This document shows, in pieces, positions 1-64,000 of a stretch of 64,000 bases of DNA. The notes below the pieces were generated by a model. The model saw only the letters and a program-made list of their open reading frames with translations, was not told where the DNA came from and ran no database searches. The translations under genes and the position numbers were made by a program. Position 1 is the first letter of the stretch. Every line of letters begins with the position of its first letter. Source of the DNA: Rhizobium leguminosarum (GTDB taxonomy: Bacteria > Pseudomonadota > Alphaproteobacteria > Rhizobiales > Rhizobiaceae); assembly GCF_017876795.1 (NCBI RefSeq), contig NZ_JAGIOR010000001.1:3746501-3810500 (forward strand). Reading direction: 5' to 3'.

Positions 1-3093
<3,093 letters not shown>

Positions 3094-3256
3094 CGTCGCT
3101 CCTTCAAAATCTTGCACCCGGGCCTGCAACGGACGGGAACCGATGGCCAGTCGATCCCGTCAATCAATGAGTAATTCAATCTCGTCCGACACCCGAAAAC
3201 GCTCAGCTCGGATTGCTGTGCTGCCCTCGGTGCGAGACTATCCTTTTGAAGAACCC

Positions 3257-3294
3257 ATTACCCAAAAGCCGGTTTGACGCGGCTTTTGGGTAAT
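3257..3294 (-). terminator. rplL-rpoB intergenic hairpin 2 (attenuator/processing site)
   Basis: A perfect 15-bp inverted repeat (3257-3271 with 3280-3294) has an 8-base loop and lies between rplL and rpoB. On the transcribed minus strand it is not followed by a clean U-run, so a partial terminator (attenuator) or an RNase III-type processing site is more likely than a full stop. E. coli has both functions in the equivalent gap; their presence here is inferred. Confidence 0.6.
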
Positions 3295-3314
3295 TCGTTC
3301 AGAAAAACGGCAAA

Positions 3315-3340
3315 TGGGAGGCAGCAGAGACTGCCTCCCA
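3315..3340 (-). terminator. rplL-rpoB intergenic hairpin 1
   Basis: A perfect 10-bp stem (3315-3324 with 3331-3340) with a 6-base loop starts 14 bases past the rplL stop. On the minus strand it is followed by ATTTGCCGTTTTT, so it could act as a leaky intrinsic terminator that lowers rpoB transcription relative to rplL. It is in tandem with the longer hairpin at 3257-3294. Confidence 0.55.
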
Positions 3341-3354
3341 AAAGCAATTCAAGA

Positions 3355-3732
<378 letters not shown>

Positions 3733-3790
3733 TTTACTAGTTCCTTTTGTTCGGTTCGAACCGGTTGATTATAAACAGCGAAAAACCGCC

Positions 3791-4309
3791 TTAAGCGGCT
3801 TCGTCCTTCTTGGCGTAGGCCGCGAACACATGGGCAAGCTGGCTTGCCGGTGCTGCAACAACCCCAGCGATGCGGGTAGCCGGTGTCTGGATCATGCCCA
3901 GCAGCTTCGCACGCAGCTCATCGAGCGAAGGCAGGGTCGCAAGCGACTTGACTGCATCGGCATTGAGCGTGGTTGTACCCATGGAACCGCCCAGAACAAT
4001 GATCTTGTCATTGGTCTTGGCGAAATCCATGACGACCTTCGGAGCGGTGATCGGATCGGTGCTGTAAGCAATCAGCGTCTGACCCTTGAAGAGATTGGTG
4101 ATCCCTTCCGCTTCCGTACCCTGAAGGGCAATTTTGGCCAGGCGGTTCTTCGCGACTTTGACGGTACCGCCAGCTGCACGCATCTTCGAACGAAAATCGT
4201 TCATCTGCGCGACTGTGGCACCAGCATAGTGGGCCACGACAACTGAGCCCGAAGCCTTGAAGACTTCACTCAGTTCCGTGACGAATTCGCGTTTTTCCGC
4301 TCTTTCCAC
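3791..4309 (-). CDS. rplJ: 50S ribosomal protein L10
   Basis: Anchors L7/L12 dimers to 23S rRNA and, in the family, represses its own operon by binding the rplJ leader. It has 172 residues, normal length. The start is GTG at 4309 (read [17 protein letters not shown] after the initiator) with a GGAG about 8 bases upstream. The KNRLAKIAL motif of the RNA-binding domain is present, and the C-terminal helix that carries L7/L12 ends in [11 protein letters not shown] leader of about 330 nt separates it from rplA and contains several hairpins. Confidence 0.97.
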
Positions 4310-4637
4310 TGCCTATCTCCAGTTGGCGGGACCGAGAACGGGCCCGCCGGGTTGCCTTTGCCTCCTGGGATCATGCGAGATCCCAAGCGACGCTTGAGGA
4401 TCCTGTCCCCCCGCGCTCTCGCGCCAATCAAGGCTAAAGAGGCACAAGGCATCCAAGGCTCGAACCGATTTCCTAGAAGCGAACTTCATGCAATTCGGGT
4501 CTTACCCGTCTCATGCAGGCAAAGTGATTAAGGGAAAACCACCTGCAATCTCGGACAGGATTCCGGATTTCTCCGGAATATTCCGGCCCCTTGCGAGGCC
4601 GGAAATTCAGTCGCCGGACGTAAAGCCCGGCAATAAG
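4310..4637 (-). promoter_or_regulatory. rplJ leader with tandem hairpins
   Basis: This 328-base stretch between rplA and rplJ holds no convincing reading frame but three perfect hairpins. They are 4581-4588/4597-4604 (TTCCGGCC, 8 bp), 4560-4567/4572-4579 (8 bp, reading GAAA in the loop on the minus strand) and 4367-4372/4379-4384 (6 bp). The position matches the L10-L7/L12 autoregulatory leader known in enterobacteria. The first two hairpins, just after rplA, may instead attenuate read-through. The structure is seen; the regulatory role is inferred. Confidence 0.5.
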
Positions 4638-5339
4638 TTACGCAGTCGGGCTTGCGGTGACCGAGCCGACTTCGATCTTGACGCCGGGGCCCATGGTCGA
4701 AGAAATCGCCACGCGCTTGACGTAGTTGCCCTTGGCGCCAGCCGGCTTCGCCTTGATGACGGCGTCGGCAAAAGCGCGGATGTTTTCTTCCAGAGCCTTG
4801 GCGTCGAAAGAGGCCTTGCCGATGCCGGCATGGACGATGCCAGCCTTCTCGACGCGGAACTCGACAGCGCCGCCCTTGGAAGCCTTGACGGCTCCAGCGA
4901 CATCCATGGTGACGGTGCCGACCTTCGGGTTCGGCATCATGCCGCGCGGGCCGAGAACCTTACCGAGACGGCCGACCAGCGGCATCATGTCGGGGGTGGC
5001 GATGCAACGATCGAATTCGATCTTGCCGCCCTGGACGATTTCGACGAGCTCTTCAGCGCCGACGATATCGGCACCGGCAGCCTTGGCTTCATCAGCCTTG
5101 ACGCCACGAGCGAAGACGGCAACGCGAACCGTACGGCCGGTGCCGTTCGGCAGGTTGACGACGCCGCGAACCATCTGGTCCGCATGGCGCGGGTCGACGC
5201 CGAGGTTCATCGAGACTTCGATGGTTTCGTCGAATTTGGCGACAGCCCGTTCCTTGACCATGCCAATGGCCAGGGTCAGAGCGTAGAGCTTGGTGGGATC
5301 AACACCTTCGTTGATCTTCTGCGTGCGCTTACCAGCCAT
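4638..5339 (-). CDS. rplA: 50S ribosomal protein L1
   Basis: Large-subunit protein of the mobile L1 stalk that helps release E-site tRNA; it is also a translational repressor of the L11 operon in well-studied bacteria. It has 233 residues, typical. The start ATG at 5339 gives [14 protein letters not shown], and the signature [19 protein letters not shown] is present at about residues 125-145. It lies four bases after the rplK stop, so translational coupling is likely. Confidence 0.98.
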
Positions 5340-5343
5340 GATC

Positions 5344-5775
5344 TTAACCCACCACTTCCAGGCCCATGGCGCGAGCAGAGCCCTCGATCATCGCCATTGC
5401 ACCTTCGATATCCGCTGCGTTCAGATCCTTCATCTTGGCTTCTGCGATCGACTTGATCTGAGCCTTGGTGAGGGAGCCGGCCTTGGCGCCCTTGCCGGGC
5501 GTCTTGGAACCGGACGTGATCTTCGCTTCCTTCTTCAGCCAGTAGCTGACCGGAGGCTGCTTCATCGCGAAGGTGAAGGACTTGTCCTGGTAATAGGTGA
5601 TGACGACCGGGATCGGCATACCCTTTTCCATTTCCTGCGTGGCGGCATTGAACGCCTTGCAGAATTCCATGATGTTAATGCCACGCTGACCAAGCGCCGG
5701 ACCAATCGGCGGGGACGGGTTTGCCGATCCTGCCTTGACCTGAAGCTTGAGCTGGCCTGCAACTTTCTTAGCCAT
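5344..5775 (-). CDS. rplK: 50S ribosomal protein L11
   Basis: Component of the GTPase-associated centre, contacted by thiostrepton and by RelA in the family. It has 143 residues, full length, starting [20 protein letters not shown]. The proline-rich N-terminal segment [12 protein letters not shown] is intact, as is the C-terminal RNA-binding domain ([20 protein letters not shown]). It is the first gene of the rplKAJL group, with a leader of about 180 bases after nusG that folds into two short GNRA-loop hairpins just before the ribosome-binding site. Confidence 0.98.
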
Positions 5776-5796
5776 ATCTCTCTGCCTTTCATGAAC

Positions 5797-5834
5797 GGCC
5801 GGTCGCCCGGCCCGTGATGCCGGATCTCTCCGGC
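5797..5834 (-). promoter_or_regulatory. rplK leader twin tetraloop hairpins
   Basis: There are two adjacent perfect 6-bp hairpins. One is 5797-5802/5807-5812, with loop GCGA on the minus strand. The other is 5819-5824/5829-5834, with loop GAGA on the minus strand. They lie immediately upstream of the rplK ribosome-binding region, where L1 binds the L11 mRNA in E. coli. Whether this is an L1 site is inference. Confidence 0.45.
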
Positions 5835-5952
5835 GGCTGCGGTTGCGTGGTGCGGATCATTAGGGTCCGGCTAAGACCCCTCACCTTCCACGCGGATGCG
5901 GACACAGTCCGCAGGAAACAGGCCGCAAAGGCCAGCTTCCAATCTCTTGCAA

Positions 5953-6483
5953 TCAGACCTTCTCGACCTGAGCGTATTCCAGTTCGACCGGTGTTGCGCG
6001 GCCGAAGATCGACACTTCAACCTTCAGGCGCGAACGTTCTTCGTCGACATCCTGAACCGTGCCGTTGAACGAAGCGAACGGGCCGTCGGAAACGCGAACC
6101 TGCTCGCCGATCTCGAAGGTAATCGAGGCCTTCGGCCGCTCGACACCTTCCTGGACCTGACCGAGAATGCGCTCGGCTTCATAATCCGGAATCGGAACAG
6201 GCTTATTGTCGGAGCCGAGGAAACCGGTGACCTTCGGCGTATTCTTGATCAGGTGATAGGCTTCGTCGGTCAGATTGGCACGAACCATGACATAGCCCGG
6301 GAAAAACTTGCGCTCGGAATCGACCTTGCGGCCGCGACGCACCTCCACCACCTTTTCGGTCGGCACGAGGATCTTCTCGAACAGGTGCTCAAGCCCCTTC
6401 TGACGAGCCTTGTTCTCGATGTCTTCAGCGACCTTTTTTTCAAAATTGGAATATGCGTGGACGATGTACCAACGTGCCGCCAT
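5953..6483 (-). CDS. nusG: transcription termination/antitermination factor NusG
   Basis: Binds RNA polymerase to promote processivity and couples it to Rho or ribosomes. The ATG at 6483 (MAARWYIVHAYSNFEKKVAED) gives 176 residues and fits the family. An in-frame ATG four codons upstream (6495) is possible but adds only MEMK. The N-terminal NGN domain contains the FFPGYVMVRANL segment, and the C-terminal KOW domain reads EQVRVSDGPFASFNGTVQDV (about 125-145). It follows secE closely (6501) as in most bacteria. Confidence 0.97.
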   Translation of the reverse strand: MAARWYIVHAYSNFEKKVAEDIENKARQKGLEHLFEKILVPTEKVVEVRRGRKVDSERKFFPGYVMVRANLTDEAYHLIKNTPKVTGFLGSDNKPVPIPDYEAERILGQVQEGVERPKASITFEIGEQVRVSDGPFASFNGTVQDVDEERSRLKVEVSIFGRATPVELEYAQVEKV

Positions 6484-6500
6484 TTTCATCTCCACCCGTA

Positions 6501-6701
6501 TCAGTTGCCGGTATTCAGCACGAAGCTCAGAACCCAGCCGATCAGCTGGTCAGCGGCAAAGAAAAACAGCGCAGCGAAAACTACCATCACAAGCACCATA
6601 ACCGTCGAGATCATCGTCTCGCGGCGCGACGGCCATGTAACTTTGGACGTCTCGGAGCGAACCTGCTGCAGAAACGCAAACGGATTGGATTTGGATGCCA
6701 T
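6501..6701 (-). CDS. secE: preprotein translocase subunit SecE
   Basis: Essential single-span subunit of the SecYEG channel in the inner membrane. The ATG at 6701 (MASKSNPFAFLQQVRSE) gives 66 residues, the usual short alphaproteobacterial form. An upstream ATG would add MRGQS. The conserved cytoplasmic amphipathic segment VTWPSRRET precedes a single hydrophobic helix rich in V, M, F and A. It is 17 bases ahead of nusG and presumably in the same transcript, from the promoter candidate at 6774-6802. Confidence 0.96.
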   Translation of the reverse strand: MASKSNPFAFLQQVRSETSKVTWPSRRETMISTVMVLVMVVFAALFFFAADQLIGWVLSFVLNTGN

Positions 6702-6773
6702 CGACTGCCCACGCAATTACGGCGCGTAAAGCTGAAACTATCAGCCCCACGCACCGCGTGTCTGTTGAACCCT

Positions 6774-6802
6774 AAATAAACACCGATTTCCGAATACACA
6801 AG
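6774..6802 (-). promoter_or_regulatory. candidate promoter for secE-nusG
   Basis: On the minus strand CTTGTG, a 17-base spacer, then TTATTT, about 73 bases upstream of the secE start and downstream of tRNA-Trp. The elements match rhizobial housekeeping promoters only partly. Confidence 0.4.
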
Positions 6803-6895
6803 AGGGAAACCGAAGTTTAACGAAATTAGTTACCACCAATCAATCCCCGGCCGGAATGCCGCGAGCATGTCCGCGCTGTCCCGCTTCGAGGAAAA

Positions 6896-6971
<76 letters not shown>

Positions 6972-7035
6972 TCATGCCGATCATGCAGCGCCTGGACCAA
7001 AGTCCGCAAATCGCTGCTGAAAAGCATGGCGCTCC

Positions 7036-7064
7036 CTTTAAGACGACCACAGCAGATTGGCAAG
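7036..7064 (-). promoter_or_regulatory. candidate promoter for tRNA-Trp
   Basis: On the minus strand CTTGCC, a 17-base spacer, then TTAAAG, about 65 bases upstream of the mature tRNA-Trp 5' end. It is a good fit to the rhizobial -35 and a fair fit to the -10. Confidence 0.45.
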
Positions 7065-7139
7065 CACGATTTTCGATTTTCAAAGCCATTCTGCGCATAT
7101 GCGAGCGATTGGCTCTTCCACCGCACCACCAATATCTGT

Positions 7140-8033
7140 TCAGACCGTCACATATTTCCGCCAATCGTGCTCTTCGTTAAAACCCAGCACCTCGCGGATC
7201 TTGCGGTTGGAGAGCAGGCCTTCATATTCGCCGATTTCGCGGGTGAAGGGCACGTTCGGGTAGAATCGCTTTGCAAGCTCTTTCGACGGCGTGTTGGCCG
7301 AGACGGTGTCGTTCGCGGCGTTGAAGACCTGATAGCCGAGACCGTCCTTTTCGATGCAGAGATGGCAGATCTGCCCGAGATCGCGGGCGTCGATATAGCT
7401 CCAGGCGATGCGCTTGCGCATTTCGGGATTGGCGAAATAGGTGGGGAATCGCTCATATTCGTGCGGCTCGATGACGTTGCCGATACGTAGCGCATAGATG
7501 TCGAAGCCCGAACGTTCGGCAAAGGCGCGGGCCGTCTTTTCGTTGACCACCTTGGAGAGCCCGTAGGAATCCATCGGATTGACGTCATAGTCTTCCTCCA
7601 GCGGGAACTGGTGGAAATCGCGATGGCCTTCGGCGAAGCAGACGCCGTAGGTCGTCTCGCTCGATGCGACGATAATCTTCCTGATGCCGAGCTTCACCGC
7701 AGCCTCGATGACATTATAAGTGCCCATCGTGTTGATGCGGAAAGTCTCATTGTCGGGCTTGATCAGGATGCGCGGGATGGCGGCGAAGTGCACGACGGCA
7801 TCGAAGGGCTGCACGCCCCTGCCCGCATCGAGATCGGGAAAATCGCGGTGCATCGACAGCGCATTGAAGACCTGACCGCTATCGGTGATGTCGGCAATGA
7901 GGTTGGTGACGCCGGGGCTGTCCAGCGGCACGAGATCGAGGTTGTGAACCTCGTAACCGGCATTGACGAGCCACGGCACGGTATGGCGACCTGCCTTGCC
8001 CGAACCGCCCGTGAACAGAATTCGCTTCTTCAT
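7140..8033 (-). CDS. NAD-dependent epimerase/dehydratase (extended SDR)
   Basis: Predicted cytoplasmic nucleotide-sugar epimerase or dehydratase; the substrate cannot be told from sequence. The 297 residues begin MKKRILFTGGSGKAGRHTVP, with the Rossmann glycine motif GGSGKAG at about 8-14. An acidic residue after the second strand (NLDLVPLD) suggests NAD. The catalytic YGLSK (YxxxK) follows SSETTYG. The gene sits alone between tuf and tRNA-Trp, splitting a block that is contiguous in many bacteria, so it may be a lineage-specific insertion. Codon use looks like its neighbours. Confidence 0.9.
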   Translation of the reverse strand: MKKRILFTGGSGKAGRHTVPWLVNAGYEVHNLDLVPLDSPGVTNLIADITDSGQVFNALSMHRDFPDLDAGRGVQPFDAVVHFAAIPRILIKPDNETFRINTMGTYNVIEAAVKLGIRKIIVASSETTYGVCFAEGHRDFHQFPLEEDYDVNPMDSYGLSKVVNEKTARAFAERSGFDIYALRIGNVIEPHEYERFPTYFANPEMRKRIAWSYIDARDLGQICHLCIEKDGLGYQVFNAANDTVSANTPSKELAKRFYPNVPFTREIGEYEGLLSNRKIREVLGFNEEHDWRKYVTV

Positions 8034-8233
8034 GGAATATCCTCCGCATCATGAAATCGGAGGCATAGATAGACGCTTCCGCGCGAAGAGCAAGCGAGCG
8101 TCCTGCAAGGGTTCAACCCCGCATCGCCAGGAGCATCCTATCCGGGAGCGCCTGGCCGATCATTTCCGATCACCGCAGAAGCCTGCGATGCTCTGCAAGC
8201 GTCGTCACTTAACGAGACTTGCATCCAGTGTCG

Positions 8234-8368
8234 TCACTTGACGACACTTACCTCGTCGAGCTGCACTCCGGCTGCCTGAACAACCTCTTGCGGAATTGCA
8301 GCGATGAAAAACATCGTGAAAACATACATCGCGAATATCGTCGCAACGAACGTGGCCTTTGGAATCAT
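8234..8368 (-). CDS. small membrane protein, 44 aa, behind a LexA box
   Basis: Unrecognised short gene. The ATG at 8368 (MIPKATFVATIFAMYVFTMF) is preceded by AGGAGAG 6-7 bases upstream, a very good ribosome-binding site, and the frame closes at TGA 8234-8236. Residues 6-25 form one hydrophobic segment. The remaining half is amphipathic/acidic and ends DEVSVVK. Upstream lies a perfect GTTC-N7-GTTC LexA box (8432-8446) overlapping a candidate -10, so SOS control is likely. The protein is not secreted by any obvious cleavage site. Function is unknown; a small inner-membrane regulator or toxin-like peptide is possible. Confidence 0.65.
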   Translation of the reverse strand: MIPKATFVATIFAMYVFTMFFIAAIPQEVVQAAGVQLDEVSVVK

Positions 8369-8397
8369 CCGGGCTCTCCTCTTTGCAAGAAGGAGTC

Positions 8398-8414
8398 TGG
8401 ACCAAAATGGTCCA
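8398..8414. repeat. 7-bp inverted repeat in the small-protein leader
   Basis: TGGACCA / TGGTCCA separated by AAA, in the 5' leader between the LexA box and the start of the 44-codon gene. It could be a leader hairpin or a protein-binding dyad. Confidence 0.4.
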
Positions 8415-8431
8415 ATCGCAAACCGGTTTCT

Positions 8432-8446
8432 GAACGCTAGATGAAC
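8432..8446 (-). promoter_or_regulatory. LexA (SOS) box upstream of the 44-aa gene
   Basis: A perfect GAAC-N7-GAAC on the plus strand (GTTC-ATCTAGC-GTTC on the minus strand) is the alphaproteobacterial LexA operator. It overlaps the -10 of a candidate minus-strand promoter, TTGCCT (8460-8465), 17 bases, ATCTAG (8437-8442), about 65 bases before the ATG at 8368. This is an ideal position for repression. Confidence 0.65.
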
Positions 8447-8514
8447 AAAATACTGTGACAGGCAAATTTAACGATATTTTTACAACACCTGTTAAACCTA
8501 CCCGAAGCCTATCA

Positions 8515-8544
8515 ACGAAAAAACCCCGCCGTTTCCAGCGGGGT
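8515..8544 (-). terminator. intrinsic terminator of tuf
   Basis: On the minus strand the stem ACCCCGC/GCGGGGT (8538-8544 with 8523-8529) is followed by TTTTTT, 28 bases after the tuf stop. It is a textbook Rho-independent terminator that separates tuf from the following small gene. Confidence 0.9.
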
Positions 8545-8571
8545 CTTCATGATTGAGGATAATCCCCAGGA

Positions 8572-9747
<1,176 letters not shown>

Positions 9748-10049
9748 TTGAATGCTTCCTGTGAACGAGATGGTGGGCCCCGGCGAACCGGTTTAGTGCC
9801 GCCGTTTAAGGCTTTCGGCGAAATTGCGCAAGACTTAATTGCAGGCGCCATTCTTGGTGTGACAGCGCATATGGGGGACAATTCCCCGCCTGCAAGGCGA
9901 TTCGCCGGAGCACCGTCGAAAATCACTGAAATCCTTAGAGAAAATCGCGTCGACTGCCGGAGATGAGCCACCGCGCCGGCGTCTTCTGAAACATCTGCGT
10001 GCCGAATTATCGCGGCGGCGTCGGTCGCATGAATTGGGCTTGGGAGAAC
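9748..10049 (-). promoter_or_regulatory. tuf leader: promoter candidate and long-arm hairpin
   Basis: No gene is seen in this 302-base gap between tRNA-Gly and tuf. It holds a perfect 9-bp inverted repeat (9839-9847 with 9887-9895) enclosing a smaller GGGGA/TCCCC hairpin. Just downstream on the minus strand is a candidate promoter CTTGCG, 17 bases, TTAAAC (9804-9832). The hairpin could terminate or process the tRNA transcript while the promoter gives tuf independent expression. These roles are inferred. Confidence 0.4.
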
Positions 10050-10123
10050 TGGAGCGGGTAGCGGGAATCGAACCCGCGTATTCAGCTTGGAAGGCTGCTG
10101 CTCTACCATTGAGCTATACCCGC
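10050..10123 (-). tRNA. tRNA-Gly (TCC)
   Basis: A 74-base cloverleaf reads on the minus strand from GCGGGTATAGCTCAATGG to CTACCCGCTCCA. The anticodon loop CTTCCAA gives anticodon TCC, the T-loop is GTTCGATTC, and CCA is encoded. It lies 24 bases after tRNA-Tyr, and the two are almost certainly one transcript. Confidence 0.98.
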
Positions 10124-10147
10124 GGGGTGGTCCGATCCGATGACGAA

Positions 10148-10232
10148 TGGTGGAGAGAGTTGGATTTGAACCAACGTAGGCTGAGCCAACGGATTTACAG
10201 TCCGTCCCCTTTAACCACTCGGGCATCTCTCC
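10148..10232 (-). tRNA. tRNA-Tyr (GTA)
   Basis: An 85-base class II tRNA with a long variable arm reads on the minus strand from GGAGAGATGCCCGAGTGG to CTCTCTCCACCA. The anticodon loop CTGTAAA gives GTA, and CCA is encoded. It is the first gene of the tRNA-Tyr/tRNA-Gly/tuf series, behind a strong promoter at 10305-10333. Confidence 0.98.
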
Positions 10233-10304
10233 AGTTATTCGTCCGGATCTAGAAGACCAAGTTTGTCAGACTTCGAAGCGTTGCCGCCCGTCGTCTGCGC
10301 CGCG

Positions 10305-10333
10305 TATATGACCGGAGCATTTCAGTCTGTCAA
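10305..10333 (-). promoter_or_regulatory. promoter of tRNA-Tyr/tRNA-Gly/tuf
   Basis: On the minus strand TTGACA, exactly 17 bases, then CATATA, about 72 bases before the mature tRNA-Tyr. It is a near-consensus sigma-70 promoter in the right place. Confidence 0.75.
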
Positions 10334-10435
10334 CACGATGACAACGGAAAAAACAGGAAAAATTTCATTCCTTGCCGAAAGCCGGCATATGAAAGAAAGC
10401 CTATGCGGCAGCCAGCGCCATGGCTATAAAGCCGC

Positions 10436-11326
10436 ATGAGCAAAGACAAAAAATCCGGCGGCACGGCCGCGACAGACCCATCGGCCAAGGATACCCATTA
10501 CGCCACGCTGCGGCGCGCGCACCGTGACGCCAAGCGCGAACGCGGGGAGATTCCCACGCCTCAGCCACAGAAGCGCAAGCGCGGCGGCGAAGACTGGAAG
10601 CCGCCGGCGCTAGTACCCGACCAGGTGCATCTCTACGGCCTGCATACGGTGCGCGCCGCCCTCGACAATCCCGCACGCAAGAAGATCAAGCTTTTCGTGA
10701 CCCAGAACGCGCTGGCGCGGCTCGAAGTCGACGTCGAAACACTCGGCATTCCCTTCGAAATGGTCTCGCCGCAGGACATCGACAAGGTGCTCGGCCCAGA
10801 GGCGATTCATCAGGGCGTCATGCTGGAAACACGGCCGCTGCCGGTCCGCCGGCTCGAAGCGCTGAAGGACAGCCCTCTCCTGCTCGTTCTCGACCAGGTC
10901 ACCGATCCCCACAATGTCGGTGCGATCATGCGCTCTGCCGTCGCCTTCAATGCCGGCGCCGTTATCACCACGCAGAGACATAGCCCGACCGAATCCGGCG
11001 TGCTCGCCAAATCCGCCTCCGGCGCGCTGGAACTGATACCTTATATACAGGTTACCAATCTCGCCGATGCGCTCGGTGAACTGCACAAGCTCGGTTTCTC
11101 CACCATCGGCCTCGATTCGGAAGGGCCGGCACCGCTCGAAGGCACGTTCTCCGGCGGGAAGGTGGCGCTGGTGCTTGGCTCCGAGGGCAAGGGGCTGCGA
11201 CAGAAGACGCGCGAAACCGTCAACGCGCTTGCCCGCCTCGACATGCCCGGTGCGATCAAGTCGCTGAACGTCTCGAATGCCGCGGCAATCGCGCTTTATG
11301 CGGCCCGGCTTTACCTGAAGGCATAG
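10436..11326 (+). CDS. rlmB: 23S rRNA 2'-O-methyltransferase of the TrmH/SpoU family (RlmB-like)
   Basis: Predicted SAM-dependent ribose methyltransferase; the RlmB group modifies G2251 in the 23S rRNA P-loop. It has 296 residues. A basic low-complexity leader (about 1-60, with PQKRKRGGEDWK) precedes the substrate-binding domain (LYGLHTVRAALDNP). The SPOUT knot carries motif 1 LDQVTDPHNVGAIMRSA, motif 2 LVLGSEGKGLR and motif 3 LNVSNAAAIALYA, all intact. It is divergent from the tRNA-Tyr operon. The first ATG lies very close to a TATAAA stretch, so the true start could be slightly downstream. Exact RlmB specificity is inferred from motif 1 and length. Confidence 0.9.
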   Translation: MSKDKKSGGTAATDPSAKDTHYATLRRAHRDAKRERGEIPTPQPQKRKRGGEDWKPPALVPDQVHLYGLHTVRAALDNPARKKIKLFVTQNALARLEVDVETLGIPFEMVSPQDIDKVLGPEAIHQGVMLETRPLPVRRLEALKDSPLLLVLDQVTDPHNVGAIMRSAVAFNAGAVITTQRHSPTESGVLAKSASGALELIPYIQVTNLADALGELHKLGFSTIGLDSEGPAPLEGTFSGGKVALVLGSEGKGLRQKTRETVNALARLDMPGAIKSLNVSNAAAIALYAARLYLKA

Positions 11327-11364
11327 GCTGGTCCGCAGGCGGGCCGAGGCGAAGGGAAATTACC

Positions 11365-12057
11365 ATGATCCGTATCATCCCCCGCCTTGCGGCTGCAGCA
11401 GCTGCGCTGCTTGTCTGCGGTCTCGCATACGGGCAGCATATCGATCCCGATATTCTCAAAGCGCAGGCCGGAACCTATCTCGTTGCCCCGGAAGACGGTG
11501 GAGCCGGATGCCGGATGACGCTCGAAACCGGCACAGCCATCGGCGGTTATTCGCTGTCCGGCCAGGATTCCTGCGCCAAGCCGCTGCCAGCGCTTGCCGA
11601 ATCCTATGCCTGGAATTTCGACGGCAATGGCGGCGTCGTCCTGATCGATGCGCTGCGTAAGGTGCTGGCCCGTTTCGTCGAGAACGAGGGGTCGCCGATA
11701 AAGACCGAAGATCGGGTGCCGCTTTTGCTGATCGCTGCACCCGACGGCGTCGATCGCCTACCGACCTTCAGCAGCCTTGCCGGGACATGGACGATGCAAA
11801 GACCGGACGGCGAAAAGCTCTGCGGCGTGACACTCGATGGCCATGTCAATGCTGACGGCAACGCGCCACTGTCACTATCCGGGGACTGCGCCGCCAATGT
11901 CGCCAGGCTGAAATTCACAGTCTGGCATATCGAGGGTTTCGGGCTGACGCTGATGGGCGGTGACGGCTCATCGCTTGGCTTCGACATGCGCGCCGACGGC
12001 AATTTCGACAAAACGAAGGACGAAGGCGGCAAGCCGCTATCGCTTGTCCGTCATTGA
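11365..12057 (+). CDS. secreted AprI/Inh-family protein (protease-inhibitor fold)
   Basis: Predicted periplasmic protein of 230 residues. MIRIIPRLAAAAAALLVCGLAYG is a clear signal peptide with probable cleavage near residue 23-24. Two repeats resemble the AprI/Inh beta-barrel. One is at about 35-110, with GAGCRMTLETG and a partner Cys. The other is at about 135-225, with LAGTWTMQRPDGEKLCGVTL, a later Cys and TVWHIEGFGLTLMG. Single-domain family members inhibit metalloproteases; here two copies are fused. The assignment rests on motif spacing seen by eye, and no cognate protease is adjacent. Confidence 0.7.
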   Translation: MIRIIPRLAAAAAALLVCGLAYGQHIDPDILKAQAGTYLVAPEDGGAGCRMTLETGTAIGGYSLSGQDSCAKPLPALAESYAWNFDGNGGVVLIDALRKVLARFVENEGSPIKTEDRVPLLLIAAPDGVDRLPTFSSLAGTWTMQRPDGEKLCGVTLDGHVNADGNAPLSLSGDCAANVARLKFTVWHIEGFGLTLMGGDGSSLGFDMRADGNFDKTKDEGGKPLSLVRH

Positions 12058-12097
12058 TTCGAAAGTGACGGTGTATCCCGTCAACCCGCTCGCCTGG

Positions 12098-12841
12098 TCA
12101 GCTCGGTATCCGGCAGGCAGTCGGTCCGTCCATAGGGCTGCGGGCCGCTTCGCCCGCCGCGTAAGCCAGTTCTACCGGATAGACGATCACACTCGGCAGT
12201 TTCTCGATTTCGCTTGCATGCTCGGGGCTGCGTTTGATTTCCGCCTTGTAGGCGGTGGTGCAATCCGGCAGGCGCTGCGGCGACAGACCCGTGTCGGCGG
12301 CGATCGTCTTGGCGCAGGCCGTGCCCTCCAGATAGAGCGAACAGGAGGCCATATAGACGCGACGGAAATCGAGGGTCAGCTCCCCCTTCCCGCTCCTTAT
12401 CGCCGCAAAATCGTCGCCCTCGAGGGAATCGTCGAGCAGCCGCTCGCCCGTCGCCGGATCATAGACGACGAAGGGCAGCCCACCGTTCCACCCGTCCGCC
12501 GCACGGAAAAACACGAAACCGCCGCTGATGCCCATGAGATAGCCGGCGGTATCATCCTCGATCACCCGCTCGCGCTCACCGGTGCGCTCACAGGGGGCAT
12601 CGGAGGCAAGCAGCGCCAGCTTTTCGGCTCCGACCTCACCAAGATCGACCTCCTTGACCATGAAGGCGGGGTACCGGCTGCAGGTGATCTTCGGTTTCGC
12701 ACCGGGATTGAGCTCATCCTTCGGCAGCGCGACGACATCCAGTTTTATCGGCTTGTCGAAAGGACCTGCATTTTCGGACGCTCCGGCCAATGAGACGAAT
12801 GCCGCAACAATGATCGATGCTGCAATAACCATCCGCTTCAT
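12098..12841 (-). CDS. hypothetical secreted protein
   Basis: I do not recognise the family. The ATG at 12841 (MKRMVIAASIIVAAFVSLAG) gives 247 residues with a typical signal peptide; longer in-frame starts upstream would bury it and are rejected. The mature part contains at least six cysteines (CSRYP, APCER, SCSLYLEGTACAK, DCTTAY, TACRIPS), suggesting disulphides in the periplasm. The gene is convergent with the AprI/Inh-like gene at 11365, with about 40 bases between the stops. Confidence 0.75.
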   Translation of the reverse strand: MKRMVIAASIIVAAFVSLAGASENAGPFDKPIKLDVVALPKDELNPGAKPKITCSRYPAFMVKEVDLGEVGAEKLALLASDAPCERTGERERVIEDDTAGYLMGISGGFVFFRAADGWNGGLPFVVYDPATGERLLDDSLEGDDFAAIRSGKGELTLDFRRVYMASCSLYLEGTACAKTIAADTGLSPQRLPDCTTAYKAEIKRSPEHASEIEKLPSVIVYPVELAYAAGEAARSPMDGPTACRIPS

Positions 12842-12964
12842 GATGCCCGTCCCCAACTGTTTCAGGCATGCGTGACACAGTTTAACCCGGTGCGACAGAT
12901 GGAAAAACGGATGCCGGCGATACCCGCTCAAGGCTCGATTGATGCCGGAGAAATTCAATTTTGC

Positions 12965-13022
12965 CTTGGAAAGACCTCCTGGAGCATTATGATCGGCCGA
13001 TGACCGATCGTAACGACCGGTC
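12965..13022 (+). promoter_or_regulatory. promoter plus operator-like dyads for the 52-aa gene
   Basis: CTTGGA (12965-12970), 17 bases, TATGAT (12988-12993) is a good rhizobial promoter. Overlapping and just after the start point are a perfect palindrome ATCGGCCGAT (12992-13001) and an imperfect dyad GACCG-N-TCG/CGA-N-CGGTC (13002-13022). The placement at +1 suggests repressor binding; the regulator is unknown. Confidence 0.5.
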
Positions 13023-13048
13023 AGAAGCAAGAAGGAACGATCCCCATC

Positions 13049-13207
13049 ATGGCCATTCGACCGTTGATTTTCGGTATCCTTTTCATCGCGGTCTTCGTCG
13101 TGATTATCCTCAGCATCATGTGGGTGGACACGTCGCACCCGATCCACCAGCCCGATCCGCTATCGCCAACGGCGCCCGGCCCCGCGACGCCCGGACAGGT
13201 GCAATAA
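13049..13207 (+). CDS. small single-span membrane protein, 52 aa
   Basis: Unrecognised short gene. ATG 13049 (MAIRPLIFGILFIAVFVVII) has AGAAGGAA about 12 bases upstream and TAA at 13205-13207. Residues 4-24 form one strongly hydrophobic helix, followed by WVDTSHPIHQPDPLSPTAPG, a proline-rich tail that would face the periplasm. It has its own promoter and operator-like repeats, which support a real gene. No LexA box is present here. Function is unknown. Confidence 0.65.
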   Translation: MAIRPLIFGILFIAVFVVIILSIMWVDTSHPIHQPDPLSPTAPGPATPGQVQ

Positions 13208-13266
13208 TGCATGTCGCCCGGAAGTGTGCAGCGGTTCCGGGGTAACGACGTGCATAAAAACATAAG

Positions 13267-13312
13267 GCTAAAGCGCGTCGCATGAATCAAATTCGATGCG
13301 GCGCGCTTTAGC
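13267..13312. repeat. RIME/REP-like palindrome
   Basis: 17-bp arms (13267-13283 and 13296-13312) are complementary except for one wobble, and the loop GAAT-CAA-ATTC extends the stem. Short palindromes with GCTAAAGCGCG arms of this kind are scattered between genes in rhizobial chromosomes. It lies 35 bases upstream of the IS element. Confidence 0.6.
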
Positions 13313-13347
13313 GGATGATCCGGGCCGTTCTGTCGCCGTGCGTCTCA

Positions 13348-14279
13348 GAGCCTGACCGAAAAAGAGTTGAGTGAAATCAGCCAGTTGTGATTCTGTTTGT
13401 TTGCTTAGGACGAACGGAGACCACAATGGGCTGGACTGATTTCACCCGTCGGCAATATGCCCGACGCACAGTGCGGTATGCAAGCGATCTGACGGACCGG
13501 GAGTGGGGATTGATCTCGCCTTGCCTGCCTGGACCGAGGCGGTTGGGCAGGCCGCGCAGTACCGATCTTCGCGAGGTCGTGAATGCGTTGCTTTACATCG
13601 CCACGACGGGGTGCCAGTGGCGGATGATGCCCAGAGATTTTCCACCTTTTACAACTGTGCAGTCCTATTTCTATGAATGGCGAGCGACAGGGTTATGGGG
13701 TCGGATCAACCATCATCTTGTGATGGAGGCGCGTGACTTGGAAGGTCGGGAAGCCTCGCCGTCTGCGGGCGTGATCGACAGTCAAAGCGTGAAAACCACG
13801 GAAAGCGGCGGAATTTCGGGCTATGACGCGGGCAAGAAGATAAAGGGACGCAAGCGTCATATCGTCGTCGACACGCTCGGACTGATGGTCGGCCTCATGG
13901 TTCACAGCGCCGATATTCAGGATCGCGACGGCGCGCCTGCGGTTCTCAAAACCATTCTCAAGCGCTGGCCGTGGCTGAGACATATCTTCGCCGATGGTGG
14001 TTATGCCGGACCGAAGCTGAGGGGCGCACTGCAAAAGATCGCTGCGTTCACTCTCCAGATCGTCAAGCGGACCGACAAGGCCAAGGGCTTCGAGGTTCTG
14101 CCGCGTCGCTGGGTAGTGGAGCGCACCTTCGCATGGCTTGGCAGATGCCGACGATTGGCGAAGGATTGGGAAAAGTCCGTCGCCTCAGCCGAGGCCTGGG
14201 TCACTATCGCCCACATCCGGGTCCTGACACGACGCTTGGCAAGGTACGGATATCGTTGAAACCTTTTCGAGTCAGGCTC
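13348..14279 (+). mobile_element. IS5-family insertion sequence (IS1031-like group), 932 bp
   Basis: Ends are GAGCCTGAC-CGAAAA on the left and its near-perfect inverted copy on the right (GAGCCTGACTCGAAAA read inwards). Both sides carry the trinucleotide TCA (13345-13347 and 14280-14282), the TNA-type target duplication of the IS1031 group. One intact transposase fills the element. The insertion is intergenic, between a RIME-like palindrome and the BA14K gene, and interrupts no visible gene. Confidence 0.9.
13426..14259 (+). CDS. IS5-family transposase
   Basis: DDE transposase of 277 residues from the ATG at 13426 (MGWTDFTRRQYARR), chosen because GGAG lies six bases upstream; an in-frame ATG at 13387 is less likely. 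The N-terminal DUF4096-like region (SDLTDREWGLISPCLP ... GCQWRMMPRDFP) precedes the catalytic core. I place the acidic triad at D118 (VIDSQSVK), D190 (FADGGYAG) and E232 (VVERTFAWLGRCRRL). No frameshift or stop is present, so the element may be active. Confidence 0.92.
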   Translation: MGWTDFTRRQYARRTVRYASDLTDREWGLISPCLPGPRRLGRPRSTDLREVVNALLYIATTGCQWRMMPRDFPPFTTVQSYFYEWRATGLWGRINHHLVMEARDLEGREASPSAGVIDSQSVKTTESGGISGYDAGKKIKGRKRHIVVDTLGLMVGLMVHSADIQDRDGAPAVLKTILKRWPWLRHIFADGGYAGPKLRGALQKIAAFTLQIVKRTDKAKGFEVLPRRWVVERTFAWLGRCRRLAKDWEKSVASAEAWVTIAHIRVLTRRLARYGYR

Positions 14280-14318
14280 TCAGGCGCGCAACGGAGGCTG
14301 TAGCACGATGCGCTGGCG

Positions 14319-14669
14319 TCAGCCGCGGTACAGCCAGAAAGGCATATCACGATCGCGATGGCGCCACTCACGGCGTTCCTGCCAACGCTCGGCACGCCAC
14401 CGGCGCCAGCGCCAGTCATCATCGCGCCAGTCGGACCGGCGCCAATCGCGCTGATGGCGCCAACCGCGGTCGTCACGCTCATCACGCCAGCCGCGGTCGT
14501 CACCGTCGTCACGGTTGCGATCATGTCGCCAGCCATCACGAATTTGAACAATATCGCCCTGGACCGACACGGCCGGCCGATCGACGGGCATGGCGGTGGC
14601 CGGGGCGACGGACGCCAAAGCCGCACCGACAGACATGGTTGCGGCGAAAAAGAGATGTGCGAGCTTCAT
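14319..14669 (-). CDS. BA14K-family protein
   Basis: Small secreted or membrane-associated protein of 116 residues. The signal peptide (MKLAHLFFAATMSVGAALAS, cleavage probably after AMP or ATA) is followed by an extremely Arg/Asp/Trp-rich stretch of RDDRGWR-like repeats (about 45-108), ending in MPFWLYRG. This matches the rhizobial/Brucella BA14K family, named for an immunoreactive Brucella protein with lectin-like claims. The IS element ends 40 bases beyond its stop. Function is uncertain. Confidence 0.75.
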   Translation of the reverse strand: MKLAHLFFAATMSVGAALASVAPATAMPVDRPAVSVQGDIVQIRDGWRHDRNRDDGDDRGWRDERDDRGWRHQRDWRRSDWRDDDWRWRRWRAERWQERREWRHRDRDMPFWLYRG

Positions 14670-14829
14670 GGCTGCTTCTTCCTCATTGATGATGAGGCGA
14701 AGATAAGCTGGCGCGGCTGAATTGGCGCTGAAGCAACCCTTCAGGCAAGGTTCATCAAGCGATACATGATAGCTGGAAAAAATCTGTCGATGCGATCAAG
14801 CAAAGTACAAGCGGTATTGCATGGAAAAG

Positions 14830-14905
<76 letters not shown>

Positions 14906-15062
14906 AATAGGTGCCCAACTAGCAGATTCTATGATTGTGTAAAGGAAAATTCGTGTCTGTGCGGACGGCTCGACTGCCGCTCAAAACGCTTCGCGATAGA
15001 AAACGTCCTTGTCGCGCCAACCCTTTATCCTTTAGCTAGGACAGCATCACAAAGGGCATCGC

Positions 15063-15836
15063 ATGGGCCGTTCATTTCAGACTCTTTCCTTTCTCGCCTC
15101 ACCCACGACAGAGGCGCTTGCAGCGCGCGAGGAGTTGATTCGCATCTATGGTGACGTGCCGGCCGACGATGCCGACGTTATCGTCGCGCTCGGCGGCGAC
15201 GGTTTCATGCTGCAGACGCTGCACAACACCATGAACTCCGGCAAGCTGGTCTACGGCATGAATCGCGGGTCGGTCGGCTTCCTGATGAACGACTATCGCA
15301 GCGAACAACTTCAGGAGCGCATCTGCGTCGCCGTCGAAAACGTCTTCCGGCCATTGCAGATGACGACGGCCAACGCCGACGGCACGAATTCGACGGCGCT
15401 CGCCATCAACGAGGTCTATCTTTTCCGCCAGTCCTATCAGGCCGCCAATCTACGGGTCGCGGTGGATGGGCGCGTCCGCCTGGAGGAGTTGATCTGCGAC
15501 GGGCTGATGGTGGCCACCCCCGCCGGGTCGACAGCCTATAATCTTTCCGCCCATGGCCCGATCCTGCCGCTCGAGGCGCCACTGCTCGCGATGACGCCGG
15601 TCAGCGCTTTCAGACCGCGGCGCTGGAGGGGGGCACTGCTTCCCAACAAGGTGACCGTCGATATCGACGTGCTCGAGCCGGTCAAGCGCCCGGTGAACGC
15701 GGTGGCGGACAATACCGAGGTCAAATCGGTGCTGCATGTCCGCATCGCCCAGTCGGAGCATATGACGGCACGCATCCTCTCCGATCCCGACCGCTCCTGG
15801 TCCGACCGTATTCTCGCCGAGCAGTTCAAGGATTGA
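15063..15836 (+). CDS. nadK: NAD kinase
   Basis: ATP-dependent phosphorylation of NAD to NADP in the cytoplasm. It has 257 residues, the short alphaproteobacterial form. VIVALGGDGFMLQTLH holds the GGDG motif at about 42-45, NRGSVGFLMN follows, then AINEVYLFR with the conserved NE and DGLMVATPAGSTAYNLSAHGP in the NAD-binding region. The next gene starts 4 bases after the stop, so the two are probably co-transcribed. Confidence 0.96.
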   Translation: MGRSFQTLSFLASPTTEALAAREELIRIYGDVPADDADVIVALGGDGFMLQTLHNTMNSGKLVYGMNRGSVGFLMNDYRSEQLQERICVAVENVFRPLQMTTANADGTNSTALAINEVYLFRQSYQAANLRVAVDGRVRLEELICDGLMVATPAGSTAYNLSAHGPILPLEAPLLAMTPVSAFRPRRWRGALLPNKVTVDIDVLEPVKRPVNAVADNTEVKSVLHVRIAQSEHMTARILSDPDRSWSDRILAEQFKD

Positions 15837-15840
15837 GACG

Positions 15841-16350
15841 ATGGCCATGCGACGGATATTGATGACCACCGTTCTCCTCACCGGATGGTCGGCCGCAGCC
15901 TTGCCGGCGCAGGATGCCATCCTGCCGGCATCGGTGATTTTTGCGACCAGCACCGGCTACTGGGAGGATGCTGGCAACGCCCCGGATGTCGAGCGGGCGC
16001 CGACAGGCGCCGAGAGCGTTGCCAACCCCGAGGGACAGTCCACGCAGCGCCACGGCTACTACAAGCTCTTTGCCGTCCGCCAGGCGGACAGGACCTCGAA
16101 GGTCTATTTGCAGCAGGTTGCCCAGACCGAGACCGGCCCGGCGATCACTTCTACCGTCGAGCTGCAGGAGATCAGCGACCTGAAGCCTTATATTACCGAT
16201 ATACGGCCCGAGAATTCGAACGGCATCATCAAGGAGCCGGGGCTGTTCGCGACGATCTATCTGAAGACCGATCCCGCCGCGGAACCGGATGGCTGGACCG
16301 TGCTGATCGACGAATTCGGCGACATCACCGTGGAGAAGGCGACGAATTGA
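15841..16350 (+). CDS. hypothetical periplasmic protein
   Basis: 169 residues with a signal peptide (MAMRRILMTTVLLTGWSAAALPAQ, cleavage near 24). The mature part resembles no family I can name; it has an ATSTGYWED segment, a single predicted compact beta-rich domain and no cysteines. It begins four bases after the NAD kinase stop and is probably in that operon. Function unknown. Confidence 0.75.
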   Translation: MAMRRILMTTVLLTGWSAAALPAQDAILPASVIFATSTGYWEDAGNAPDVERAPTGAESVANPEGQSTQRHGYYKLFAVRQADRTSKVYLQQVAQTETGPAITSTVELQEISDLKPYITDIRPENSNGIIKEPGLFATIYLKTDPAAEPDGWTVLIDEFGDITVEKATN

Positions 16351-16384
16351 ACAGCTGAGATCTGTTCATAAAGGCACCCGACAG

Positions 16385-17404
16385 ATGAAACTCGGCTTTC
16401 GCGACGGCGTGCTTTACGACCAGAACAGGTCGAACTGGGACGCAGACGGCCCCAGACCTGTCAGCTGGTCGCTGTGGTATCCCGCTGCCGATGAGGCGCG
16501 GGAGAGCGACACAGCGGAAAGAAGCTGGTTCCAGAAGGCGAAGGTCGCCCGCGACGCACCTGTCCGGCCGGATGCCCGGCCCTATCCCCTCGTTCTGTTG
16601 TCGCATGGCACGGGCGGATCTGCGGCCGGACTGGAGTGGCTGGCGCGACGGCTGGTCGATCGCGGATTTGCAGCGCTTGGCGTCAACCATCACGGCAATA
16701 CCGGCAACGAGCCCTATCGCGCCGAAGGCTTTGCCTGCCTTTGGGAACGGGCGCCGGATCTCAGCTACATGCTCGATCACCGCGATGACTGGCTCAGCGA
16801 TCTCTCCTGTTATATCGATACGACGCGCGTCTTCGCGGCCGGATTTTCGGCTGGAGCCTATAGCGTGATGCTGCTTCTTGGCGCCGTCGCCCAGTTTTCA
16901 CAGTTCGAGCCATCCCGGATGAAGCCGGGTGGCGCCCGCGGACCAAGGGAATTTCCCGAGCTTGCCGACCATATCCCAACATTGCTTTCCACCAGCGAGG
17001 TGTTTCGCGATTCTTGGTCCCGCATGTCGAAGTCCTACCGGGATGACAGAATCAAGGCGGCACTCCTGTGCGCGCCGGGCCGGTCCGGTCTCGGTTTCAG
17101 CGTGGAAAGCCTGAAAGCTGTCGATGCGCCCACCCTCATCCTGGTCGGCGACGCCGATAGGGCGGCGCCGGCTGAGGAATGTTCGGCATGGCTACATGCG
17201 CGGCTATCGCGCAGCGCCCTTAAGATCTTCGGTGGCGGCCTTGGGCATTATGTCTTCGTACCGGAGGGCACGGCACTCGGCCTTGCCTTTGCGGCAGAGC
17301 TCTTTACCGATCCGCCGGGCATCGAGCGCGCGGCCATTCATGAGGAGATTGCCGATCTGTCAGCAGCGCTGTTCCAGGGCAGTGTGATCAACGCGAAGAG
17401 CTGA
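16385..17404 (+). CDS. alpha/beta hydrolase (dienelactone-hydrolase-like, COG4188 type)
   Basis: Predicted serine hydrolase of 339 residues without a signal peptide. The oxyanion region is LLSHGTGGSAAG, the nucleophile elbow FAAGFSAGAYS (GFSAG) lies near residue 156, an acid is likely in LVGDADRAAPAEE, and the His in GGGLGHYVF. The fold order matches predicted dienelactone hydrolases. The substrate cannot be inferred. It follows the 169-residue gene and ends at a bidirectional terminator shared with prfB. Confidence 0.82.
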   Translation: MKLGFRDGVLYDQNRSNWDADGPRPVSWSLWYPAADEARESDTAERSWFQKAKVARDAPVRPDARPYPLVLLSHGTGGSAAGLEWLARRLVDRGFAALGVNHHGNTGNEPYRAEGFACLWERAPDLSYMLDHRDDWLSDLSCYIDTTRVFAAGFSAGAYSVMLLLGAVAQFSQFEPSRMKPGGARGPREFPELADHIPTLLSTSEVFRDSWSRMSKSYRDDRIKAALLCAPGRSGLGFSVESLKAVDAPTLILVGDADRAAPAEECSAWLHARLSRSALKIFGGGLGHYVFVPEGTALGLAFAAELFTDPPGIERAAIHEEIADLSAALFQGSVINAKS

Positions 17405-17407
17405 GCA

Positions 17408-17437
17408 GAGAAAAGCCCCGTTTCCGGGGCTTTCTCG
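17408..17437. terminator. bidirectional terminator between hydrolase and prfB
   Basis: The stem AAAGCCCCG/CGGGGCTTT (17412-17420 with 17425-17433) with a TTTC loop has A-rich and T-rich flanks on both sides. It sits between two convergent genes, 8 bases past one stop and about 24 past the other. Confidence 0.85.
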
Positions 17438-17457
17438 TCTCGATCCTGCTGCTGCTA

Positions 17458-18589
17458 TCAGTCGACATCCTCGACGACCGCGTCGGCAGCACCGCTGATG
17501 CGGTGGGCAAGGGCGGCTTCCATGAACTCGTTCAGATCGCCGTCGAGCACGTCGTCCGGCGCGGTGCTGGCAACCCCGGTGCGCATATCCTTGACCAGCT
17601 GGTAGGGCTGCAGCACGTAGGAGCGGATCTGGTGGCCCCAGCCGATATCCGTCTTGGAGGCGGCTTCGGCGCTGGCGGCGTCCTCGCGCTTCTTCAATTC
17701 CGCTTCGTACATGCGGGCGCGCAGCATGTCCCAGGCCTTGGCGCGGTTCTTGTGCTGCGAACGCTCCTGCTGGCACTGCACGACGATACCGGTCGGAATA
17801 TGCGTGATGCGGACGGCCGAGTCGGTGGTGTTGACGTGCTGGCCGCCGGCGCCCGACGAACGATAGGTATCGATACGGCAGTCGCCTTCGTTGATCTCGA
17901 TCTGGATCGAGTCGTCGACAACGGGATAGACCCAGATTGACGAGAACGAAGTGTGGCGACGCGCATTGCTGTCGTAGGGCGAGATGCGCACCAGCCGGTG
18001 CACGCCCGATTCCGTCTTCAGCCAGCCATAGGCATTGTGTCCCTTGACCAGCAGGGTGGCGGATTTGATGCCCGCCTCTTCGCCGTCGTGGACTTCTAGA
18101 AGCTCGACCTTGAAACGCTGGCGTTCGGCCCAACGGGTGTACATGCGCAGCAGCATGTTCGCCCAGTCCTGGCTTTCGGTGCCGCCGGCGCCCGAATGGA
18201 CTTCGAGATAGGTGTCGTTGCTGTCGGCTTCGCCGGAAAGCATGGCTTCCACCTGGCGGCGGGCGGCCTCGGCCTTCAGCGCTTTCAACGTGTCTTCGGC
18301 TTCCTTGACGACACTCTGGTCGCCCTCTTCCTCGCCAAGCTCGATCAGCTCGATATTGTCGTTCAGCTGCTGTTCCAGCTGCTTGACGCCATTGATGCCG
18401 TCATCCAGCTGCTGGCGCTCGCGCATCAGCTTCTGCGCTTCGGTAGCGTCGTTCCAGAGGTTCGGATCCTCTGCCTTGTTGTTCAACCAGTCCAGCCGTC
18501 TTATCGCTTGGTCCCAGTCAAAGATGCCTCCTCAGCAGGGTGATAGCCTGCTTGGTTTCATCGACCACATTTTCGATTTCGGCTCGCAT
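17458..18589 (-). CDS. prfB: peptide chain release factor 2, programmed +1 frameshift
   Basis: Recognises UGA and UAA stops and triggers peptidyl-tRNA hydrolysis. Translation starts at ATG 18589 ([19 protein letters not shown]) with AGCAGGAAA upstream, and meets an in-frame UGA at 18520-18518 after 23 codons. The stop context is AGG AGG CAT CTT TGA C, the RF2 recoding site: an internal Shine-Dalgarno, a slippery CUU and UGA-C. Shifting +1 joins [11 protein letters not shown] to the main frame and yields 376 residues. The tripeptide anticodon SPF is seen here as [14 protein letters not shown], and the catalytic GGQ lies in [18 protein letters not shown] start at 18486 would miss the N-terminal 34 residues. 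Confidence 0.96.
18518..18535 (-). promoter_or_regulatory. RF2 autoregulatory frameshift site
   Basis: On the minus strand AGGAGG, three bases (CAT), CTT-TGA-C. It matches the E. coli signal AGGGGG-TAT-CTT-TGA-C in every functional element. Low RF2 stalls at UGA and favours the shift, so RF2 controls its own synthesis. Confidence 0.95.
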
Positions 18590-18637
18590 TTTCCTGCTTC
18601 TCTGTCTGGGTTCTTCCGGTGCTGGTGGACATAGAGA

Positions 18638-18669
18638 CGCCCGCCGCGGATGTAAAGGCCGCGCGGGCG
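18638..18669 (-). terminator. hairpin between mrcA and prfB
   Basis: A GC-rich stem of 11 pairs with one bulged C (CGCCCG-C-CGCGG with CCGCG-CGGGCG) lies 20 bases after the mrcA stop and 50 before prfB. It lacks a U-run on the minus strand, so it may be a weak terminator or RNA-stabilising end. Confidence 0.45.
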
Positions 18670-18688
18670 TTCAAAAATCGGACGGCGG

Positions 18689-21148
18689 TCAGAACAGGCC
18701 GGGCGTGCCGGTCTGGACAGCCTGGTTCGCCTGCGGTGAGGTCTTCAGGATCTCTTCCGGCGCCATGGTGCTGTCCATGCCGATGACGGAGAAGCTGTCG
18801 GCCGGGCCGGTGCCGGGCTTGAAGGCCTCGATGATGGTGTTCGGATCGCCGTCGACGGCAGCCATGCCGGTCTTACGGTCGATCGAAATCAGGTTCATGC
18901 CCGGCGGGATGACGAATTTGGATTCCGGCGCATCCTTGACGGCAGCCTGCATGAATTCGTTGAAGATCGGGGCGGAGAGAACGCCGCCGGTGCCGCCGCG
19001 GCCGAGTGGGGCCGGTGTATCGAAGCCCATATAGAGACCGGCGACCAGATCCGGCGTGAAGCCGACGAACCAGGCATCCTTCTCGTCATTGGTGGTGCCG
19101 GTCTTGCCGGCGACGTCGCGACCGCCGAGATCGACCTTGCCGGCGGCCGTGCCGCGCTGGATGACGCCCTGCATCATCGAGGTGATCTGGTAGGCGGTCA
19201 TCGGGTCGAGAACGGTTTCGCGGTTGTCGACGACATTCGGCTCTTCCTGGTTCTGCCAGTCGCCGGCATTGCAGCCCTCGCACAGACGCTCCTCATGCTT
19301 GAAGATCGTCTTGCCGTAGCGGTCCTGGATGCGGTCGATCAATGTCGGCTTGATCTGCTTGCCGCCATTGGCGATCACCGAATAGGCAGAGACCATGCGC
19401 AGCACCGTCGTGTCGCCGGCGCCGAGCGACATGGAGAGAACCGGCAGCATGTGATCGTAGATACCGAAGCGCTCGGCATATTCAGCGACGATGTTCATGC
19501 CGAGATCGTTGGCGAGGCGCACCGTCATCAGGTTGCGCGAATGCTCGATGCCCGAGCGCAGCGTCGACGGGCCGCCGACTTCGCCGCCGTAGTTTTCCGG
19601 CTTCCAGACCTGGCCGCCGGAGACGATTTCGATCGGCGCATCCATGATGACGGAAGCCGGTGTATAGCCGTTGTCCATTGCCGCCGCGTAGACGAAGGGC
19701 TTGAACGAGGAACCCGGCTGGCGCATCGCCTGGGTGGCGCGGTTGAATTCGGACTGGGAGTAGGAGAAGCCGCCGACCATGGCGAGCACGCGGCCGGTCT
19801 TCGGATCCATGGCGACCAGGCCGCCCTGCACCTTCGGCGGCTGCTGCAGGCGATAGGAGGTCGAGGCGTCATCGCCGAGTTTTGCGACATAAACGACGTC
19901 ACCAGGAGCTACGGCGCCGACCGGCGATTTCGCGGTCTTGCGGGCGCCGTCTGCCGAACGGAAGGCCCACTGCATGTTCTTGGCTTCAATGGTGCCGCGT
20001 TGACGGTCGGCTGAAACCTTGCCGCTTCCATCCTTGGCCGGCTGCAGGCCGATATCGACGTTGCTGTCGGACACCGCAAGCACGACGGCGAGCCGCCATT
20101 CCGGCACGTCGGAGAGGGAGGGAATATCGGCAAGCGCCTTGCCCCAGTCACCGCTTGCGTCGATCTGCTTGATCGGGCCGTGGAAACCGCGGCGCTCGTC
20201 GTAGGTCACCAGACCATCCTGCAGCGCCTTGCGGGCTGTGAGCTGCAGCTGCGGATCGAGCGACGTACGCACCGAAAGGCCGCCCTCATAGAGAACCTTC
20301 TCGCCATATTGGTCGATCAGCTGGCGGCGCACGGCTTCCGCGAAATAGTCCGAGGCAAAGAGCGAGGGGCCGGTCGTGCGGGCGGTGACGCCGAGCGGCT
20401 GCTTCTTGGCTTCCGCGCCGTCGCTCTGGCTGACATAGCCGTTCTCGACCATGCGGTCGATCACCCAGTTGCGGCGTTCGAGCGCTGCCTCGGGATGGCG
20501 GAAAGGATGATAATTGGCCGGACCTTTCGGCAACGATGCCAGATAGGCGGCTTCGGCAACGGTCAGTTCGGTGACGGATTTGTTGAAATAGGTGAGCGCG
20601 GCGCCGGCGATGCCGTAGGAATTCATACCGAAGAAGATCTCGTTCAGGTAGAGTTCGAGGATCTTGTCCTTGCTGTAGGCCTGCTCGATACGGAAGGACA
20701 GGATCGCTTCCTTGATCTTGCGGTCGATCGTCTGGTCAGAGCTCAAAAGGAAGTTCTTGGCCACCTGCTGGGTGATGGTGGATGCACCGACCGGGCGGCG
20801 GCCGGAACCGAAATTCTGCAGGTTGACGAGGATTGCGCGGCCGAGACCGGTGAGATCGACGCCCGGATGATTGTAGAAATTCTTGTCTTCGGCCGACAGG
20901 AAAGCGGCTTTCACGCGGTCGGGGACGGCCTGGATCGGCAGGAAGAGACGCTTTTCCTTGGCATATTCGGCCATCAGAGCGCCATTGCCGGCATGGACGC
21001 GGGTGGTCACCGGCGGCGCATAGCTGTTCAGAACGGCATAGTCCGGGAGATCCTTCGCGACGTTGGCGAGATAGATGGCAACACCCGCCGCCGCGACCAG
21101 AAACAGGACGCAGGCCATTCCGAAGAAATATCCAAAAAGTCTAACCAT
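18689..21148 (-). CDS. mrcA: penicillin-binding protein 1A
   Basis: Bifunctional peptidoglycan synthase anchored in the inner membrane, 819 residues. It starts MVRLFGYFFGMACVLFL with one N-terminal membrane anchor. The GT51 glycosyltransferase domain (about 50-230) shows AEDKNFYNHPGVD, TITQQVAKN and LYLNEIFFG. The transpeptidase domain shows GSSFKPF (SxxK, about 481-485), SRN and KTGTTNDEKD (about 684). An insert domain lies between them. It lies downstream of an amidase gene and upstream of prfB on the same strand. It is full length, with nothing missing. Confidence 0.96.
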   Translation of the reverse strand: MVRLFGYFFGMACVLFLVAAAGVAIYLANVAKDLPDYAVLNSYAPPVTTRVHAGNGALMAEYAKEKRLFLPIQAVPDRVKAAFLSAEDKNFYNHPGVDLTGLGRAILVNLQNFGSGRRPVGASTITQQVAKNFLLSSDQTIDRKIKEAILSFRIEQAYSKDKILELYLNEIFFGMNSYGIAGAALTYFNKSVTELTVAEAAYLASLPKGPANYHPFRHPEAALERRNWVIDRMVENGYVSQSDGAEAKKQPLGVTARTTGPSLFASDYFAEAVRRQLIDQYGEKVLYEGGLSVRTSLDPQLQLTARKALQDGLVTYDERRGFHGPIKQIDASGDWGKALADIPSLSDVPEWRLAVVLAVSDSNVDIGLQPAKDGSGKVSADRQRGTIEAKNMQWAFRSADGARKTAKSPVGAVAPGDVVYVAKLGDDASTSYRLQQPPKVQGGLVAMDPKTGRVLAMVGGFSYSQSEFNRATQAMRQPGSSFKPFVYAAAMDNGYTPASVIMDAPIEIVSGGQVWKPENYGGEVGGPSTLRSGIEHSRNLMTVRLANDLGMNIVAEYAERFGIYDHMLPVLSMSLGAGDTTVLRMVSAYSVIANGGKQIKPTLIDRIQDRYGKTIFKHEERLCEGCNAGDWQNQEEPNVVDNRETVLDPMTAYQITSMMQGVIQRGTAAGKVDLGGRDVAGKTGTTNDEKDAWFVGFTPDLVAGLYMGFDTPAPLGRGGTGGVLSAPIFNEFMQAAVKDAPESKFVIPPGMNLISIDRKTGMAAVDGDPNTIIEAFKPGTGPADSFSVIGMDSTMAPEEILKTSPQANQAVQTGTPGLF

Positions 21149-21509
21149 ATTTTAAGCTACCGGTCTCTTCGATCGTCAATCGGCGCAGACGCAACGATTG
21201 TATGGATCAAGGCAATTTGCACGTTGTGCGGCTTACTCCATGAGGGCTACCGCCACAAGCCGATTCCGCGCCTCAGGCTGCGAAACATAAGCCGGAGTAA
21301 CGGCGCGATTGTGAGGAAAATAGGGCTCTCCCCGCCGCATTCACCGCTGCGGGTGCGTTTCATTAGAACTGTCACATCCAAGCAACGTCCGTTCCCGCCG
21401 CCAATCTGAGCCATCCCGCTCAGAATTCGATTCATCGAACGCAGTTTAAGTCTTTGTTTTCATGAATGCCGCCGCCCCGCAACCGCGGCTGAATTTCGGG
21501 CAAAAAGCG
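21149..21509. other. intergenic region mrcA-amiC, nothing recognised
   Basis: 361 bases between two minus-strand genes. I see no convincing reading frame, tRNA, terminator or LexA box. It presumably holds the mrcA promoter, but no clear -35/-10 pair stood out. Confidence 0.5.
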
Positions 21510-22781
21510 TTAGCCGCCGTTCGCCATCACGCCGGCGCGGTATCGCTTCACCGCGTCGGTCAAGAGACCGACGATCTTGCCGCGCCAGCTCTCGTCGAGC
21601 AGCAGTTTCTCGTCCTCGGCATTCGAGAGGAAGCCGATTTCGAGAAGGATCGACGGCACGTCAGGGGCCTGCAGCACGCGGAAACCGGCATGACGGTGCG
21701 GATTGTTGATGGTGCCGACCTGATCCTTGAAAGAATTCAGCACGCTTTCGGCCAGCGAGATCGAGAAGGCCTGGGTTTCGCGCCGTGTCAGATCGAGCAG
21801 GATATCGGCGACCTCGGGCGGCTCGGCGACCGTTTCCTTGCCGGCGATCTGGTCGGAGAGGTTTTCACGTTCGGCAAGATCGGCGGCGAGCTTGTCGGAT
21901 GCCTTGTCGGAGATCGTGTAGACGGTGGCGCCGCGAATATCCTTCTGCTTCAGCGTGTCGGCATGCAGCGAAATGAACAGCCCGGCATGGTTCTGACGGG
22001 CGATCAGCACACGCTGCGACAGCGACAGGAACTCGTCGTCCTCGCGCGTCAGGAAAGCCTTGATGCCCGGCTCCTTGTTCAGCCGGTCGGTCAAGGCCTT
22101 GGCGAAGGCAAGCGTCACCTGCTTTTCCTCGGTCTTGGTGTCGACGCCGATCGCGCCGGTATCGATGCCGCCATGGCCGGCGTCGACGGCGATGACGAAA
22201 TCGCCGGGGGCGGCTTTCTCAGGTGCCGGAATGGCGCTCGTCGTCTCCGTCGCCTCGCTCCCATCGTTCGAGGTCCTATCGCTCCAGGATTGGCTCTTGA
22301 CCAGTTCGGCGAAGGCTTGCTTGTCGATCATCTCGGCATCGAGCACGAGCCGATGTCCCTTGCCGGCCTCGTCGGCCTGCACCTTGGCGAGCGCCAGCTT
22401 CACCGGCCCTGCCGTCGTCAGAACGATGCGGGCGCGCTCCTCGTCCATCTTGCCGTAACGGATATCCTTGAACAGGCCGCGGGCAGCGAGATCCTTGGCC
22501 GGAAAACCGAAGGCGGTCGCCGGCAGATCGATGACGATGCGTTCTGGATTGGCGATATAGTGGACGGAGAAGCGCGGTTCGCGATCGAAATCGATGACGA
22601 TACGGGTTCTTGCATCGTCGCCGACAATACGCGCGCCATAGGCAAGCAGCGGATCCCCAGCCTCGACGGAACCAACAACGGCCGGCAGGAAACTCACCGC
22701 CAGAAGCGCTGTCAGAACCAACCGGGCGAATGTCGATCGCCGCACTGGGGATTTCGCCGCGATCCGAGCCCTCTTAAACAA
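21510..22781 (-). CDS. amiC: N-acetylmuramoyl-L-alanine amidase (AmiC type)
   Basis: Zinc hydrolase that splits septal peptidoglycan cross-linked strands during cell separation. It has 423 residues; the first codon used is TTG at 22781 and a GTG at 22745 is an alternative, neither with a strong ribosome-binding site. The signal peptide (ARLVLTALLAVSFLPAVVG) is followed by an AMIN domain (about 45-150). The Amidase_3 domain shows VIAVDAGHGGIDTGAIG, FISLHADTL and ILLEIGFLSNAEDE, which hold the zinc His, His and catalytic Glu residues. It is divergent from rne, with a 624-base gap. Confidence 0.93.
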   Translation of the reverse strand: MFKRARIAAKSPVRRSTFARLVLTALLAVSFLPAVVGSVEAGDPLLAYGARIVGDDARTRIVIDFDREPRFSVHYIANPERIVIDLPATAFGFPAKDLAARGLFKDIRYGKMDEERARIVLTTAGPVKLALAKVQADEAGKGHRLVLDAEMIDKQAFAELVKSQSWSDRTSNDGSEATETTSAIPAPEKAAPGDFVIAVDAGHGGIDTGAIGVDTKTEEKQVTLAFAKALTDRLNKEPGIKAFLTREDDEFLSLSQRVLIARQNHAGLFISLHADTLKQKDIRGATVYTISDKASDKLAADLAERENLSDQIAGKETVAEPPEVADILLDLTRRETQAFSISLAESVLNSFKDQVGTINNPHRHAGFRVLQAPDVPSILLEIGFLSNAEDEKLLLDESWRGKIVGLLTDAVKRYRAGVMANGG

Positions 22782-22942
22782 TAAACCGCCACACCCTATC
22801 TATACTGCGATGGAGCCGACGCGGCCGCGTCGAACGTCGCTTGGACGAAACACCCGTTGCGGCCCGCCGAATCGCGATCACTTTATCCCCAACTCCTATG
22901 CGTTACGAAATCCATCAATATTATGGCACATTTGGCTTTTCC

Positions 22943-22971
22943 CTTGCTATTGTGACACGGAAAACATACAA
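22943..22971 (+). promoter_or_regulatory. candidate rne promoter
   Basis: CTTGCT, 17 bases, ATACAA on the plus strand, predicting a start point near 22978 and a 5' UTR of about 430 bases before the rne ATG. Confidence 0.4.
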
Positions 22972-22977
22972 CGATTT

Positions 22978-23405
22978 TTAGGGTAAAGTGTTGACGGGAT
23001 AGAGTCGCCGCAAAGGCTGCCAGCCAGATCAGGACCTGGCGCCACACCGGTCATCGTCCGCCGTCTCATGCGCTTCATCCTTAGAACTGGATCCTGATTT
23101 TCCGGCTCATTGTCGGAATTCATTGGTGGATCAGCCACCACGCTCTCAGGGAGCAAACTCATCGGACCTGAATGGGTCTTCGTATTTGTCGATCACGCTT
23201 GGTTGTTGATGGTTTCGCAGCAGGTTTTATCTGAAGTGTACAGGCCCCGGACCGAAATGGTTCCGGCTGCGGTCTGGCTGCTGCCCTCCCCCTCGCATCA
23301 GGCGCGACTTTCATTATCCGGCGCGGCCACTGCGGACCGCATTCTTTCTGTTTCAACAGCAGTCGGGAATGCGCTCTCGCGGCCACGCCGAGGAGCACAG
23401 CTTAC
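22978..23405 (+). promoter_or_regulatory. long rne 5' leader
   Basis: About 430 bases without a supported gene precede rne. In E. coli the 361-nt rne leader is the target of RNase E autoregulation. A leader of similar size here suggests the same feedback, but no conserved hairpin was identified by eye. The remaining 22782-22942 belongs to the amiC upstream region and shows nothing recognisable. Confidence 0.45.
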
Positions 23406-26270
23406 ATGGCAGACAAAATGCTTATCGATGCGTCTCACGAGGAAGAGACGCGCGTCGTTGTCGTTCGCGGGAACCGCATAGAAGAATTTGACTTCGAGTC
23501 TCAGCACAAGAAGCAGATCCGCGGCAACATCTATCTTGCAAAGGTAACGAGGGTCGAGCCCTCGCTGCAAGCCGCCTTCGTCGATTACGGCGGCAACCGG
23601 CACGGCTTCCTGGCCTTCGCCGAAATCCATCCCGACTATTATCAGATACCGCTCGCCGACCGTCAGGCGTTGCTTCGGGCCGAAGCCGAGGAGCATCGCC
23701 GCGACGAAGATGTCGAGCATGTCGAAACCGCGCCGATGGTCGATCTTTCGACCCAGGATCAGCCGGATGTCGGCATCGTGCCGGCAGAGGCGCCGGAAAC
23801 GGCTGCCGTAGCCGAAGAGCCGGCAGCGGTAGAGGCCGCGGCAGCGCCCGAGGCCACCGAGGACGCTCCGGCCAAGAAGGCCAGGCCGCGCCGCAGCCGC
23901 AAGAAGGTGACCGAACCGGCTCCTGAGACGACCGCGACCGAGGACGCCGTTCCCACAGATGTCGAAGCCGAAGGCGCTTCGAGCGTCGACAACGAGGATG
24001 ACGGTTCGAGCGGCGGCGCGATGGCCGCCATGGTGGAAACCGACTCGATCTCCGAGGACGTCGATACCAACAAGCGTCGCCACGATGATGACGACGACGA
24101 TGACGATCATGGCGAAGAGGAAATCATCGAATCCGTCGGCGCCGAAGACGCGATGGAAGAAGTGCCGGACCGCGTGCAGCGCAAGCCGCGCAAGCAGTAC
24201 CGCATCCAGGAAGTCATCAAGCGCCGCCAGATCCTGCTCGTGCAGGTCGCCAAGGAAGAGCGCGGCAACAAGGGTGCAGCCCTTACCACCTATCTCTCGC
24301 TCGCCGGCCGCTATTCCGTGCTGATGCCGAACACGGCGCGCGGTGGCGGGATTTCGCGCAAGATCACCAATCCTGCCGACCGCAAGCGCCTGAAGGAAAT
24401 CGCGCGCATGCTCGAAGTGCCGCAGGGCATGGGCGTCATCCTGCGCACCGCCGGTGCCAACCGCACCAAGGTCGAGGTCAAGCGCGACTTCGAATATCTG
24501 ATGCGCCTCTGGGAGAACGTCCGCACACTGACGCTGGCGTCCACCGCTCCCTGCCTCGTCTACGAGGAAGGTTCGCTGATCAAGCGCTCGATCCGCGACC
24601 TTTACAACAAGGATATCAGCGAAGTCATCGTCTCCGGCGAAGAAGGCTATCGTGAAGCGAAAGACTTCATGAAGATGCTGATGCCGAGCCATGCCAAGGT
24701 TGTTCAGCCCTACCGCGACATCCATCCGATCTTCTCGCGTTCGGGTATCGAGGCGCAGCTCGACCGCATGCTGCAGCCGCAGGTGACGCTGAAGTCCGGC
24801 GGCTACCTGATCATGAACCAGACCGAAGCGCTGGTCTCGATCGACGTCAACTCCGGCCGCTCGACCCGCGAACACTCGATCGAAGACACCGCGCTGCAGA
24901 CTAACCTCGAGGCTGCCGACGAAGTCGCTCGCCAGCTTCGCCTGCGCGACCTTGCCGGCCTGATCGTCATCGACTTCATCGACATGGAAGAGAAGCGCAA
25001 CAACCGCGCTGTCGAAAAGAAGCTGAAGGAATGCCTGAAGAACGACCGCGCCCGCATCCAGGTCGGACGGATCTCGCATTTCGGCCTGCTCGAAATGTCG
25101 CGCCAGCGCATCCGCGCCTCGGTTCTCGAATCGACCACGCAGGTCTGCTCGCATTGCGGCGGCAGCGGCCATGTGCGTTCGCAGTCCTCCGTCGCCCTGC
25201 ATGTCCTGCGCGGTATCGAGGAATATCTGCTCAAGAATACCACGCACAACATCAGCGTGCGCACCACGCCTGACATTGCGCTCTACCTGCTCAACCACAA
25301 GCGCCAGACGATCATCGATTACGAAAACCGTTTCGGCGTCGCTATCGTCATCGATGCGGACGGTTCGGTCGGCGCCCAGCATTTCGCGATCGATCGCGGC
25401 GATGCGGTGGAAAACCCAGTGAAGATCGAAACGCTCTTCAACTTCGCGGCCATTCCTGAAGATGACGACGATGACATCGTCATCGAAGCGGATGAGGACG
25501 AAGACGAAGAGCTCGAGGAAAAGCCGGCCGCTGCCGAGCGACCCGTCGCGGCGCGCTCGGAAGGCGAAGGTGACGGCAACCGCAAGCGCAAGCGCCGCCG
25601 GCGTCGGCGCGGCCGCAACGGCAATGCCGAGCATCCGACGTCTGCCGCTGGCGAAGCCGGCGACGAAGATGAGGATGGTGACGACGAGGGCGGAGAAGGC
25701 GATGAAAACGCCGAATCCGCGCCCGAGACACTGGCTGAAAGCGAAGAATCGCAGCGCCGCAAGCGGCGCCGTCGCGGCAAGCGCGGTGGTCGCCGCAATC
25801 GCGCCGAGGATGGCTCCGAACTAACGGCTGGCGAAGCCGGTGACGACGAGGACGAAGGCGACGACGGTGCTCCGAGCGAAGCCGTCGCCGAAACTGTCGA
25901 AACAGTTGCCGAAGCCGGTGAAGGCCAGGCCGCAATGGCAGCCGTCGAAAGCGCACCTGTGATAGCCGAGGATGTGAAGCCCGCCCGCAGCCGCGGCCGC
26001 CGCAAATCGGCCGCAGCACCGGTCGAGGAACCGGTGGCAGAGACGGCGCCTGCGGCCGAGGCCGAACCGGAGTTGGTGGATGCCTCCGCCGATCTCGGAA
26101 CACCCGTTCCGGAAGAGGTCAAGGAAGAGGCAAAGCCGGTTCGCGCCAACCGCGAATCCAACATCACCGCCTCCGAACCGACGGTGAAATCCACCCGCGT
26201 CGAGAATGGCGAAGCTGACGACGGCAAGCCAAAGAAGGCCGGCTGGTGGCAGCGCCGTGGCTTCTTCTGA
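23406..26270 (+). CDS. rne: ribonuclease E
   Basis: Endoribonuclease that organises mRNA decay and rRNA/tRNA maturation, 954 residues. The S1 domain begins IYLAKVTRVEPSLQAAFVDY (about 41-60) but is split by an acidic, Ala/Glu/Asp-rich insert at about 100-258, then resumes at RGNKGAALTTYLSLAGRY. The catalytic DNase I-like domain has LVSIDVNSGRSTREHSIE and GLIVIDFIDME with the Mg-binding Asp residues. CSHCGGSGHV is the zinc-link. From about 690 the tail is disordered, alternating acidic runs with RKRKRRRRRRGRN and RKRRRRGKRGGRR clusters, and ends KKAGWWQRRGFF, a typical alphaproteobacterial degradosome scaffold. A strong terminator follows. Confidence 0.97.
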   Translation: MADKMLIDASHEEETRVVVVRGNRIEEFDFESQHKKQIRGNIYLAKVTRVEPSLQAAFVDYGGNRHGFLAFAEIHPDYYQIPLADRQALLRAEAEEHRRDEDVEHVETAPMVDLSTQDQPDVGIVPAEAPETAAVAEEPAAVEAAAAPEATEDAPAKKARPRRSRKKVTEPAPETTATEDAVPTDVEAEGASSVDNEDDGSSGGAMAAMVETDSISEDVDTNKRRHDDDDDDDDHGEEEIIESVGAEDAMEEVPDRVQRKPRKQYRIQEVIKRRQILLVQVAKEERGNKGAALTTYLSLAGRYSVLMPNTARGGGISRKITNPADRKRLKEIARMLEVPQGMGVILRTAGANRTKVEVKRDFEYLMRLWENVRTLTLASTAPCLVYEEGSLIKRSIRDLYNKDISEVIVSGEEGYREAKDFMKMLMPSHAKVVQPYRDIHPIFSRSGIEAQLDRMLQPQVTLKSGGYLIMNQTEALVSIDVNSGRSTREHSIEDTALQTNLEAADEVARQLRLRDLAGLIVIDFIDMEEKRNNRAVEKKLKECLKNDRARIQVGRISHFGLLEMSRQRIRASVLESTTQVCSHCGGSGHVRSQSSVALHVLRGIEEYLLKNTTHNISVRTTPDIALYLLNHKRQTIIDYENRFGVAIVIDADGSVGAQHFAIDRGDAVENPVKIETLFNFAAIPEDDDDDIVIEADEDEDEELEEKPAAAERPVAARSEGEGDGNRKRKRRRRRRGRNGNAEHPTSAAGEAGDEDEDGDDEGGEGDENAESAPETLAESEESQRRKRRRRGKRGGRRNRAEDGSELTAGEAGDDEDEGDDGAPSEAVAETVETVAEAGEGQAAMAAVESAPVIAEDVKPARSRGRRKSAAAPVEEPVAETAPAAEAEPELVDASADLGTPVPEEVKEEAKPVRANRESNITASEPTVKSTRVENGEADDGKPKKAGWWQRRGFF

Positions 26271-26296
26271 ACGCTGATTTTCGGACGTAAATGATC

Positions 26297-26327
26297 AATC
26301 CGGCTGCGGCGACGCGGCCGGATTTTC
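26297..26327 (+). terminator. intrinsic terminator of rne
   Basis: A 12-bp stem with one wobble (26297-26308 with 26313-26324), a GCGA tetraloop and then TTCGTTT, 26 bases past the rne stop. Confidence 0.85.
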
Positions 26328-26355
26328 GTTTGTGGCGATGGCACCGGATGCGATC

Positions 26356-26566
26356 GTGCCGACGACTGTAGATATCGGACAATGCCTTGCTCGACGCGGC
26401 GCTGGCCGCCACCGGACTGGCGACATAAGAAACCATCGTCGAGGAGGCATTGCGAAACCTCGTCGACAGGTATCGCCGGAAAAACGCGATTGCAGATCTC
26501 GCAGGGACAGGCTGGGGAGACGACCTCGAAGAGATACCTTGTGATCGGCCGGACGGCGAACGGTGA
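26356..26566 (+). pseudogene. VapB-family antitoxin relic
   Basis: Correcting one extra base at 26377/26378, the reading is TTVDID then NALLDAALAATGLAT, a TAA at 26426-26428, then ETIVEEALRNLVDRYRRKNA and LAGTGWGDDLEEI. That order (TTVNID ... A...TG...K..TVEEAL..LV.R.R ... L.G.GW.GDL) is the roughly 70-residue VapB antitoxin pattern. The gene carries a frameshift and a nonsense codon, so it is dead. It lies in the rne-acyl-CoA dehydrogenase gap, which otherwise holds only the rne terminator. Confidence 0.7.
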
Positions 26567-26640
26567 TCATCGGCATTTCGATCCGGTGGCCGGTTATCTC
26601 GGTCTCGGGATCACCTAATCTCGAGGATCGGCGCTCCCCG
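26563..26640 (+). pseudogene. VapC toxin remnant
   Basis: It overlaps the VapB relic stop in the usual vapBC way. GTG then ATC ATC GGC ATT TCG ATC reads like a decayed MIIVDTSIW PIN-domain start, but homology is lost after about ten codons and the downstream end runs up to the acyl-CoA dehydrogenase gene. Only a few codons support this, so it depends on the stronger VapB relic next to it. Confidence 0.4.
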
Positions 26641-26647
26641 CCTGCGG

Positions 26648-28306
26648 TCAGGCCGCCGGCGGATAGAGCAGGTCGACGATGTAGCTGGCGTCGAAGCGGG
26701 AATCGAGCATGCCGTAGGTGGAGCGCCAGCCGCCGGCAAGACGGGTCTCGATGAAGGCATCGGCAATGCGCCCTGCCCCGAGCCGATAGAGTTCAGCGGC
26801 ACCGGCGGCAAGCGCCAGCTGCTCGACGAGCAGGCGCGCGGCGCCCTCATCCTGTTCACAGAGCGCGATAGCGGCGCGCAGCACGTCGATCGTCTTCTTG
26901 CCGGCCGGGCCGAGATCGCGGGCAAGGCCGGCGAAGACCGTTTCGAACAAATCCTTGCCACGGTTGAGCACACGCAGCACGTCGAGCGCCATGACGTTGC
27001 CGGAGCCTTCCCAGATGGCGTTGACCGGAGCTTCGCGGTAGTGGCGGGCGATCGGGCGTTCTTCGATATAGCCGTTGCCGCCGATGCATTCCATCGCCTC
27101 GTAGATCAGCGCCGGCGCGATCTTGCAGCACCAGTATTTGGCGACCGGCGTCATAACGCGGGCATAGGCCGCTTGCTCGGCATTGCCGCGCGCCTTGTCG
27201 AAGGCATCGGCAAGACGGAAGGACAGCGCCGTGGCGGCTGCGACATCGAGCGCCATGTCGGCCAGCACGCGTGTCATGATCGGCTGGTTGACGAGCATCT
27301 TGCCGAAAACGCTGCGGCCGCGGGTGTGATGCACGGCTTCGGCCAGCGAGGCGCGCATCATGCCTGATGAGGCCAGCGCGCAGTCGAGCCGCGTCAGCGT
27401 CACCATATCGAGAATGGTGCGGATGCCGGCATCCGAGCCGCCGAGCAGGAAGCCGAACGTGTCGGTGAACTCCACTTCGGCAGAGGCGTTGGAGCGGTTG
27501 CCGACCTTGTCCTTCAGCCGCTGGAACTGCAGGCCGTTGGCCGAGCCGTCCTCCAGCAGGCGCGGCACCAGGAAGCAGCCCATGCCCTCTTTCGTCTGCG
27601 CCAGCATGATGAAGGCATCGCTCATCGGAGCGGACATGAACCATTTGTGGCCGGACAGCCGGTAGATGCCCTCGCTGACCTTTTCGGCAGCGCTGCGGTT
27701 GGCGCGCACATCCGTGCCACCCTGCTTTTCCGTCATGCCCATGCCGATGGTCACGGCGGACTTCTGCATGGCGGGCTTGTTCGACGAATCATATTTGCGC
27801 GAGAGGATTTTGGGGGCCCAATCCTTCTGTATCGCGGGCGAGGCCGAGAGCGCGGCAACCGAGGCGCTGGTCATCGTCAGCGGGCAGAGATGGCCGGACT
27901 CCAGCTGTGATGACAGATAGAAGCGGGCGGCGCGAACCTTGTGGGCCTCATCCTTGGCTTCGGTATCGGCCTGCGGGTCCCAGACGGAGGAATGCAGGCC
28001 GACCGACATGGAGCGACGCATCAAAGCGTGCCAGGCGGGATGGAACTCGACGACATCGAGGCGCTCGCCGCGCGGACCGTGGGTACGCAGCTGCGGCGCG
28101 CCCTGGTTCGCCATGCGCGCCAGCTCCTGTGCCTCCGGCGAGGTGACGTAGCGGCCCATGTTTTCCAGGTCCTCGCGGATGCCGCGCGGCAGGGCCGCCG
28201 TCAGATCGACGATCAGCGGATCGGACCTATAGGCGTTGATGCCGGACCACAGGCTCGGCTGATTGAGTTCTGCGAGTTTTTCTTCAGTCCGGTTTGCGGA
28301 GGTCAT
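26648..28306 (-). CDS. acyl-CoA dehydrogenase, AidB-like
   Basis: FAD-dependent dehydrogenase of 552 residues, the length of the AidB/isovaleryl-CoA dehydrogenase-like group (E. coli AidB is 541) rather than ordinary 380-residue enzymes. The N-terminal extension (about 1-150) includes GPRGERLDVVEFHPAWHALM. The flavin site shows GMGMTEKQGGTDVRAN and SGHKWFMSAPMSDAF. The helical domain has MECIGGNGYIEE and REAPVNAIWEGSGNVMALDVLR. AidB takes part in the alkylation response in E. coli; that role here is inference, and no LexA or Ada neighbour is seen. It is divergent from pyrB. Confidence 0.88.
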   Translation of the reverse strand: MTSANRTEEKLAELNQPSLWSGINAYRSDPLIVDLTAALPRGIREDLENMGRYVTSPEAQELARMANQGAPQLRTHGPRGERLDVVEFHPAWHALMRRSMSVGLHSSVWDPQADTEAKDEAHKVRAARFYLSSQLESGHLCPLTMTSASVAALSASPAIQKDWAPKILSRKYDSSNKPAMQKSAVTIGMGMTEKQGGTDVRANRSAAEKVSEGIYRLSGHKWFMSAPMSDAFIMLAQTKEGMGCFLVPRLLEDGSANGLQFQRLKDKVGNRSNASAEVEFTDTFGFLLGGSDAGIRTILDMVTLTRLDCALASSGMMRASLAEAVHHTRGRSVFGKMLVNQPIMTRVLADMALDVAAATALSFRLADAFDKARGNAEQAAYARVMTPVAKYWCCKIAPALIYEAMECIGGNGYIEERPIARHYREAPVNAIWEGSGNVMALDVLRVLNRGKDLFETVFAGLARDLGPAGKKTIDVLRAAIALCEQDEGAARLLVEQLALAAGAAELYRLGAGRIADAFIETRLAGGWRSTYGMLDSRFDASYIVDLLYPPAA

Positions 28307-28427
28307 AATTCGCTTCTAGTGTAAGAACCCGGCAAAGGGAAACCGGAAGTTATGATTCGGTTCATTCTGCTCTATCGGAATTTTGGCGAAAATGCATGGG
28401 GACATAAGCCTTTGCCCACAGCGCATG

Positions 28428-28456
28428 CTTGCCCCGGCGGGCAGCACTCTTTATAG
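28428..28456 (+). promoter_or_regulatory. candidate pyrB promoter
   Basis: CTTGCC, 17 bases, TTATAG, about 30 bases ahead of the pyrB ATG at 28486. It is a good rhizobial -35 and a fair -10. Confidence 0.5.
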
Positions 28457-28485
28457 ACCCGCCAGAGACAGCAAGAGGCAGGGTC

Positions 28486-29442
28486 ATGGTCTTTTTTCCC
28501 CACCGCCACCTCATCGGCATCAAGGGCCTCACCGAGCAGGATATTACCTATCTGCTCGACAAGGCCGACGAAGCCGTCAAGATCAGCCGCCAGCGAGAGA
28601 AGAAAACGTCGACGCTGCGCGGGCTGACGCAGATCAACCTGTTCTTCGAGGCATCGACCCGCACGCAGGCATCCTTCGAGCTGGCCGGCAAGCGGCTTGG
28701 CGCCGACGTCATGAACATGTCGGTCGGCAATTCCTCGGTGAAGAAGGGCGAAACGCTGATCGACACGGCGATGACGCTGAATGCGATGCGCCCCGACGTG
28801 CTGGTGATCCGCCATTCGAGCGCCGGGGCAGCCGCCCTTCTCGCCCAGAAGGTCTCCTGCTCGGTCGTCAATGCCGGCGACGGCCAGCACGAACATCCGA
28901 CCCAGGCGCTGCTCGACGCGCTGACGATCCGCCGCGCCAAGGGCAAGCTCTCGCGCATCATCGTGGCGATCTGCGGCGACGTGCTGCATTCGCGGGTGGC
29001 GCGCTCCAATATCCTGCTGCTCAATGCGATGGGCGCCCGCGTGCGCGTCGTCGCGCCCGCGACCCTGCTGCCCGCCGGCATCGCCGAAATGGGCGTCGAG
29101 GTCTTCCATTCGATGAAGGAAGGGCTGAAGGATGCCGACGTGGTGATGATGCTGCGGCTGCAGCGCGAGCGCATGTCCGGCGCCTTCGTGCCTTCGGTGC
29201 GCGAATACTATCACTTCTACGGGCTCGATGCCGAAACGCTGAAGGCGGCGAAGGAGGATGCGCTGGTCATGCATCCCGGTCCGATGAACCGCGGCGTCGA
29301 GATCGCCTCTGAGGTGGCGGACGGGCCGCAGAGCGTGATCGCCGAACAGGTGGAAATGGGGGTAGCGGTGCGCATGGCGGTGATGGAGACGCTGCTCGTC
29401 TCGCAGAACCAGGGTCCCCGAAGCGATGGAATGATGGCATGA
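28486..29442 (+). CDS. pyrB: aspartate carbamoyltransferase catalytic subunit
   Basis: Condenses carbamoyl phosphate and aspartate, the committed step of pyrimidine synthesis. The ATG at 28486 ([19 protein letters not shown]) gives 318 residues, with AGAGGCAGGG upstream; an upstream in-frame start would overlap the promoter. The carbamoyl-phosphate motif [20 protein letters not shown] is intact, as are [12 protein letters not shown] and [12 protein letters not shown]. Its stop overlaps the start of the pyrC-like gene (ATGA), indicating tight coupling and probably a PyrB-PyrC' complex. Confidence 0.97.
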
Positions 29443-30728
29443 GCAACCCGATCGTCCTCAAAAACGTCCGCATCATCGATCCGTCGCGCAATCTCGACGA
29501 AGTCGGCACGATCATCGCCGAAAACGGCGTGATCATTGCTGCCGGCTCCGCGGCGCAGAACCAAGGCGCGCCCCAAGGCGCCGTCATCCGCGATTGCACC
29601 GGCCTTGTCGCCACACCCGGCCTTGTCGATGCGCGCGTCCATATCGGCGAACCCGGCGGCGAACATCGCGAGACGATCGCCTCGGCAAGCCGAGCGGCGG
29701 CAGCCGGCGGCGTCACCTCGATCATCATGATGCCGGACACCGATCCCGTCATCGACGACATCGCGCTTGTCGAATTCGTCAAGAAGACGGCGCGCGATAC
29801 CGCCGCCGTCAACGTCTATCCGGCCGCCGCCCTCACCAAGGACCTTGCCGGCGAGGAGATGACGGAGATCGGCCTGTTGATGCAGGCAGGCGCCGTCGCC
29901 TTCACCGATGCCCATTCCAGCGTCCACGACACGCAGGTGCTGCGCCGGATCATGACCTATGCGCGTGAATTCGGCGCCGTCATCTCCTGCGAAACCCGCG
30001 ACAAATATCTCGGCGCCAATGGCGTCATGCATGAAGGGCTTTTCGCCAGCTGGCTTGGGCTCTCCGGCATTCCAAGGGAAGCCGAACTCATCCCGCTCGA
30101 ACGCGATCTCAGGATCGCAGAACTGACGCGCGGCCATTATCACGCCGCGATGATCTCGGTGCCGGCCTCGGTCGAGGCGATCGAACGCGCCCGTGGCCGC
30201 GGCGCCAAGGTGACCTCAGGCATCTCGATCAACAATCTGGCGCTCAACGAAAACGACATTGGCGAATACCGCAGCTTCTTCAAGCTCTATCCGCCGCTGC
30301 GCCCTGAAGACGATCGGGTGGCCATGGTCGAGGCGCTTGCGAGCGGCGCGATCGACATCATCGTCTCCTCGCACGACCCGCAGGACGTCGATACGAAGCG
30401 CCTGCCCTTCGGCGAGGCGGCGGACGGCGCCGTCGGCCTCGAAACCATGCTGGCGGCGGCGCTGCGGCTTCACCATGGCGGTCAGGTGAGCCTGATGCGC
30501 CTGATCGACGCCATGTCCACCCGCCCCGCGCAAATCTTCGGCCTCGCCGCCGGCACGCTGAAGCCGGGTGCGGCGGCCGATATCGCGCTGATCGATCTCG
30601 ATGAGCCTTGGCTTGTCGCCAAAGACATGCTTCTCTCACGCTCGAAGAATACGCCGTTCGAAGATGCGCGGTTCAGCGGGCGGGCCGTCGCGACTTATGT
30701 CTCGGGAAAGCTTGTCCACACACTTTAG
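29439..30728 (+). CDS. pyrC: dihydroorotase-like PyrC' (probably inactive)
   Basis: Type I dihydroorotase homologue of 429 residues. The sequence lacks most metal and catalytic residues. The DxHxH zinc motif reads DARVHIGEP (R66 instead of the first His, Gly instead of the substrate Arg). The usual VCHVS reads HAAMIS, PHH becomes INN, and the catalytic TDHAPH becomes SSHDPQ; KxNPPLR is KLYPPLR. Pseudomonas PyrC' is an inactive homologue needed to assemble the PyrB dodecamer, and the 4-base overlap with pyrB fits that role. An active pyrC should lie elsewhere. It is followed closely by plsY and dprA. Confidence 0.9.
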
Positions 30729-30770
30729 AAAAAGCTCGGACTGATACGCCACGGAGGGCTGAGGCGGCAT

Positions 30771-31391
30771 ATGTTATCCAATCTCATGTCATGGCAGATC
30801 ACCCTGCCGATCGCGCTTGCCGCCGCCGTCGTCGGCTATCTCTTCGGCTCGATCCCTTTCGGCCTGATCCTCACGCGCGCCGCCGGCCTCGGCGATGTGC
30901 GCAGCATCGGCTCCGGCAATATCGGCGCGACCAATGTGCTCAGAACAGGAAACCGCAAGCTCGCGGCTGCGACGCTGCTGCTCGATGCGCTGAAAGCATC
31001 GGCAGCGGCCTGGGTCGTCGGTTATTTCCTCGGTGAGGAGGCGGCGATCATCGCCGGCTTCTTCGCCTTCATCGGCCATCTCTTCCCGGTCTGGATCGGC
31101 TTCAAGGGCGGCAAGGGTGTCGCCACCTATATCGGCACCCTGCTCGGCGTCGCGCCGATCATGGTGGTGCTCTTCGCGGCCGTCTGGCTGGCGGTCGCCT
31201 TCACCAGCCGCTACTCGTCGCTATCGGCGCTGGTCGCCATGCTTGTCATACCGGTTGCGCTGTGGATACTGGGTAACGAAAAGGTTGCGGCTGTCATGGC
31301 GATCATGACGCTGATCTCCTACTGGAAGCACAAGGCCAATATTTCCCGTCTGATGGACGGCACGGAAAGCAAGATCGGGGCAAAGGGATAA
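30771..31391 (+). CDS. plsY: glycerol-3-phosphate acyltransferase PlsY
   Basis: Integral membrane enzyme that transfers acyl groups from acyl-phosphate to glycerol-3-phosphate, the first step of phospholipid synthesis. It has 206 residues with about five to six hydrophobic segments. The family motifs are present: [18 protein letters not shown] (about 47-58) and [18 protein letters not shown]. The start at 30771 ([14 protein letters not shown]) could also be the ATG six codons later. Its stop overlaps the dprA start by one base. Confidence 0.95.
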
Positions 31392-32533
31392 TGGATGCGC
31401 CGGGCGCGGGATCAAAAGGCGTCGCGCTGAGCGAACGGCAACGCATCGCCTGGCTGCGCCTCATCCGTTCCGACAATATCGGCCCGGCCACCTTTCGCGA
31501 CCTGATCAATCATTTCGGATCGGCCGAGGCAGCGCTCGCAGCACTGCCGGAGCTTTCGGCGCGCGGCGGCGCCACTCGGGCAATCCGCATCGCCAGCGAG
31601 GCCGAGGCACATCGGGAACTGGAGGCGGCTCGTCGTTTCGGCGCCCGCTTCGTCGGCATCGGCGAGCCGGACTATCCGCAGGCCCTGAAGCAGATCGACG
31701 GCGCGCCACCGCTGCTTGCCGTCAAGGGCGCTCTTGCCGCCGCCAAACGACCGGCCGTCGGCATCGTCGGCTCCCGCAACGCCTCGATCGCAGGCGCCAA
31801 ATTCGCGGCAATGGTGGCGCGCGATTGCGGCCGGGCCGGTTATACCGTGGTGTCCGGGCTGGCCCGCGGCATCGACACGGCGGCGCATCGGGCAAGCCTC
31901 GACACGGGCACGATCGCAGCGCTTGCCGGCGGTCTCGACCAGCCCTACCCGCCGGAGAATATCGGCCTGCTCGAGGAAATAACCGGTGGCAACGGCTTGG
32001 CGGTGAGCGAAATGCCGTTCGGCTGGGAACCGCGCGCCCGCGATTTCCCGCGCCGAAACCGGCTGATCGCCGGCATCGCGCTCGGCCTTGTGGTCGTCGA
32101 AGCGGCAACGCGCTCAGGCTCGCTGATCACCGCACGGCTTGCCGGCGAGTTCGGCCGCCTGGTGTTTGCCGTGCCCGGCTCGCCGCTCGATCCGCGCTGC
32201 CATGGCACCAACGGTCTGCTGAAGGACGGCGCTTCGATCGTCACCACACCCGCCGATGTCATCGAGGCTTTGGCGCCGCTTACGCAATTCGAGTTGTTCC
32301 CGTCATCGATGGCCGAGCAACCGGCAACTGACAGCAAGGCGATGACGATGCCGCCCGGCGATTCAGACCGGGCCTGCATCATCGATGCGCTCGGGCCAAC
32401 CCCGGTCGAGATCGACGACGTCATCCGCCATACCGGCTTGTCGGCATCCGCGGTCTATCTCATCCTTCTGGAACTCGACATCTCAGGCAGGCTGCATCGG
32501 CATCAGGGCGGCCTCGTCTCGCTTTCCGATTGA
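31391..32533 (+). CDS. dprA: DNA processing protein DprA
   Basis: Binds incoming single-stranded DNA and loads RecA in transformable bacteria; it is widely conserved even where competence is unproven. It has 380 residues. The N-terminal helical region is followed by a Rossmann-like core with [34 protein letters not shown] and [20 protein letters not shown], then [18 protein letters not shown] and [10 protein letters not shown]. The C-terminal winged helix (about 315-378) has [20 protein letters not shown]. Start ATG 31391 overlaps the plsY stop. No other competence genes are seen here. Confidence 0.95.
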
Positions 32534-32705
32534 ATCGCGCGATCTCAGGACGCGGCACGGAGAATGCGAGACCGTGCCGACAATTGATCGGCAATCTATC
32601 TACAATCGTATTTTCCCGACATTCCTGCTTAAGCTGCAACAGATGCAAGAGGTAAAATTACAGCAAACCCCTTGACCGCAGCGATTTCCCTGTCCATGTC
32701 GGAGG

Positions 32706-32767
32706 GCCGGCATCCATGTTGCGGTGTGTGTTGCGCTGGCTTAAATGCCGGCGTCGTTTCCTTTTTA
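32706..32767 (+). promoter_or_regulatory. hairpin plus T-run in the topA leader
   Basis: Perfect 8-bp arms GCCGGCAT (32706-32713) and ATGCCGGC (32745-32752) are followed by GTCGTTTCCTTTTTAG and end 11 bases before the topA ATG. It could terminate dprA read-through or attenuate topA. A weak promoter (TTGACC at 32672) lies upstream. Otherwise 32534-32777 holds nothing recognisable. Confidence 0.4.
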
Positions 32768-32777
32768 GAGAATCATC

Positions 32778-35432
32778 ATGAATGTTGTAGTGGTGGAATC
32801 GCCTGCCAAGGCCAAGACGATCAACAAGTATCTGGGTCCCGGATACAAAGTGCTCGCCTCCTTCGGCCATGTGCGCGATCTGCCTGCCAAGGATGGCTCA
32901 GTCCTCCCCGATCAGGATTTCGAAATGCTTTGGGAGGTCGATGGCGCCTCGGCCAAGCGGATGAAGGACATTGCCGACGCGGTGAAATCCTCCGACGGCC
33001 TTTTTCTCGCGACCGACCCGGATCGCGAAGGCGAAGCGATTTCCTGGCACGTTCTCGACATGCTGAACAAGAAGCGCGTGCTGAACGGCAAGCCGGTCAA
33101 GCGCGTCGTCTTCAACGCCATCACCAAGAAGGCGGTGCTCGACGCGATGGCCGATCCGCGCGACATCGACGTGCCGCTGGTCGACGCCTATCTCGCGCGC
33201 CGCGCGCTCGACTATCTCGTCGGCTTCAATCTTTCGCCGGTCCTGTGGCGCAAGCTGCCGGGCGCACGTTCGGCCGGCCGTGTCCAGTCTGTGTCACTTC
33301 GCCTGGTGTGCGACCGCGAATCCGAAATCGAGCGCTTCATTTCGGAAGAATACTGGAACATCTCGGCGCTTCTGAAGACACCGCGCGGTGACGAGTTCGA
33401 GGCAAGACTGGTTTCGGCGAACGGCAAACGGCTGCAGCCGCGCGCGATCGGCAACGGCGAGGATGCCGGCCGGCTTAAGGCGTTGCTCGACGGTGCAAGC
33501 TATGTCGTCGACGCGGTCGAGGCCAAGCCGGTCAAGCGCAACCCGGGACCGCCGTTTACGACCTCGACTCTGCAGCAGGCCGCCTCCTCCAATCTCGGCT
33601 TCTCCGCCTCGCGCACCATGCAGATCGCCCAGAAGCTTTATGAGGGCGTCGATATCGGCGGCGAGACGGTCGGTCTGATCACCTATATGCGAACCGACGG
33701 CGTGCAGATGGCACCGGAGGCGATCGATGCGGCGCGTAGCGCCATCGTCGACCAGTTCGGCGAGCGCTATATGCCTGAGAAGCCGCGCTTCTATTCCACC
33801 AAGGCCAAGAACGCCCAGGAGGCGCACGAGGCGATCCGTCCGACCGATTTCTACCGCTCTCCCGACCGCGTGCGCCAATTCCTCGACGCCGACCAGATCC
33901 GGCTCTACGACCTGATCTGGAAGCGCGGCATTGCCAGCCAGATGGCCTCGGCCGAGATCGAGCGCACGACGGCTGAAATCACCGCCGACAATAAGGGCGA
34001 GAAGGCCGGCCTGCGCGCCGTTGGTTCGGTCATCCGCTTCGATGGCTTCATCGCCGCCTATACCGATCAGAAGGAAGACGGCGAACAGAGCGACGACGGC
34101 GATGAGGATGGCCGCCTGCCGGAGATCAATGCGCGCGAGACGCTCGCCAAGCAGAAGATCAATTCGACGCAGCATTTCACCGAGCCGCCGCCGCGCTATT
34201 CGGAAGCTTCGCTGATCAAGAAGATGGAAGAACTCGGCATCGGCCGCCCCTCAACCTATGCCGCGACGCTGGCGACGCTGCGCGACCGCGACTATGTGAC
34301 GATCGACAAGCGCAAGCTGATCCCGCAGGCCAAGGGCCGGCTGGTGACCGCTTTCCTCGAAAGCTTCTTCACCAAATATGTCGAATACGACTTCACCGCC
34401 GATCTCGAGGAAAAGCTCGACCGGATTTCCGCCGGCGAGCTGAACTGGAAGCAGGTGCTGCGCGATTTCTGGAAAGATTTCTTCGCGCAGATCGAAGACA
34501 CCAAGGAACTGCGCGTCACCAATGTGCTCGATTCGCTGAACGAGGCGCTGGCACCCCTGGTCTTCCCGAAGCGGGAGGACGGCAGCGATCCGAGGATCTG
34601 TCAGGTCTGCGGCACCGGCAACCTGTCGCTGAAGCTCGGCAAATACGGCGCCTTCGTCGGCTGCTCGAACTATCCTGAATGCAACTACACCCGCCAGCTC
34701 TCCTCCGAAAACGGCGGGGAAGCGGATGGTGCCGGATTGAACGAGCCGAAGAACCTCGGCACCGATCCGACGACCGGCGAGGAGCTGACGCTGCGTTCCG
34801 GCCGCTTCGGCCCCTATATCCAGCGCGGTGACGGCAAGGAAGCCAAGCGCGCTTCGCTGCCGAAGGGCTGGAAGCCCGAAGACATCGACTATGAAAAGGC
34901 GATGGCTTTGATTTCACTGCCGCGCGATATCGGCAAACATCCGGAATCTGGCAAGATGATCTCGTCAGGCATCGGCCGCTATGGGCCGTTCCTGCTGCAT
35001 GACGGCTCCTATGCCAATCTGGAAAGCATCGAGGACGTATTCTCGGTCGGCCTCAACCGCGCCGTGACCGTCATTGCCGAAAAGGCAAACCAGCCACCCG
35101 GCCGCGGTTCGCGCGGCACGCCGGCGGCGTTGAAGACACTCGGTGATCATCCCGACGGCGGCGCGATCACCGTTCGCGACGGCAAATACGGCCCTTACGT
35201 CAACTGGGGCAAGGTCAACGCCACCCTGCCGAAGGGCAAGGATCCGCAGGCGATCACCGTCGAGGAGGCGCTCGCGCTGATCGCCGAGAAGGCCGGCAAG
35301 GCGCCTGCTGCCAAAACCACCAAGGCGAAAGCCAAGCCGAAGGCGGCGGCGGCCGAAGCCAAGACCACCAAGACGGCGGCCAAGCCGAAGACAACGAAGG
35401 CGAAAGCGCCCGCGAAATCGAAAAAGAGCTGA
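32778..35432 (+). CDS. topA: DNA topoisomerase I
   Basis: Type IA enzyme that relaxes negative supercoils, 884 residues. The Toprim domain starts MNVVVVESPAKAKTINKYLG and has TDPDREGEAISWH. The active tyrosine lies in TYMRTDGVQM near residue 300. One Cys4 zinc ribbon is visible (CQVCGTGNLSLKLGKYG then CSNYPEC, about 605-640). Three glycine-rich C-terminal repeats follow (RFGPYIQRGDGKEA, RYGPFLLHDGSYA, KYGPYVNWGKV), then a Lys/Ala-rich tail. It is in the plsY-dprA-topA-rnr series. Confidence 0.97.
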   Translation: MNVVVVESPAKAKTINKYLGPGYKVLASFGHVRDLPAKDGSVLPDQDFEMLWEVDGASAKRMKDIADAVKSSDGLFLATDPDREGEAISWHVLDMLNKKRVLNGKPVKRVVFNAITKKAVLDAMADPRDIDVPLVDAYLARRALDYLVGFNLSPVLWRKLPGARSAGRVQSVSLRLVCDRESEIERFISEEYWNISALLKTPRGDEFEARLVSANGKRLQPRAIGNGEDAGRLKALLDGASYVVDAVEAKPVKRNPGPPFTTSTLQQAASSNLGFSASRTMQIAQKLYEGVDIGGETVGLITYMRTDGVQMAPEAIDAARSAIVDQFGERYMPEKPRFYSTKAKNAQEAHEAIRPTDFYRSPDRVRQFLDADQIRLYDLIWKRGIASQMASAEIERTTAEITADNKGEKAGLRAVGSVIRFDGFIAAYTDQKEDGEQSDDGDEDGRLPEINARETLAKQKINSTQHFTEPPPRYSEASLIKKMEELGIGRPSTYAATLATLRDRDYVTIDKRKLIPQAKGRLVTAFLESFFTKYVEYDFTADLEEKLDRISAGELNWKQVLRDFWKDFFAQIEDTKELRVTNVLDSLNEALAPLVFPKREDGSDPRICQVCGTGNLSLKLGKYGAFVGCSNYPECNYTRQLSSENGGEADGAGLNEPKNLGTDPTTGEELTLRSGRFGPYIQRGDGKEAKRASLPKGWKPEDIDYEKAMALISLPRDIGKHPESGKMISSGIGRYGPFLLHDGSYANLESIEDVFSVGLNRAVTVIAEKANQPPGRGSRGTPAALKTLGDHPDGGAITVRDGKYGPYVNWGKVNATLPKGKDPQAITVEEALALIAEKAGKAPAAKTTKAKAKPKAAAAEAKTTKTAAKPKTTKAKAPAKSKKS

Positions 35433-35433
35433 C

Positions 35434-37806
35434 GTGAGCAGAATACCGCGCGACAGAACGAACCCTGCGGGCAAGCGTCCGGGCAAGATCGGCCGTGCCG
35501 GCAAGGATGCTTCCGCCGTCGAGCCGCTGAACATCGTCCACGGCGCGCTGCCCTCGCGCGAGGTGATCCTGCGCTTCATTGCCGATCATCCGCAGAAGGC
35601 CTCCAAACGCGAACTCGCCAAGGCTTTCGGCCTGAAGGGCGACAACCGCGTCGAGCTCAAGCACCTGCTGCAGGAGCTCGAGCAGGAAGGCATGCTGCAG
35701 AAGAACCGCAAGTCGCTGATCCGTCCCGGCGCGCTGCCGCCGGTCACCGTTCTGGATATCACCACGCGCGACAAGGATGGCGATCTGATCGGCCGGCCGG
35801 CGGAATGGCCGGAAGACCAGGGCGTCGCACCTGCCGTCGCCATCCGCCAACAATCGCCCGCAGGCCGCCAGGGCAAGGGTAAGGCGCCCGTCGCCGGCCT
35901 CGGCGATCGCATCCTGGCGAAGATCTTCCCGGCCGTCGATCGCGGTGGGCCGGCCTATACGGCACGGATCATCAAAGTGATCGACAAGCGCCGCGGCGCC
36001 TCGATGGGCGTTTTCCGCACGGCGCCGGGCGGCGGTGGCCGGCTGCTGCCGATCGAGCGGCGTGGCGAGGAGATGGTGATCGATCCCGACTTCACCGGCG
36101 GCGCCACGGACGGCGACCTGGTCGAAGTCGAAATCGCACGCCTCGGCCGTCTCGGCCTGCCGCGCGCCAAGGTGCTTTCCGTGGTCGGCTCCGTCGGCTC
36201 GGAAAAGGCGATCTCGATGATCGCCATTCATGCGCATGGCATCCCGCATGTGTTCCCGCCCGCCGTCGTTGATGAGGCGGATGCAGCAAAACCCGCCACG
36301 ATGTCGCATCGCGAGGATTGGCGCGACGTGCCGCTGATCACCATCGACCCGGCCGACGCCAAGGACCATGACGACGCCGTCTATGCCGAACTCGACCCCT
36401 CGCACGACAATCCCGGCGGCGTCGTCGTCACCGTGGCGATTGCCGATGTCTCCTGGTATGTCCGCTCCAAGTCGCCGCTCGACCGCGAGGCGCTGAAACG
36501 CGGCAACTCGGTCTATTTCCCGGATCGCGTCGTGCCGATGCTGCCGGAGCGCATCTCCAACGATCTCTGCTCGCTAAAGGAAGGCGTCGACCGCCCGGCG
36601 CTTGCCGTGCGCATGAGCTTTTCCGGAGAAGGCCGCAAGATCGGCCATACCTTCCATCGCGTCATGATGAAGAGCGCGGCCAAGCTGTCCTACCAGCAGG
36701 CGCAGGCAGCGATCGACGGCAAGCCGGACGATCAGACCGGACCGATGCTCGAGCCGATCCTGAAGCCACTCTGGCACGCCTATGAGGTGATGAAGCGCGG
36801 ACGCGACCGGCGCCAGCCGCTGGAACTCGACATGCCGGAGCGCAAGATCCTGCTGAAGCCCGACGGCACCGTCGACCGGGTCGTCGTGCCGCCGCGGCTC
36901 GACGCGCACAAGCTGATCGAGGAGATGATGATCCAGGCGAATGTCTGCGCCGCCGAGACGCTGGAAAAGGCGCGCCAGCCGCTGATCTACCGCATCCATG
37001 ACGGCCCGACGCTTGCCAAGCAGGAAATCCTGCGCGAGTTCTTGGCGACACTCGGCATCTCGCTTGCCAAGGGCGGCAACATGCGCGCCAACAACTTCAA
37101 CGGCATCCTGGCGAAAGCTGACGGCACGCCGCACCAGACGATGGTCAGCGAGATGGTGCTGCGTTCGCAGAGCCAGGCGATCTACGGCCCGGAGAATATC
37201 GGCCACTTCGGCCTCAACCTGATGAAATACGCGCATTTCACCTCACCGATCCGCCGTTACGCCGATCTGATCGTGCATCGCGCCCTCGTCGGCTCGCTCG
37301 GCTTCGGCCAAGGCGGCATCACGCCCGAGGAAGAGGCGGCGCTCGACGATATCGCCGCCGAAATCTCGACCTTCGAACGCCGGGCCATGGCGGCCGAGCG
37401 TGAGACGGTCGACCGGCTGATCGCCCACCATCTCAGCGGCCGCGTCGGCGAAGAATTTGCCGGGCGCGTCTCGGGTGTTACGAAATCGGGGCTTTTTGTC
37501 GTCCTGCCGGACTATGGCGCCGACGGTTTCGTCCCCATATCGACGCTCGGCACCGATTATTTCATCTATGACGAGGCGCATCAGGCGCTCTCGGGTGAAC
37601 GGACAGGGCTCGGCTATCGCCTTGGCGACAGCGTCACGGTGAAGCTTGCCGAAGCGATTCCACTCGCCGGCGCGCTGCGTTTCGAGATGGTCAGCGAAGG
37701 GCGCGAGATGCCGACGGCGGTGCGCTCCTTCCACAAAGCGGGCCGCCGCGACAGGGGCCAGGTCCGCAAGAAGCCCGGAACGAGGCCGCCGCGCGGGCGC
37801 CACTAG
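35434..37806 (+). CDS. rnr: ribonuclease R
   Basis: Processive 3'-5' exoribonuclease that degrades structured RNA, 790 residues, starting at GTG 35434 one base after the topA stop. A winged-helix region (about 30-85) and cold-shock-like domains come before the RNB catalytic domain, in which ITIDPADAKDHDDAVYAELD (about 305-325) carries the metal-binding Asp residues. The S1 domain is GRVGEEFAGRVSGVTKSGLF (about 668-690). The tail is short and basic (GRRDRGQVRKKPGTRPPRGRH). Full length. Confidence 0.96.
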   Translation: MSRIPRDRTNPAGKRPGKIGRAGKDASAVEPLNIVHGALPSREVILRFIADHPQKASKRELAKAFGLKGDNRVELKHLLQELEQEGMLQKNRKSLIRPGALPPVTVLDITTRDKDGDLIGRPAEWPEDQGVAPAVAIRQQSPAGRQGKGKAPVAGLGDRILAKIFPAVDRGGPAYTARIIKVIDKRRGASMGVFRTAPGGGGRLLPIERRGEEMVIDPDFTGGATDGDLVEVEIARLGRLGLPRAKVLSVVGSVGSEKAISMIAIHAHGIPHVFPPAVVDEADAAKPATMSHREDWRDVPLITIDPADAKDHDDAVYAELDPSHDNPGGVVVTVAIADVSWYVRSKSPLDREALKRGNSVYFPDRVVPMLPERISNDLCSLKEGVDRPALAVRMSFSGEGRKIGHTFHRVMMKSAAKLSYQQAQAAIDGKPDDQTGPMLEPILKPLWHAYEVMKRGRDRRQPLELDMPERKILLKPDGTVDRVVVPPRLDAHKLIEEMMIQANVCAAETLEKARQPLIYRIHDGPTLAKQEILREFLATLGISLAKGGNMRANNFNGILAKADGTPHQTMVSEMVLRSQSQAIYGPENIGHFGLNLMKYAHFTSPIRRYADLIVHRALVGSLGFGQGGITPEEEAALDDIAAEISTFERRAMAAERETVDRLIAHHLSGRVGEEFAGRVSGVTKSGLFVVLPDYGADGFVPISTLGTDYFIYDEAHQALSGERTGLGYRLGDSVTVKLAEAIPLAGALRFEMVSEGREMPTAVRSFHKAGRRDRGQVRKKPGTRPPRGRH

Positions 37807-37846
37807 AGCCCGTGCGTCTCGTTAGACGCGCTAGGAACGGTCTAGC
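37803..37846. repeat. RIME-like palindrome after rnr
   Basis: An inner hairpin GCGTCT-CGTT-AGACGC (37814-37829) is nested within outer arms CTAGA and TCTAG. It resembles the short CTAGAGC... palindromes dispersed between rhizobial genes, and could also end the rnr transcript. Confidence 0.45.
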
Positions 37847-37896
37847 CCTTTGAATATTTGCGCGCGCCATGCTTCGGCCTGAGAGAGGAATATGCG

Positions 37897-38349
37897 ATGA
37901 ACACACCGACCGATCCGGTTGTGCGCTATGGGGATACGCCCGAGGCCGAGCGTCCGGTTGGGCGCTCCATCATGCGGGGGCTGATGAACCGCTGCCCGGC
38001 CTGTGGCAATGGCAAGCTCTTTCGCGCCTTTCTGAAGCCGGTTGATCATTGCGCGGCCTGCGGCGAAGCGATGCATCACCAACGCGCGGACGACCTGCCG
38101 CCCTATATCGTCATCCTGGTTGTCGGCCACGTCGTGGTCGGCGGCTATATGCTGACCGACATGACCTTCGTGCTGCCGGTCTGGGTGCATCTTGCCATCT
38201 GGGCGCCGATCACCGTCATCACCGCGCTTGCCTCGATTCAGCCGATCAAGGGCGGCGTCATCGGCCTGCAATGGGCGTTGCGCATGCACGGTTTCGGTGG
38301 AGAGAGTGATGGTTCCGACGATTATGACATCCCCGGCCGGCTGGATTAG
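37897..38349 (+). CDS. DUF983 family protein
   Basis: Small membrane protein of 150 residues from the ATG at 37897 (MNTPTDPVVRYGDTPE), chosen for the GAGAGGAA before it. A rubredoxin-like CPACGNGKLF ... HCAACGEAM pair (CxxC-N-CxxC, about 36-64) precedes two hydrophobic spans. This is the DUF983 pattern, function unknown, with possible metal binding. It lies 90 bases after rnr, beyond a palindrome. 38350-38604 downstream shows no gene. Confidence 0.85.
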   Translation: MNTPTDPVVRYGDTPEAERPVGRSIMRGLMNRCPACGNGKLFRAFLKPVDHCAACGEAMHHQRADDLPPYIVILVVGHVVVGGYMLTDMTFVLPVWVHLAIWAPITVITALASIQPIKGGVIGLQWALRMHGFGGESDGSDDYDIPGRLD

Positions 38350-38604
38350 TGCCTTCACCTTCCAGACATATTTGACGTGTAGTGCCAGCGCTCCACCGAT
38401 CACCACCCGAACGCGGCGGCCGACGATCCTCAACGACTTGACATGGTAAGCTTTTCTTGTCTGAACAGGCTTTACATTCCGCAGGTGGTCACTCACATCG
38501 GACATATTGCGAAACGCTCCCCGTCACCCGGATTTGGCACGCCTGTGTCTTTCCGTGTGAGGTGACCGGCCGATTCGCTCGCGTAGCTTTCTAAGGATGG
38601 ATAA

Positions 38605-39789
38605 ATGTCTCAGCCGAGAAACGGCACACCGGGCGATGTCGAAGAAATCCATTGGCCTTCTCTGGTGGCAGCCATCTCGTCCATATCAGCCGTTGGCATC
38701 GCAATCGGCCTCGGACTCCCGCTTCTCAGCATTATCCTAGAAAAACGCGGCATCTCGTCCACCCTGATCGGGCTCAATACGGCAATGGCCGGGGTCGCGG
38801 CGATGGCCGCCGCGCCGATCACCACCAGGCTCGCCCATAAATACGGCGTTGCGCCGACAATGCTCTGGGCCGTGCTGATTTCGGCGCTGAGCGCTCTCGG
38901 TTTTTACTACGCCGAGGATTTCTGGATGTGGTTTCCGCTGCGTTTCGCCTTCCATGGCGCGACGACGACGCTGTTCATCCTCTCCGAATTCTGGATCAAT
39001 GCCGCTTCGCCGCCTTCCAAACGCGGCTTCGTGCTCGGCATTTATGCGACCGTGCTTTCCCTCGGCTTCGCGGCCGGACCGCTGCTGTTTTCGATCCTCG
39101 GCAGCGACGGCATCTTCCCCTTCCTGATCGGCGCCTGCGCCATCCTGCTGGCCGCCATTCCGATCTTCATCGCCCGCGACGAAAGCCCGGTGCTCGAGGA
39201 AAAACCAGAGCTGCATTTCATGCGCTACGTTTTCCTGGTGCCGACGGCGACGGCAGCGGTCTTCATCTTCGGCGCGGTCGAAGCGGGCGGCCTTTCGCTT
39301 TTCCCGATTTTTGCCGTGCGCGCCCATTTTACCGAATCGCAGGCAGCGCTTCTGCTCACCATGATGGGCGTCGGCAACGTCATCTTTCAAATCCCGCTCG
39401 GCCTGCTCTCCGACCGCATCGCCGATAAGCGGCCGCTTCTGGCCGGCATGGCACTGATGGGGTTCATCGGCGCGATGATGTTGCCGTTGCTGCTCGACAA
39501 CTGGCTGCTGATGGCCGGGCTGCTGCTTTTCTGGGGCGGCTGCGTCTCCGGCCTCTATACGGTCGGCCTCAGCCATCTCGGCTCGCGGCTGACGGGCTCC
39601 GACCTTGCGGCGGCCAATGCCGCCTTCATCTTCTGTTATGCGATGGGAACCGTGGCCGGGCCGCAGGCGATCGGCGCGGCGATCGATGTCGCGGGAAATA
39701 ACGGTTTTGCCTGGGCGATTGCCGCTTTCTTCGGTCTTTACGCCCTACTTTCCGGTATCAGACTGATGTTCATTCGAAAACGGACTTGA
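38605..39789 (+). CDS. MFS transporter (YcaD-like)
   Basis: Predicted 12-span secondary transporter of 394 residues in the inner membrane. The N-terminal half shows alternating hydrophobic helices with a TTRLAHKYG loop (motif-A-like position between spans 2 and 3), and the second half has PLGLLSDRIADKRP, the matching motif A repeat. Substrate unknown. The start ATG 38605 has AAGGATGG upstream. Confidence 0.85.
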   Translation: MSQPRNGTPGDVEEIHWPSLVAAISSISAVGIAIGLGLPLLSIILEKRGISSTLIGLNTAMAGVAAMAAAPITTRLAHKYGVAPTMLWAVLISALSALGFYYAEDFWMWFPLRFAFHGATTTLFILSEFWINAASPPSKRGFVLGIYATVLSLGFAAGPLLFSILGSDGIFPFLIGACAILLAAIPIFIARDESPVLEEKPELHFMRYVFLVPTATAAVFIFGAVEAGGLSLFPIFAVRAHFTESQAALLLTMMGVGNVIFQIPLGLLSDRIADKRPLLAGMALMGFIGAMMLPLLLDNWLLMAGLLLFWGGCVSGLYTVGLSHLGSRLTGSDLAAANAAFIFCYAMGTVAGPQAIGAAIDVAGNNGFAWAIAAFFGLYALLSGIRLMFIRKRT

Positions 39790-39882
39790 CTTTTCGGGCG
39801 AGATTCGTAGTTTCGCGCCAGAATTTGCCGTGGAGCCCATCCGGCTTCCACGGCTTTCATTTTCCTTAAAGGCAGGACGACC

Positions 39883-40050
39883 ATGGCCAAGGCTACAACA
39901 ATCAAGATCAAGCTGCTGTCTACAGCCGACACCGGTTTCTTCTACGTCACGACGAAGAACAGCCGTACGATGACGGACAAGATGACGAAGACGAAGTACG
40001 ACCCGATTGCACGGAAGCATGTCGAGTTCAAAGAAACCAAGATCAAGTAA
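39883..40050 (+). CDS. rpmG: 50S ribosomal protein L33
   Basis: 55 residues, the standard length: [20 protein letters not shown] to [11 protein letters not shown]. It has GGCAGGA upstream. It is the cysteine-free form, in which the zinc-binding CxxC pairs of some L33 paralogues are absent, implying zinc independence. It ends at an intrinsic terminator. Confidence 0.96.
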
Positions 40051-40070
40051 TCACTTGATCGCAGGATTTC

Positions 40071-40104
40071 AAAAAAGCGCGCGCCCTCGGGTTGCGCGTT
40101 TTTT
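40071..40104 (+). terminator. intrinsic terminator of rpmG
   Basis: AAAAAA, a CGCGC-GCCC/GGGT-GCGCG stem, then TTTTTT, 21 bases after the rpmG stop. Confidence 0.85.
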
Positions 40105-40145
40105 GTTGTTCGGGTGATCGCCTTTAAAGATGATAGCGCAAACAG

Positions 40146-40190
40146 AAAAACGCCGCCCTTCCATCTTCGGGAAGTGGCGGCGTTTTCTTG
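40146..40190. terminator. bidirectional terminator at the end of the candidate sRNA
   Basis: Perfect 11-bp arms AAAACGCCGCC (40147-40157) and GGCGGCGTTTT (40176-40186), with an inner CTTCC/GGAAG extension. T-runs occur on both strands (TTTTT on the minus side). Confidence 0.85.
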
Positions 40191-40333
40191 AAAGGGGGTC
40201 GGCCAGCATGCAAAACGGCACGAGGAACCGCTATAACTTGCCTACTAGCCGACCGACCCCACGACCCAGGAGATGCGGCGGACCTGAGCATCATGGGGTA
40301 TCGACAACTCCTCAACGGGAGCGCTTCTCTTAT
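40146..40333 (-). ncRNA. candidate structured small RNA
   Basis: The gap between convergent rpmG and pleD carries a complete minus-strand transcription unit without a reading frame. It has a promoter TTGATT (40364-40369), 18 bases, AATTAT (40340-40345), about 188 bases of transcript and an intrinsic terminator (40146-40190). The middle folds into a long arm: GGGGTC/GACCCC (40255-40260 with 40195-40200) plus 14 further positions with one mismatch (40237-40250 with 40201-40214). A second hairpin (40291-40299 with 40256-40264, 9 bp) uses the same bases and is mutually exclusive. I cannot match it to 6S, SRP, tmRNA or RNase P. Confidence 0.6.
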
Positions 40334-40339
40334 GAGCCG

Positions 40340-40369
40340 ATAATTTGCGCAGAAATGAAAGAAAATCAA
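40340..40369 (-). promoter_or_regulatory. candidate promoter of the structured RNA
   Basis: TTGATT, 18-base spacer, AATTAT on the minus strand within a locally AT-rich stretch. Predicted start about 40333. Confidence 0.4.
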
Positions 40370-40795
40370 CAAATTCTTAATGATGATTTTTCCGGACTTG
40401 ATTCTATGGTTAAAAGTCCAGTTTTGGTACATACAAAGATTTATCGGCTCTGCTTGGGCTTGAAGCGTAGGCATCCACCCGTCGAAGAAATTCGACAATA
40501 TAGCGTAATAACTTACCCAGCCCCTCCCCCTAGGTGAGGTGGCACCGTCGCGCTCTATTTCACCCTATCGGCAGGCGGCATTTTTTATAGTCGCCATTTC
40601 ATTTTTAGCTATGGCCGGACGCTTTCAAGACTATCGGGCAGCGGCGCATCAGCAGCAAAGCGGGAAATCCATTTTTGGGCTATTTGGCTGTAAAATTTTC
40701 ACCCCGCGCCATGCCGGCGGGCATTAAAAATCGGTAATAATTCGCTTACCACTGTGGAAAACCCGTAGACGGCACATAAGGCGACAGATGATTCG
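40370..40795. other. intergenic region, no supported gene
   Basis: AT-rich sequence between the candidate RNA promoter and the pleD stop. A 62-codon plus frame (40539-40727) has a hydrophobic stretch but a poor start context and is not called. Otherwise nothing is recognised. Confidence 0.5.
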
Positions 40796-42169
40796 TCAGG
40801 CGGCTGCGGCGACCACACGGTTGCGGCCGGTATTCTTGGCCTCGTAAAGAGCCAGATCGGCCTGCTTCATAAGCTGGTCCGGGGTCAGCACCGCTGCAAT
40901 ACGCGAGGCGATGCCGAAGGACGCGGTGACGTTCAGCGCCTCACCGGCGTGTTTCAGCGTGAAGGGAGCGCTTTCGACCGCCGCGCGCAGGCGCTCGGCG
41001 ACAGCGGCGGCTATCTCAGGCGAGGTGTCGGGCATTACAACGACGAATTCCTCCCCGCCGTAGCGGCAGGCGAGATCGGCGCCGCGAATGGTCGAACGGA
41101 CGCGGTTTGCAAATTCCCGCAGCACATCGTCGCCGCCGTCATGGCCATAGGTATCGTTTACCTGCTTGAAGCGATCGATATCGGTGATCAGCACCGAAAG
41201 CGGCCGGCCTCGCGCCATTGACCGGTTGAAGAGCACGTTCAAATGATTATCGAGATAGCGCCGGTTATAGAGGCCGGTGAGCGGATCGGTTACCGCAAGC
41301 TCGATCGTCTGCTTGACGCTGGCGCGCAGACGGTCGTTGTAGCGCTTGCGGCGGATCTGCGTCAGGCTGCGGGCAACCAGCTCGTTGGGATCGACCGGGC
41401 GGATGATGTAGTCGTTGACGCCGAGATCGAGCGCGCGCACGACCATCTCGTCAGCGACCTGCTCGGTGATGATCAAGATCGGCAGGAAGCGCGTGCGCTC
41501 CAGCGAGCGCAACTGCGAGCAGAGGCGAAGCGGATCGTAATCGTCGAAATTGGCGTTGACGATGACGAGATCAAACGCGCTTTCGGCCGCCTCGAAGAGG
41601 GCGGCCTGCGGATCGGAGAGGGCAAGCACGTCGGCAACGGGCTTCAACGCCCTGATGAGGCGCTCCTGCGAATTGGCGCGGCCGTCGACGAGCAGGACCT
41701 GCGCGGTCTCGTCGGCGCGGCCCTCGCCTGCCCGCGTGAGGTCGTCGATGCCCATCGTATGGGCGGTGTCGGCGCGAATGCGCAACTCGTCGCTCAACGT
41801 CTTCAACCGCAGCAGGCTCTTTACCCGTGAGATCAGCTGCAGATCGTTGACCGGTTTGGTGAGGAAATCATCGGCGCCAGCCTTCAGGCCGCGCACGCGA
41901 TCGGCCGGCTGGTCGAGCGCGGTGACCATGACGACAGGAATATGCGCGGTCTTCTGGCTGGCCTTCAGCCGCTCGCAGACCTCGAAACCATCAATGCCGG
42001 GCATCATGATATCGAGCAGGATGAGATCGACCTGGTTGCGCTCACAGATCGCCAGCGCCGTGTAGCCGTCGGCCGCGGTCATGACGTCGAAATACTCCGC
42101 CAGCAGCCGCGCTTCGAGCAGCTTCACATTGGCCGGAATATCGTCCACCACCAGTATTCGCGCAGTCAT
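40796..42169 (-). CDS. pleD: response regulator / diguanylate cyclase PleD
   Basis: Makes the second messenger c-di-GMP and drives the motile-to-sessile transition in Caulobacter. It has 457 residues in the order REC-REC-GGDEF. REC1 has phospho-acceptor Asp in LILLDIMMPG (about 53) and Lys in FLTKPVN. REC2 (about 155-270) has lost its Asp (VIVNANFDD), as expected for the adaptor domain. The cyclase domain shows RYGGEEFVVV with the inhibitory I-site RGAD five residues before it. It lies 18 bases after divK, the standard divK-pleD operon. Confidence 0.97.
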   Translation of the reverse strand: MTARILVVDDIPANVKLLEARLLAEYFDVMTAADGYTALAICERNQVDLILLDIMMPGIDGFEVCERLKASQKTAHIPVVMVTALDQPADRVRGLKAGADDFLTKPVNDLQLISRVKSLLRLKTLSDELRIRADTAHTMGIDDLTRAGEGRADETAQVLLVDGRANSQERLIRALKPVADVLALSDPQAALFEAAESAFDLVIVNANFDDYDPLRLCSQLRSLERTRFLPILIITEQVADEMVVRALDLGVNDYIIRPVDPNELVARSLTQIRRKRYNDRLRASVKQTIELAVTDPLTGLYNRRYLDNHLNVLFNRSMARGRPLSVLITDIDRFKQVNDTYGHDGGDDVLREFANRVRSTIRGADLACRYGGEEFVVVMPDTSPEIAAAVAERLRAAVESAPFTLKHAGEALNVTASFGIASRIAAVLTPDQLMKQADLALYEAKNTGRNRVVAAAA

Positions 42170-42187
42170 AGGTGTCTTTCCGATGCG

Positions 42188-42559
42188 TCAGGCATCGCCC
42201 AGATAGGTCTTGATCGTCTCGATGAATTTCGGAACCGAGATCGGCTTGGAAACATAGGCCTCACAGCCGCCCTGGCGGATCCGCTCCTCGTCGCCCTTCA
42301 TCGCGAAAGCCGTGACGGCAATGACCGGAATCACATGCAGCTCATCGTCTTCCTTCAGCCATTTCGTGACTTCGAGGCCGGAAACCTCGGGAAGCTGAAT
42401 ATCCATCAGGATGAGGTCAGGGCGATGTTTGCGCGCCAGATCGAGCGCCTCCATGCCATTTCTAGTCTGGATCGTGGTATAGCCCGACGCCTCGATGAGG
42501 TCGCGAAAGAGCTTCATGTTGAGCTCGTTATCTTCTACAATCATCACCTGTTTGGGCAT
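42188..42559 (-). CDS. divK: single-domain response regulator DivK
   Basis: Cell-cycle regulator that, when phosphorylated, modulates the DivJ/PleC/DivL-CckA path and so lowers CtrA activity. It has 123 residues, one receiver domain. [14 protein letters not shown] holds the acidic pocket, [13 protein letters not shown] the phospho-Asp (about 53), and YVSKPIS the Lys. It is first in the operon with pleD. No clear CtrA box (TTAA-N7-TTAA) was seen upstream. Confidence 0.96.
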
Positions 42560-42691
42560 GACAAGCTGTCCCTACGTCCGTTCGCGCAGCGGTTGGTCCC
42601 ATGAGAAAGGCACATGCGGACAATAGCTCCGTGAAGCCGATAGCGCACGCTAGCGGTATTTGGTTGAAGAAAAGGTAACTTACCCCTCGAA

Positions 42692-43000
42692 ATGCAAAGC
42701 AACTTCAAGACTTCGAAACAACCGGCCGCCGACCCGCACGCAACCGCGATCGCCGTGCTCGGCTGGCTTGCCGACGACCCCGACATGTTCGGCCGATTCC
42801 TCGCCCTGACGGGTGTCGCGCCCGGCCAGGTGCGTAGCGCCGTCGACGACCCAGGATTCCTTGCCGGCATGATGGATTTCCTGATGAACCACGAGCCGAC
42901 GGCGATGGCTTTCTGCACGGCGAGCGGCATCAGCCCGGAGACCGTCACCGCCGCCTGGCGGCATTTCTCTTCGCCGGGTCTCGATTCCGGAGAATACTGA
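42692..43000 (+). CDS. DUF3572 family protein
   Basis: 102 residues, all-helical, starting MQSNFKTSKQPAADPHATAI. LGWLADDPDMFGRFLALTGV and MDFLMNHEPTAMAFC match the alphaproteobacterial DUF3572 family. Function unknown. It is divergent from divK and followed two bases later by the HAD-like gene, whose ribosome-binding site GGAG lies in its final codons. Confidence 0.82.
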   Translation: MQSNFKTSKQPAADPHATAIAVLGWLADDPDMFGRFLALTGVAPGQVRSAVDDPGFLAGMMDFLMNHEPTAMAFCTASGISPETVTAAWRHFSSPGLDSGEY

Positions 43001-43002
43001 CC

Positions 43003-43680
43003 GTGGCCTGCGCTCCGGACCTCGATGTTTCGCATATCCGCCTCGGCGAACGGCCGTTGATCGTCTGCGACGTCGACGACGTCGTGCTGCAGTTCATCGG
43101 TCCCTTCCAGCTTTTCCTTCAGAGCCGGGGGCACGCGTTTTTGCCGCGATCGTTTAAGCTTCACGGCAACATCGTCTCGCAGGCGGACGGCGCGGAGATC
43201 GAGGATCCGCAGGTCAGCCGGCTGATCGAGGAATTCTTCGAGGCGCAGGAGCTGTGGCAGACGCCGCTCGACCGCGTCGTCGAAACCCTCGACCGGCTTT
43301 CGCAGGAGGCCGACGTGCTTTTCCTGACGGCAATGCAGCCGCGCTTCCAGGACCAGCGCCGCCGTCTGCTCGACAGAGTGGGCCTGCTCTTTCCGCTGCT
43401 TGCCACCGAACAGCCAAAGGGGCCGATCGTTCACGCCCTGCATGCCAGCCGCTCCCTTCCCGTCGCCTTCATCGATGATATGGCGCGCAATCTGCATTCC
43501 GTCAGGGATCACGTCGCCGATTGCCTGCTGATTCATTTGATGCCGAACTCGCCCGTTCATCGTTTCGCACCGGCGGCGGCGGCCGACATCACCCGCGCTA
43601 ATGACTGGATGCACGCGGCCGAGGTCATCGAGGCGCATTTTCTTTCCGGCGCTCTCATGCGAGCAGTTCCAACCGCATGA
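43003..43680 (+). CDS. HAD-superfamily-like hypothetical protein
   Basis: 225 residues from GTG 43003. LIVCDVDDVVLQFIGPF has the DxD of HAD motif I (about 21-31), FLTAMQP may be motif II, and VAFIDDMARNLHSV fits motif IV. A phosphatase-like fold is therefore likely; the substrate is unknown. It probably forms an operon with the DUF3572 gene. Its 3' end overlaps the convergent GNAT gene by 26 bases. Confidence 0.75.
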   Translation: MACAPDLDVSHIRLGERPLIVCDVDDVVLQFIGPFQLFLQSRGHAFLPRSFKLHGNIVSQADGAEIEDPQVSRLIEEFFEAQELWQTPLDRVVETLDRLSQEADVLFLTAMQPRFQDQRRRLLDRVGLLFPLLATEQPKGPIVHALHASRSLPVAFIDDMARNLHSVRDHVADCLLIHLMPNSPVHRFAPAAAADITRANDWMHAAEVIEAHFLSGALMRAVPTA

Positions 43681-44248
43681 GCGGACGGCCGTCCTTGCGC
43701 CGTGCCACCGTCTCGAAACCGGCCGCATCGAAGATCGCCGACGAGCCGATGCAGAGGGTGACGGATTTCGACTGCTTCACATGATCGATCGGACAGGCTT
43801 CGAGCAGCCGCGCTCCCTGGCGCCGCGCATGGTCGATCGCAAGGGAAAGCAGGCGATGGCTCATTCCCTTGCCGCGCAGGCTGGGCAGCAGGAAGAAGCA
43901 GCTGACGGCCCAAATCGACGGATCATGCGCGTCGTCTTCCTCCAGCGGTCGCGAGACGGTGCGCGGCGAATTGAACTGCGGCACGTCATGGCGCGGCCCG
44001 ACCTGTACCCAGGCGACCGGTGCGCCATCCGCATAACAGAGAATGCCCGGCGGCGGCCCCGCCTTAATCCGGTCCTGCATATGCGCCTTGCGCTCCTCGG
44101 CCGCCATTTTCGTTCTGATCGCGTGCGGCAGGCGCAGCGCGACGCACCAGCAATTATAGAAGGCACCCTGCGGCCCGAACAGGATTTCGAAGTCGCCCCA
44201 GCGTTCTGGCGTTACCGGCTCGAAACGAAGATCGTTATCCAAAGGCAA
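43655..44248 (-). CDS. GNAT-family N-acetyltransferase
   Basis: Predicted acetyl-CoA-dependent acetyltransferase of up to 197 residues. The first codon taken is TTG 44248; a second TTG at 44242, better spaced from GGGAG, may be the real start. ILCYADGAPVAWVQVGPR and the acetyl-CoA loop LLPSLRGKGMSHRLLSLAID (R-G-K-G-M) support the fold. Substrate unknown. It is divergent from dinB, with the shared gap holding a LexA box, and its 3' end overlaps the HAD-like gene. Confidence 0.82.
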   Translation of the reverse strand: MPLDNDLRFEPVTPERWGDFEILFGPQGAFYNCWCVALRLPHAIRTKMAAEERKAHMQDRIKAGPPPGILCYADGAPVAWVQVGPRHDVPQFNSPRTVSRPLEEDDAHDPSIWAVSCFFLLPSLRGKGMSHRLLSLAIDHARRQGARLLEACPIDHVKQSKSVTLCIGSSAIFDAAGFETVARRKDGRPLMRLELLA

Positions 44249-44297
44249 AGCTCCCGCCTCTCTTGAGACTCGGAAGTTTAGGGCGTAATGTCGCGGC

Positions 44298-44312
44298 GTT
44301 CAATCTTTGTTC
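44298..44312 (+). promoter_or_regulatory. LexA (SOS) box of dinB
   Basis: GTTC-AATCTTT-GTTC, a perfect alphaproteobacterial LexA operator ending five bases before the ATG at 44318. A candidate promoter CTTGAG (44262-44267), 17 bases, GTAATG places the start point next to the box. Confidence 0.8.
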
Positions 44313-44317
44313 TCATA

Positions 44318-45610
44318 ATGACGCCCACGCCCGACAAGACACCCGGCTTCTGTCGCGACTGCCTTGCCGAGCAGAAGGGCGAGGCGCGCCGTTGCGTTTC
44401 CTGCGGCAGCCCCCGTCTCGTGCGCCATCGCGAGCTCTACGCATTGACGCTTGCGCATATCGATTGCGACGCCTTCTACGCGGCTGTCGAGAAACGCGAC
44501 AATCCAGAGCTTGCCGATAAGCCGGTGATCATCGGCGGCGGTAAACGCGGCGTCGTCTCCACCGCCTGCTATATCGCCCGCATCCACGGCGTTCGTTCGG
44601 CGATGCCGATGTTCAAGGCGCTGGAAGCATGCCCCGAGGCGATCGTCATCCGGCCCGACATGGAGAAATATGTCCGGGTCGGGCGCCAGGTGCGCGCCAT
44701 GATGCAGGATCTGACGCCGCTGGTACAGCCACTGTCGATCGACGAGGCCTTCCTGGAGCTTGGCGGCACCGAGAGGCTGCATCACGATCCGCCGGCGCGC
44801 ACCCTCGCCAAATTCGCCCGCCGGGTCGAAAAGGAAATCGGCATCAGCGTTTCGGTCGGGCTTTCCTATTGCAAATTCCTCGCCAAAGTCGCCTCCGACC
44901 TGCACAAGCCGCGCGGCTTTTCCGTCATCGGCCGTGAGGAAGCGGTCGAGTTCCTGGCGCCGCGCCCGGTCACCACCATCTGGGGCGTCGGCAAGGCCTT
45001 TGCGGCGACGCTGGAGGCGGATGGCATCCGCACCATCGGCCAGCTGCAGCAGATGGAGGAAAACGACCTGATGCGCCGCTACGGCAGCATCGGCCAGCGG
45101 CTCGCCCGGCTGTCGCGCGGCATCGACGACCGTGAAGTGCATCTCAACGATGCCGCTAAGAGCGTTTCGTCCGAGACGACCTTCTTCGACGACATCTGGC
45201 GTTATGACGATCTGGTGCCGATCCTGCGCAACCTCTCCGAAAAGGTCTCCTGGCGGCTGAAGAAAAGCGGCATTGCCGGCCAGACCGTCGTCTTGAAGAT
45301 GAAGAGCGCCGATTTCAAATCGCGCACCCGCAACCGCAAGCTCGAAGACCCGACCCAGCTTGCCGACAGGATCTTCCGCATCGGGCTCGAGCTTCTCGAA
45401 AAAGAGACTGACGGCACGAAGTTTCGACTGATCGGCATCGGCGTCAGCGATCTCGGCGATGCCGCGCGCGCCGATCCGCCCGATCTCATCGACCGGCACT
45501 CCGGCCGGCGAGCGGCCGCCGAAGCGGCGATGGACAAGCTGCGCGACAAGTTCGGCAAGAACACCGTCGAGACCGGCTACACCTTCGGCAGCGGCAAGCG
45601 CGATCACTAA
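44318..45610 (+). CDS. dinB: DNA polymerase IV with N-terminal zinc-ribbon
   Basis: Y-family translesion polymerase, 430 residues from the ATG at 44318 ([20 protein letters not shown]). An upstream in-frame ATG at 44288 would place the LexA operator inside the coding region and is less likely. An unusual N-terminal CxxC-N10-CxxC element (C12, C15, C26, C29) looks like a zinc ribbon and precedes the palm. Catalytic motifs are [18 protein letters not shown] and [11 protein letters not shown], and the little-finger region follows HhH ([19 protein letters not shown]). The SOS box supports damage induction. Confidence 0.95.
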
Positions 45611-45702
45611 GGCGTGAGCCCGGGCTACCGCGCAGCCTATAAAATCTTCCTTAAACTTCGTCTCATAATGTGCCGGGCAAGTATTGCGTATGGTTGGGTA
45701 TC

Positions 45703-46959
45703 ATGTTCTCGCGTCTCGTCTTCGGCCTCGGCTTGCTGTCGGCCACCGCACTCGTGCACCCTGCCCTTGCCGCAGATGCGCGCACGCTGCAGATCATCGT
45801 CTCGAAGGACAGGCAGTCGCTTGCGGTCTATGACGGTACCGAGGTCATCGCGACTTCGAAAGTCTCGACCGGCAAGGACGGGCACACGACACCGAGCGGC
45901 ATCTTCTCGGTGCTCGAAAAGCAAAAATACCACGAATCCAATCTCTATTCGGCGGCCCCGATGCCGTTCATGCAAAGGCTGACCTGGTCCGGCATTGCGC
46001 TGCACGAATCGAATTCGGTGCCGCGTTATCCGGCCTCGCATGGCTGCGTGCGCATGCCCGGCGCCTTTGCAAAAATGCTCTACGGGATGACCGAGCCCGG
46101 CATTCCCGTCATCATCAGCGACGGCGAAGTGGTGCCGCAGCCGATCGACCATCCGACCCTTTTCCATCCGGAAGCCCCGGCGCCGATGCTGCTGCTTTCG
46201 GATGTCGAATTGCGGCCGTCGATGCCCGACAGTCCCGGGATACCGGTGCAGGTGGCGATGAACGACACGGCGGCAATGCCGATGCCGGCAGCGCCGCCGC
46301 TTGCCGCGCGCGAACCCGGGCCGCCGTCCGAGCCGATCAGCATGCTGATCACCCGCCGCACGCTGCGCGAGACGATCATCGACATCCAGGCTTTGCTCAA
46401 CCAGCTCGGCTTTTCCGCCGGCGATCCGGACGGCTTGCTCGGGCCGTCGACCGTGCAGGCGATCAAGACTTTCAAGACGCTGCGGCCGGCCGAATTTGTC
46501 GGTGACAGAAGTCTGGTCTCCGACGCGCTCCTGGGGGAAGTCTATGCCGCGGCGGGCAAGGGTGAACCGCCGAACGGCGTCATCATGGTGCGCCGGGCGT
46601 TCAAGCCGATCTTCGAAGCGCCGGTGACCATCGCCGACCCGGGCTTGGCGCTCGGCACGCATTTCTTCACGCTGCATGCGGTCGATGAAACGGCCGGCAC
46701 GGCAGACTGGCTCGGCATCACGCTCGAAAACAATCTCTCCCGCGAGACGATGAAGCGGCTCGGCATCACCAATCAGGAAAGCTCGATCGTCACCGGCAGG
46801 CCGATTGCCCGGTCGCTCACCCGCATCACGATCCCGGAGGAGACCCGCCGCAGGATCGAGGCGCTGATCGCGCCCGGCTCGACGCTGACGATCTCCGATA
46901 CCGGCCTTGGCCGTGACACCGGCGACGGCACGGATTTCATCACCATTACGCGTGGCTGA
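45703..46959 (+). CDS. L,D-transpeptidase with peptidoglycan-binding domain
   Basis: YkuD-family enzyme that forms 3-3 cross-links or attaches proteins to peptidoglycan in the periplasm. The ATG at 45703 (MFSRLVFGLGLLSATALVHP) gives 418 residues and a signal peptide; an earlier ATG at 45670 is poor. The catalytic motif IALHESNSVPRYPASHGCVR includes the active Cys (about 113). A linker rich in Pro and Ala leads to a PG_binding_1 repeat (about 225-285: IDIQALLNQLGFSAGDPDG). The C-terminal part has no family I can name. Confidence 0.9.
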   Translation: MFSRLVFGLGLLSATALVHPALAADARTLQIIVSKDRQSLAVYDGTEVIATSKVSTGKDGHTTPSGIFSVLEKQKYHESNLYSAAPMPFMQRLTWSGIALHESNSVPRYPASHGCVRMPGAFAKMLYGMTEPGIPVIISDGEVVPQPIDHPTLFHPEAPAPMLLLSDVELRPSMPDSPGIPVQVAMNDTAAMPMPAAPPLAAREPGPPSEPISMLITRRTLRETIIDIQALLNQLGFSAGDPDGLLGPSTVQAIKTFKTLRPAEFVGDRSLVSDALLGEVYAAAGKGEPPNGVIMVRRAFKPIFEAPVTIADPGLALGTHFFTLHAVDETAGTADWLGITLENNLSRETMKRLGITNQESSIVTGRPIARSLTRITIPEETRRRIEALIAPGSTLTISDTGLGRDTGDGTDFITITRG

Positions 46960-46963
46960 TCAC

Positions 46964-47000
46964 GATCACCCAGGTTTGATCACCATCAGCCGGGGTGATC
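46964..47000. repeat. hairpin between L,D-transpeptidase and dnaE
   Basis: GATCACCC and GGGTGATC arms (46964-46971 with 46993-47000) overlap the dnaE stop, among several TGATCAC copies. No T-run. It may protect the converging transcripts' 3' ends. Confidence 0.35.
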
Positions 47001-50000
47001 AGACAAGCTCGACATCGACGACACCGGGGGCGGCGCGAAGAGCGGCGGCGATCTCCGGGGTGATGCGGTATTTCTCCGCCAGCGCCACTTCCACCTCACG
47101 TTTGCCCTCCTCCTTGATGACGATGAAGGACACGAGGCCGTCGCCCTTGGCGTTGAGATGGCCGGCGACCATCTTCAGCGGTCCGGAATCGCGGACATAG
47201 ACGCGCAGCGCCTTCTGCATCTGCAGCGACTTTTCCTCCAGCGACTGGATCGTCTGGATGCGCAGGCCGATGCCCTCCGGCCGCTCCTCGCCGGTCGCGG
47301 TCAGCACGAAGGATTTTCCCGACTCCAGCACGTCGCGATACTGGTTGAGCATTTCCGAAAACAGCACCGCCTCGAACTGGCCGGAGGAATCGGAAAAGAC
47401 GATGATGCCCATCTTGTTGCCGGTGCGGGTCTTGCGCTCCTGCTTCGAAATGACGGTGCCGGCGAGGCGCGCATTGAAGGCGCCCTGTTTGATCGCTTGG
47501 GAAAACTCGGCAAAGGTCTGCACCCGCATCTTCTGCAGGAGGTTGTTGTAGGAATCGAGCGGGTGGGCTGTGAGATAGAAGCCCAACACCTGGAATTCCT
47601 TGAGCAGCCGCTCCGAGGCAAGCCAGGGCGAGAACGGCGGCAGGGAGATTTTTTCCGGCCCCGAGGTCAGGGTGCTGCCGAAAATATCCGACTGGCCGCT
47701 CAGCTTGTTCTCCTGGGCGCGCTGGGCATAACCGAGGATACGGTCGAGGCCGGCCGAAAGCTGGGCGCGGTCGGTGCCGAAACAATCGAAGGCGCCGGCA
47801 AAGATCAGGCTTTCGAGCACACGGCGATTGACCTGGCGCGGATCGATGCGCAGGCAGAAATCCTCGATGCCGGCAAAAGGCTTATCGCCACGCACCTCGA
47901 CGATATGGTCGACGGCGGATTCGCCGACGCCCTTGAGGGCGGCGAGCGCATAATAGATGCGGTTGTCGCCGGTCTGGAAATGGCGGAAGGAGGTCTGCAC
48001 CGAGGGTGCGATTACCTCGATGCCGAGGCGTTTGGCATCCTGGCGGAAATCGTTGACCTTTTCGGTGTTGGACATGTCGAGCGTCATCGAGGCGGCGAGG
48101 AATTCGACCGGATAATGCGCCTTCATATAGGCCGTCTGGTAGGAGACGATGGCGTAGGCGGCGGCATGCGACTTGTTGAAGCCGTAATTGGCGAACTTCG
48201 CCAGCAACTCGAAGATATTGTCGGCTTGCGGCTTCGATACGCCATTCTTGACCGCACCGACGACGAAGCGTTCGCGCTGCTGGTCCATCTCGGCCTTGAT
48301 CTTTTTGCCCATGGCGCGGCGCAGAAGATCGGCTTCTCCGAGCGAGTAACCGGACAGGACCTGGGCGATCTGCATCACCTGTTCCTGGTAGACGATGACC
48401 CCCTGGGTTTCCTTGAGCAAGTGGTCGATCATCGGATGGATCGATTCCAGCTCTTCTTCACCGTGCTTGCGGGCATTGTAGGTCGGGATGTTCTCCATCG
48501 GGCCTGGGCGATAGAGCGCCACGAGGGCGATAATGTCCTCGATGCAGTCCGGCTTCATGCCGATCAGCGCCTTGCGCATGCCGGCACTTTCCACCTGAAA
48601 CACGCCGACCGTCTCGCCGCGCGACAGCATCTCGTAAGTCTTCTTATCGTCGAGAGGAATGGCAGCGAGATCGACCTTGACGCCGAGCTTGGCGACAAAA
48701 TCGACCGCGACCTTCAGCACTGTCAGCGTCTTTAGGCCGAGGAAGTCGAACTTGACGAGGCCGGCCTGCTCCACCCACTTCATGTTGAACTGGGTGACCG
48801 GCATGTCCGAGCGCGGATCGCGATACATCGGCACCAGCTTGGAAAGCGGGCGGTCGCCGATGACGATGCCGGCGGCATGCGTCGAGGCATGGCGGTAAAG
48901 CCCCTCGATCTTCTGGGCAATGTCGAGCAGGCGGGAGACGACCGGCTCCTTGGCCGCCTCTTCCTGCAGCTTCGGCTCCTCCTCGATCGCTTTGGACAGC
49001 GGCGTCGGATTGGCCGGATTGTTCGGTACGAGTTTGCAGATCTTGTCGACCTGGCCGTAGGGCATTTCCAGCACGCGGCCGACGTCGCGAAGGGCGGCGC
49101 GCGCCTGCAGCGAACCGAAGGTGATGATCTGCGCCACCTGCTCGCGGCCATACTTGGCCTGGACGTAGCGGATCACCTCTTCGCGGCGGTCCTGGCAGAA
49201 GTCGATGTCGAAGTCCGGCATCGAAACGCGTTCCGGATTGAGGAAGCGCTCGAAGAGCAGCGAAAACCGCAGCGGATCGACGTCAGTGATCGTCAAGGCG
49301 TAGGCGACCAGCGAACCGGCGCCCGAACCGCGGCCCGGGCCGACCGGAATGTCCTGCTGCTTGGCCCATTTGATGAAGTCGGCAACGATCAGGAAGTAAC
49401 CGGGAAAACGCATGCGCTCGATGACGCTGAGTTCAAAATCCAGTCGCTCGCGATATTCCTTTTCCTCGTAACCCGGCGACATGCCGAGCGTCGAAAGCCG
49501 CATGTCCAGCCCTTCGACTGCCTGGCGGCGCAGTTCGCTTGCCTCGGCGCGTTCGGCCTCCTCGGCGTCGTCGGTCGCACCGGTGAAGCGCGGCAGGATC
49601 GGCTTTCGCGTCTTCAGCACGAAGGAGCAACGCTTGGCGATCTCAATGGTGTTTTCCAGCGCTTCCGGCAGGTCGGCGAAGAGCTTGGCCATCTCGGCCC
49701 GGCTCTTCAGATAGTGGTCCGGCGTCAGGCGAAAGCGGCTGTCGTCGGAGACGATGGCGTTGTGGGCGACCGCCATCAGCGCATCATGGGCGTCGTAATC
49801 GTCGCGTGTCGGAAAGAAGGCCTCGTTGGTCGCAACCAGCGGCAGGTCGTTGGCATAGGCGAGCCCGACGATCTTCTGCTCGTGCCGCTTGTCGTAGGTT
49901 CCGTGGCGCTGCAGCTCGACATAGAGCCGGTCGCCGAAGAGACGCTTCAGCGCAAGCAGCCGGACTTCCGCCTGGGCGGGATGGCCTTCCTTGATCGCCA

Positions 50001-50496
50001 CATCGACAGGCCCGGTCAGGGCGCCGGTCAAGGCGATCAGCCCTTCCGTGCCGGCCTCCTCCAACCAGGAGGCATTGATATGGATGGCCTGGTTGCTTTC
50101 GCCGCCGAGATAGGCGCGGCTGACGAGATCGACGAGCCGTTCGTAACCGGCATCGGTGGCGGCGAGAAGAACGATCGACGGCAGCTTGACCAGGGCCTGC
50201 TGGCCGCCGCGCTTTTCCGTTTCCAGCCCGTCTTCCATGTCGATCGAGACCTGGCAGCCGATGATCGGCTGCAGGCCCTCGTCCATCGCTTTCTGGGAGA
50301 ATTCCAGCGCGATGAACAGATTGTTGGTGTCGGTAATGGCGATCGCCGGCTGGCTGTCGCCGGTCGCCTTGTAAAGGATCTTCTTCAGCGGCAAGGCGCC
50401 TTCGAGAAGCGAATAGGCGGAGTGGACCCTCAGGTGGATGAAGCCCGGCGTGCCGCCGGTCACCTCAGCCGTTGAACCCTTTGCCGTATCCGCCAT
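46999..50496 (-). CDS. dnaE: DNA polymerase III alpha subunit
   Basis: Replicative polymerase, 1165 residues from ATG 50496 (MADTAKGSTAEVTGGTP); a start at 50511 would add five residues. The PHP domain begins FIHLRVHSAYSLLEGALPLK. The catalytic palm has PVGPGRGSGAGSLVAYALTI and VSMPDFDIDFCQDRR with the essential DxD. The beta-clamp region and OB-fold (about 980-1070) follow. It is upstream of the SOS-box peptide gene's 3' end but has no box of its own, so it is the housekeeping DnaE1, not the SOS DnaE2. Confidence 0.97.
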   Translation of the reverse strand: MADTAKGSTAEVTGGTPGFIHLRVHSAYSLLEGALPLKKILYKATGDSQPAIAITDTNNLFIALEFSQKAMDEGLQPIIGCQVSIDMEDGLETEKRGGQQALVKLPSIVLLAATDAGYERLVDLVSRAYLGGESNQAIHINASWLEEAGTEGLIALTGALTGPVDVAIKEGHPAQAEVRLLALKRLFGDRLYVELQRHGTYDKRHEQKIVGLAYANDLPLVATNEAFFPTRDDYDAHDALMAVAHNAIVSDDSRFRLTPDHYLKSRAEMAKLFADLPEALENTIEIAKRCSFVLKTRKPILPRFTGATDDAEEAERAEASELRRQAVEGLDMRLSTLGMSPGYEEKEYRERLDFELSVIERMRFPGYFLIVADFIKWAKQQDIPVGPGRGSGAGSLVAYALTITDVDPLRFSLLFERFLNPERVSMPDFDIDFCQDRREEVIRYVQAKYGREQVAQIITFGSLQARAALRDVGRVLEMPYGQVDKICKLVPNNPANPTPLSKAIEEEPKLQEEAAKEPVVSRLLDIAQKIEGLYRHASTHAAGIVIGDRPLSKLVPMYRDPRSDMPVTQFNMKWVEQAGLVKFDFLGLKTLTVLKVAVDFVAKLGVKVDLAAIPLDDKKTYEMLSRGETVGVFQVESAGMRKALIGMKPDCIEDIIALVALYRPGPMENIPTYNARKHGEEELESIHPMIDHLLKETQGVIVYQEQVMQIAQVLSGYSLGEADLLRRAMGKKIKAEMDQQRERFVVGAVKNGVSKPQADNIFELLAKFANYGFNKSHAAAYAIVSYQTAYMKAHYPVEFLAASMTLDMSNTEKVNDFRQDAKRLGIEVIAPSVQTSFRHFQTGDNRIYYALAALKGVGESAVDHIVEVRGDKPFAGIEDFCLRIDPRQVNRRVLESLIFAGAFDCFGTDRAQLSAGLDRILGYAQRAQENKLSGQSDIFGSTLTSGPEKISLPPFSPWLASERLLKEFQVLGFYLTAHPLDSYNNLLQKMRVQTFAEFSQAIKQGAFNARLAGTVISKQERKTRTGNKMGIIVFSDSSGQFEAVLFSEMLNQYRDVLESGKSFVLTATGEERPEGIGLRIQTIQSLEEKSLQMQKALRVYVRDSGPLKMVAGHLNAKGDGLVSFIVIKEEGKREVEVALAEKYRITPEIAAALRAAPGVVDVELV

Positions 50497-50578
50497 GTCA
50501 TGCCTTCCCAATCACCCGAATGAATCGGACGCATTGTCGGCATAGAGAGCGATGATGTCCAGAAGAAGTCCCGCGTCC

Positions 50579-50603
50579 GGACCGCATGATTGCCATGCGG
50601 TCC
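50579..50603 (-). terminator. hairpin after the 28-aa gene
   Basis: A perfect 10-bp stem GGACCGCATG/CATGCGGTCC with a 5-base loop starts 11 bases past the peptide stop on the minus strand. There is no U-run, so it may be an attenuating or stabilising 3' end before dnaE. Confidence 0.5.
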
Positions 50604-50613
50604 CCTGAAAACT

Positions 50614-50700
50614 TTAGATTGCCATGACGATGAGCGAGAAGCTGGCAACGAACATTGCGATGGAGGTGAATGCTGCGATATCACGGATCATGTCAGTCAT
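50614..50700 (-). CDS. 28-aa SOS-box-linked membrane peptide
   Basis: ATG 50700 (MTDMIRDIAAFTSIAMFVAS) has GGAGAG four bases upstream and the frame stops at TAA 50614-50616. It is a single hydrophobic helix after a charged N-terminus (D3, R6, D7). The promoter TTGACA (50752-50757) is followed by a perfect LexA box in the spacer. Size, membrane helix and SOS control parallel Caulobacter SidA (29 aa, division inhibitor) and E. coli TisB (29 aa, membrane toxin). I claim analogy only, as the sequence does not let me show homology. No antisense RNA was seen. Confidence 0.65.
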   Translation of the reverse strand: MTDMIRDIAAFTSIAMFVASFSLIVMAI

Positions 50701-50733
50701 TTGGCTCTCCTTTACTCGTTATGTTTTTAATTT

Positions 50734-50748
50734 GTTCGATGTTTGTTC
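50734..50748 (-). promoter_or_regulatory. LexA (SOS) box of the 28-aa gene
   Basis: A perfect GTTC-GATGTTT-GTTC (GAAC-N7-GAAC on the minus strand). It lies in the spacer between -35 TTGACA (50752-50757) and a weak -10 (about 50728-50733), an ideal site for repression. Confidence 0.75.
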
Positions 50749-50934
50749 CCTTGTCAACAGGAATCTTTTCCTTCTTTCTTCCTTCGAAAAATCCCAGGTC
50801 GCGCGTTGCGACTCGGAAGGGACCGGTACGCGATCCGATCGGCGGCTCGTGTCCTTTCCCCGTCCGCGACAGGCAGGACATGGCGCTCGGCCTGCCGACC
50901 TCCTCTCAAAGCGACCCGCTTAACTCCAGTCTTT

Positions 50935-50949
50935 GTTCTCTTTTCGTTC
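50935..50949 (+). promoter_or_regulatory. LexA (SOS) box upstream of the DUF5680 gene
   Basis: A perfect GTTC-TCTTTTC-GTTC, 49 bases before the ATG at 50999. A clear -35/-10 pair was not identified, but the box is in the only gap available for that gene's promoter. Confidence 0.65.
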
Positions 50950-50998
50950 TTTACATGTCACAGCAAATTTGCCAGCATCCGGCAAAGAGGAGAACGAC

Positions 50999-51463
50999 AT
51001 GCTCGACATTGCGACGCTAAACGAATTCATCGTGGAGGCGAAGGCTGCGACCTATGTCGGCGGCGGCGTGCCGCGCGCGCCCTGCCGGCCGGGTGCCCAC
51101 GATATCGGCTATGAGCGCGGCGACTGGCGCTATCTCGACAGCTATTTCGGCGGCACCGATTTCGCCGGACAGGAGGTAGTGTGGTTTGCCGGCGAGCCCG
51201 TCTGGGTGATGAACTATTTCGGTTGGATCGTCGCACCAGATCTCATCGACGGCGCTGCCGCCGGAGCAGTGATCAAGGCGGCACTTTCAGCCATGTATCG
51301 GCAGGGCCGCTTTCTCGGCGGAATGGAATTCGATCATCCAACCGGCCGCTATCTCGACCGCAGCGAAGGCGGTTGCGAGCGGTTCAGCGGCCATGAATGC
51401 ATCATGGTCGACGGCCAGAAGGCCTATATGCTCGATTATCGCGGCGGGCTGGTCATCCCGTAA
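50999..51463 (+). CDS. DUF5680 family protein
   Basis: 154 residues from ATG 50999 (MLDIATLNEFIVEAKAATYV) with AAGAGGAGAA upstream. HDIGYERGDWRYLDSYFGGTDFAGQEVVW and EPVWVMNYFGW are typical of DUF5680, a cytoplasmic family of unknown function. The LexA box suggests DNA-damage induction. It is convergent with lolD. Confidence 0.8.
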   Translation: MLDIATLNEFIVEAKAATYVGGGVPRAPCRPGAHDIGYERGDWRYLDSYFGGTDFAGQEVVWFAGEPVWVMNYFGWIVAPDLIDGAAAGAVIKAALSAMYRQGRFLGGMEFDHPTGRYLDRSEGGCERFSGHECIMVDGQKAYMLDYRGGLVIP

Positions 51464-51531
51464 TCGCTGCCTTAGATTTTTGTTTCTGCAGCGTTATCCC
51501 GGAACCGCTGCACACGTCCGGGCGACATGCT

Positions 51532-52215
51532 CTAGAAATCGACGACCTTGCCATCCGCGATCGTCACGCGCCGATCCATGCGACGGGCGAGTTCATGATT
51601 GTGGGTGGCGATGAGGGCCGCGAGGCCGGACTGGCGCACCAGCGCCTCCAGCGCATCGAAGACGTAACTTGCCGTTTCCGGGTCGAGGTTGCCGGTTGGC
51701 TCGTCGGCAAGAAGCAAGCTCGGCGCATTGGCGACGGCGCGGGCGATCGCAACGCGCTGCTGCTCGCCGCCGGAAAGCTCGCCCGGGCGATGGGCGCCAC
51801 GATGGCCGATGCGCATATAATCGAGAAGCTGGCCGGCCCGCTCGCCGGCTTCCTTCCAGGACAGCCCGGCGATCAGCTGCGGCATCATGATGTTCTCGAG
51901 TGCGGAAAATTCCGGCAGCAGGTGGTGGAATTGATAGACGAAGCCGATTTCGCTGCGGCGGATCGCGGTACGTTTTTCGTCTGAAAGGCCGTCGCAGGCA
52001 TGGCCGTTGATGCTGACTTCACCGCCATCGGGATGTTCCAAGAGGCCGGCGACATGCAGCAGGGTCGACTTGCCGGTGCCGGAGGGAGCAACGAGAGCGA
52101 CGATCTCGCCTTTCGACAGCGAGAAATCCGCGCTCTTCAGGATCGGGAGCAGCGTATCGCCCTGCCCGTAATGGCGCTCGACGCCGGTAAGCTTGAGAAC
52201 GACGTTGCGTTTCAT
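51532..52215 (-). CDS. lolD: lipoprotein-releasing ABC transporter ATPase LolD
   Basis: Powers extraction of outer-membrane lipoproteins from the inner membrane. It has 227 residues. Walker A is [12 protein letters not shown], the signature [14 protein letters not shown], Walker [13 protein letters not shown], and the switch His is in ATHNHELA. It is 14 bases after lolC on the same strand, forming the LolCD complex. Confidence 0.95.
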
Positions 52216-52229
52216 GAAGGCGGCATTCC

Positions 52230-53534
52230 TTATTCGTAGCGCAGGGCCTGCACCGGATCGAGCCTGGAGGCGCGCCAGGCCGGGAAGATGGTCGCGATGA
52301 AGGAGAGCGTCAGCGCCATGACGACGATCGAGATGGTTTCGCTGAGATCCATCTCGGCCGGGAGTTGGCTGAGGAAATAGACCTGCGGATTGAAGATCAC
52401 CGTGCCTGAAATCCAGGAGAAGAACTGGCGGATGGATTCGATGTTGACGCAGACGAGGACGCCGAGCAGAACGCCGGCAACGGTGCCGACGATACCGATC
52501 GCCGCCCCGGTCATGAAGAAGATGCGCATGATCGCGCCGGCGCTGGCGCCCATGGTGCGCAGAATGGCGATATCGCTGCCCTTGTCCTTCACCAGCATGA
52601 TGAGGCCGGAGATGATGTTCAACGCCGCGACAAGCACGATCAGCGTCAGGATCATGAACATGACGTTGCGCTCGACCTGCAGCGCCGAGAAGAAAGTCTG
52701 GTTGCGCTGACGCCAGTCGGTGAGGTTGATCTGGCGGCCTGCCGCTTCCTCCACTTTCGGTCTCAGAGTGTCGATGTCGTCGGGGTGATCGACGAAAAGC
52801 TCGATTGACTGCACCAGTCCCTCGGCATTGAAATAAAGCTGCGCTTCCTCGAGCGGCATGAAGATGATCGAGGAATCATATTCCGACATGCCGATCTCGA
52901 AGAGGCCGGAGATCTTGTAGGACTTGACGCGCGGGCTGACGCCCATCGGCGTAATGTCACCATCCGGCGAGGTCAGCGTGATGAGGTCGCCGACGCTCAG
53001 GCCGAGCTGGTTGGCCATGCCGGTGCCGATCAGCACGCCTTGGCCGGAGGCATAGCCCACCATGTCGCCTGATTTGATGTTGTCGGAGATCGTCTTGAGC
53101 TTGGTCAGGTCCTCGGCGCGGGCGCCGCGCACCAAAGCACCAGTACTGCCGCCCGTCGGGGCGGAGGCGAGCACCTGACCTTCTACCAGCGGCAGCGCCA
53201 TCTTGACGCCCGGCACGGCGGCCAGCCTGCTCGAGAGGTCGGGATAATCGGTGAAGGGACCATCGGACGGCTGGACGATCATGTGGCCATTGATGCCGAG
53301 GATGCGCGAGACGAGCTCGGTGCGGAAGCCGTTCATCACGGCCATGACGATGATCAGGGTCGCAACGCCAAGCGTGATGCCGACGAAGGAGAAGCCGGCA
53401 ATGACCGAGATGAAGGCTTCCTTGCGGCGGGCGCGCAGATAGCGCCACGCCACGAGGCGTTCGAAGGTGGAAAATGGCTTGCCAGCCGGACCCAAGCCGG
53501 ATTTTGAACTCCGGTCCACTGCTGCCTCTGCCAT
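52230..53534 (-). CDS. lolC: lipoprotein-releasing ABC transporter permease LolC/E
   Basis: 434 residues. The N-terminal cytoplasmic stretch carries [21 protein letters not shown]. The first membrane span ([21 protein letters not shown]) is followed by a periplasmic MacB-like domain (about 70-275) and three C-terminal spans. The FtsX family is clear; a single permease gene replaces the LolC/LolE pair of E. coli, as in other alphaproteobacteria (LolF). ATG 53534 has GGAGG upstream. It follows proS closely. Confidence 0.93.
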
Positions 53535-53549
53535 TTCGCCTCCGTTTCC

Positions 53550-54872
53550 TTAAGCCACAAACCTGTTGATCGCCGCTTCGATGGTCATCGTTTCGCGGGC
53601 GCCGGTCTTGCGGTCCTTCACCTCGACTTCACCGTTGGCGACCGCGCGCGGGCCGGCGATGATCTGGACGGGTACACCGATCAGGTCGGCGGTCGCGAAT
53701 TTCGTGCCGGCCCGGTCGTCGGTATCGTCGTAGAGCACATCCTTGCCGGCCTTGGTCAGCGCGGCATAGATCAGCTCGCAGGTATCGTCGCAGGCCTGAT
53801 CGCCTGCCTTCATGTTGATCACCACGATATCGAAGGGCGCCACCGATGCCGGCCAGATGATCCCGTTGTCGTCATGCGATGCTTCGATGATGGCGGGAAC
53901 AAGGCGTGTCGGGCCGATACCGTAGGAACCCATGTGAACGAAATGTTCCTTGCCGTCGGGTCCCTGCACTTTCGCGCCCATCGGCTCGGAATAATTCGTG
54001 CCGAAATAGAAGATATGGCCGACCTCGATGCCGCGCGCCGAAAGGCGGTCGCCTTCGGGAACGGCGTTGAAAGCCGCCTCGTCATGCATTTCCGAGGTCG
54101 CCGCATAGAGCGAAGTCCATTTGTCGAAGATCGCCTGCAGGCCTTCGACGCTGTCGAAATCGGTGCGTTCGTCGGGCGTATCAAAGCCGACGAAATCCTT
54201 GTGGCAGAACACCTCGGATTCGCCGGTGTCGGCGAGAATGATGAATTCATGGCTGAGCTTGCCGCCGATCGGGCCGGTATCGGCGCGCATCGGAATGGCG
54301 CGCAAGCCGAGCCGGTCGAAGGTTCTGAGATAGGCGGCGAACATCTTGTTGTAGGAATGCTCCGCCGCTTCACGCGTCAGATCGAAGGAATAGGCATCCT
54401 TCATCATGAATTCGCGCGAGCGCATGGTGCCGAAGCGCGGCCGGATCTCATCGCGGAACTTCAGCTGGATGTGATAGAGATTGAGCGGCAGGTCCTTATA
54501 CGACTTGACGGAGGAGCGGAAAATATCCGTCACCATCTCCTCGTTGGTCGGGCCATAGAGCATCGGCCGATCCTGGCGGTCCTTGATGCGCAGCATCTCC
54601 TTGCCGTAGGCGTCGTAGCGGCCGCTCTCCTGCCAGAGTTCGGCCGATTGCAGGGTCGGCATCGACAGCTCGATGGCGCCGGCCCGGTTCTGCTCGTCGC
54701 GGATAATGGCGTTGACCTTGTCAAGCACGCGTTTGCCGAGCGGCAGCCAGGAATAGATGCCCTGCGACTGCTGGCGGATCATGCCGGCGCGCAGCATCAG
54801 CCGGTGGGAGACGATTTCCGCCTCCTTGGGGTTTTCCTTGAGGATGGGCATGAAATAGCGGGACAGACGCAT
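53550..54872 (-). CDS. proS: prolyl-tRNA synthetase (short form)
   Basis: Charges tRNA-Pro; class II. It has 440 residues, much shorter than E. coli ProRS (572). Motif 1 is near [17 protein letters not shown], motif 2 [20 protein letters not shown], and motif 3 [11 protein letters not shown]. There is no room between motifs 2 and 3 for the INS editing domain, so misacylated Ala-tRNA-Pro should be cleared by a free-standing ProXp-ala/YbaK protein, as in Caulobacter. A strong promoter (55047-55076) gives a leader of about 165 bases. lolC follows. Confidence 0.96.
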
Positions 54873-55046
54873 GGCGGATTCCGAAGCAGTTGAGATCCCG
54901 CCCGAGCGGAATCGAAAGACAATGGTGAATGTCGGGAGCGTTCATAGCCGCTTCGCGGCAGGAAGGAAACCCGCAACGGACGTTGGCAACCTCTCCGAAG
55001 CGCATGTTCGCACCCGCAAAATGAAAGGGCGTCAAAAAGCGCGTGT

Positions 55047-55076
55047 TTATAAGGACTTGAACGAAAATCTTGTCAA
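55047..55076 (-). promoter_or_regulatory. proS promoter
   Basis: On the minus strand TTGACA, 18 bases, TTATAA. It is near consensus, about 175 bases upstream of the proS ATG, with a predicted start point near 55040. Confidence 0.75.
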
Positions 55077-55099
55077 CAGAAAAATTTTACTAGAGTGTA

Positions 55100-55299
55100 G
55101 CAAAAATGCAAAAAAAGCTGATGACAAAGCCCAATGTTTGAGCTAGCTTTAGCTCACAAAACAGGCAAGAGAGATAAATTCTTGCCAAATTCGCGGTCAA
55201 GTCTTGGGAGGATCAGATCTTAGGCGCGCTCGTCGCTGCCCCGGCAACGGTTACAGATCACGCGATACTTAAAACAAGGCTTTTAGCCTTGTTTTTTTT
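55100..55299 (+). ncRNA. candidate small RNA in the AT-rich proS-DUF1467 gap
   Basis: The 591-base gap 54873-55463 is far more AT-rich than its surroundings. On the plus strand it holds, in order, GAGCTA/TAGCTC (55140-55155), GGCAAGA/TCTTGCC (55164-55186) and an intrinsic terminator (55271-55299). No reading frame is supported. A plus-strand transcript divergent from proS and ending at that terminator is likely; no clear promoter was found, so the 5' end is a guess. Confidence 0.45.
55271..55299 (+). terminator. strong plus-strand intrinsic terminator
   Basis: AAAACAAGGCT/AGCCTTGTTTT (55271-55281 with 55285-55295) runs on to TTTTTTTT. Neither neighbour is a plus-strand gene (proS and DUF1467 are both minus), so it implies an unannotated plus transcript. 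It also faces a shorter A-run on the left and may work in both directions. Confidence 0.8.
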
Positions 55300-55341
55300 G
55301 GCTTTTCGACTTCATCCTACCCTGAAAACCCGGGCAACTTC

Positions 55342-55370
55342 CGTAAGGGAATGATCCTCATTCCGTTACG
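55342..55370. repeat. 12-bp inverted repeat in the proS-DUF1467 gap
   Basis: CGTAA-N-GGAATGA and TCATTCC-N-TTACG with a 3-base loop and one central mismatch. It may be a 3'-end hairpin of the DUF1467 transcript. Confidence 0.45.
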
Positions 55371-55463
55371 CCAGCTCTTTGCCGCAATCGCATGACGCTG
55401 GTATGACGAAGTTCGCTTTTTAATGATATACATCTGCCCAAAGTTTGGGCAAAAGCTGGCTCT

Positions 55464-55739
55464 TTAATAGAAGCTCGGCCCGAGTTGTGGAAGGGCATCG
55501 AAGCCCCAGCCGAAATAGGTGTCGCAGACATACCAGAGGCCGTAGATCAGAGCGGAAATCAGCGTCGTCAACGAAAAGACGAAGGCGGCGCGAAACCGGC
55601 TGGGCGCGCTCGGAACGGTGCCGAACACGACATCATTGTCCTCAGCCTGGGTGCGCAGGCCGATCGGCAGAACGGCAAACAGCGTCATCCACCAGACGAT
55701 GAAGTAGACGGCAAATCCCTGAAGAAATGTCTGGAGCAT
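55464..55739 (-). CDS. DUF1467 family membrane protein
   Basis: 91 residues, starting MLQTFLQGFAVYFIVWWMTL, with two hydrophobic spans (about 6-28 and 52-74) and the conserved PIGLRTQAEDNDVVFGTVPSAP between them. It is an alphaproteobacterial family of unknown function, placed as usual between mce and proS. 142 bases separate it from mce. Confidence 0.85.
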   Translation of the reverse strand: MLQTFLQGFAVYFIVWWMTLFAVLPIGLRTQAEDNDVVFGTVPSAPSRFRAAFVFSLTTLISALIYGLWYVCDTYFGWGFDALPQLGPSFY

Positions 55740-55881
55740 TGTGGTTCCCGGTGGTGTCGCGCCGACAGGACGACGACAGACGTTCTGTCACTTTGAGTTA
55801 GGCGCCCTTATACGGCGGAATGGCAGCCAACTCAAAGCGGATGACGCGCATTGTCGCCTCGCGGGCATTCTGCCGCAGGGC

Positions 55882-56286
55882 TCACGCCTGTTCGAGTTCG
55901 ATCAGCGTGCCGAAGAAATCCTTCGGATGCAAAAACAGCACCGGCTTGCCATGCGCGCCGGTTTTCGGCTGGCCGTCGCCGAGCACCCTCGCCCCGGCCT
56001 CGACCAGCCGGTCACGGGCGTGAATTATATCATCCACCTCGTAGCAGATGTGGTGCATGCCGCCGGACGGGTTCTTTTCGAGAAAGGCTGCGATCGGCGA
56101 GGTATCGCCGAGAGGTTGCAGTAATTCGACTTTGGTGTTCGGCAATTCGACGAAGACGACGGTGACGCCGTGTTCCGGCAGAGCCTGCGGCTGCGATACT
56201 GCAGCGCCCAGCGTGTCGCGGTATGCGGCCGTCGCCGCGGCCAGATCGGCAACGGCAATGGCGACATGGTTCACGCGGCCAAGCAT
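55882..56286 (-). CDS. mce: methylmalonyl-CoA epimerase
   Basis: Interconverts the R and S epimers of methylmalonyl-CoA in propionate breakdown. It has 134 residues, a VOC/glyoxalase-fold protein: MLGRVNHVAIAVADLAAAT provides the first metal His and PSGGMHHICYEVDD the second. VLFLHPKDFFGTLIELEQA is the canonical C-terminal motif with the Glu ligand. It begins two bases after rnj. Confidence 0.93.
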   Translation of the reverse strand: MLGRVNHVAIAVADLAAATAAYRDTLGAAVSQPQALPEHGVTVVFVELPNTKVELLQPLGDTSPIAAFLEKNPSGGMHHICYEVDDIIHARDRLVEAGARVLGDGQPKTGAHGKPVLFLHPKDFFGTLIELEQA

Positions 56287-56288
56287 GG

Positions 56289-57959
56289 TCAGACCTTGGT
56301 GACGAAGGCGGTGACGACAGGCTTCTTGCCCCAGGCCTGGTTCGCGGCCGAGCGGATCGCCCGGCGCACGGCCTCCTGCAGCATGTCGATATCCTTGCGA
56401 CGGGCGCGCGGAATGCTTTCGAGGGCGCTGATCGCCGCTTCGAAGAGCGTATCTTCCATCTCCTCGCCCTCGTCGTCATAGACCGGCAGGCCGATCGAAA
56501 CGAGATCGGGATCACCGACGATGTCATAGCGGGCGTCGAGCACGACGCTGACCGCGACATGGCCGACATAGGAAAGCTTCTTGCGTTCGCCGATCCCCAT
56601 CTCGTCGAAATCGCCGATAAGCGAACCGTCCTTATAGATGCGGCCGTGCGGCGCTTGGCCGATCACCTCGGCGGGACCGGGCGCTAGGCGCAGAATATCG
56701 CCGTTGCGCATGCGCGGCACCAGGGCGATGCCGGATTGCTCGGCAAGCTCCTTGTGCGCCGTCAGATGTGTCGCCTCGCCATGTACCGGCACGACGATCT
56801 TCGGCCGCGTCCACTCGTACATCCGCTGCAGCTCGTTGCGGCGGGGATGGCCGGAGACGTGGACCAGCGCCTCGGTATCGGTGATGATGTGCACACCCTG
56901 CTCGACGAGGCCGTTCTTGATGTCCTGGATCGCCTTCTCGTTGCCGGGAATGGAGCGCGAGGAAAACACGACGATATCGCCGGCCGCAAACGCCACATTG
57001 CGCATCTCGTCGCGGGAAAGCTTGGCAAGCGCTGCCCGTGCCTCGCCTTGGCTGCCGGTCAGGATGACGACGACCTTGTCGCGCGGGATGTAGCCGTATT
57101 CGTCCTCGGAGATGAAGGGCTTCACGCCCTCCATCAGGCCGATATCCTGGGCAACGTCGACGACCCGCTTCAGCGAGCTGCCGAGCAGCAGCACTTCGCG
57201 GCCTGCCGCCTCGGCAGCCTCGGCAACGGTGCGGATGCGCCCGACATTCGACGAGAAGGTGGTGATCGCCACCCGTCCTTCGGCATTTTCGATGATCTTG
57301 CGCAGGCTTTCCGACACATCCTTTTCGGAGGGCGAAACGCCATCGCGCAGCGCGTTGGTGGAGTCGCACATCAGCGCCAGAACGCCCTCGTCGCCGAGTT
57401 GGCGGAAACGCGTCTCATCGGTCAGGGGTCCGAGCGAAGGTTCGTGGTCGATCTTCCAGTCGCCGGTGTGGATGACATTGCCGACCGGCGTGCGGATCAT
57501 CAGCGACATCGGCTCGGGGATCGAATGGTTGACGGCCACACCTTCGATGCTGAAGGGGCCGACATTGATGGTGTCGCCTGCCTTGAACGGCGTCACCGGC
57601 ACTTCGCCGATCCTGGCCTTCTCGAAATTGCGCTTGGCTTCGAGCAGACCAGCGGTAAAGCCCGAGGCATAGACCGGCACGTTGAGCCCGGGCCAGAGAT
57701 CGGCGAGCGCGCCATAATGATCTTCATGCGCATGGGTGATGATGATCGCCTTGAGGTTCTTGCGTTCACTGGCGAGGAAGCGGATATCAGGCAGCACGAG
57801 GTCGACGCCCGGCAGGTCGGGGCCAGGAAAGGTGACGCCGCAATCGACCATGATCCATTGGCGATGCTCGGGCGGGCCGTAGCCATAAAGAGCGAGATTC
57901 ATGCCGATCTCGCCAACGCCGCCCAGAGGCAGGAATACCAACTCGTCCTGTTTCGCCAT
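56289..57959 (-). CDS. rnj: ribonuclease J
   Basis: 5'-3' exo/endoribonuclease of the metallo-beta-lactamase/beta-CASP group, 556 residues. The N-terminal LPLGGVGEIGMNLALYG is followed by ITHAHEDHYGALADLWPG (zinc motif II), TGDWKIDHEP, LMCDSTNAL, and beta-CASP motifs HVSGHPRRNELQRMYEW and VPVHGEATHLTAHKELA. It is full length. It is notable beside rne, because both types of mRNA-decay nuclease are encoded in this window. In rhizobia RNase J matures 16S rRNA. Confidence 0.96.
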   Translation of the reverse strand: MAKQDELVFLPLGGVGEIGMNLALYGYGPPEHRQWIMVDCGVTFPGPDLPGVDLVLPDIRFLASERKNLKAIIITHAHEDHYGALADLWPGLNVPVYASGFTAGLLEAKRNFEKARIGEVPVTPFKAGDTINVGPFSIEGVAVNHSIPEPMSLMIRTPVGNVIHTGDWKIDHEPSLGPLTDETRFRQLGDEGVLALMCDSTNALRDGVSPSEKDVSESLRKIIENAEGRVAITTFSSNVGRIRTVAEAAEAAGREVLLLGSSLKRVVDVAQDIGLMEGVKPFISEDEYGYIPRDKVVVILTGSQGEARAALAKLSRDEMRNVAFAAGDIVVFSSRSIPGNEKAIQDIKNGLVEQGVHIITDTEALVHVSGHPRRNELQRMYEWTRPKIVVPVHGEATHLTAHKELAEQSGIALVPRMRNGDILRLAPGPAEVIGQAPHGRIYKDGSLIGDFDEMGIGERKKLSYVGHVAVSVVLDARYDIVGDPDLVSIGLPVYDDEGEEMEDTLFEAAISALESIPRARRKDIDMLQEAVRRAIRSAANQAWGKKPVVTAFVTKV

Positions 57960-57976
57960 AATTTTCGTTTTTTCCG

Positions 57977-58744
57977 CTATCTAAAAAACACATCACCGGC
58001 AGCAATGGGCATCATCCTGCCAGTGCCGGTATCGAGCATCAACAAGCCATTATCATCAATTCCGGCGAATTGTCCGGAAATCGATCGGTCCGGCAAGTTC
58101 ACCGTGATCTTTTCGCCGATGCCGCAGGCGATGGTGCGCCAGCGCGCGGTGATCTTGCCGACGCCGCGACCCTGATCCCATTGATCAAGCACATCAGCCA
58201 TCGCAGCGAAGAGATGGGCGAAGAGTTCCTCCGGCGACGCCGCACTTGCATGCTGACGCAGGCAGGTGACGGGGTAGAGGGGATTATCCGGCATCACCGA
58301 GACATTGATACCGATGCCGACGATCAGCGCGTAGCGGCCATCGGGCAGACGCTCGCCTTCGACGAGGATGCCGCAGGTCTTCTTTCGGCCGATGAGAATA
58401 TCGTTCGGCCATTTGACCTCGAGCGGCTCGGCGCCCGGCGGCAGCACCTGGCGGATCGCCTGGTGCACGGCAACGGCGACAGCCAGCGGCAGAGAGCTCA
58501 GGCGCTCCATCGGCGCCGGGTCGATCAGCAGCAGAGAGGCGTAGAGATTGCCGCGTTCGGAAACCCAGAGCCGGCCGCGGCGGCCGCGGCCGCCGGTCTG
58601 CCGCTCGGCCGTCACCCAGAGGTTGCCGCCATCGCCCGCCCGAGCCCGGGCGAGGCATTCGCTGTTGGTGGACGATGTTTCCGACAGAGCTTCGTGCCTG
58701 AAATCGCCGAGCGATATCCGGCGCCGTCCGTCGGAAGCCATCAA
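57977..58744 (-). CDS. birA: biotin-[acetyl-CoA-carboxylase] ligase
   Basis: Attaches biotin to the carrier domain of acetyl-CoA carboxylase and other enzymes. It has 255 residues and no N-terminal winged helix, so it is a ligase only, not the repressor form of E. coli. [15 protein letters not shown] and [17 protein letters not shown] (biotinyl-AMP loop) are present, as is [20 protein letters not shown]. Its start ATGA overlaps the nuoN stop, so it is probably translated from the nuo operon mRNA. Confidence 0.94.
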
Positions 58745-60186
58745 AAGAGCGTCGCGGCGGCAAGCTCTGCCGCACCGCCGATCGGGCCGCCGATCAAGAC
58801 ATAGGCGGTGACGAAAAGACCGGAGAGACCGAAGACCAGACGCAACGAACCGGAGACACGCGCGAATTCGCCGGTCGCCTCATCGAACCACATCAGCTTG
58901 ATGACGCGCAGATAATAGTAGGCGCCGACGACCGAGGCGAGAACGCCGATGATGGCGAGCGCATAGAGCTTGGCTTCGATGGCGGCGACGAAGACGAAGT
59001 ACTTGGCGAAGAAGCCGGCGAGCGGCGGGATGCCGGCCAGCGAGAACATCAGCGCCGTCAGCACCACGGCCATGAACGGGTTGGTGGTGGAAAGGCCGGC
59101 GAGGTCGTCGACATTCTCGACGACGGTGCCGTCCTTGCGGCGCATCGACATGATGATCGCAAAGGTGCCGAGGGTCATGACCATATAGATGACCATATAC
59201 AGCATGACACCGGAAACGCCGGTCTGGTTGCCGGCGGCAAGGCCGACCAGCGCGTAGCCCATGTGGCCGATCGACGAATAGGCCATCAGCCGCTTGATGT
59301 TCTTCTGGCCGATCGCGGCAAACGCGCCGAGCAGCATCGAAGCGATCGAGATGAAGACGACAACCTGCTGCCAGTCAGCCAGAACCGGCTGGAAGGCGGT
59401 GATGACGATGCGGGTCATCATCGCCATGGCGGCAACCTTGGGGGCTGCAGCCAGGAAGGCGGTGACCGGCGTCGGCGCGCCTTCATAAACATCGGGCGTC
59501 CACATATGGAAGGGAACGGCGGAGATCTTGAAGGCGATGCCGGCGAGGATGAAGACCAGGCCGAAGATCAGACCGAGCGAACGCGCGCCATCGACGGAAA
59601 GCGCCTGGGCGATTTCGGAGAAGTGGGTGTGGCCGGTGAAGCCGTAGACCAGCGACATGCCATAGAGCAGCATGCCGGAGGAAAGCGCGCCGAGAACGAA
59701 ATATTTCAGGCCGGCTTCGGGCGACTTCAGGCTGTCGCGATTGATCGCGGCGACGACATAGAGGGCCAGCGACTGCAGTTCCAGCGCAAGATAGAGCGAG
59801 ATCAGGTCGTTGGCCGAGATCATCAGCAGGATGCCGAGGGTCGCAAGCACCAGCAGAACCGGGAACTCGAACTTGTCGAGCTGGTTTTCGCGTGCGTGGC
59901 CGGTCGTCATGAACACGGCGACCAGCGAACCGATGAGCGCCACCAGCTTCATGAAGCGCGAGAAGCCGTCGGCCATGTAGACGCCGCCATAGGCGAGGCC
60001 TTCAGCGGGCACGAAGAGCAGCCACAGGCCGGCGGCCAAGATCAGCACGATGGCGAGGCCGGTGACGACGAGGCCCGACCGCTCGCCTGAGAAGACGCCG
60101 ACCATCAACAGGACAAGGGCGCCGACCGCGAGGATGAGCTCCGGCGCGGAGAGATGCAGACTGAGGAGAATTGTTTCAGCGGTCAT
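58741..60186 (-). CDS. nuoN: NADH-quinone oxidoreductase subunit N
   Basis: Antiporter-like proton-pumping membrane subunit of complex I. It has 481 residues and about 14 hydrophobic spans. The proton-path Glu region reads [18 protein letters not shown], and the Lys in [13 protein letters not shown] and the [18 protein letters not shown] motif of the Mrp/NuoL-M-N family are present. It follows nuoM by 18 bases. Confidence 0.96.
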
Positions 60187-60204
60187 GTCCGATAAGTCCC
60201 GTCA

Positions 60205-61716
60205 TCAATTCATAGACAGCGCAACATTCTGCGCTGCGTGCACGGCGGCCGTGTAGTTGTTGACTAGCAGATCCACCGAGGCGGCCGTCGCATCGAAGAC
60301 CGGAGCCGGGTAAACGCCGAAGAGGATGGTCAGTGCGACCAGCGGGTAGAGGATCAGCTGCTCGCGTCTGGAAAGATCGAGCAGCGCCTTCAGCTTTTCC
60401 TTCTCCAGCGCACCGAAGATCACCCGGCGATAAAGCCAGAGTGCATAGGCGGCCGAGAGGATGACGCCGGTGGCGGCAAACAGCGCAACCCAGGTATTGA
60501 CCCGGAAGACGCCGATCAGCGTCAGGAATTCGCCGATGAAGCCCGACGTGCCGGGAAGCCCGACATTGGCCATGGTGAAGACCATCATGGCGACGGCATA
60601 TTTCGGCATGTTGTTGACCAGGCCGCCATAGGCGTTGATCTCGCGGGTGTGGGTGCGGTCGTAAACGACGCCGACGCAGAGGAAGAGCGCGCCGGAGACG
60701 ATGCCGTGCGACAGCATCTGGAAGATCGAACCCTGAACACCCTGCATGTTGGCGGCAAAGATGCCCATGGTGACGTAGCCCATGTGCGCCACCGAAGAAT
60801 AGGCGATCAGCTTCTTGATATCGTCCTGCATCATCGCCACCAGGGAGGTATAGATGATCGCAATGACCGACAGGGCGAAGACGAATGGCGCGAAATAATC
60901 TGATGCGACCGGGAACATGCCGAGCGAAAAGCGGATCAGACCGTAGCCGCCGAGCTTCAACAGCACGCCGGCCAGGATCACCGAGCCTGCCGTCGGCGCC
61001 TGAACGTGGGCATCCGGAAGCCAGGTATGAACCGGCCACATCGGCATTTTCACCGCGAAGGAGGCGAAGAAGGCAAGCCATAACCAGGTCTGCAGCGCCG
61101 GCGGGAATTTATAAGCGAGCAGCGCGGTGATGTCGGTCGTGCCGGCCTGCCAGTACATCGCCATGATGGCGAGCAGCATCAGCACCGAGCCGAGCAGCGT
61201 ATAGAGGAAGAACTTGTAGCTCGCATAGACGCGGTCCTTGCCACCCCAGACGCCGATGATCAGGAACATCGGAATGAGGCCCGCCTCGAAGAAGACGTAG
61301 AAGAGCACGATATCGAGCGAGACGAAGACACCGACCATCATCGTTTCGAGGATGAGGAAGGCGATCATATATTCCTTCAGGCGCTTCTCGATCGAGAGCC
61401 AGCTTGCCAGCACGCAGAAGGGCATGAGGAAGGTCGTCAGGATGACGAACAGCATCGAGATGCCGTCGACGCCCAGGTGGTAGCCGATGCCGGTGCCGAG
61501 CCAATCATGCTTTTCGAGCATCTGGAAGCCCGGATTGGCATTGTCGAAGCCGGTCCAGATGAGAAGCGAGACGACGAAGGTGAAGACGGTGGTGATCAGC
61601 GAGATCCACAGCACGTTCTTCCGGCCGGTTTCGCTCTCGCCGTTCATCAAAAGCAGGAGCACCACGCCGACGAGCGGCAGGAAGGTGACCGTTGAAAGAA
61701 TAGGCCAATCGGTCAT
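60205..61716 (-). CDS. nuoM: NADH-quinone oxidoreductase subunit M
   Basis: Antiporter-like subunit of complex I, 503 residues. [18 protein letters not shown] holds the conserved Glu, [20 protein letters not shown] the conserved Lys, and [18 protein letters not shown] the family motif. About 14 spans. Its start overlaps the nuoL stop by one base, so the two are tightly coupled. Confidence 0.96.
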
Positions 61717-63716
61717 CAGAAAGAACTCCCGAGCATCATCCAGGTAACAAGCGCCGCAATGCCGATCAGCATGGCGAAGGCATAGTGATAGAGGTAACCG
61801 GTCTGCAGGCGGACGACGCGGTCGGTAACGGCGACGACACGGGCGGCCACACCGTTCGGGCCGTAGGTGTCGATGACGCCGACGTCACCCTTCTTCCACA
61901 GGTAGCGGCCAAGCGCCCTGGCCGTGCGGACGAAGAGGAAGTCGTAGAGTTCGTCGAAGTACCACTTGTTCAGCAGGAACTGGTAGAGAATGCGGTGCTG
62001 CCTGGCGAGGGTGCGCGGCGTCTGCGGCGAACGGATATACATGTACCAGGCGAGGACGAAGCCGAGCAGCATGGCGATGAACGGGCTCAGGCCCACGAGC
62101 GCCGGCACGTGGTGGAACTGTTCGACGAGTTCGTTCTCGGCGCCGGTGAAGAGCGCGCCCTTCCAGAACTCGGCATATTCCTCACCGTAGAAGCGGCCTT
62201 CGAAGATCACGCCGGCAAACATTGCGCCGAACGCCAGAAGATAGAGCGGCACCAGCATGACCTGCGGCGACTCGTGGACATGATGCATGACCTCGTGCGA
62301 AGCGCGCGGCTTGCCGAAGAAGGTCATGAAGATCAGGCGCCAGGAATAGAAGCTGGTAAACAGAGCCGCAATCACCAGCAGCGAGAAGGCAAAGCCCGCG
62401 ACCGGCGAATGCGAAGCATAGGTCGCCTCGATGATCACGTCCTTGGAGAAGAAGCCGGCAAAGCCGAACGGCGTGAAGGGAATACCAACGCCGGTGATCG
62501 CCAGCGTGCCGATGATCATCAGCCCGGCCGTAACCTTAATATGCGGCAAAAGTCCACCCATGTAACGCATGTCCTGCTCGCCATCGACCGCGTGGATGAC
62601 CGAGCCGGCGCCGAGGAACAGCAGCGCCTTGAAGAAGGCATGGGTGAACAGGTGGAAGATCGCCGCGCCATAGGCCCCTACCCCGAGCGCCACGAACATG
62701 TAGCCGAGCTGCGAACAGGTGGAATAGGCGATGACGCGCTTGATGTCGTTCTGCACCAGGCCGACGGTTGCCGCGAAGAAGGCGGTGATCGCACCGATCA
62801 CGGTGACGACGACAAGTGCATCCGGCGACAGTTCGAACAGCGGCGACATGCGGGCGACGAGGAAGACGCCGGCGGTGACCATGGTGGCGGCATGGATGAG
62901 GGCCGAGACCGGGGTCGGACCTTCCATGGCGTCCGGCAGCCAGGTGTGCAGCAGGAACTGCGCCGACTTGCCCATCGCGCCCATGAACAGCAGCAGGCAG
63001 ACGCCGGTCAGCGCATGCGCCTTGTCGAGCTGCATGCCGAAGAGGTTGAGGATCACTTCGCTCGCCTCGCCGCCGCCTTCATGCGGGGCAAAGTTCGAGG
63101 CATTGGCGAAGATCGTGTCGAGATTGATCGAGCCGAACAGCACGAAGACGCCAGCAATGCCGAGCACGAAGCCGAAGTCGCCGACGCGGTTGACGATGAA
63201 GGCCTTCATCGCCGCGGCCGTTGCCGACGGCTTCTTGAACCAGAAGCCGATCAGCAGGTAGGAGGCGAGACCGACGCCTTCCCAGCCGAAGAACATCTGC
63301 GCCAGGTTGTCGGCGGTCACCAGCATCAGCATGGCGAAGGTGAAGAGCGAGAGATAGGCGAAGAAGCGCGGGCGATGCGGATCGGTATGCATGTAGCCGA
63401 TCGAATAGACGTGAACCAGCGTCGAGACCGTGTTGACGACGATCAGCATGACGGAGGTCAGCGTATCCACGCGTAGCGACCAGGAGGCGTCGATGCCGCC
63501 GGACTGGATCCAGCGCAACACCTCGACCTTGATCGGGCCGCCTTCTGCATGCCCCATGCCGACGGTGAAGAACACCACCCAGGACAGGATGGCGGCGATG
63601 ATCATCAGACCGCTGGTGACATATTCCGAAGCCTTGGCGCCGATGGCGCGGCCAAAAAGGCCGGCGACGATCGCGCCGATCAAGGGAAGAAAGACGATAG
63701 CCTTATAGAGGAACAT
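61716..63716 (-). CDS. nuoL: NADH-quinone oxidoreductase subunit L
   Basis: Distal antiporter-like subunit of complex I with the long lateral helix. It has 666 residues, full length. [19 protein letters not shown] holds the conserved Glu, and [21 protein letters not shown] the Lys and motif. [19 protein letters not shown] follows. The C-terminal helix region is complete. It begins 7 bases after nuoK. Confidence 0.97.
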
Positions 63717-63723
63717 GAGCCAC

Positions 63724-64000
63724 TCAGCCCTTCATCATATTGACGTCTTCGACCGCGATCGAGCCGCGGTTGCGGTAGAAGACAACGAGAATTGCAAGAC
63801 CGATCGCCGCTTCGGCAGCCGCGACCGTCAGGATGAACAGCGCGAAGACCTGGCCGACGATGTCGTTCAGGAAGGAGGAGAAGGCGACCATGTTGATGTT
63901 GACGGCAAGCAGGATCAGCTCGATCGACATCAGGATGACGATGACGTTCTTCCGGTTCAGGAAGATGCCGAAGACGCCGAGCGTGAAGAGGATGGCGCTG
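63724..64000 (-). CDS. nuoK: NADH-quinone oxidoreductase subunit K (5' end beyond window)
   Basis: Small three-span subunit of complex I; about 92 of about 102 residues are in the window and the start lies just past base 64000. [18 protein letters not shown] leads into [18 protein letters not shown] with the essential membrane Glu, then [18 protein letters not shown] with the second Glu. It is upstream of nuoL as in the standard operon. Confidence 0.95.

Follow-up and report, generated by a model that had tools for sequence, protein, structure and literature searches.

A LexA-boxed 28-residue peptide upstream of dnaE in Rhizobium leguminosarum as a probable diverged relative of the cell division inhibitor SidA

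Upstream of the dnaE gene of Rhizobium leguminosarum, within the window analysed here (the whole stretch of 64,000 nucleotides, contig NZ_JAGIOR010000001.1), a 28-codon reading frame stands behind a promoter with a predicted LexA operator. The locus raises the question of whether this short frame is a gene and, if so, what kind of peptide the SOS response would release from it. The elements on which the answer depends, all on the minus strand, are the following:

46999..50496, minus strand: dnaE (DNA polymerase III alpha; NF004226, 1504 bits), the next gene downstream of the frame
50561-50533, minus strand: promoter-like site nearer dnaE (9/12 match), which may serve dnaE
50579..50603, minus strand: perfect 10-bp hairpin, GGACCGCATG/CATGCGGTCC, directly past the peptide stop
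50614..50700, minus strand: unbroken 28-codon sidA-like frame, translation MTDMIRDIAAFTSIAMFVASFSLIVMAI plus stop
50705..50710, minus strand: ribosome-binding site GGAGAG, 4 nt ahead of the ATG, read from the sequence
50723..50726, minus strand: third operator half-site AAAC, 11 bp past the second half-site (predicted; overlapping double operator)
50728..50734, minus strand: weak -10 region CAAATT/AAATTA, inferred from the 17-18 nt spacing
50734..50748, minus strand: LexA box GAAC-N7-GAAC (GTTC-N7-GTTC on the plus strand), a perfect pattern match and a predicted site
50752..50757, minus strand: -35 element TTGACA, read from the sequence, with TTGAC in 60/60 same-genus loci
51532..52215, minus strand: lolD-like ABC ATPase, the nearest same-strand gene upstream of the frame and a second synteny marker

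The product would be a peptide of 28 residues with one membrane helix, as judged from hydrophobicity. Both the frame with its ribosome-binding site GGAGAG and its place beside dnaE had been claimed in the initial annotation, and both are borne out, dnaE following on the same strand after a gap of 117 bp. Upstream of the peptide, a divergent DUF5680 gene comes before the lolD and lolC/E-like genes, which are on the peptide's strand. The window peptide matches no Pfam family and 0 NCBIfam families, at E<=1 as well as at E<=10; at Rfam gathering thresholds no RNA family was detected at the peptide locus. Searches of phage DNA gave 0 matches, and the plasmid collection gave one, a Shinella record of 4.6 Mb. 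A gene of this size is easily overlooked by gene annotation. The hairpin past the stop has no U tract; a similar hairpin is present in 11 of the 18 same-genus loci examined, missing from the remaining 7, and absent from the 16 other-genus loci shown. Not being a general feature, it was set aside.

Comparison within the genus shows that the frame is not a chance one. A DNA match, one stretch per genome, was found in 60/60 same-genus genomes (the own one included), the weakest matches spanning about the promoter, leader and frame, and the 28 codons were unbroken in every one of these genomes. Over 46 distinct nucleotide haplotypes of the frame, dN/dS amounts to 0.116; third codon positions vary in 27 of the 28 codons, first positions in 12 and second positions in 4. 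The mean column identity (ungapped) falls from 0.90 within the frame to 0.71 over the 66 bp ahead of it and 0.39 further upstream; downstream it amounts to 0.54. Judged from this substitution pattern, the peptide is under purifying selection. A purine-rich ribosome-binding site is also seen in the aligned loci. The initial annotation had named conservation across related genomes as a check on its proposal of an SOS-controlled one-helix peptide; the frame and start (60/60 in the genus), the ribosome-binding site and the box (perfect in 59/60) are all kept, and the proposal is supported at the level of sequence.

The box itself calls for caution. The window contains 7 matches to the box pattern vs 1.96 expected from shuffles, and the genome 234 matches vs 155 for the pattern read backwards; by these counts a single box is weak evidence and not significant. 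It is raised above chance by its conservation across the same-genus genomes: a perfect box lies at most 75 bp upstream of the frame in 59/60 loci and, at the main register, the box is perfect in 57/60 and has one mismatch in 3/60. When the 54 distinct promoters of the genus are lined up by their boxes, they read TTGAC-N4-GAAC-N7-GAAC-N7-(A/G)AAC-ATAA. The third half-site in this arrangement, (A/G)AAC, was missing from the earlier description; it is present in all 54 of these promoters and in 46/63 distinct promoters from other genera, taking the full form GAAC in 2/54 and 16/63, respectively, and in the operator of Sinorhizobium meliloti all three half-sites are GAAC. We read the three half-sites as two overlapping candidate LexA operators. 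The combination of TTGACA with a perfect LexA box, as claimed initially, is thus upheld by the sequence and its conservation in the genus. The box had also been placed between -35 and -10 elements; the box and the -35 stand, but the -10 is weak, and the list produced by the consensus promoter scan does not include the peptide promoter.

The distribution of the peptide was followed with three profiles, A1 built from same-genus peptides, A2 being a wider profile of 41 relatives, and A3 comprising six Caulobacterales peptides. The A1 search revealed relatives in 68/199 genomes of the family, representing 36/109 genera with the own genus included. Among the 70 family loci that were opened, dnaE follows on the same strand, inside the flank covered, in 64, the frame has exactly 28 codons in 62, and lolD is upstream in at least 41, the flanks being short; two of the 70 (L100 and L132) were rejected as chance. 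The stretch ahead of dnaE was inspected in 40 regions from genomes of the family, 3 of them from genomes whose A1 match lay elsewhere: 8 carried a box with a diverged 28-residue relative, in 2 the box was accompanied by another small frame, and 30 were without a box-peptide unit. At two dnaE-upstream loci, L167 and L169 (genomes G227 and G154), a TTGAC and box promoter precedes a different hydrophobic frame of 22 residues (MEFISCLIWF...), possibly a replacement or a misread frame. In the order, the A2 search retrieved 48/249 genomes at E<=0.01; from the best 30 of these 48 loci, the 27 outside the genus were opened. The box is perfect in 24 of these and has a single mismatch in 3, and dnaE lies downstream in 21. 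Positions D7, S13 and F17 are nearly invariant in this order-wide family. Many genomes of the order, then, though not every one, have a boxed relative ahead of dnaE, and lolD often precedes it. Six Pfam families that each matched one of the 41 A2 members (best E 0.0012, DUF3953) were taken as chance. A pattern of conservation along one helical face, for which four variants of a permutation test gave p 0.02, 0.04, 0.05 and 0.12, was no more than suggestive and was set aside.

Relatives are found in the named records of S. meliloti, Sinorhizobium sp. K101 and Shinella, and the DnaE proteins of S. meliloti and Shinella are 84% and 82% identical to that of the window. The S. meliloti relative, also of 28 residues (MADFVRDLAAFASMSLFIVSISVIALGL), sits between lolD and dnaE. 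CP090106.1, the record for S. meliloti, bears the title pSymB but contains dnaE, and it therefore looks like a mislabelled chromosome; its CDS list, which may be incomplete, does not include the peptide. A class-wide peptide search matched 3/289 genomes, namely the own one and two from outside the order (L206 and L207), which have neither box nor dnaE and were rejected as chance. Consequently, sequence similarity alone reaches no further than the order.

Position reaches further. We examined the regions upstream of dnaE in 20 genomes of the class and in the 29 named genomes, of 30, in which dnaE was present. A box with a small hydrophobic frame was found in 10/20 of the class genomes. In four genomes of Caulobacter and two each of Phenylobacterium and Brevundimonas, a peptide of 29-31 residues (starting with GTG in one of the Caulobacter) stands at this place behind a box with at most one mismatch, and a third Brevundimonas has a box and a profile match; Devosia, Methylorubrum, Methylobacterium oryzihabitans, Bosea and Marinicaulis have a box and a small hydrophobic frame. 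By the same filter, no box-frame unit was found upstream of dnaE in Hyphomonas, Henriciella, Azospirillum, Niveispirillum, Rubritepida, Roseomonas, Belnapia, Tianweitania, Chelativorans, Hyphomicrobium and Methylobacterium sp. W2. In Pleomorphomonas (L318), a promoter with TTGAC and a perfect box lies ~494 bp before dnaE, and no small hydrophobic frame there passes the filter. Under strict criteria, a box with a small hydrophobic frame upstream of dnaE was present in 20/49 regions vs 0/49 on the opposite strand. Control loci around PleD, which are richer in coding sequence than the dnaE upstream regions, gave 0 units in 428,342 strand-bases with 9 perfect boxes.

The peptide of Caulobacterales at this place has a name. 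All six A3 members match the NCBIfam model NF033228, cell division inhibitor SidA, the first of them with 74 bits at a cut-off of 35. The A3 search detected one copy in 8/10 Caulobacterales genomes and missed the more diverged candidate of Brevundimonas sp. Root1279 as well as a C. vibrioides metagenome-assembled genome (MAG). Since this MAG yielded no dnaE at 1e-200 and no peptide, SidA was observed in other Caulobacter. Published locus numbers for Caulobacter point the same way: sidA is given as CCNA_02004 (PMC10769358), dnaE as CC1926 and recN as CC1983 (PMC1839093), and recN also as CCNA_02062 (PMC12700426). As CC1983 equals CCNA_02062, an offset of 79, sidA should fall within about one gene of dnaE.

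Whether the rhizobial peptide is homologous to SidA was assessed by direct comparison of the profiles. Alignment of A2 with A3 by hhalign gave E 6.3e-6 and a probability of 85%, ungapped from Met1 over 21 columns. On A2, five Caulobacter and Phenylobacterium peptides scored 13.7-18.5 bits; with shuffling confined to the N-terminal part and the hydrophobic part separately, the score was reached by 0-1/2000 for the four of these five so shuffled, and by 2-4/2000 for the two Brevundimonas. In the reverse direction, the window peptide scored 8.3 bits on the Caulobacterales profile, a value reached by 0/500 shuffles of the same type. Compared one by one, the peptides show low similarity to this profile: scores of 34/42, the window's among them, were reached by at most 5% of shuffles, and 8/42 were not clearly above shuffles, S. 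meliloti's among them (67/500). Against homology also stands the chance frame L206, itself picked by the profile: among 1,043 pooled small hydrophobic frames it scored 19.4 bits on A2, above the Caulobacter peptides, and other unrelated frames reach 10.2 bits. Shuffles did as well on A2 for G669 (150/1000), Methylorubrum (176/1000), Bosea (109/1000) and Marinicaulis (26/1000); these scores are not convincing, and kinship in these four is therefore a matter of locus and box. The window peptide does not reach the 35-bit cut-off of NF033228, a model that just 3/41 relatives match, and weakly (best E 0.026), and it does not have W19 and M20, invariant in A3. The order-wide D7, S13 and F17 fall on positions kept in SidA as E7, S13 and F17.

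The window peptide thus shares with SidA the place immediately upstream of dnaE, a predicted LexA operator, a length of ~29 residues with one helix, and profile homology. We call it a putative diverged positional ortholog of SidA and keep it out of NF033228 membership, because the score of the SidA model is not reached. The initial annotation had likened the peptide to SidA in size, topology and SOS control with no homology at hand; position, operator and sequence now support such homology. It had expected a new checkpoint or toxin; given this homology, the peptide is less something of a new kind than a division inhibitor already known, in diverged form.

We consider it likely that the gene is a diverged sidA ortholog, repressed by LexA and released by damage, whose product halts the late divisome as SidA does. 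The frame, the selection on it, the operator, the locus and the homology on which this reading builds come from the DNA sequence. The two overlapping candidate operators, with three half-sites of the GAAC type, lie between the -35 and the leader; LexA bound there would silence the gene in undamaged cells. Upon damage, activated RecA would bring about cleavage of LexA, and a short mRNA would be made and translated into the 28-residue peptide. By analogy with the Caulobacter work, from which damage induction, membrane insertion, the division block and the FtsW/FtsI/FtsN target are taken, the peptide would insert into the inner membrane as one helix, with the N-terminus presumably inside, and hold the late divisome (FtsW, FtsI, FtsN) inactive. 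Division would be held back, and the cells would not divide over damaged chromosomes. A wider scenario is possible, although we hold it as doubtful: rather than being peculiar to Caulobacter, SidA might be ancestral to much of the Alphaproteobacteria as their SOS division brake, placed near lolD and upstream of dnaE, with the triple half-site operator keeping basal expression near-silent and read-through into dnaE coupling division arrest to polymerase supply after damage.

The chief rival to the SidA reading is that the frame is a leader, an upstream ORF (uORF) which tunes dnaE during damage, the peptide itself doing little. As no U-tract terminator was found between the frame and dnaE, 117 bp downstream on the same strand, read-through into dnaE is possible. 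Ribosome profiling of S. meliloti, as reported, revealed a translated novel sORF25 in the 5'-UTR of dnaE1, and its authors suggest that 5'-UTR sORFs, with sORF25 of dnaE1 named, could be uORFs (PMC10117765); the main text of that paper holds neither 'SOS' nor 'LexA'. Judging from its place, sORF25 is probably the S. meliloti relative described above. Against a mere leader, the peptide is constrained at the amino-acid level, and the boxed peptide is kept without dnaE as the next gene in G221, G126 and G209 (L116, L129 and L130); dnaE is found ~1.8 kb off in G221, at another place of the contig in G126 and G209, and on other contigs in G131 and G212. Six g73 genomes (L181-L186) also keep the boxed peptide with no dnaE within the 1.5 kb shown. 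This persistence where dnaE is not the next gene weakens the leader explanation, the promoter-like site at 50561-50533 (minus) may serve dnaE, and SidA, which the peptide found here in Caulobacter matches, is itself an inhibitor; we therefore regard a leader function as unlikely.

TisB is a small, one-helix, SOS-controlled peptide whose mode of action is other than that of SidA, and toxins of the TisB/DinQ type are under antisense RNA control and cause loss of the membrane potential on expression. The window peptide resembles TisB in size, in having one helix and in its predicted SOS control, and could accordingly be a membrane toxin that responds to damage by bringing down the membrane potential and promoting dormancy. 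DinQ offers the same resemblance in the same three features (PMC3567139). Homology and locus point to SidA instead, none of the present results suggests a toxin of the TisB type, and Rfam at gathering thresholds reports no antisense RNA gene at this place; a toxin of this type seems very improbable. A SidA homolog could also have changed its target in this order, for instance to another membrane machine of polar growth: the C-terminal part is unlike SidA, and the hhalign alignment covers residues 1-21 only. Against this, the near-invariant D7, S13 and F17 fall on the SidA-kept E7, S13 and F17, and we give a changed target a slim chance.

Several other elements lie near the peptide gene. The divergent DUF5680 gene (50999-51463, plus strand) has a GTTC-N7-GTTC box of its own at 50935-50949 (plus), and a perfect box was found at most 120 bp upstream of DUF5680 in 29/30 same-genus loci with long flanks (L009-L038), that of L029-L032 being seemingly the peptide's own operator. 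On sequence, DUF5680 looks like a second SOS gene at the locus. A PleD-like two-receiver diguanylate cyclase (40796-42169, minus) adjoins the stress sRNA EcpR1 (40192-40301, minus), reported to modulate the alpha-rhizobial cell cycle (PMC4414408). A little past the lolCE-lolD-dnaE stretch, at 55156-55299 (plus), lies the alphaproteobacterial sRNA ar9 (RF02343, 135.8 bits). The DnaE-type polymerase domain PF07733 occurs at four places of the genome (contigs C1, C4 and C7 of G000), the dnaE of the window and three others.

Among the matches listed from open-licence literature, titles and abstract starts name no SOS division inhibitor of this order, nor do they name the relatives in rhizobia, the locus seen across the order or the operator with its three half-sites. 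SidA itself is already known. For S. meliloti and Rhizobium the locus offers a candidate gene for division arrest after DNA damage. It also suggests what a translated sORF of S. meliloti is likely to be, and it gives a case in which the SidA annotation model misses a relative, as well as a widely kept predicted LexA operator with three half-sites.

The closest known system is Caulobacter SidA (NF033228; CCNA_02004). It is described as a 29-aa inner-membrane peptide that acts on FtsW/FtsI/FtsN and as the main SOS division inhibitor of Caulobacter (PMC4211646), and deletion of lexA in Caulobacter is reported to cause extreme filamentation relieved by deletion of sidA (PMC12700426). Both genes are directly upstream of dnaE and LexA-boxed, and both encode 28-29 residues with one helix and the same spacing from Met1 of R6-(D/E)7, A10, S13 and F17-V18. 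Unlike SidA, the window peptide is below the NF033228 cut-off and without W19-M20; its gap to dnaE is 117 bp vs about 40 bp in Caulobacter BIN43, and the rhizobial promoter has a regular three-half-site operator. E. coli TisB and DinQ are SOS-controlled one-helix membrane peptides, as the window peptide is predicted to be, but they differ in mode of action. Caulobacter DidA is, as reported, also a small one-helix damage-induced inhibitor of the late divisome; in contrast, it has 71 aa, is SOS-independent and binds FtsN (PMC4211646).
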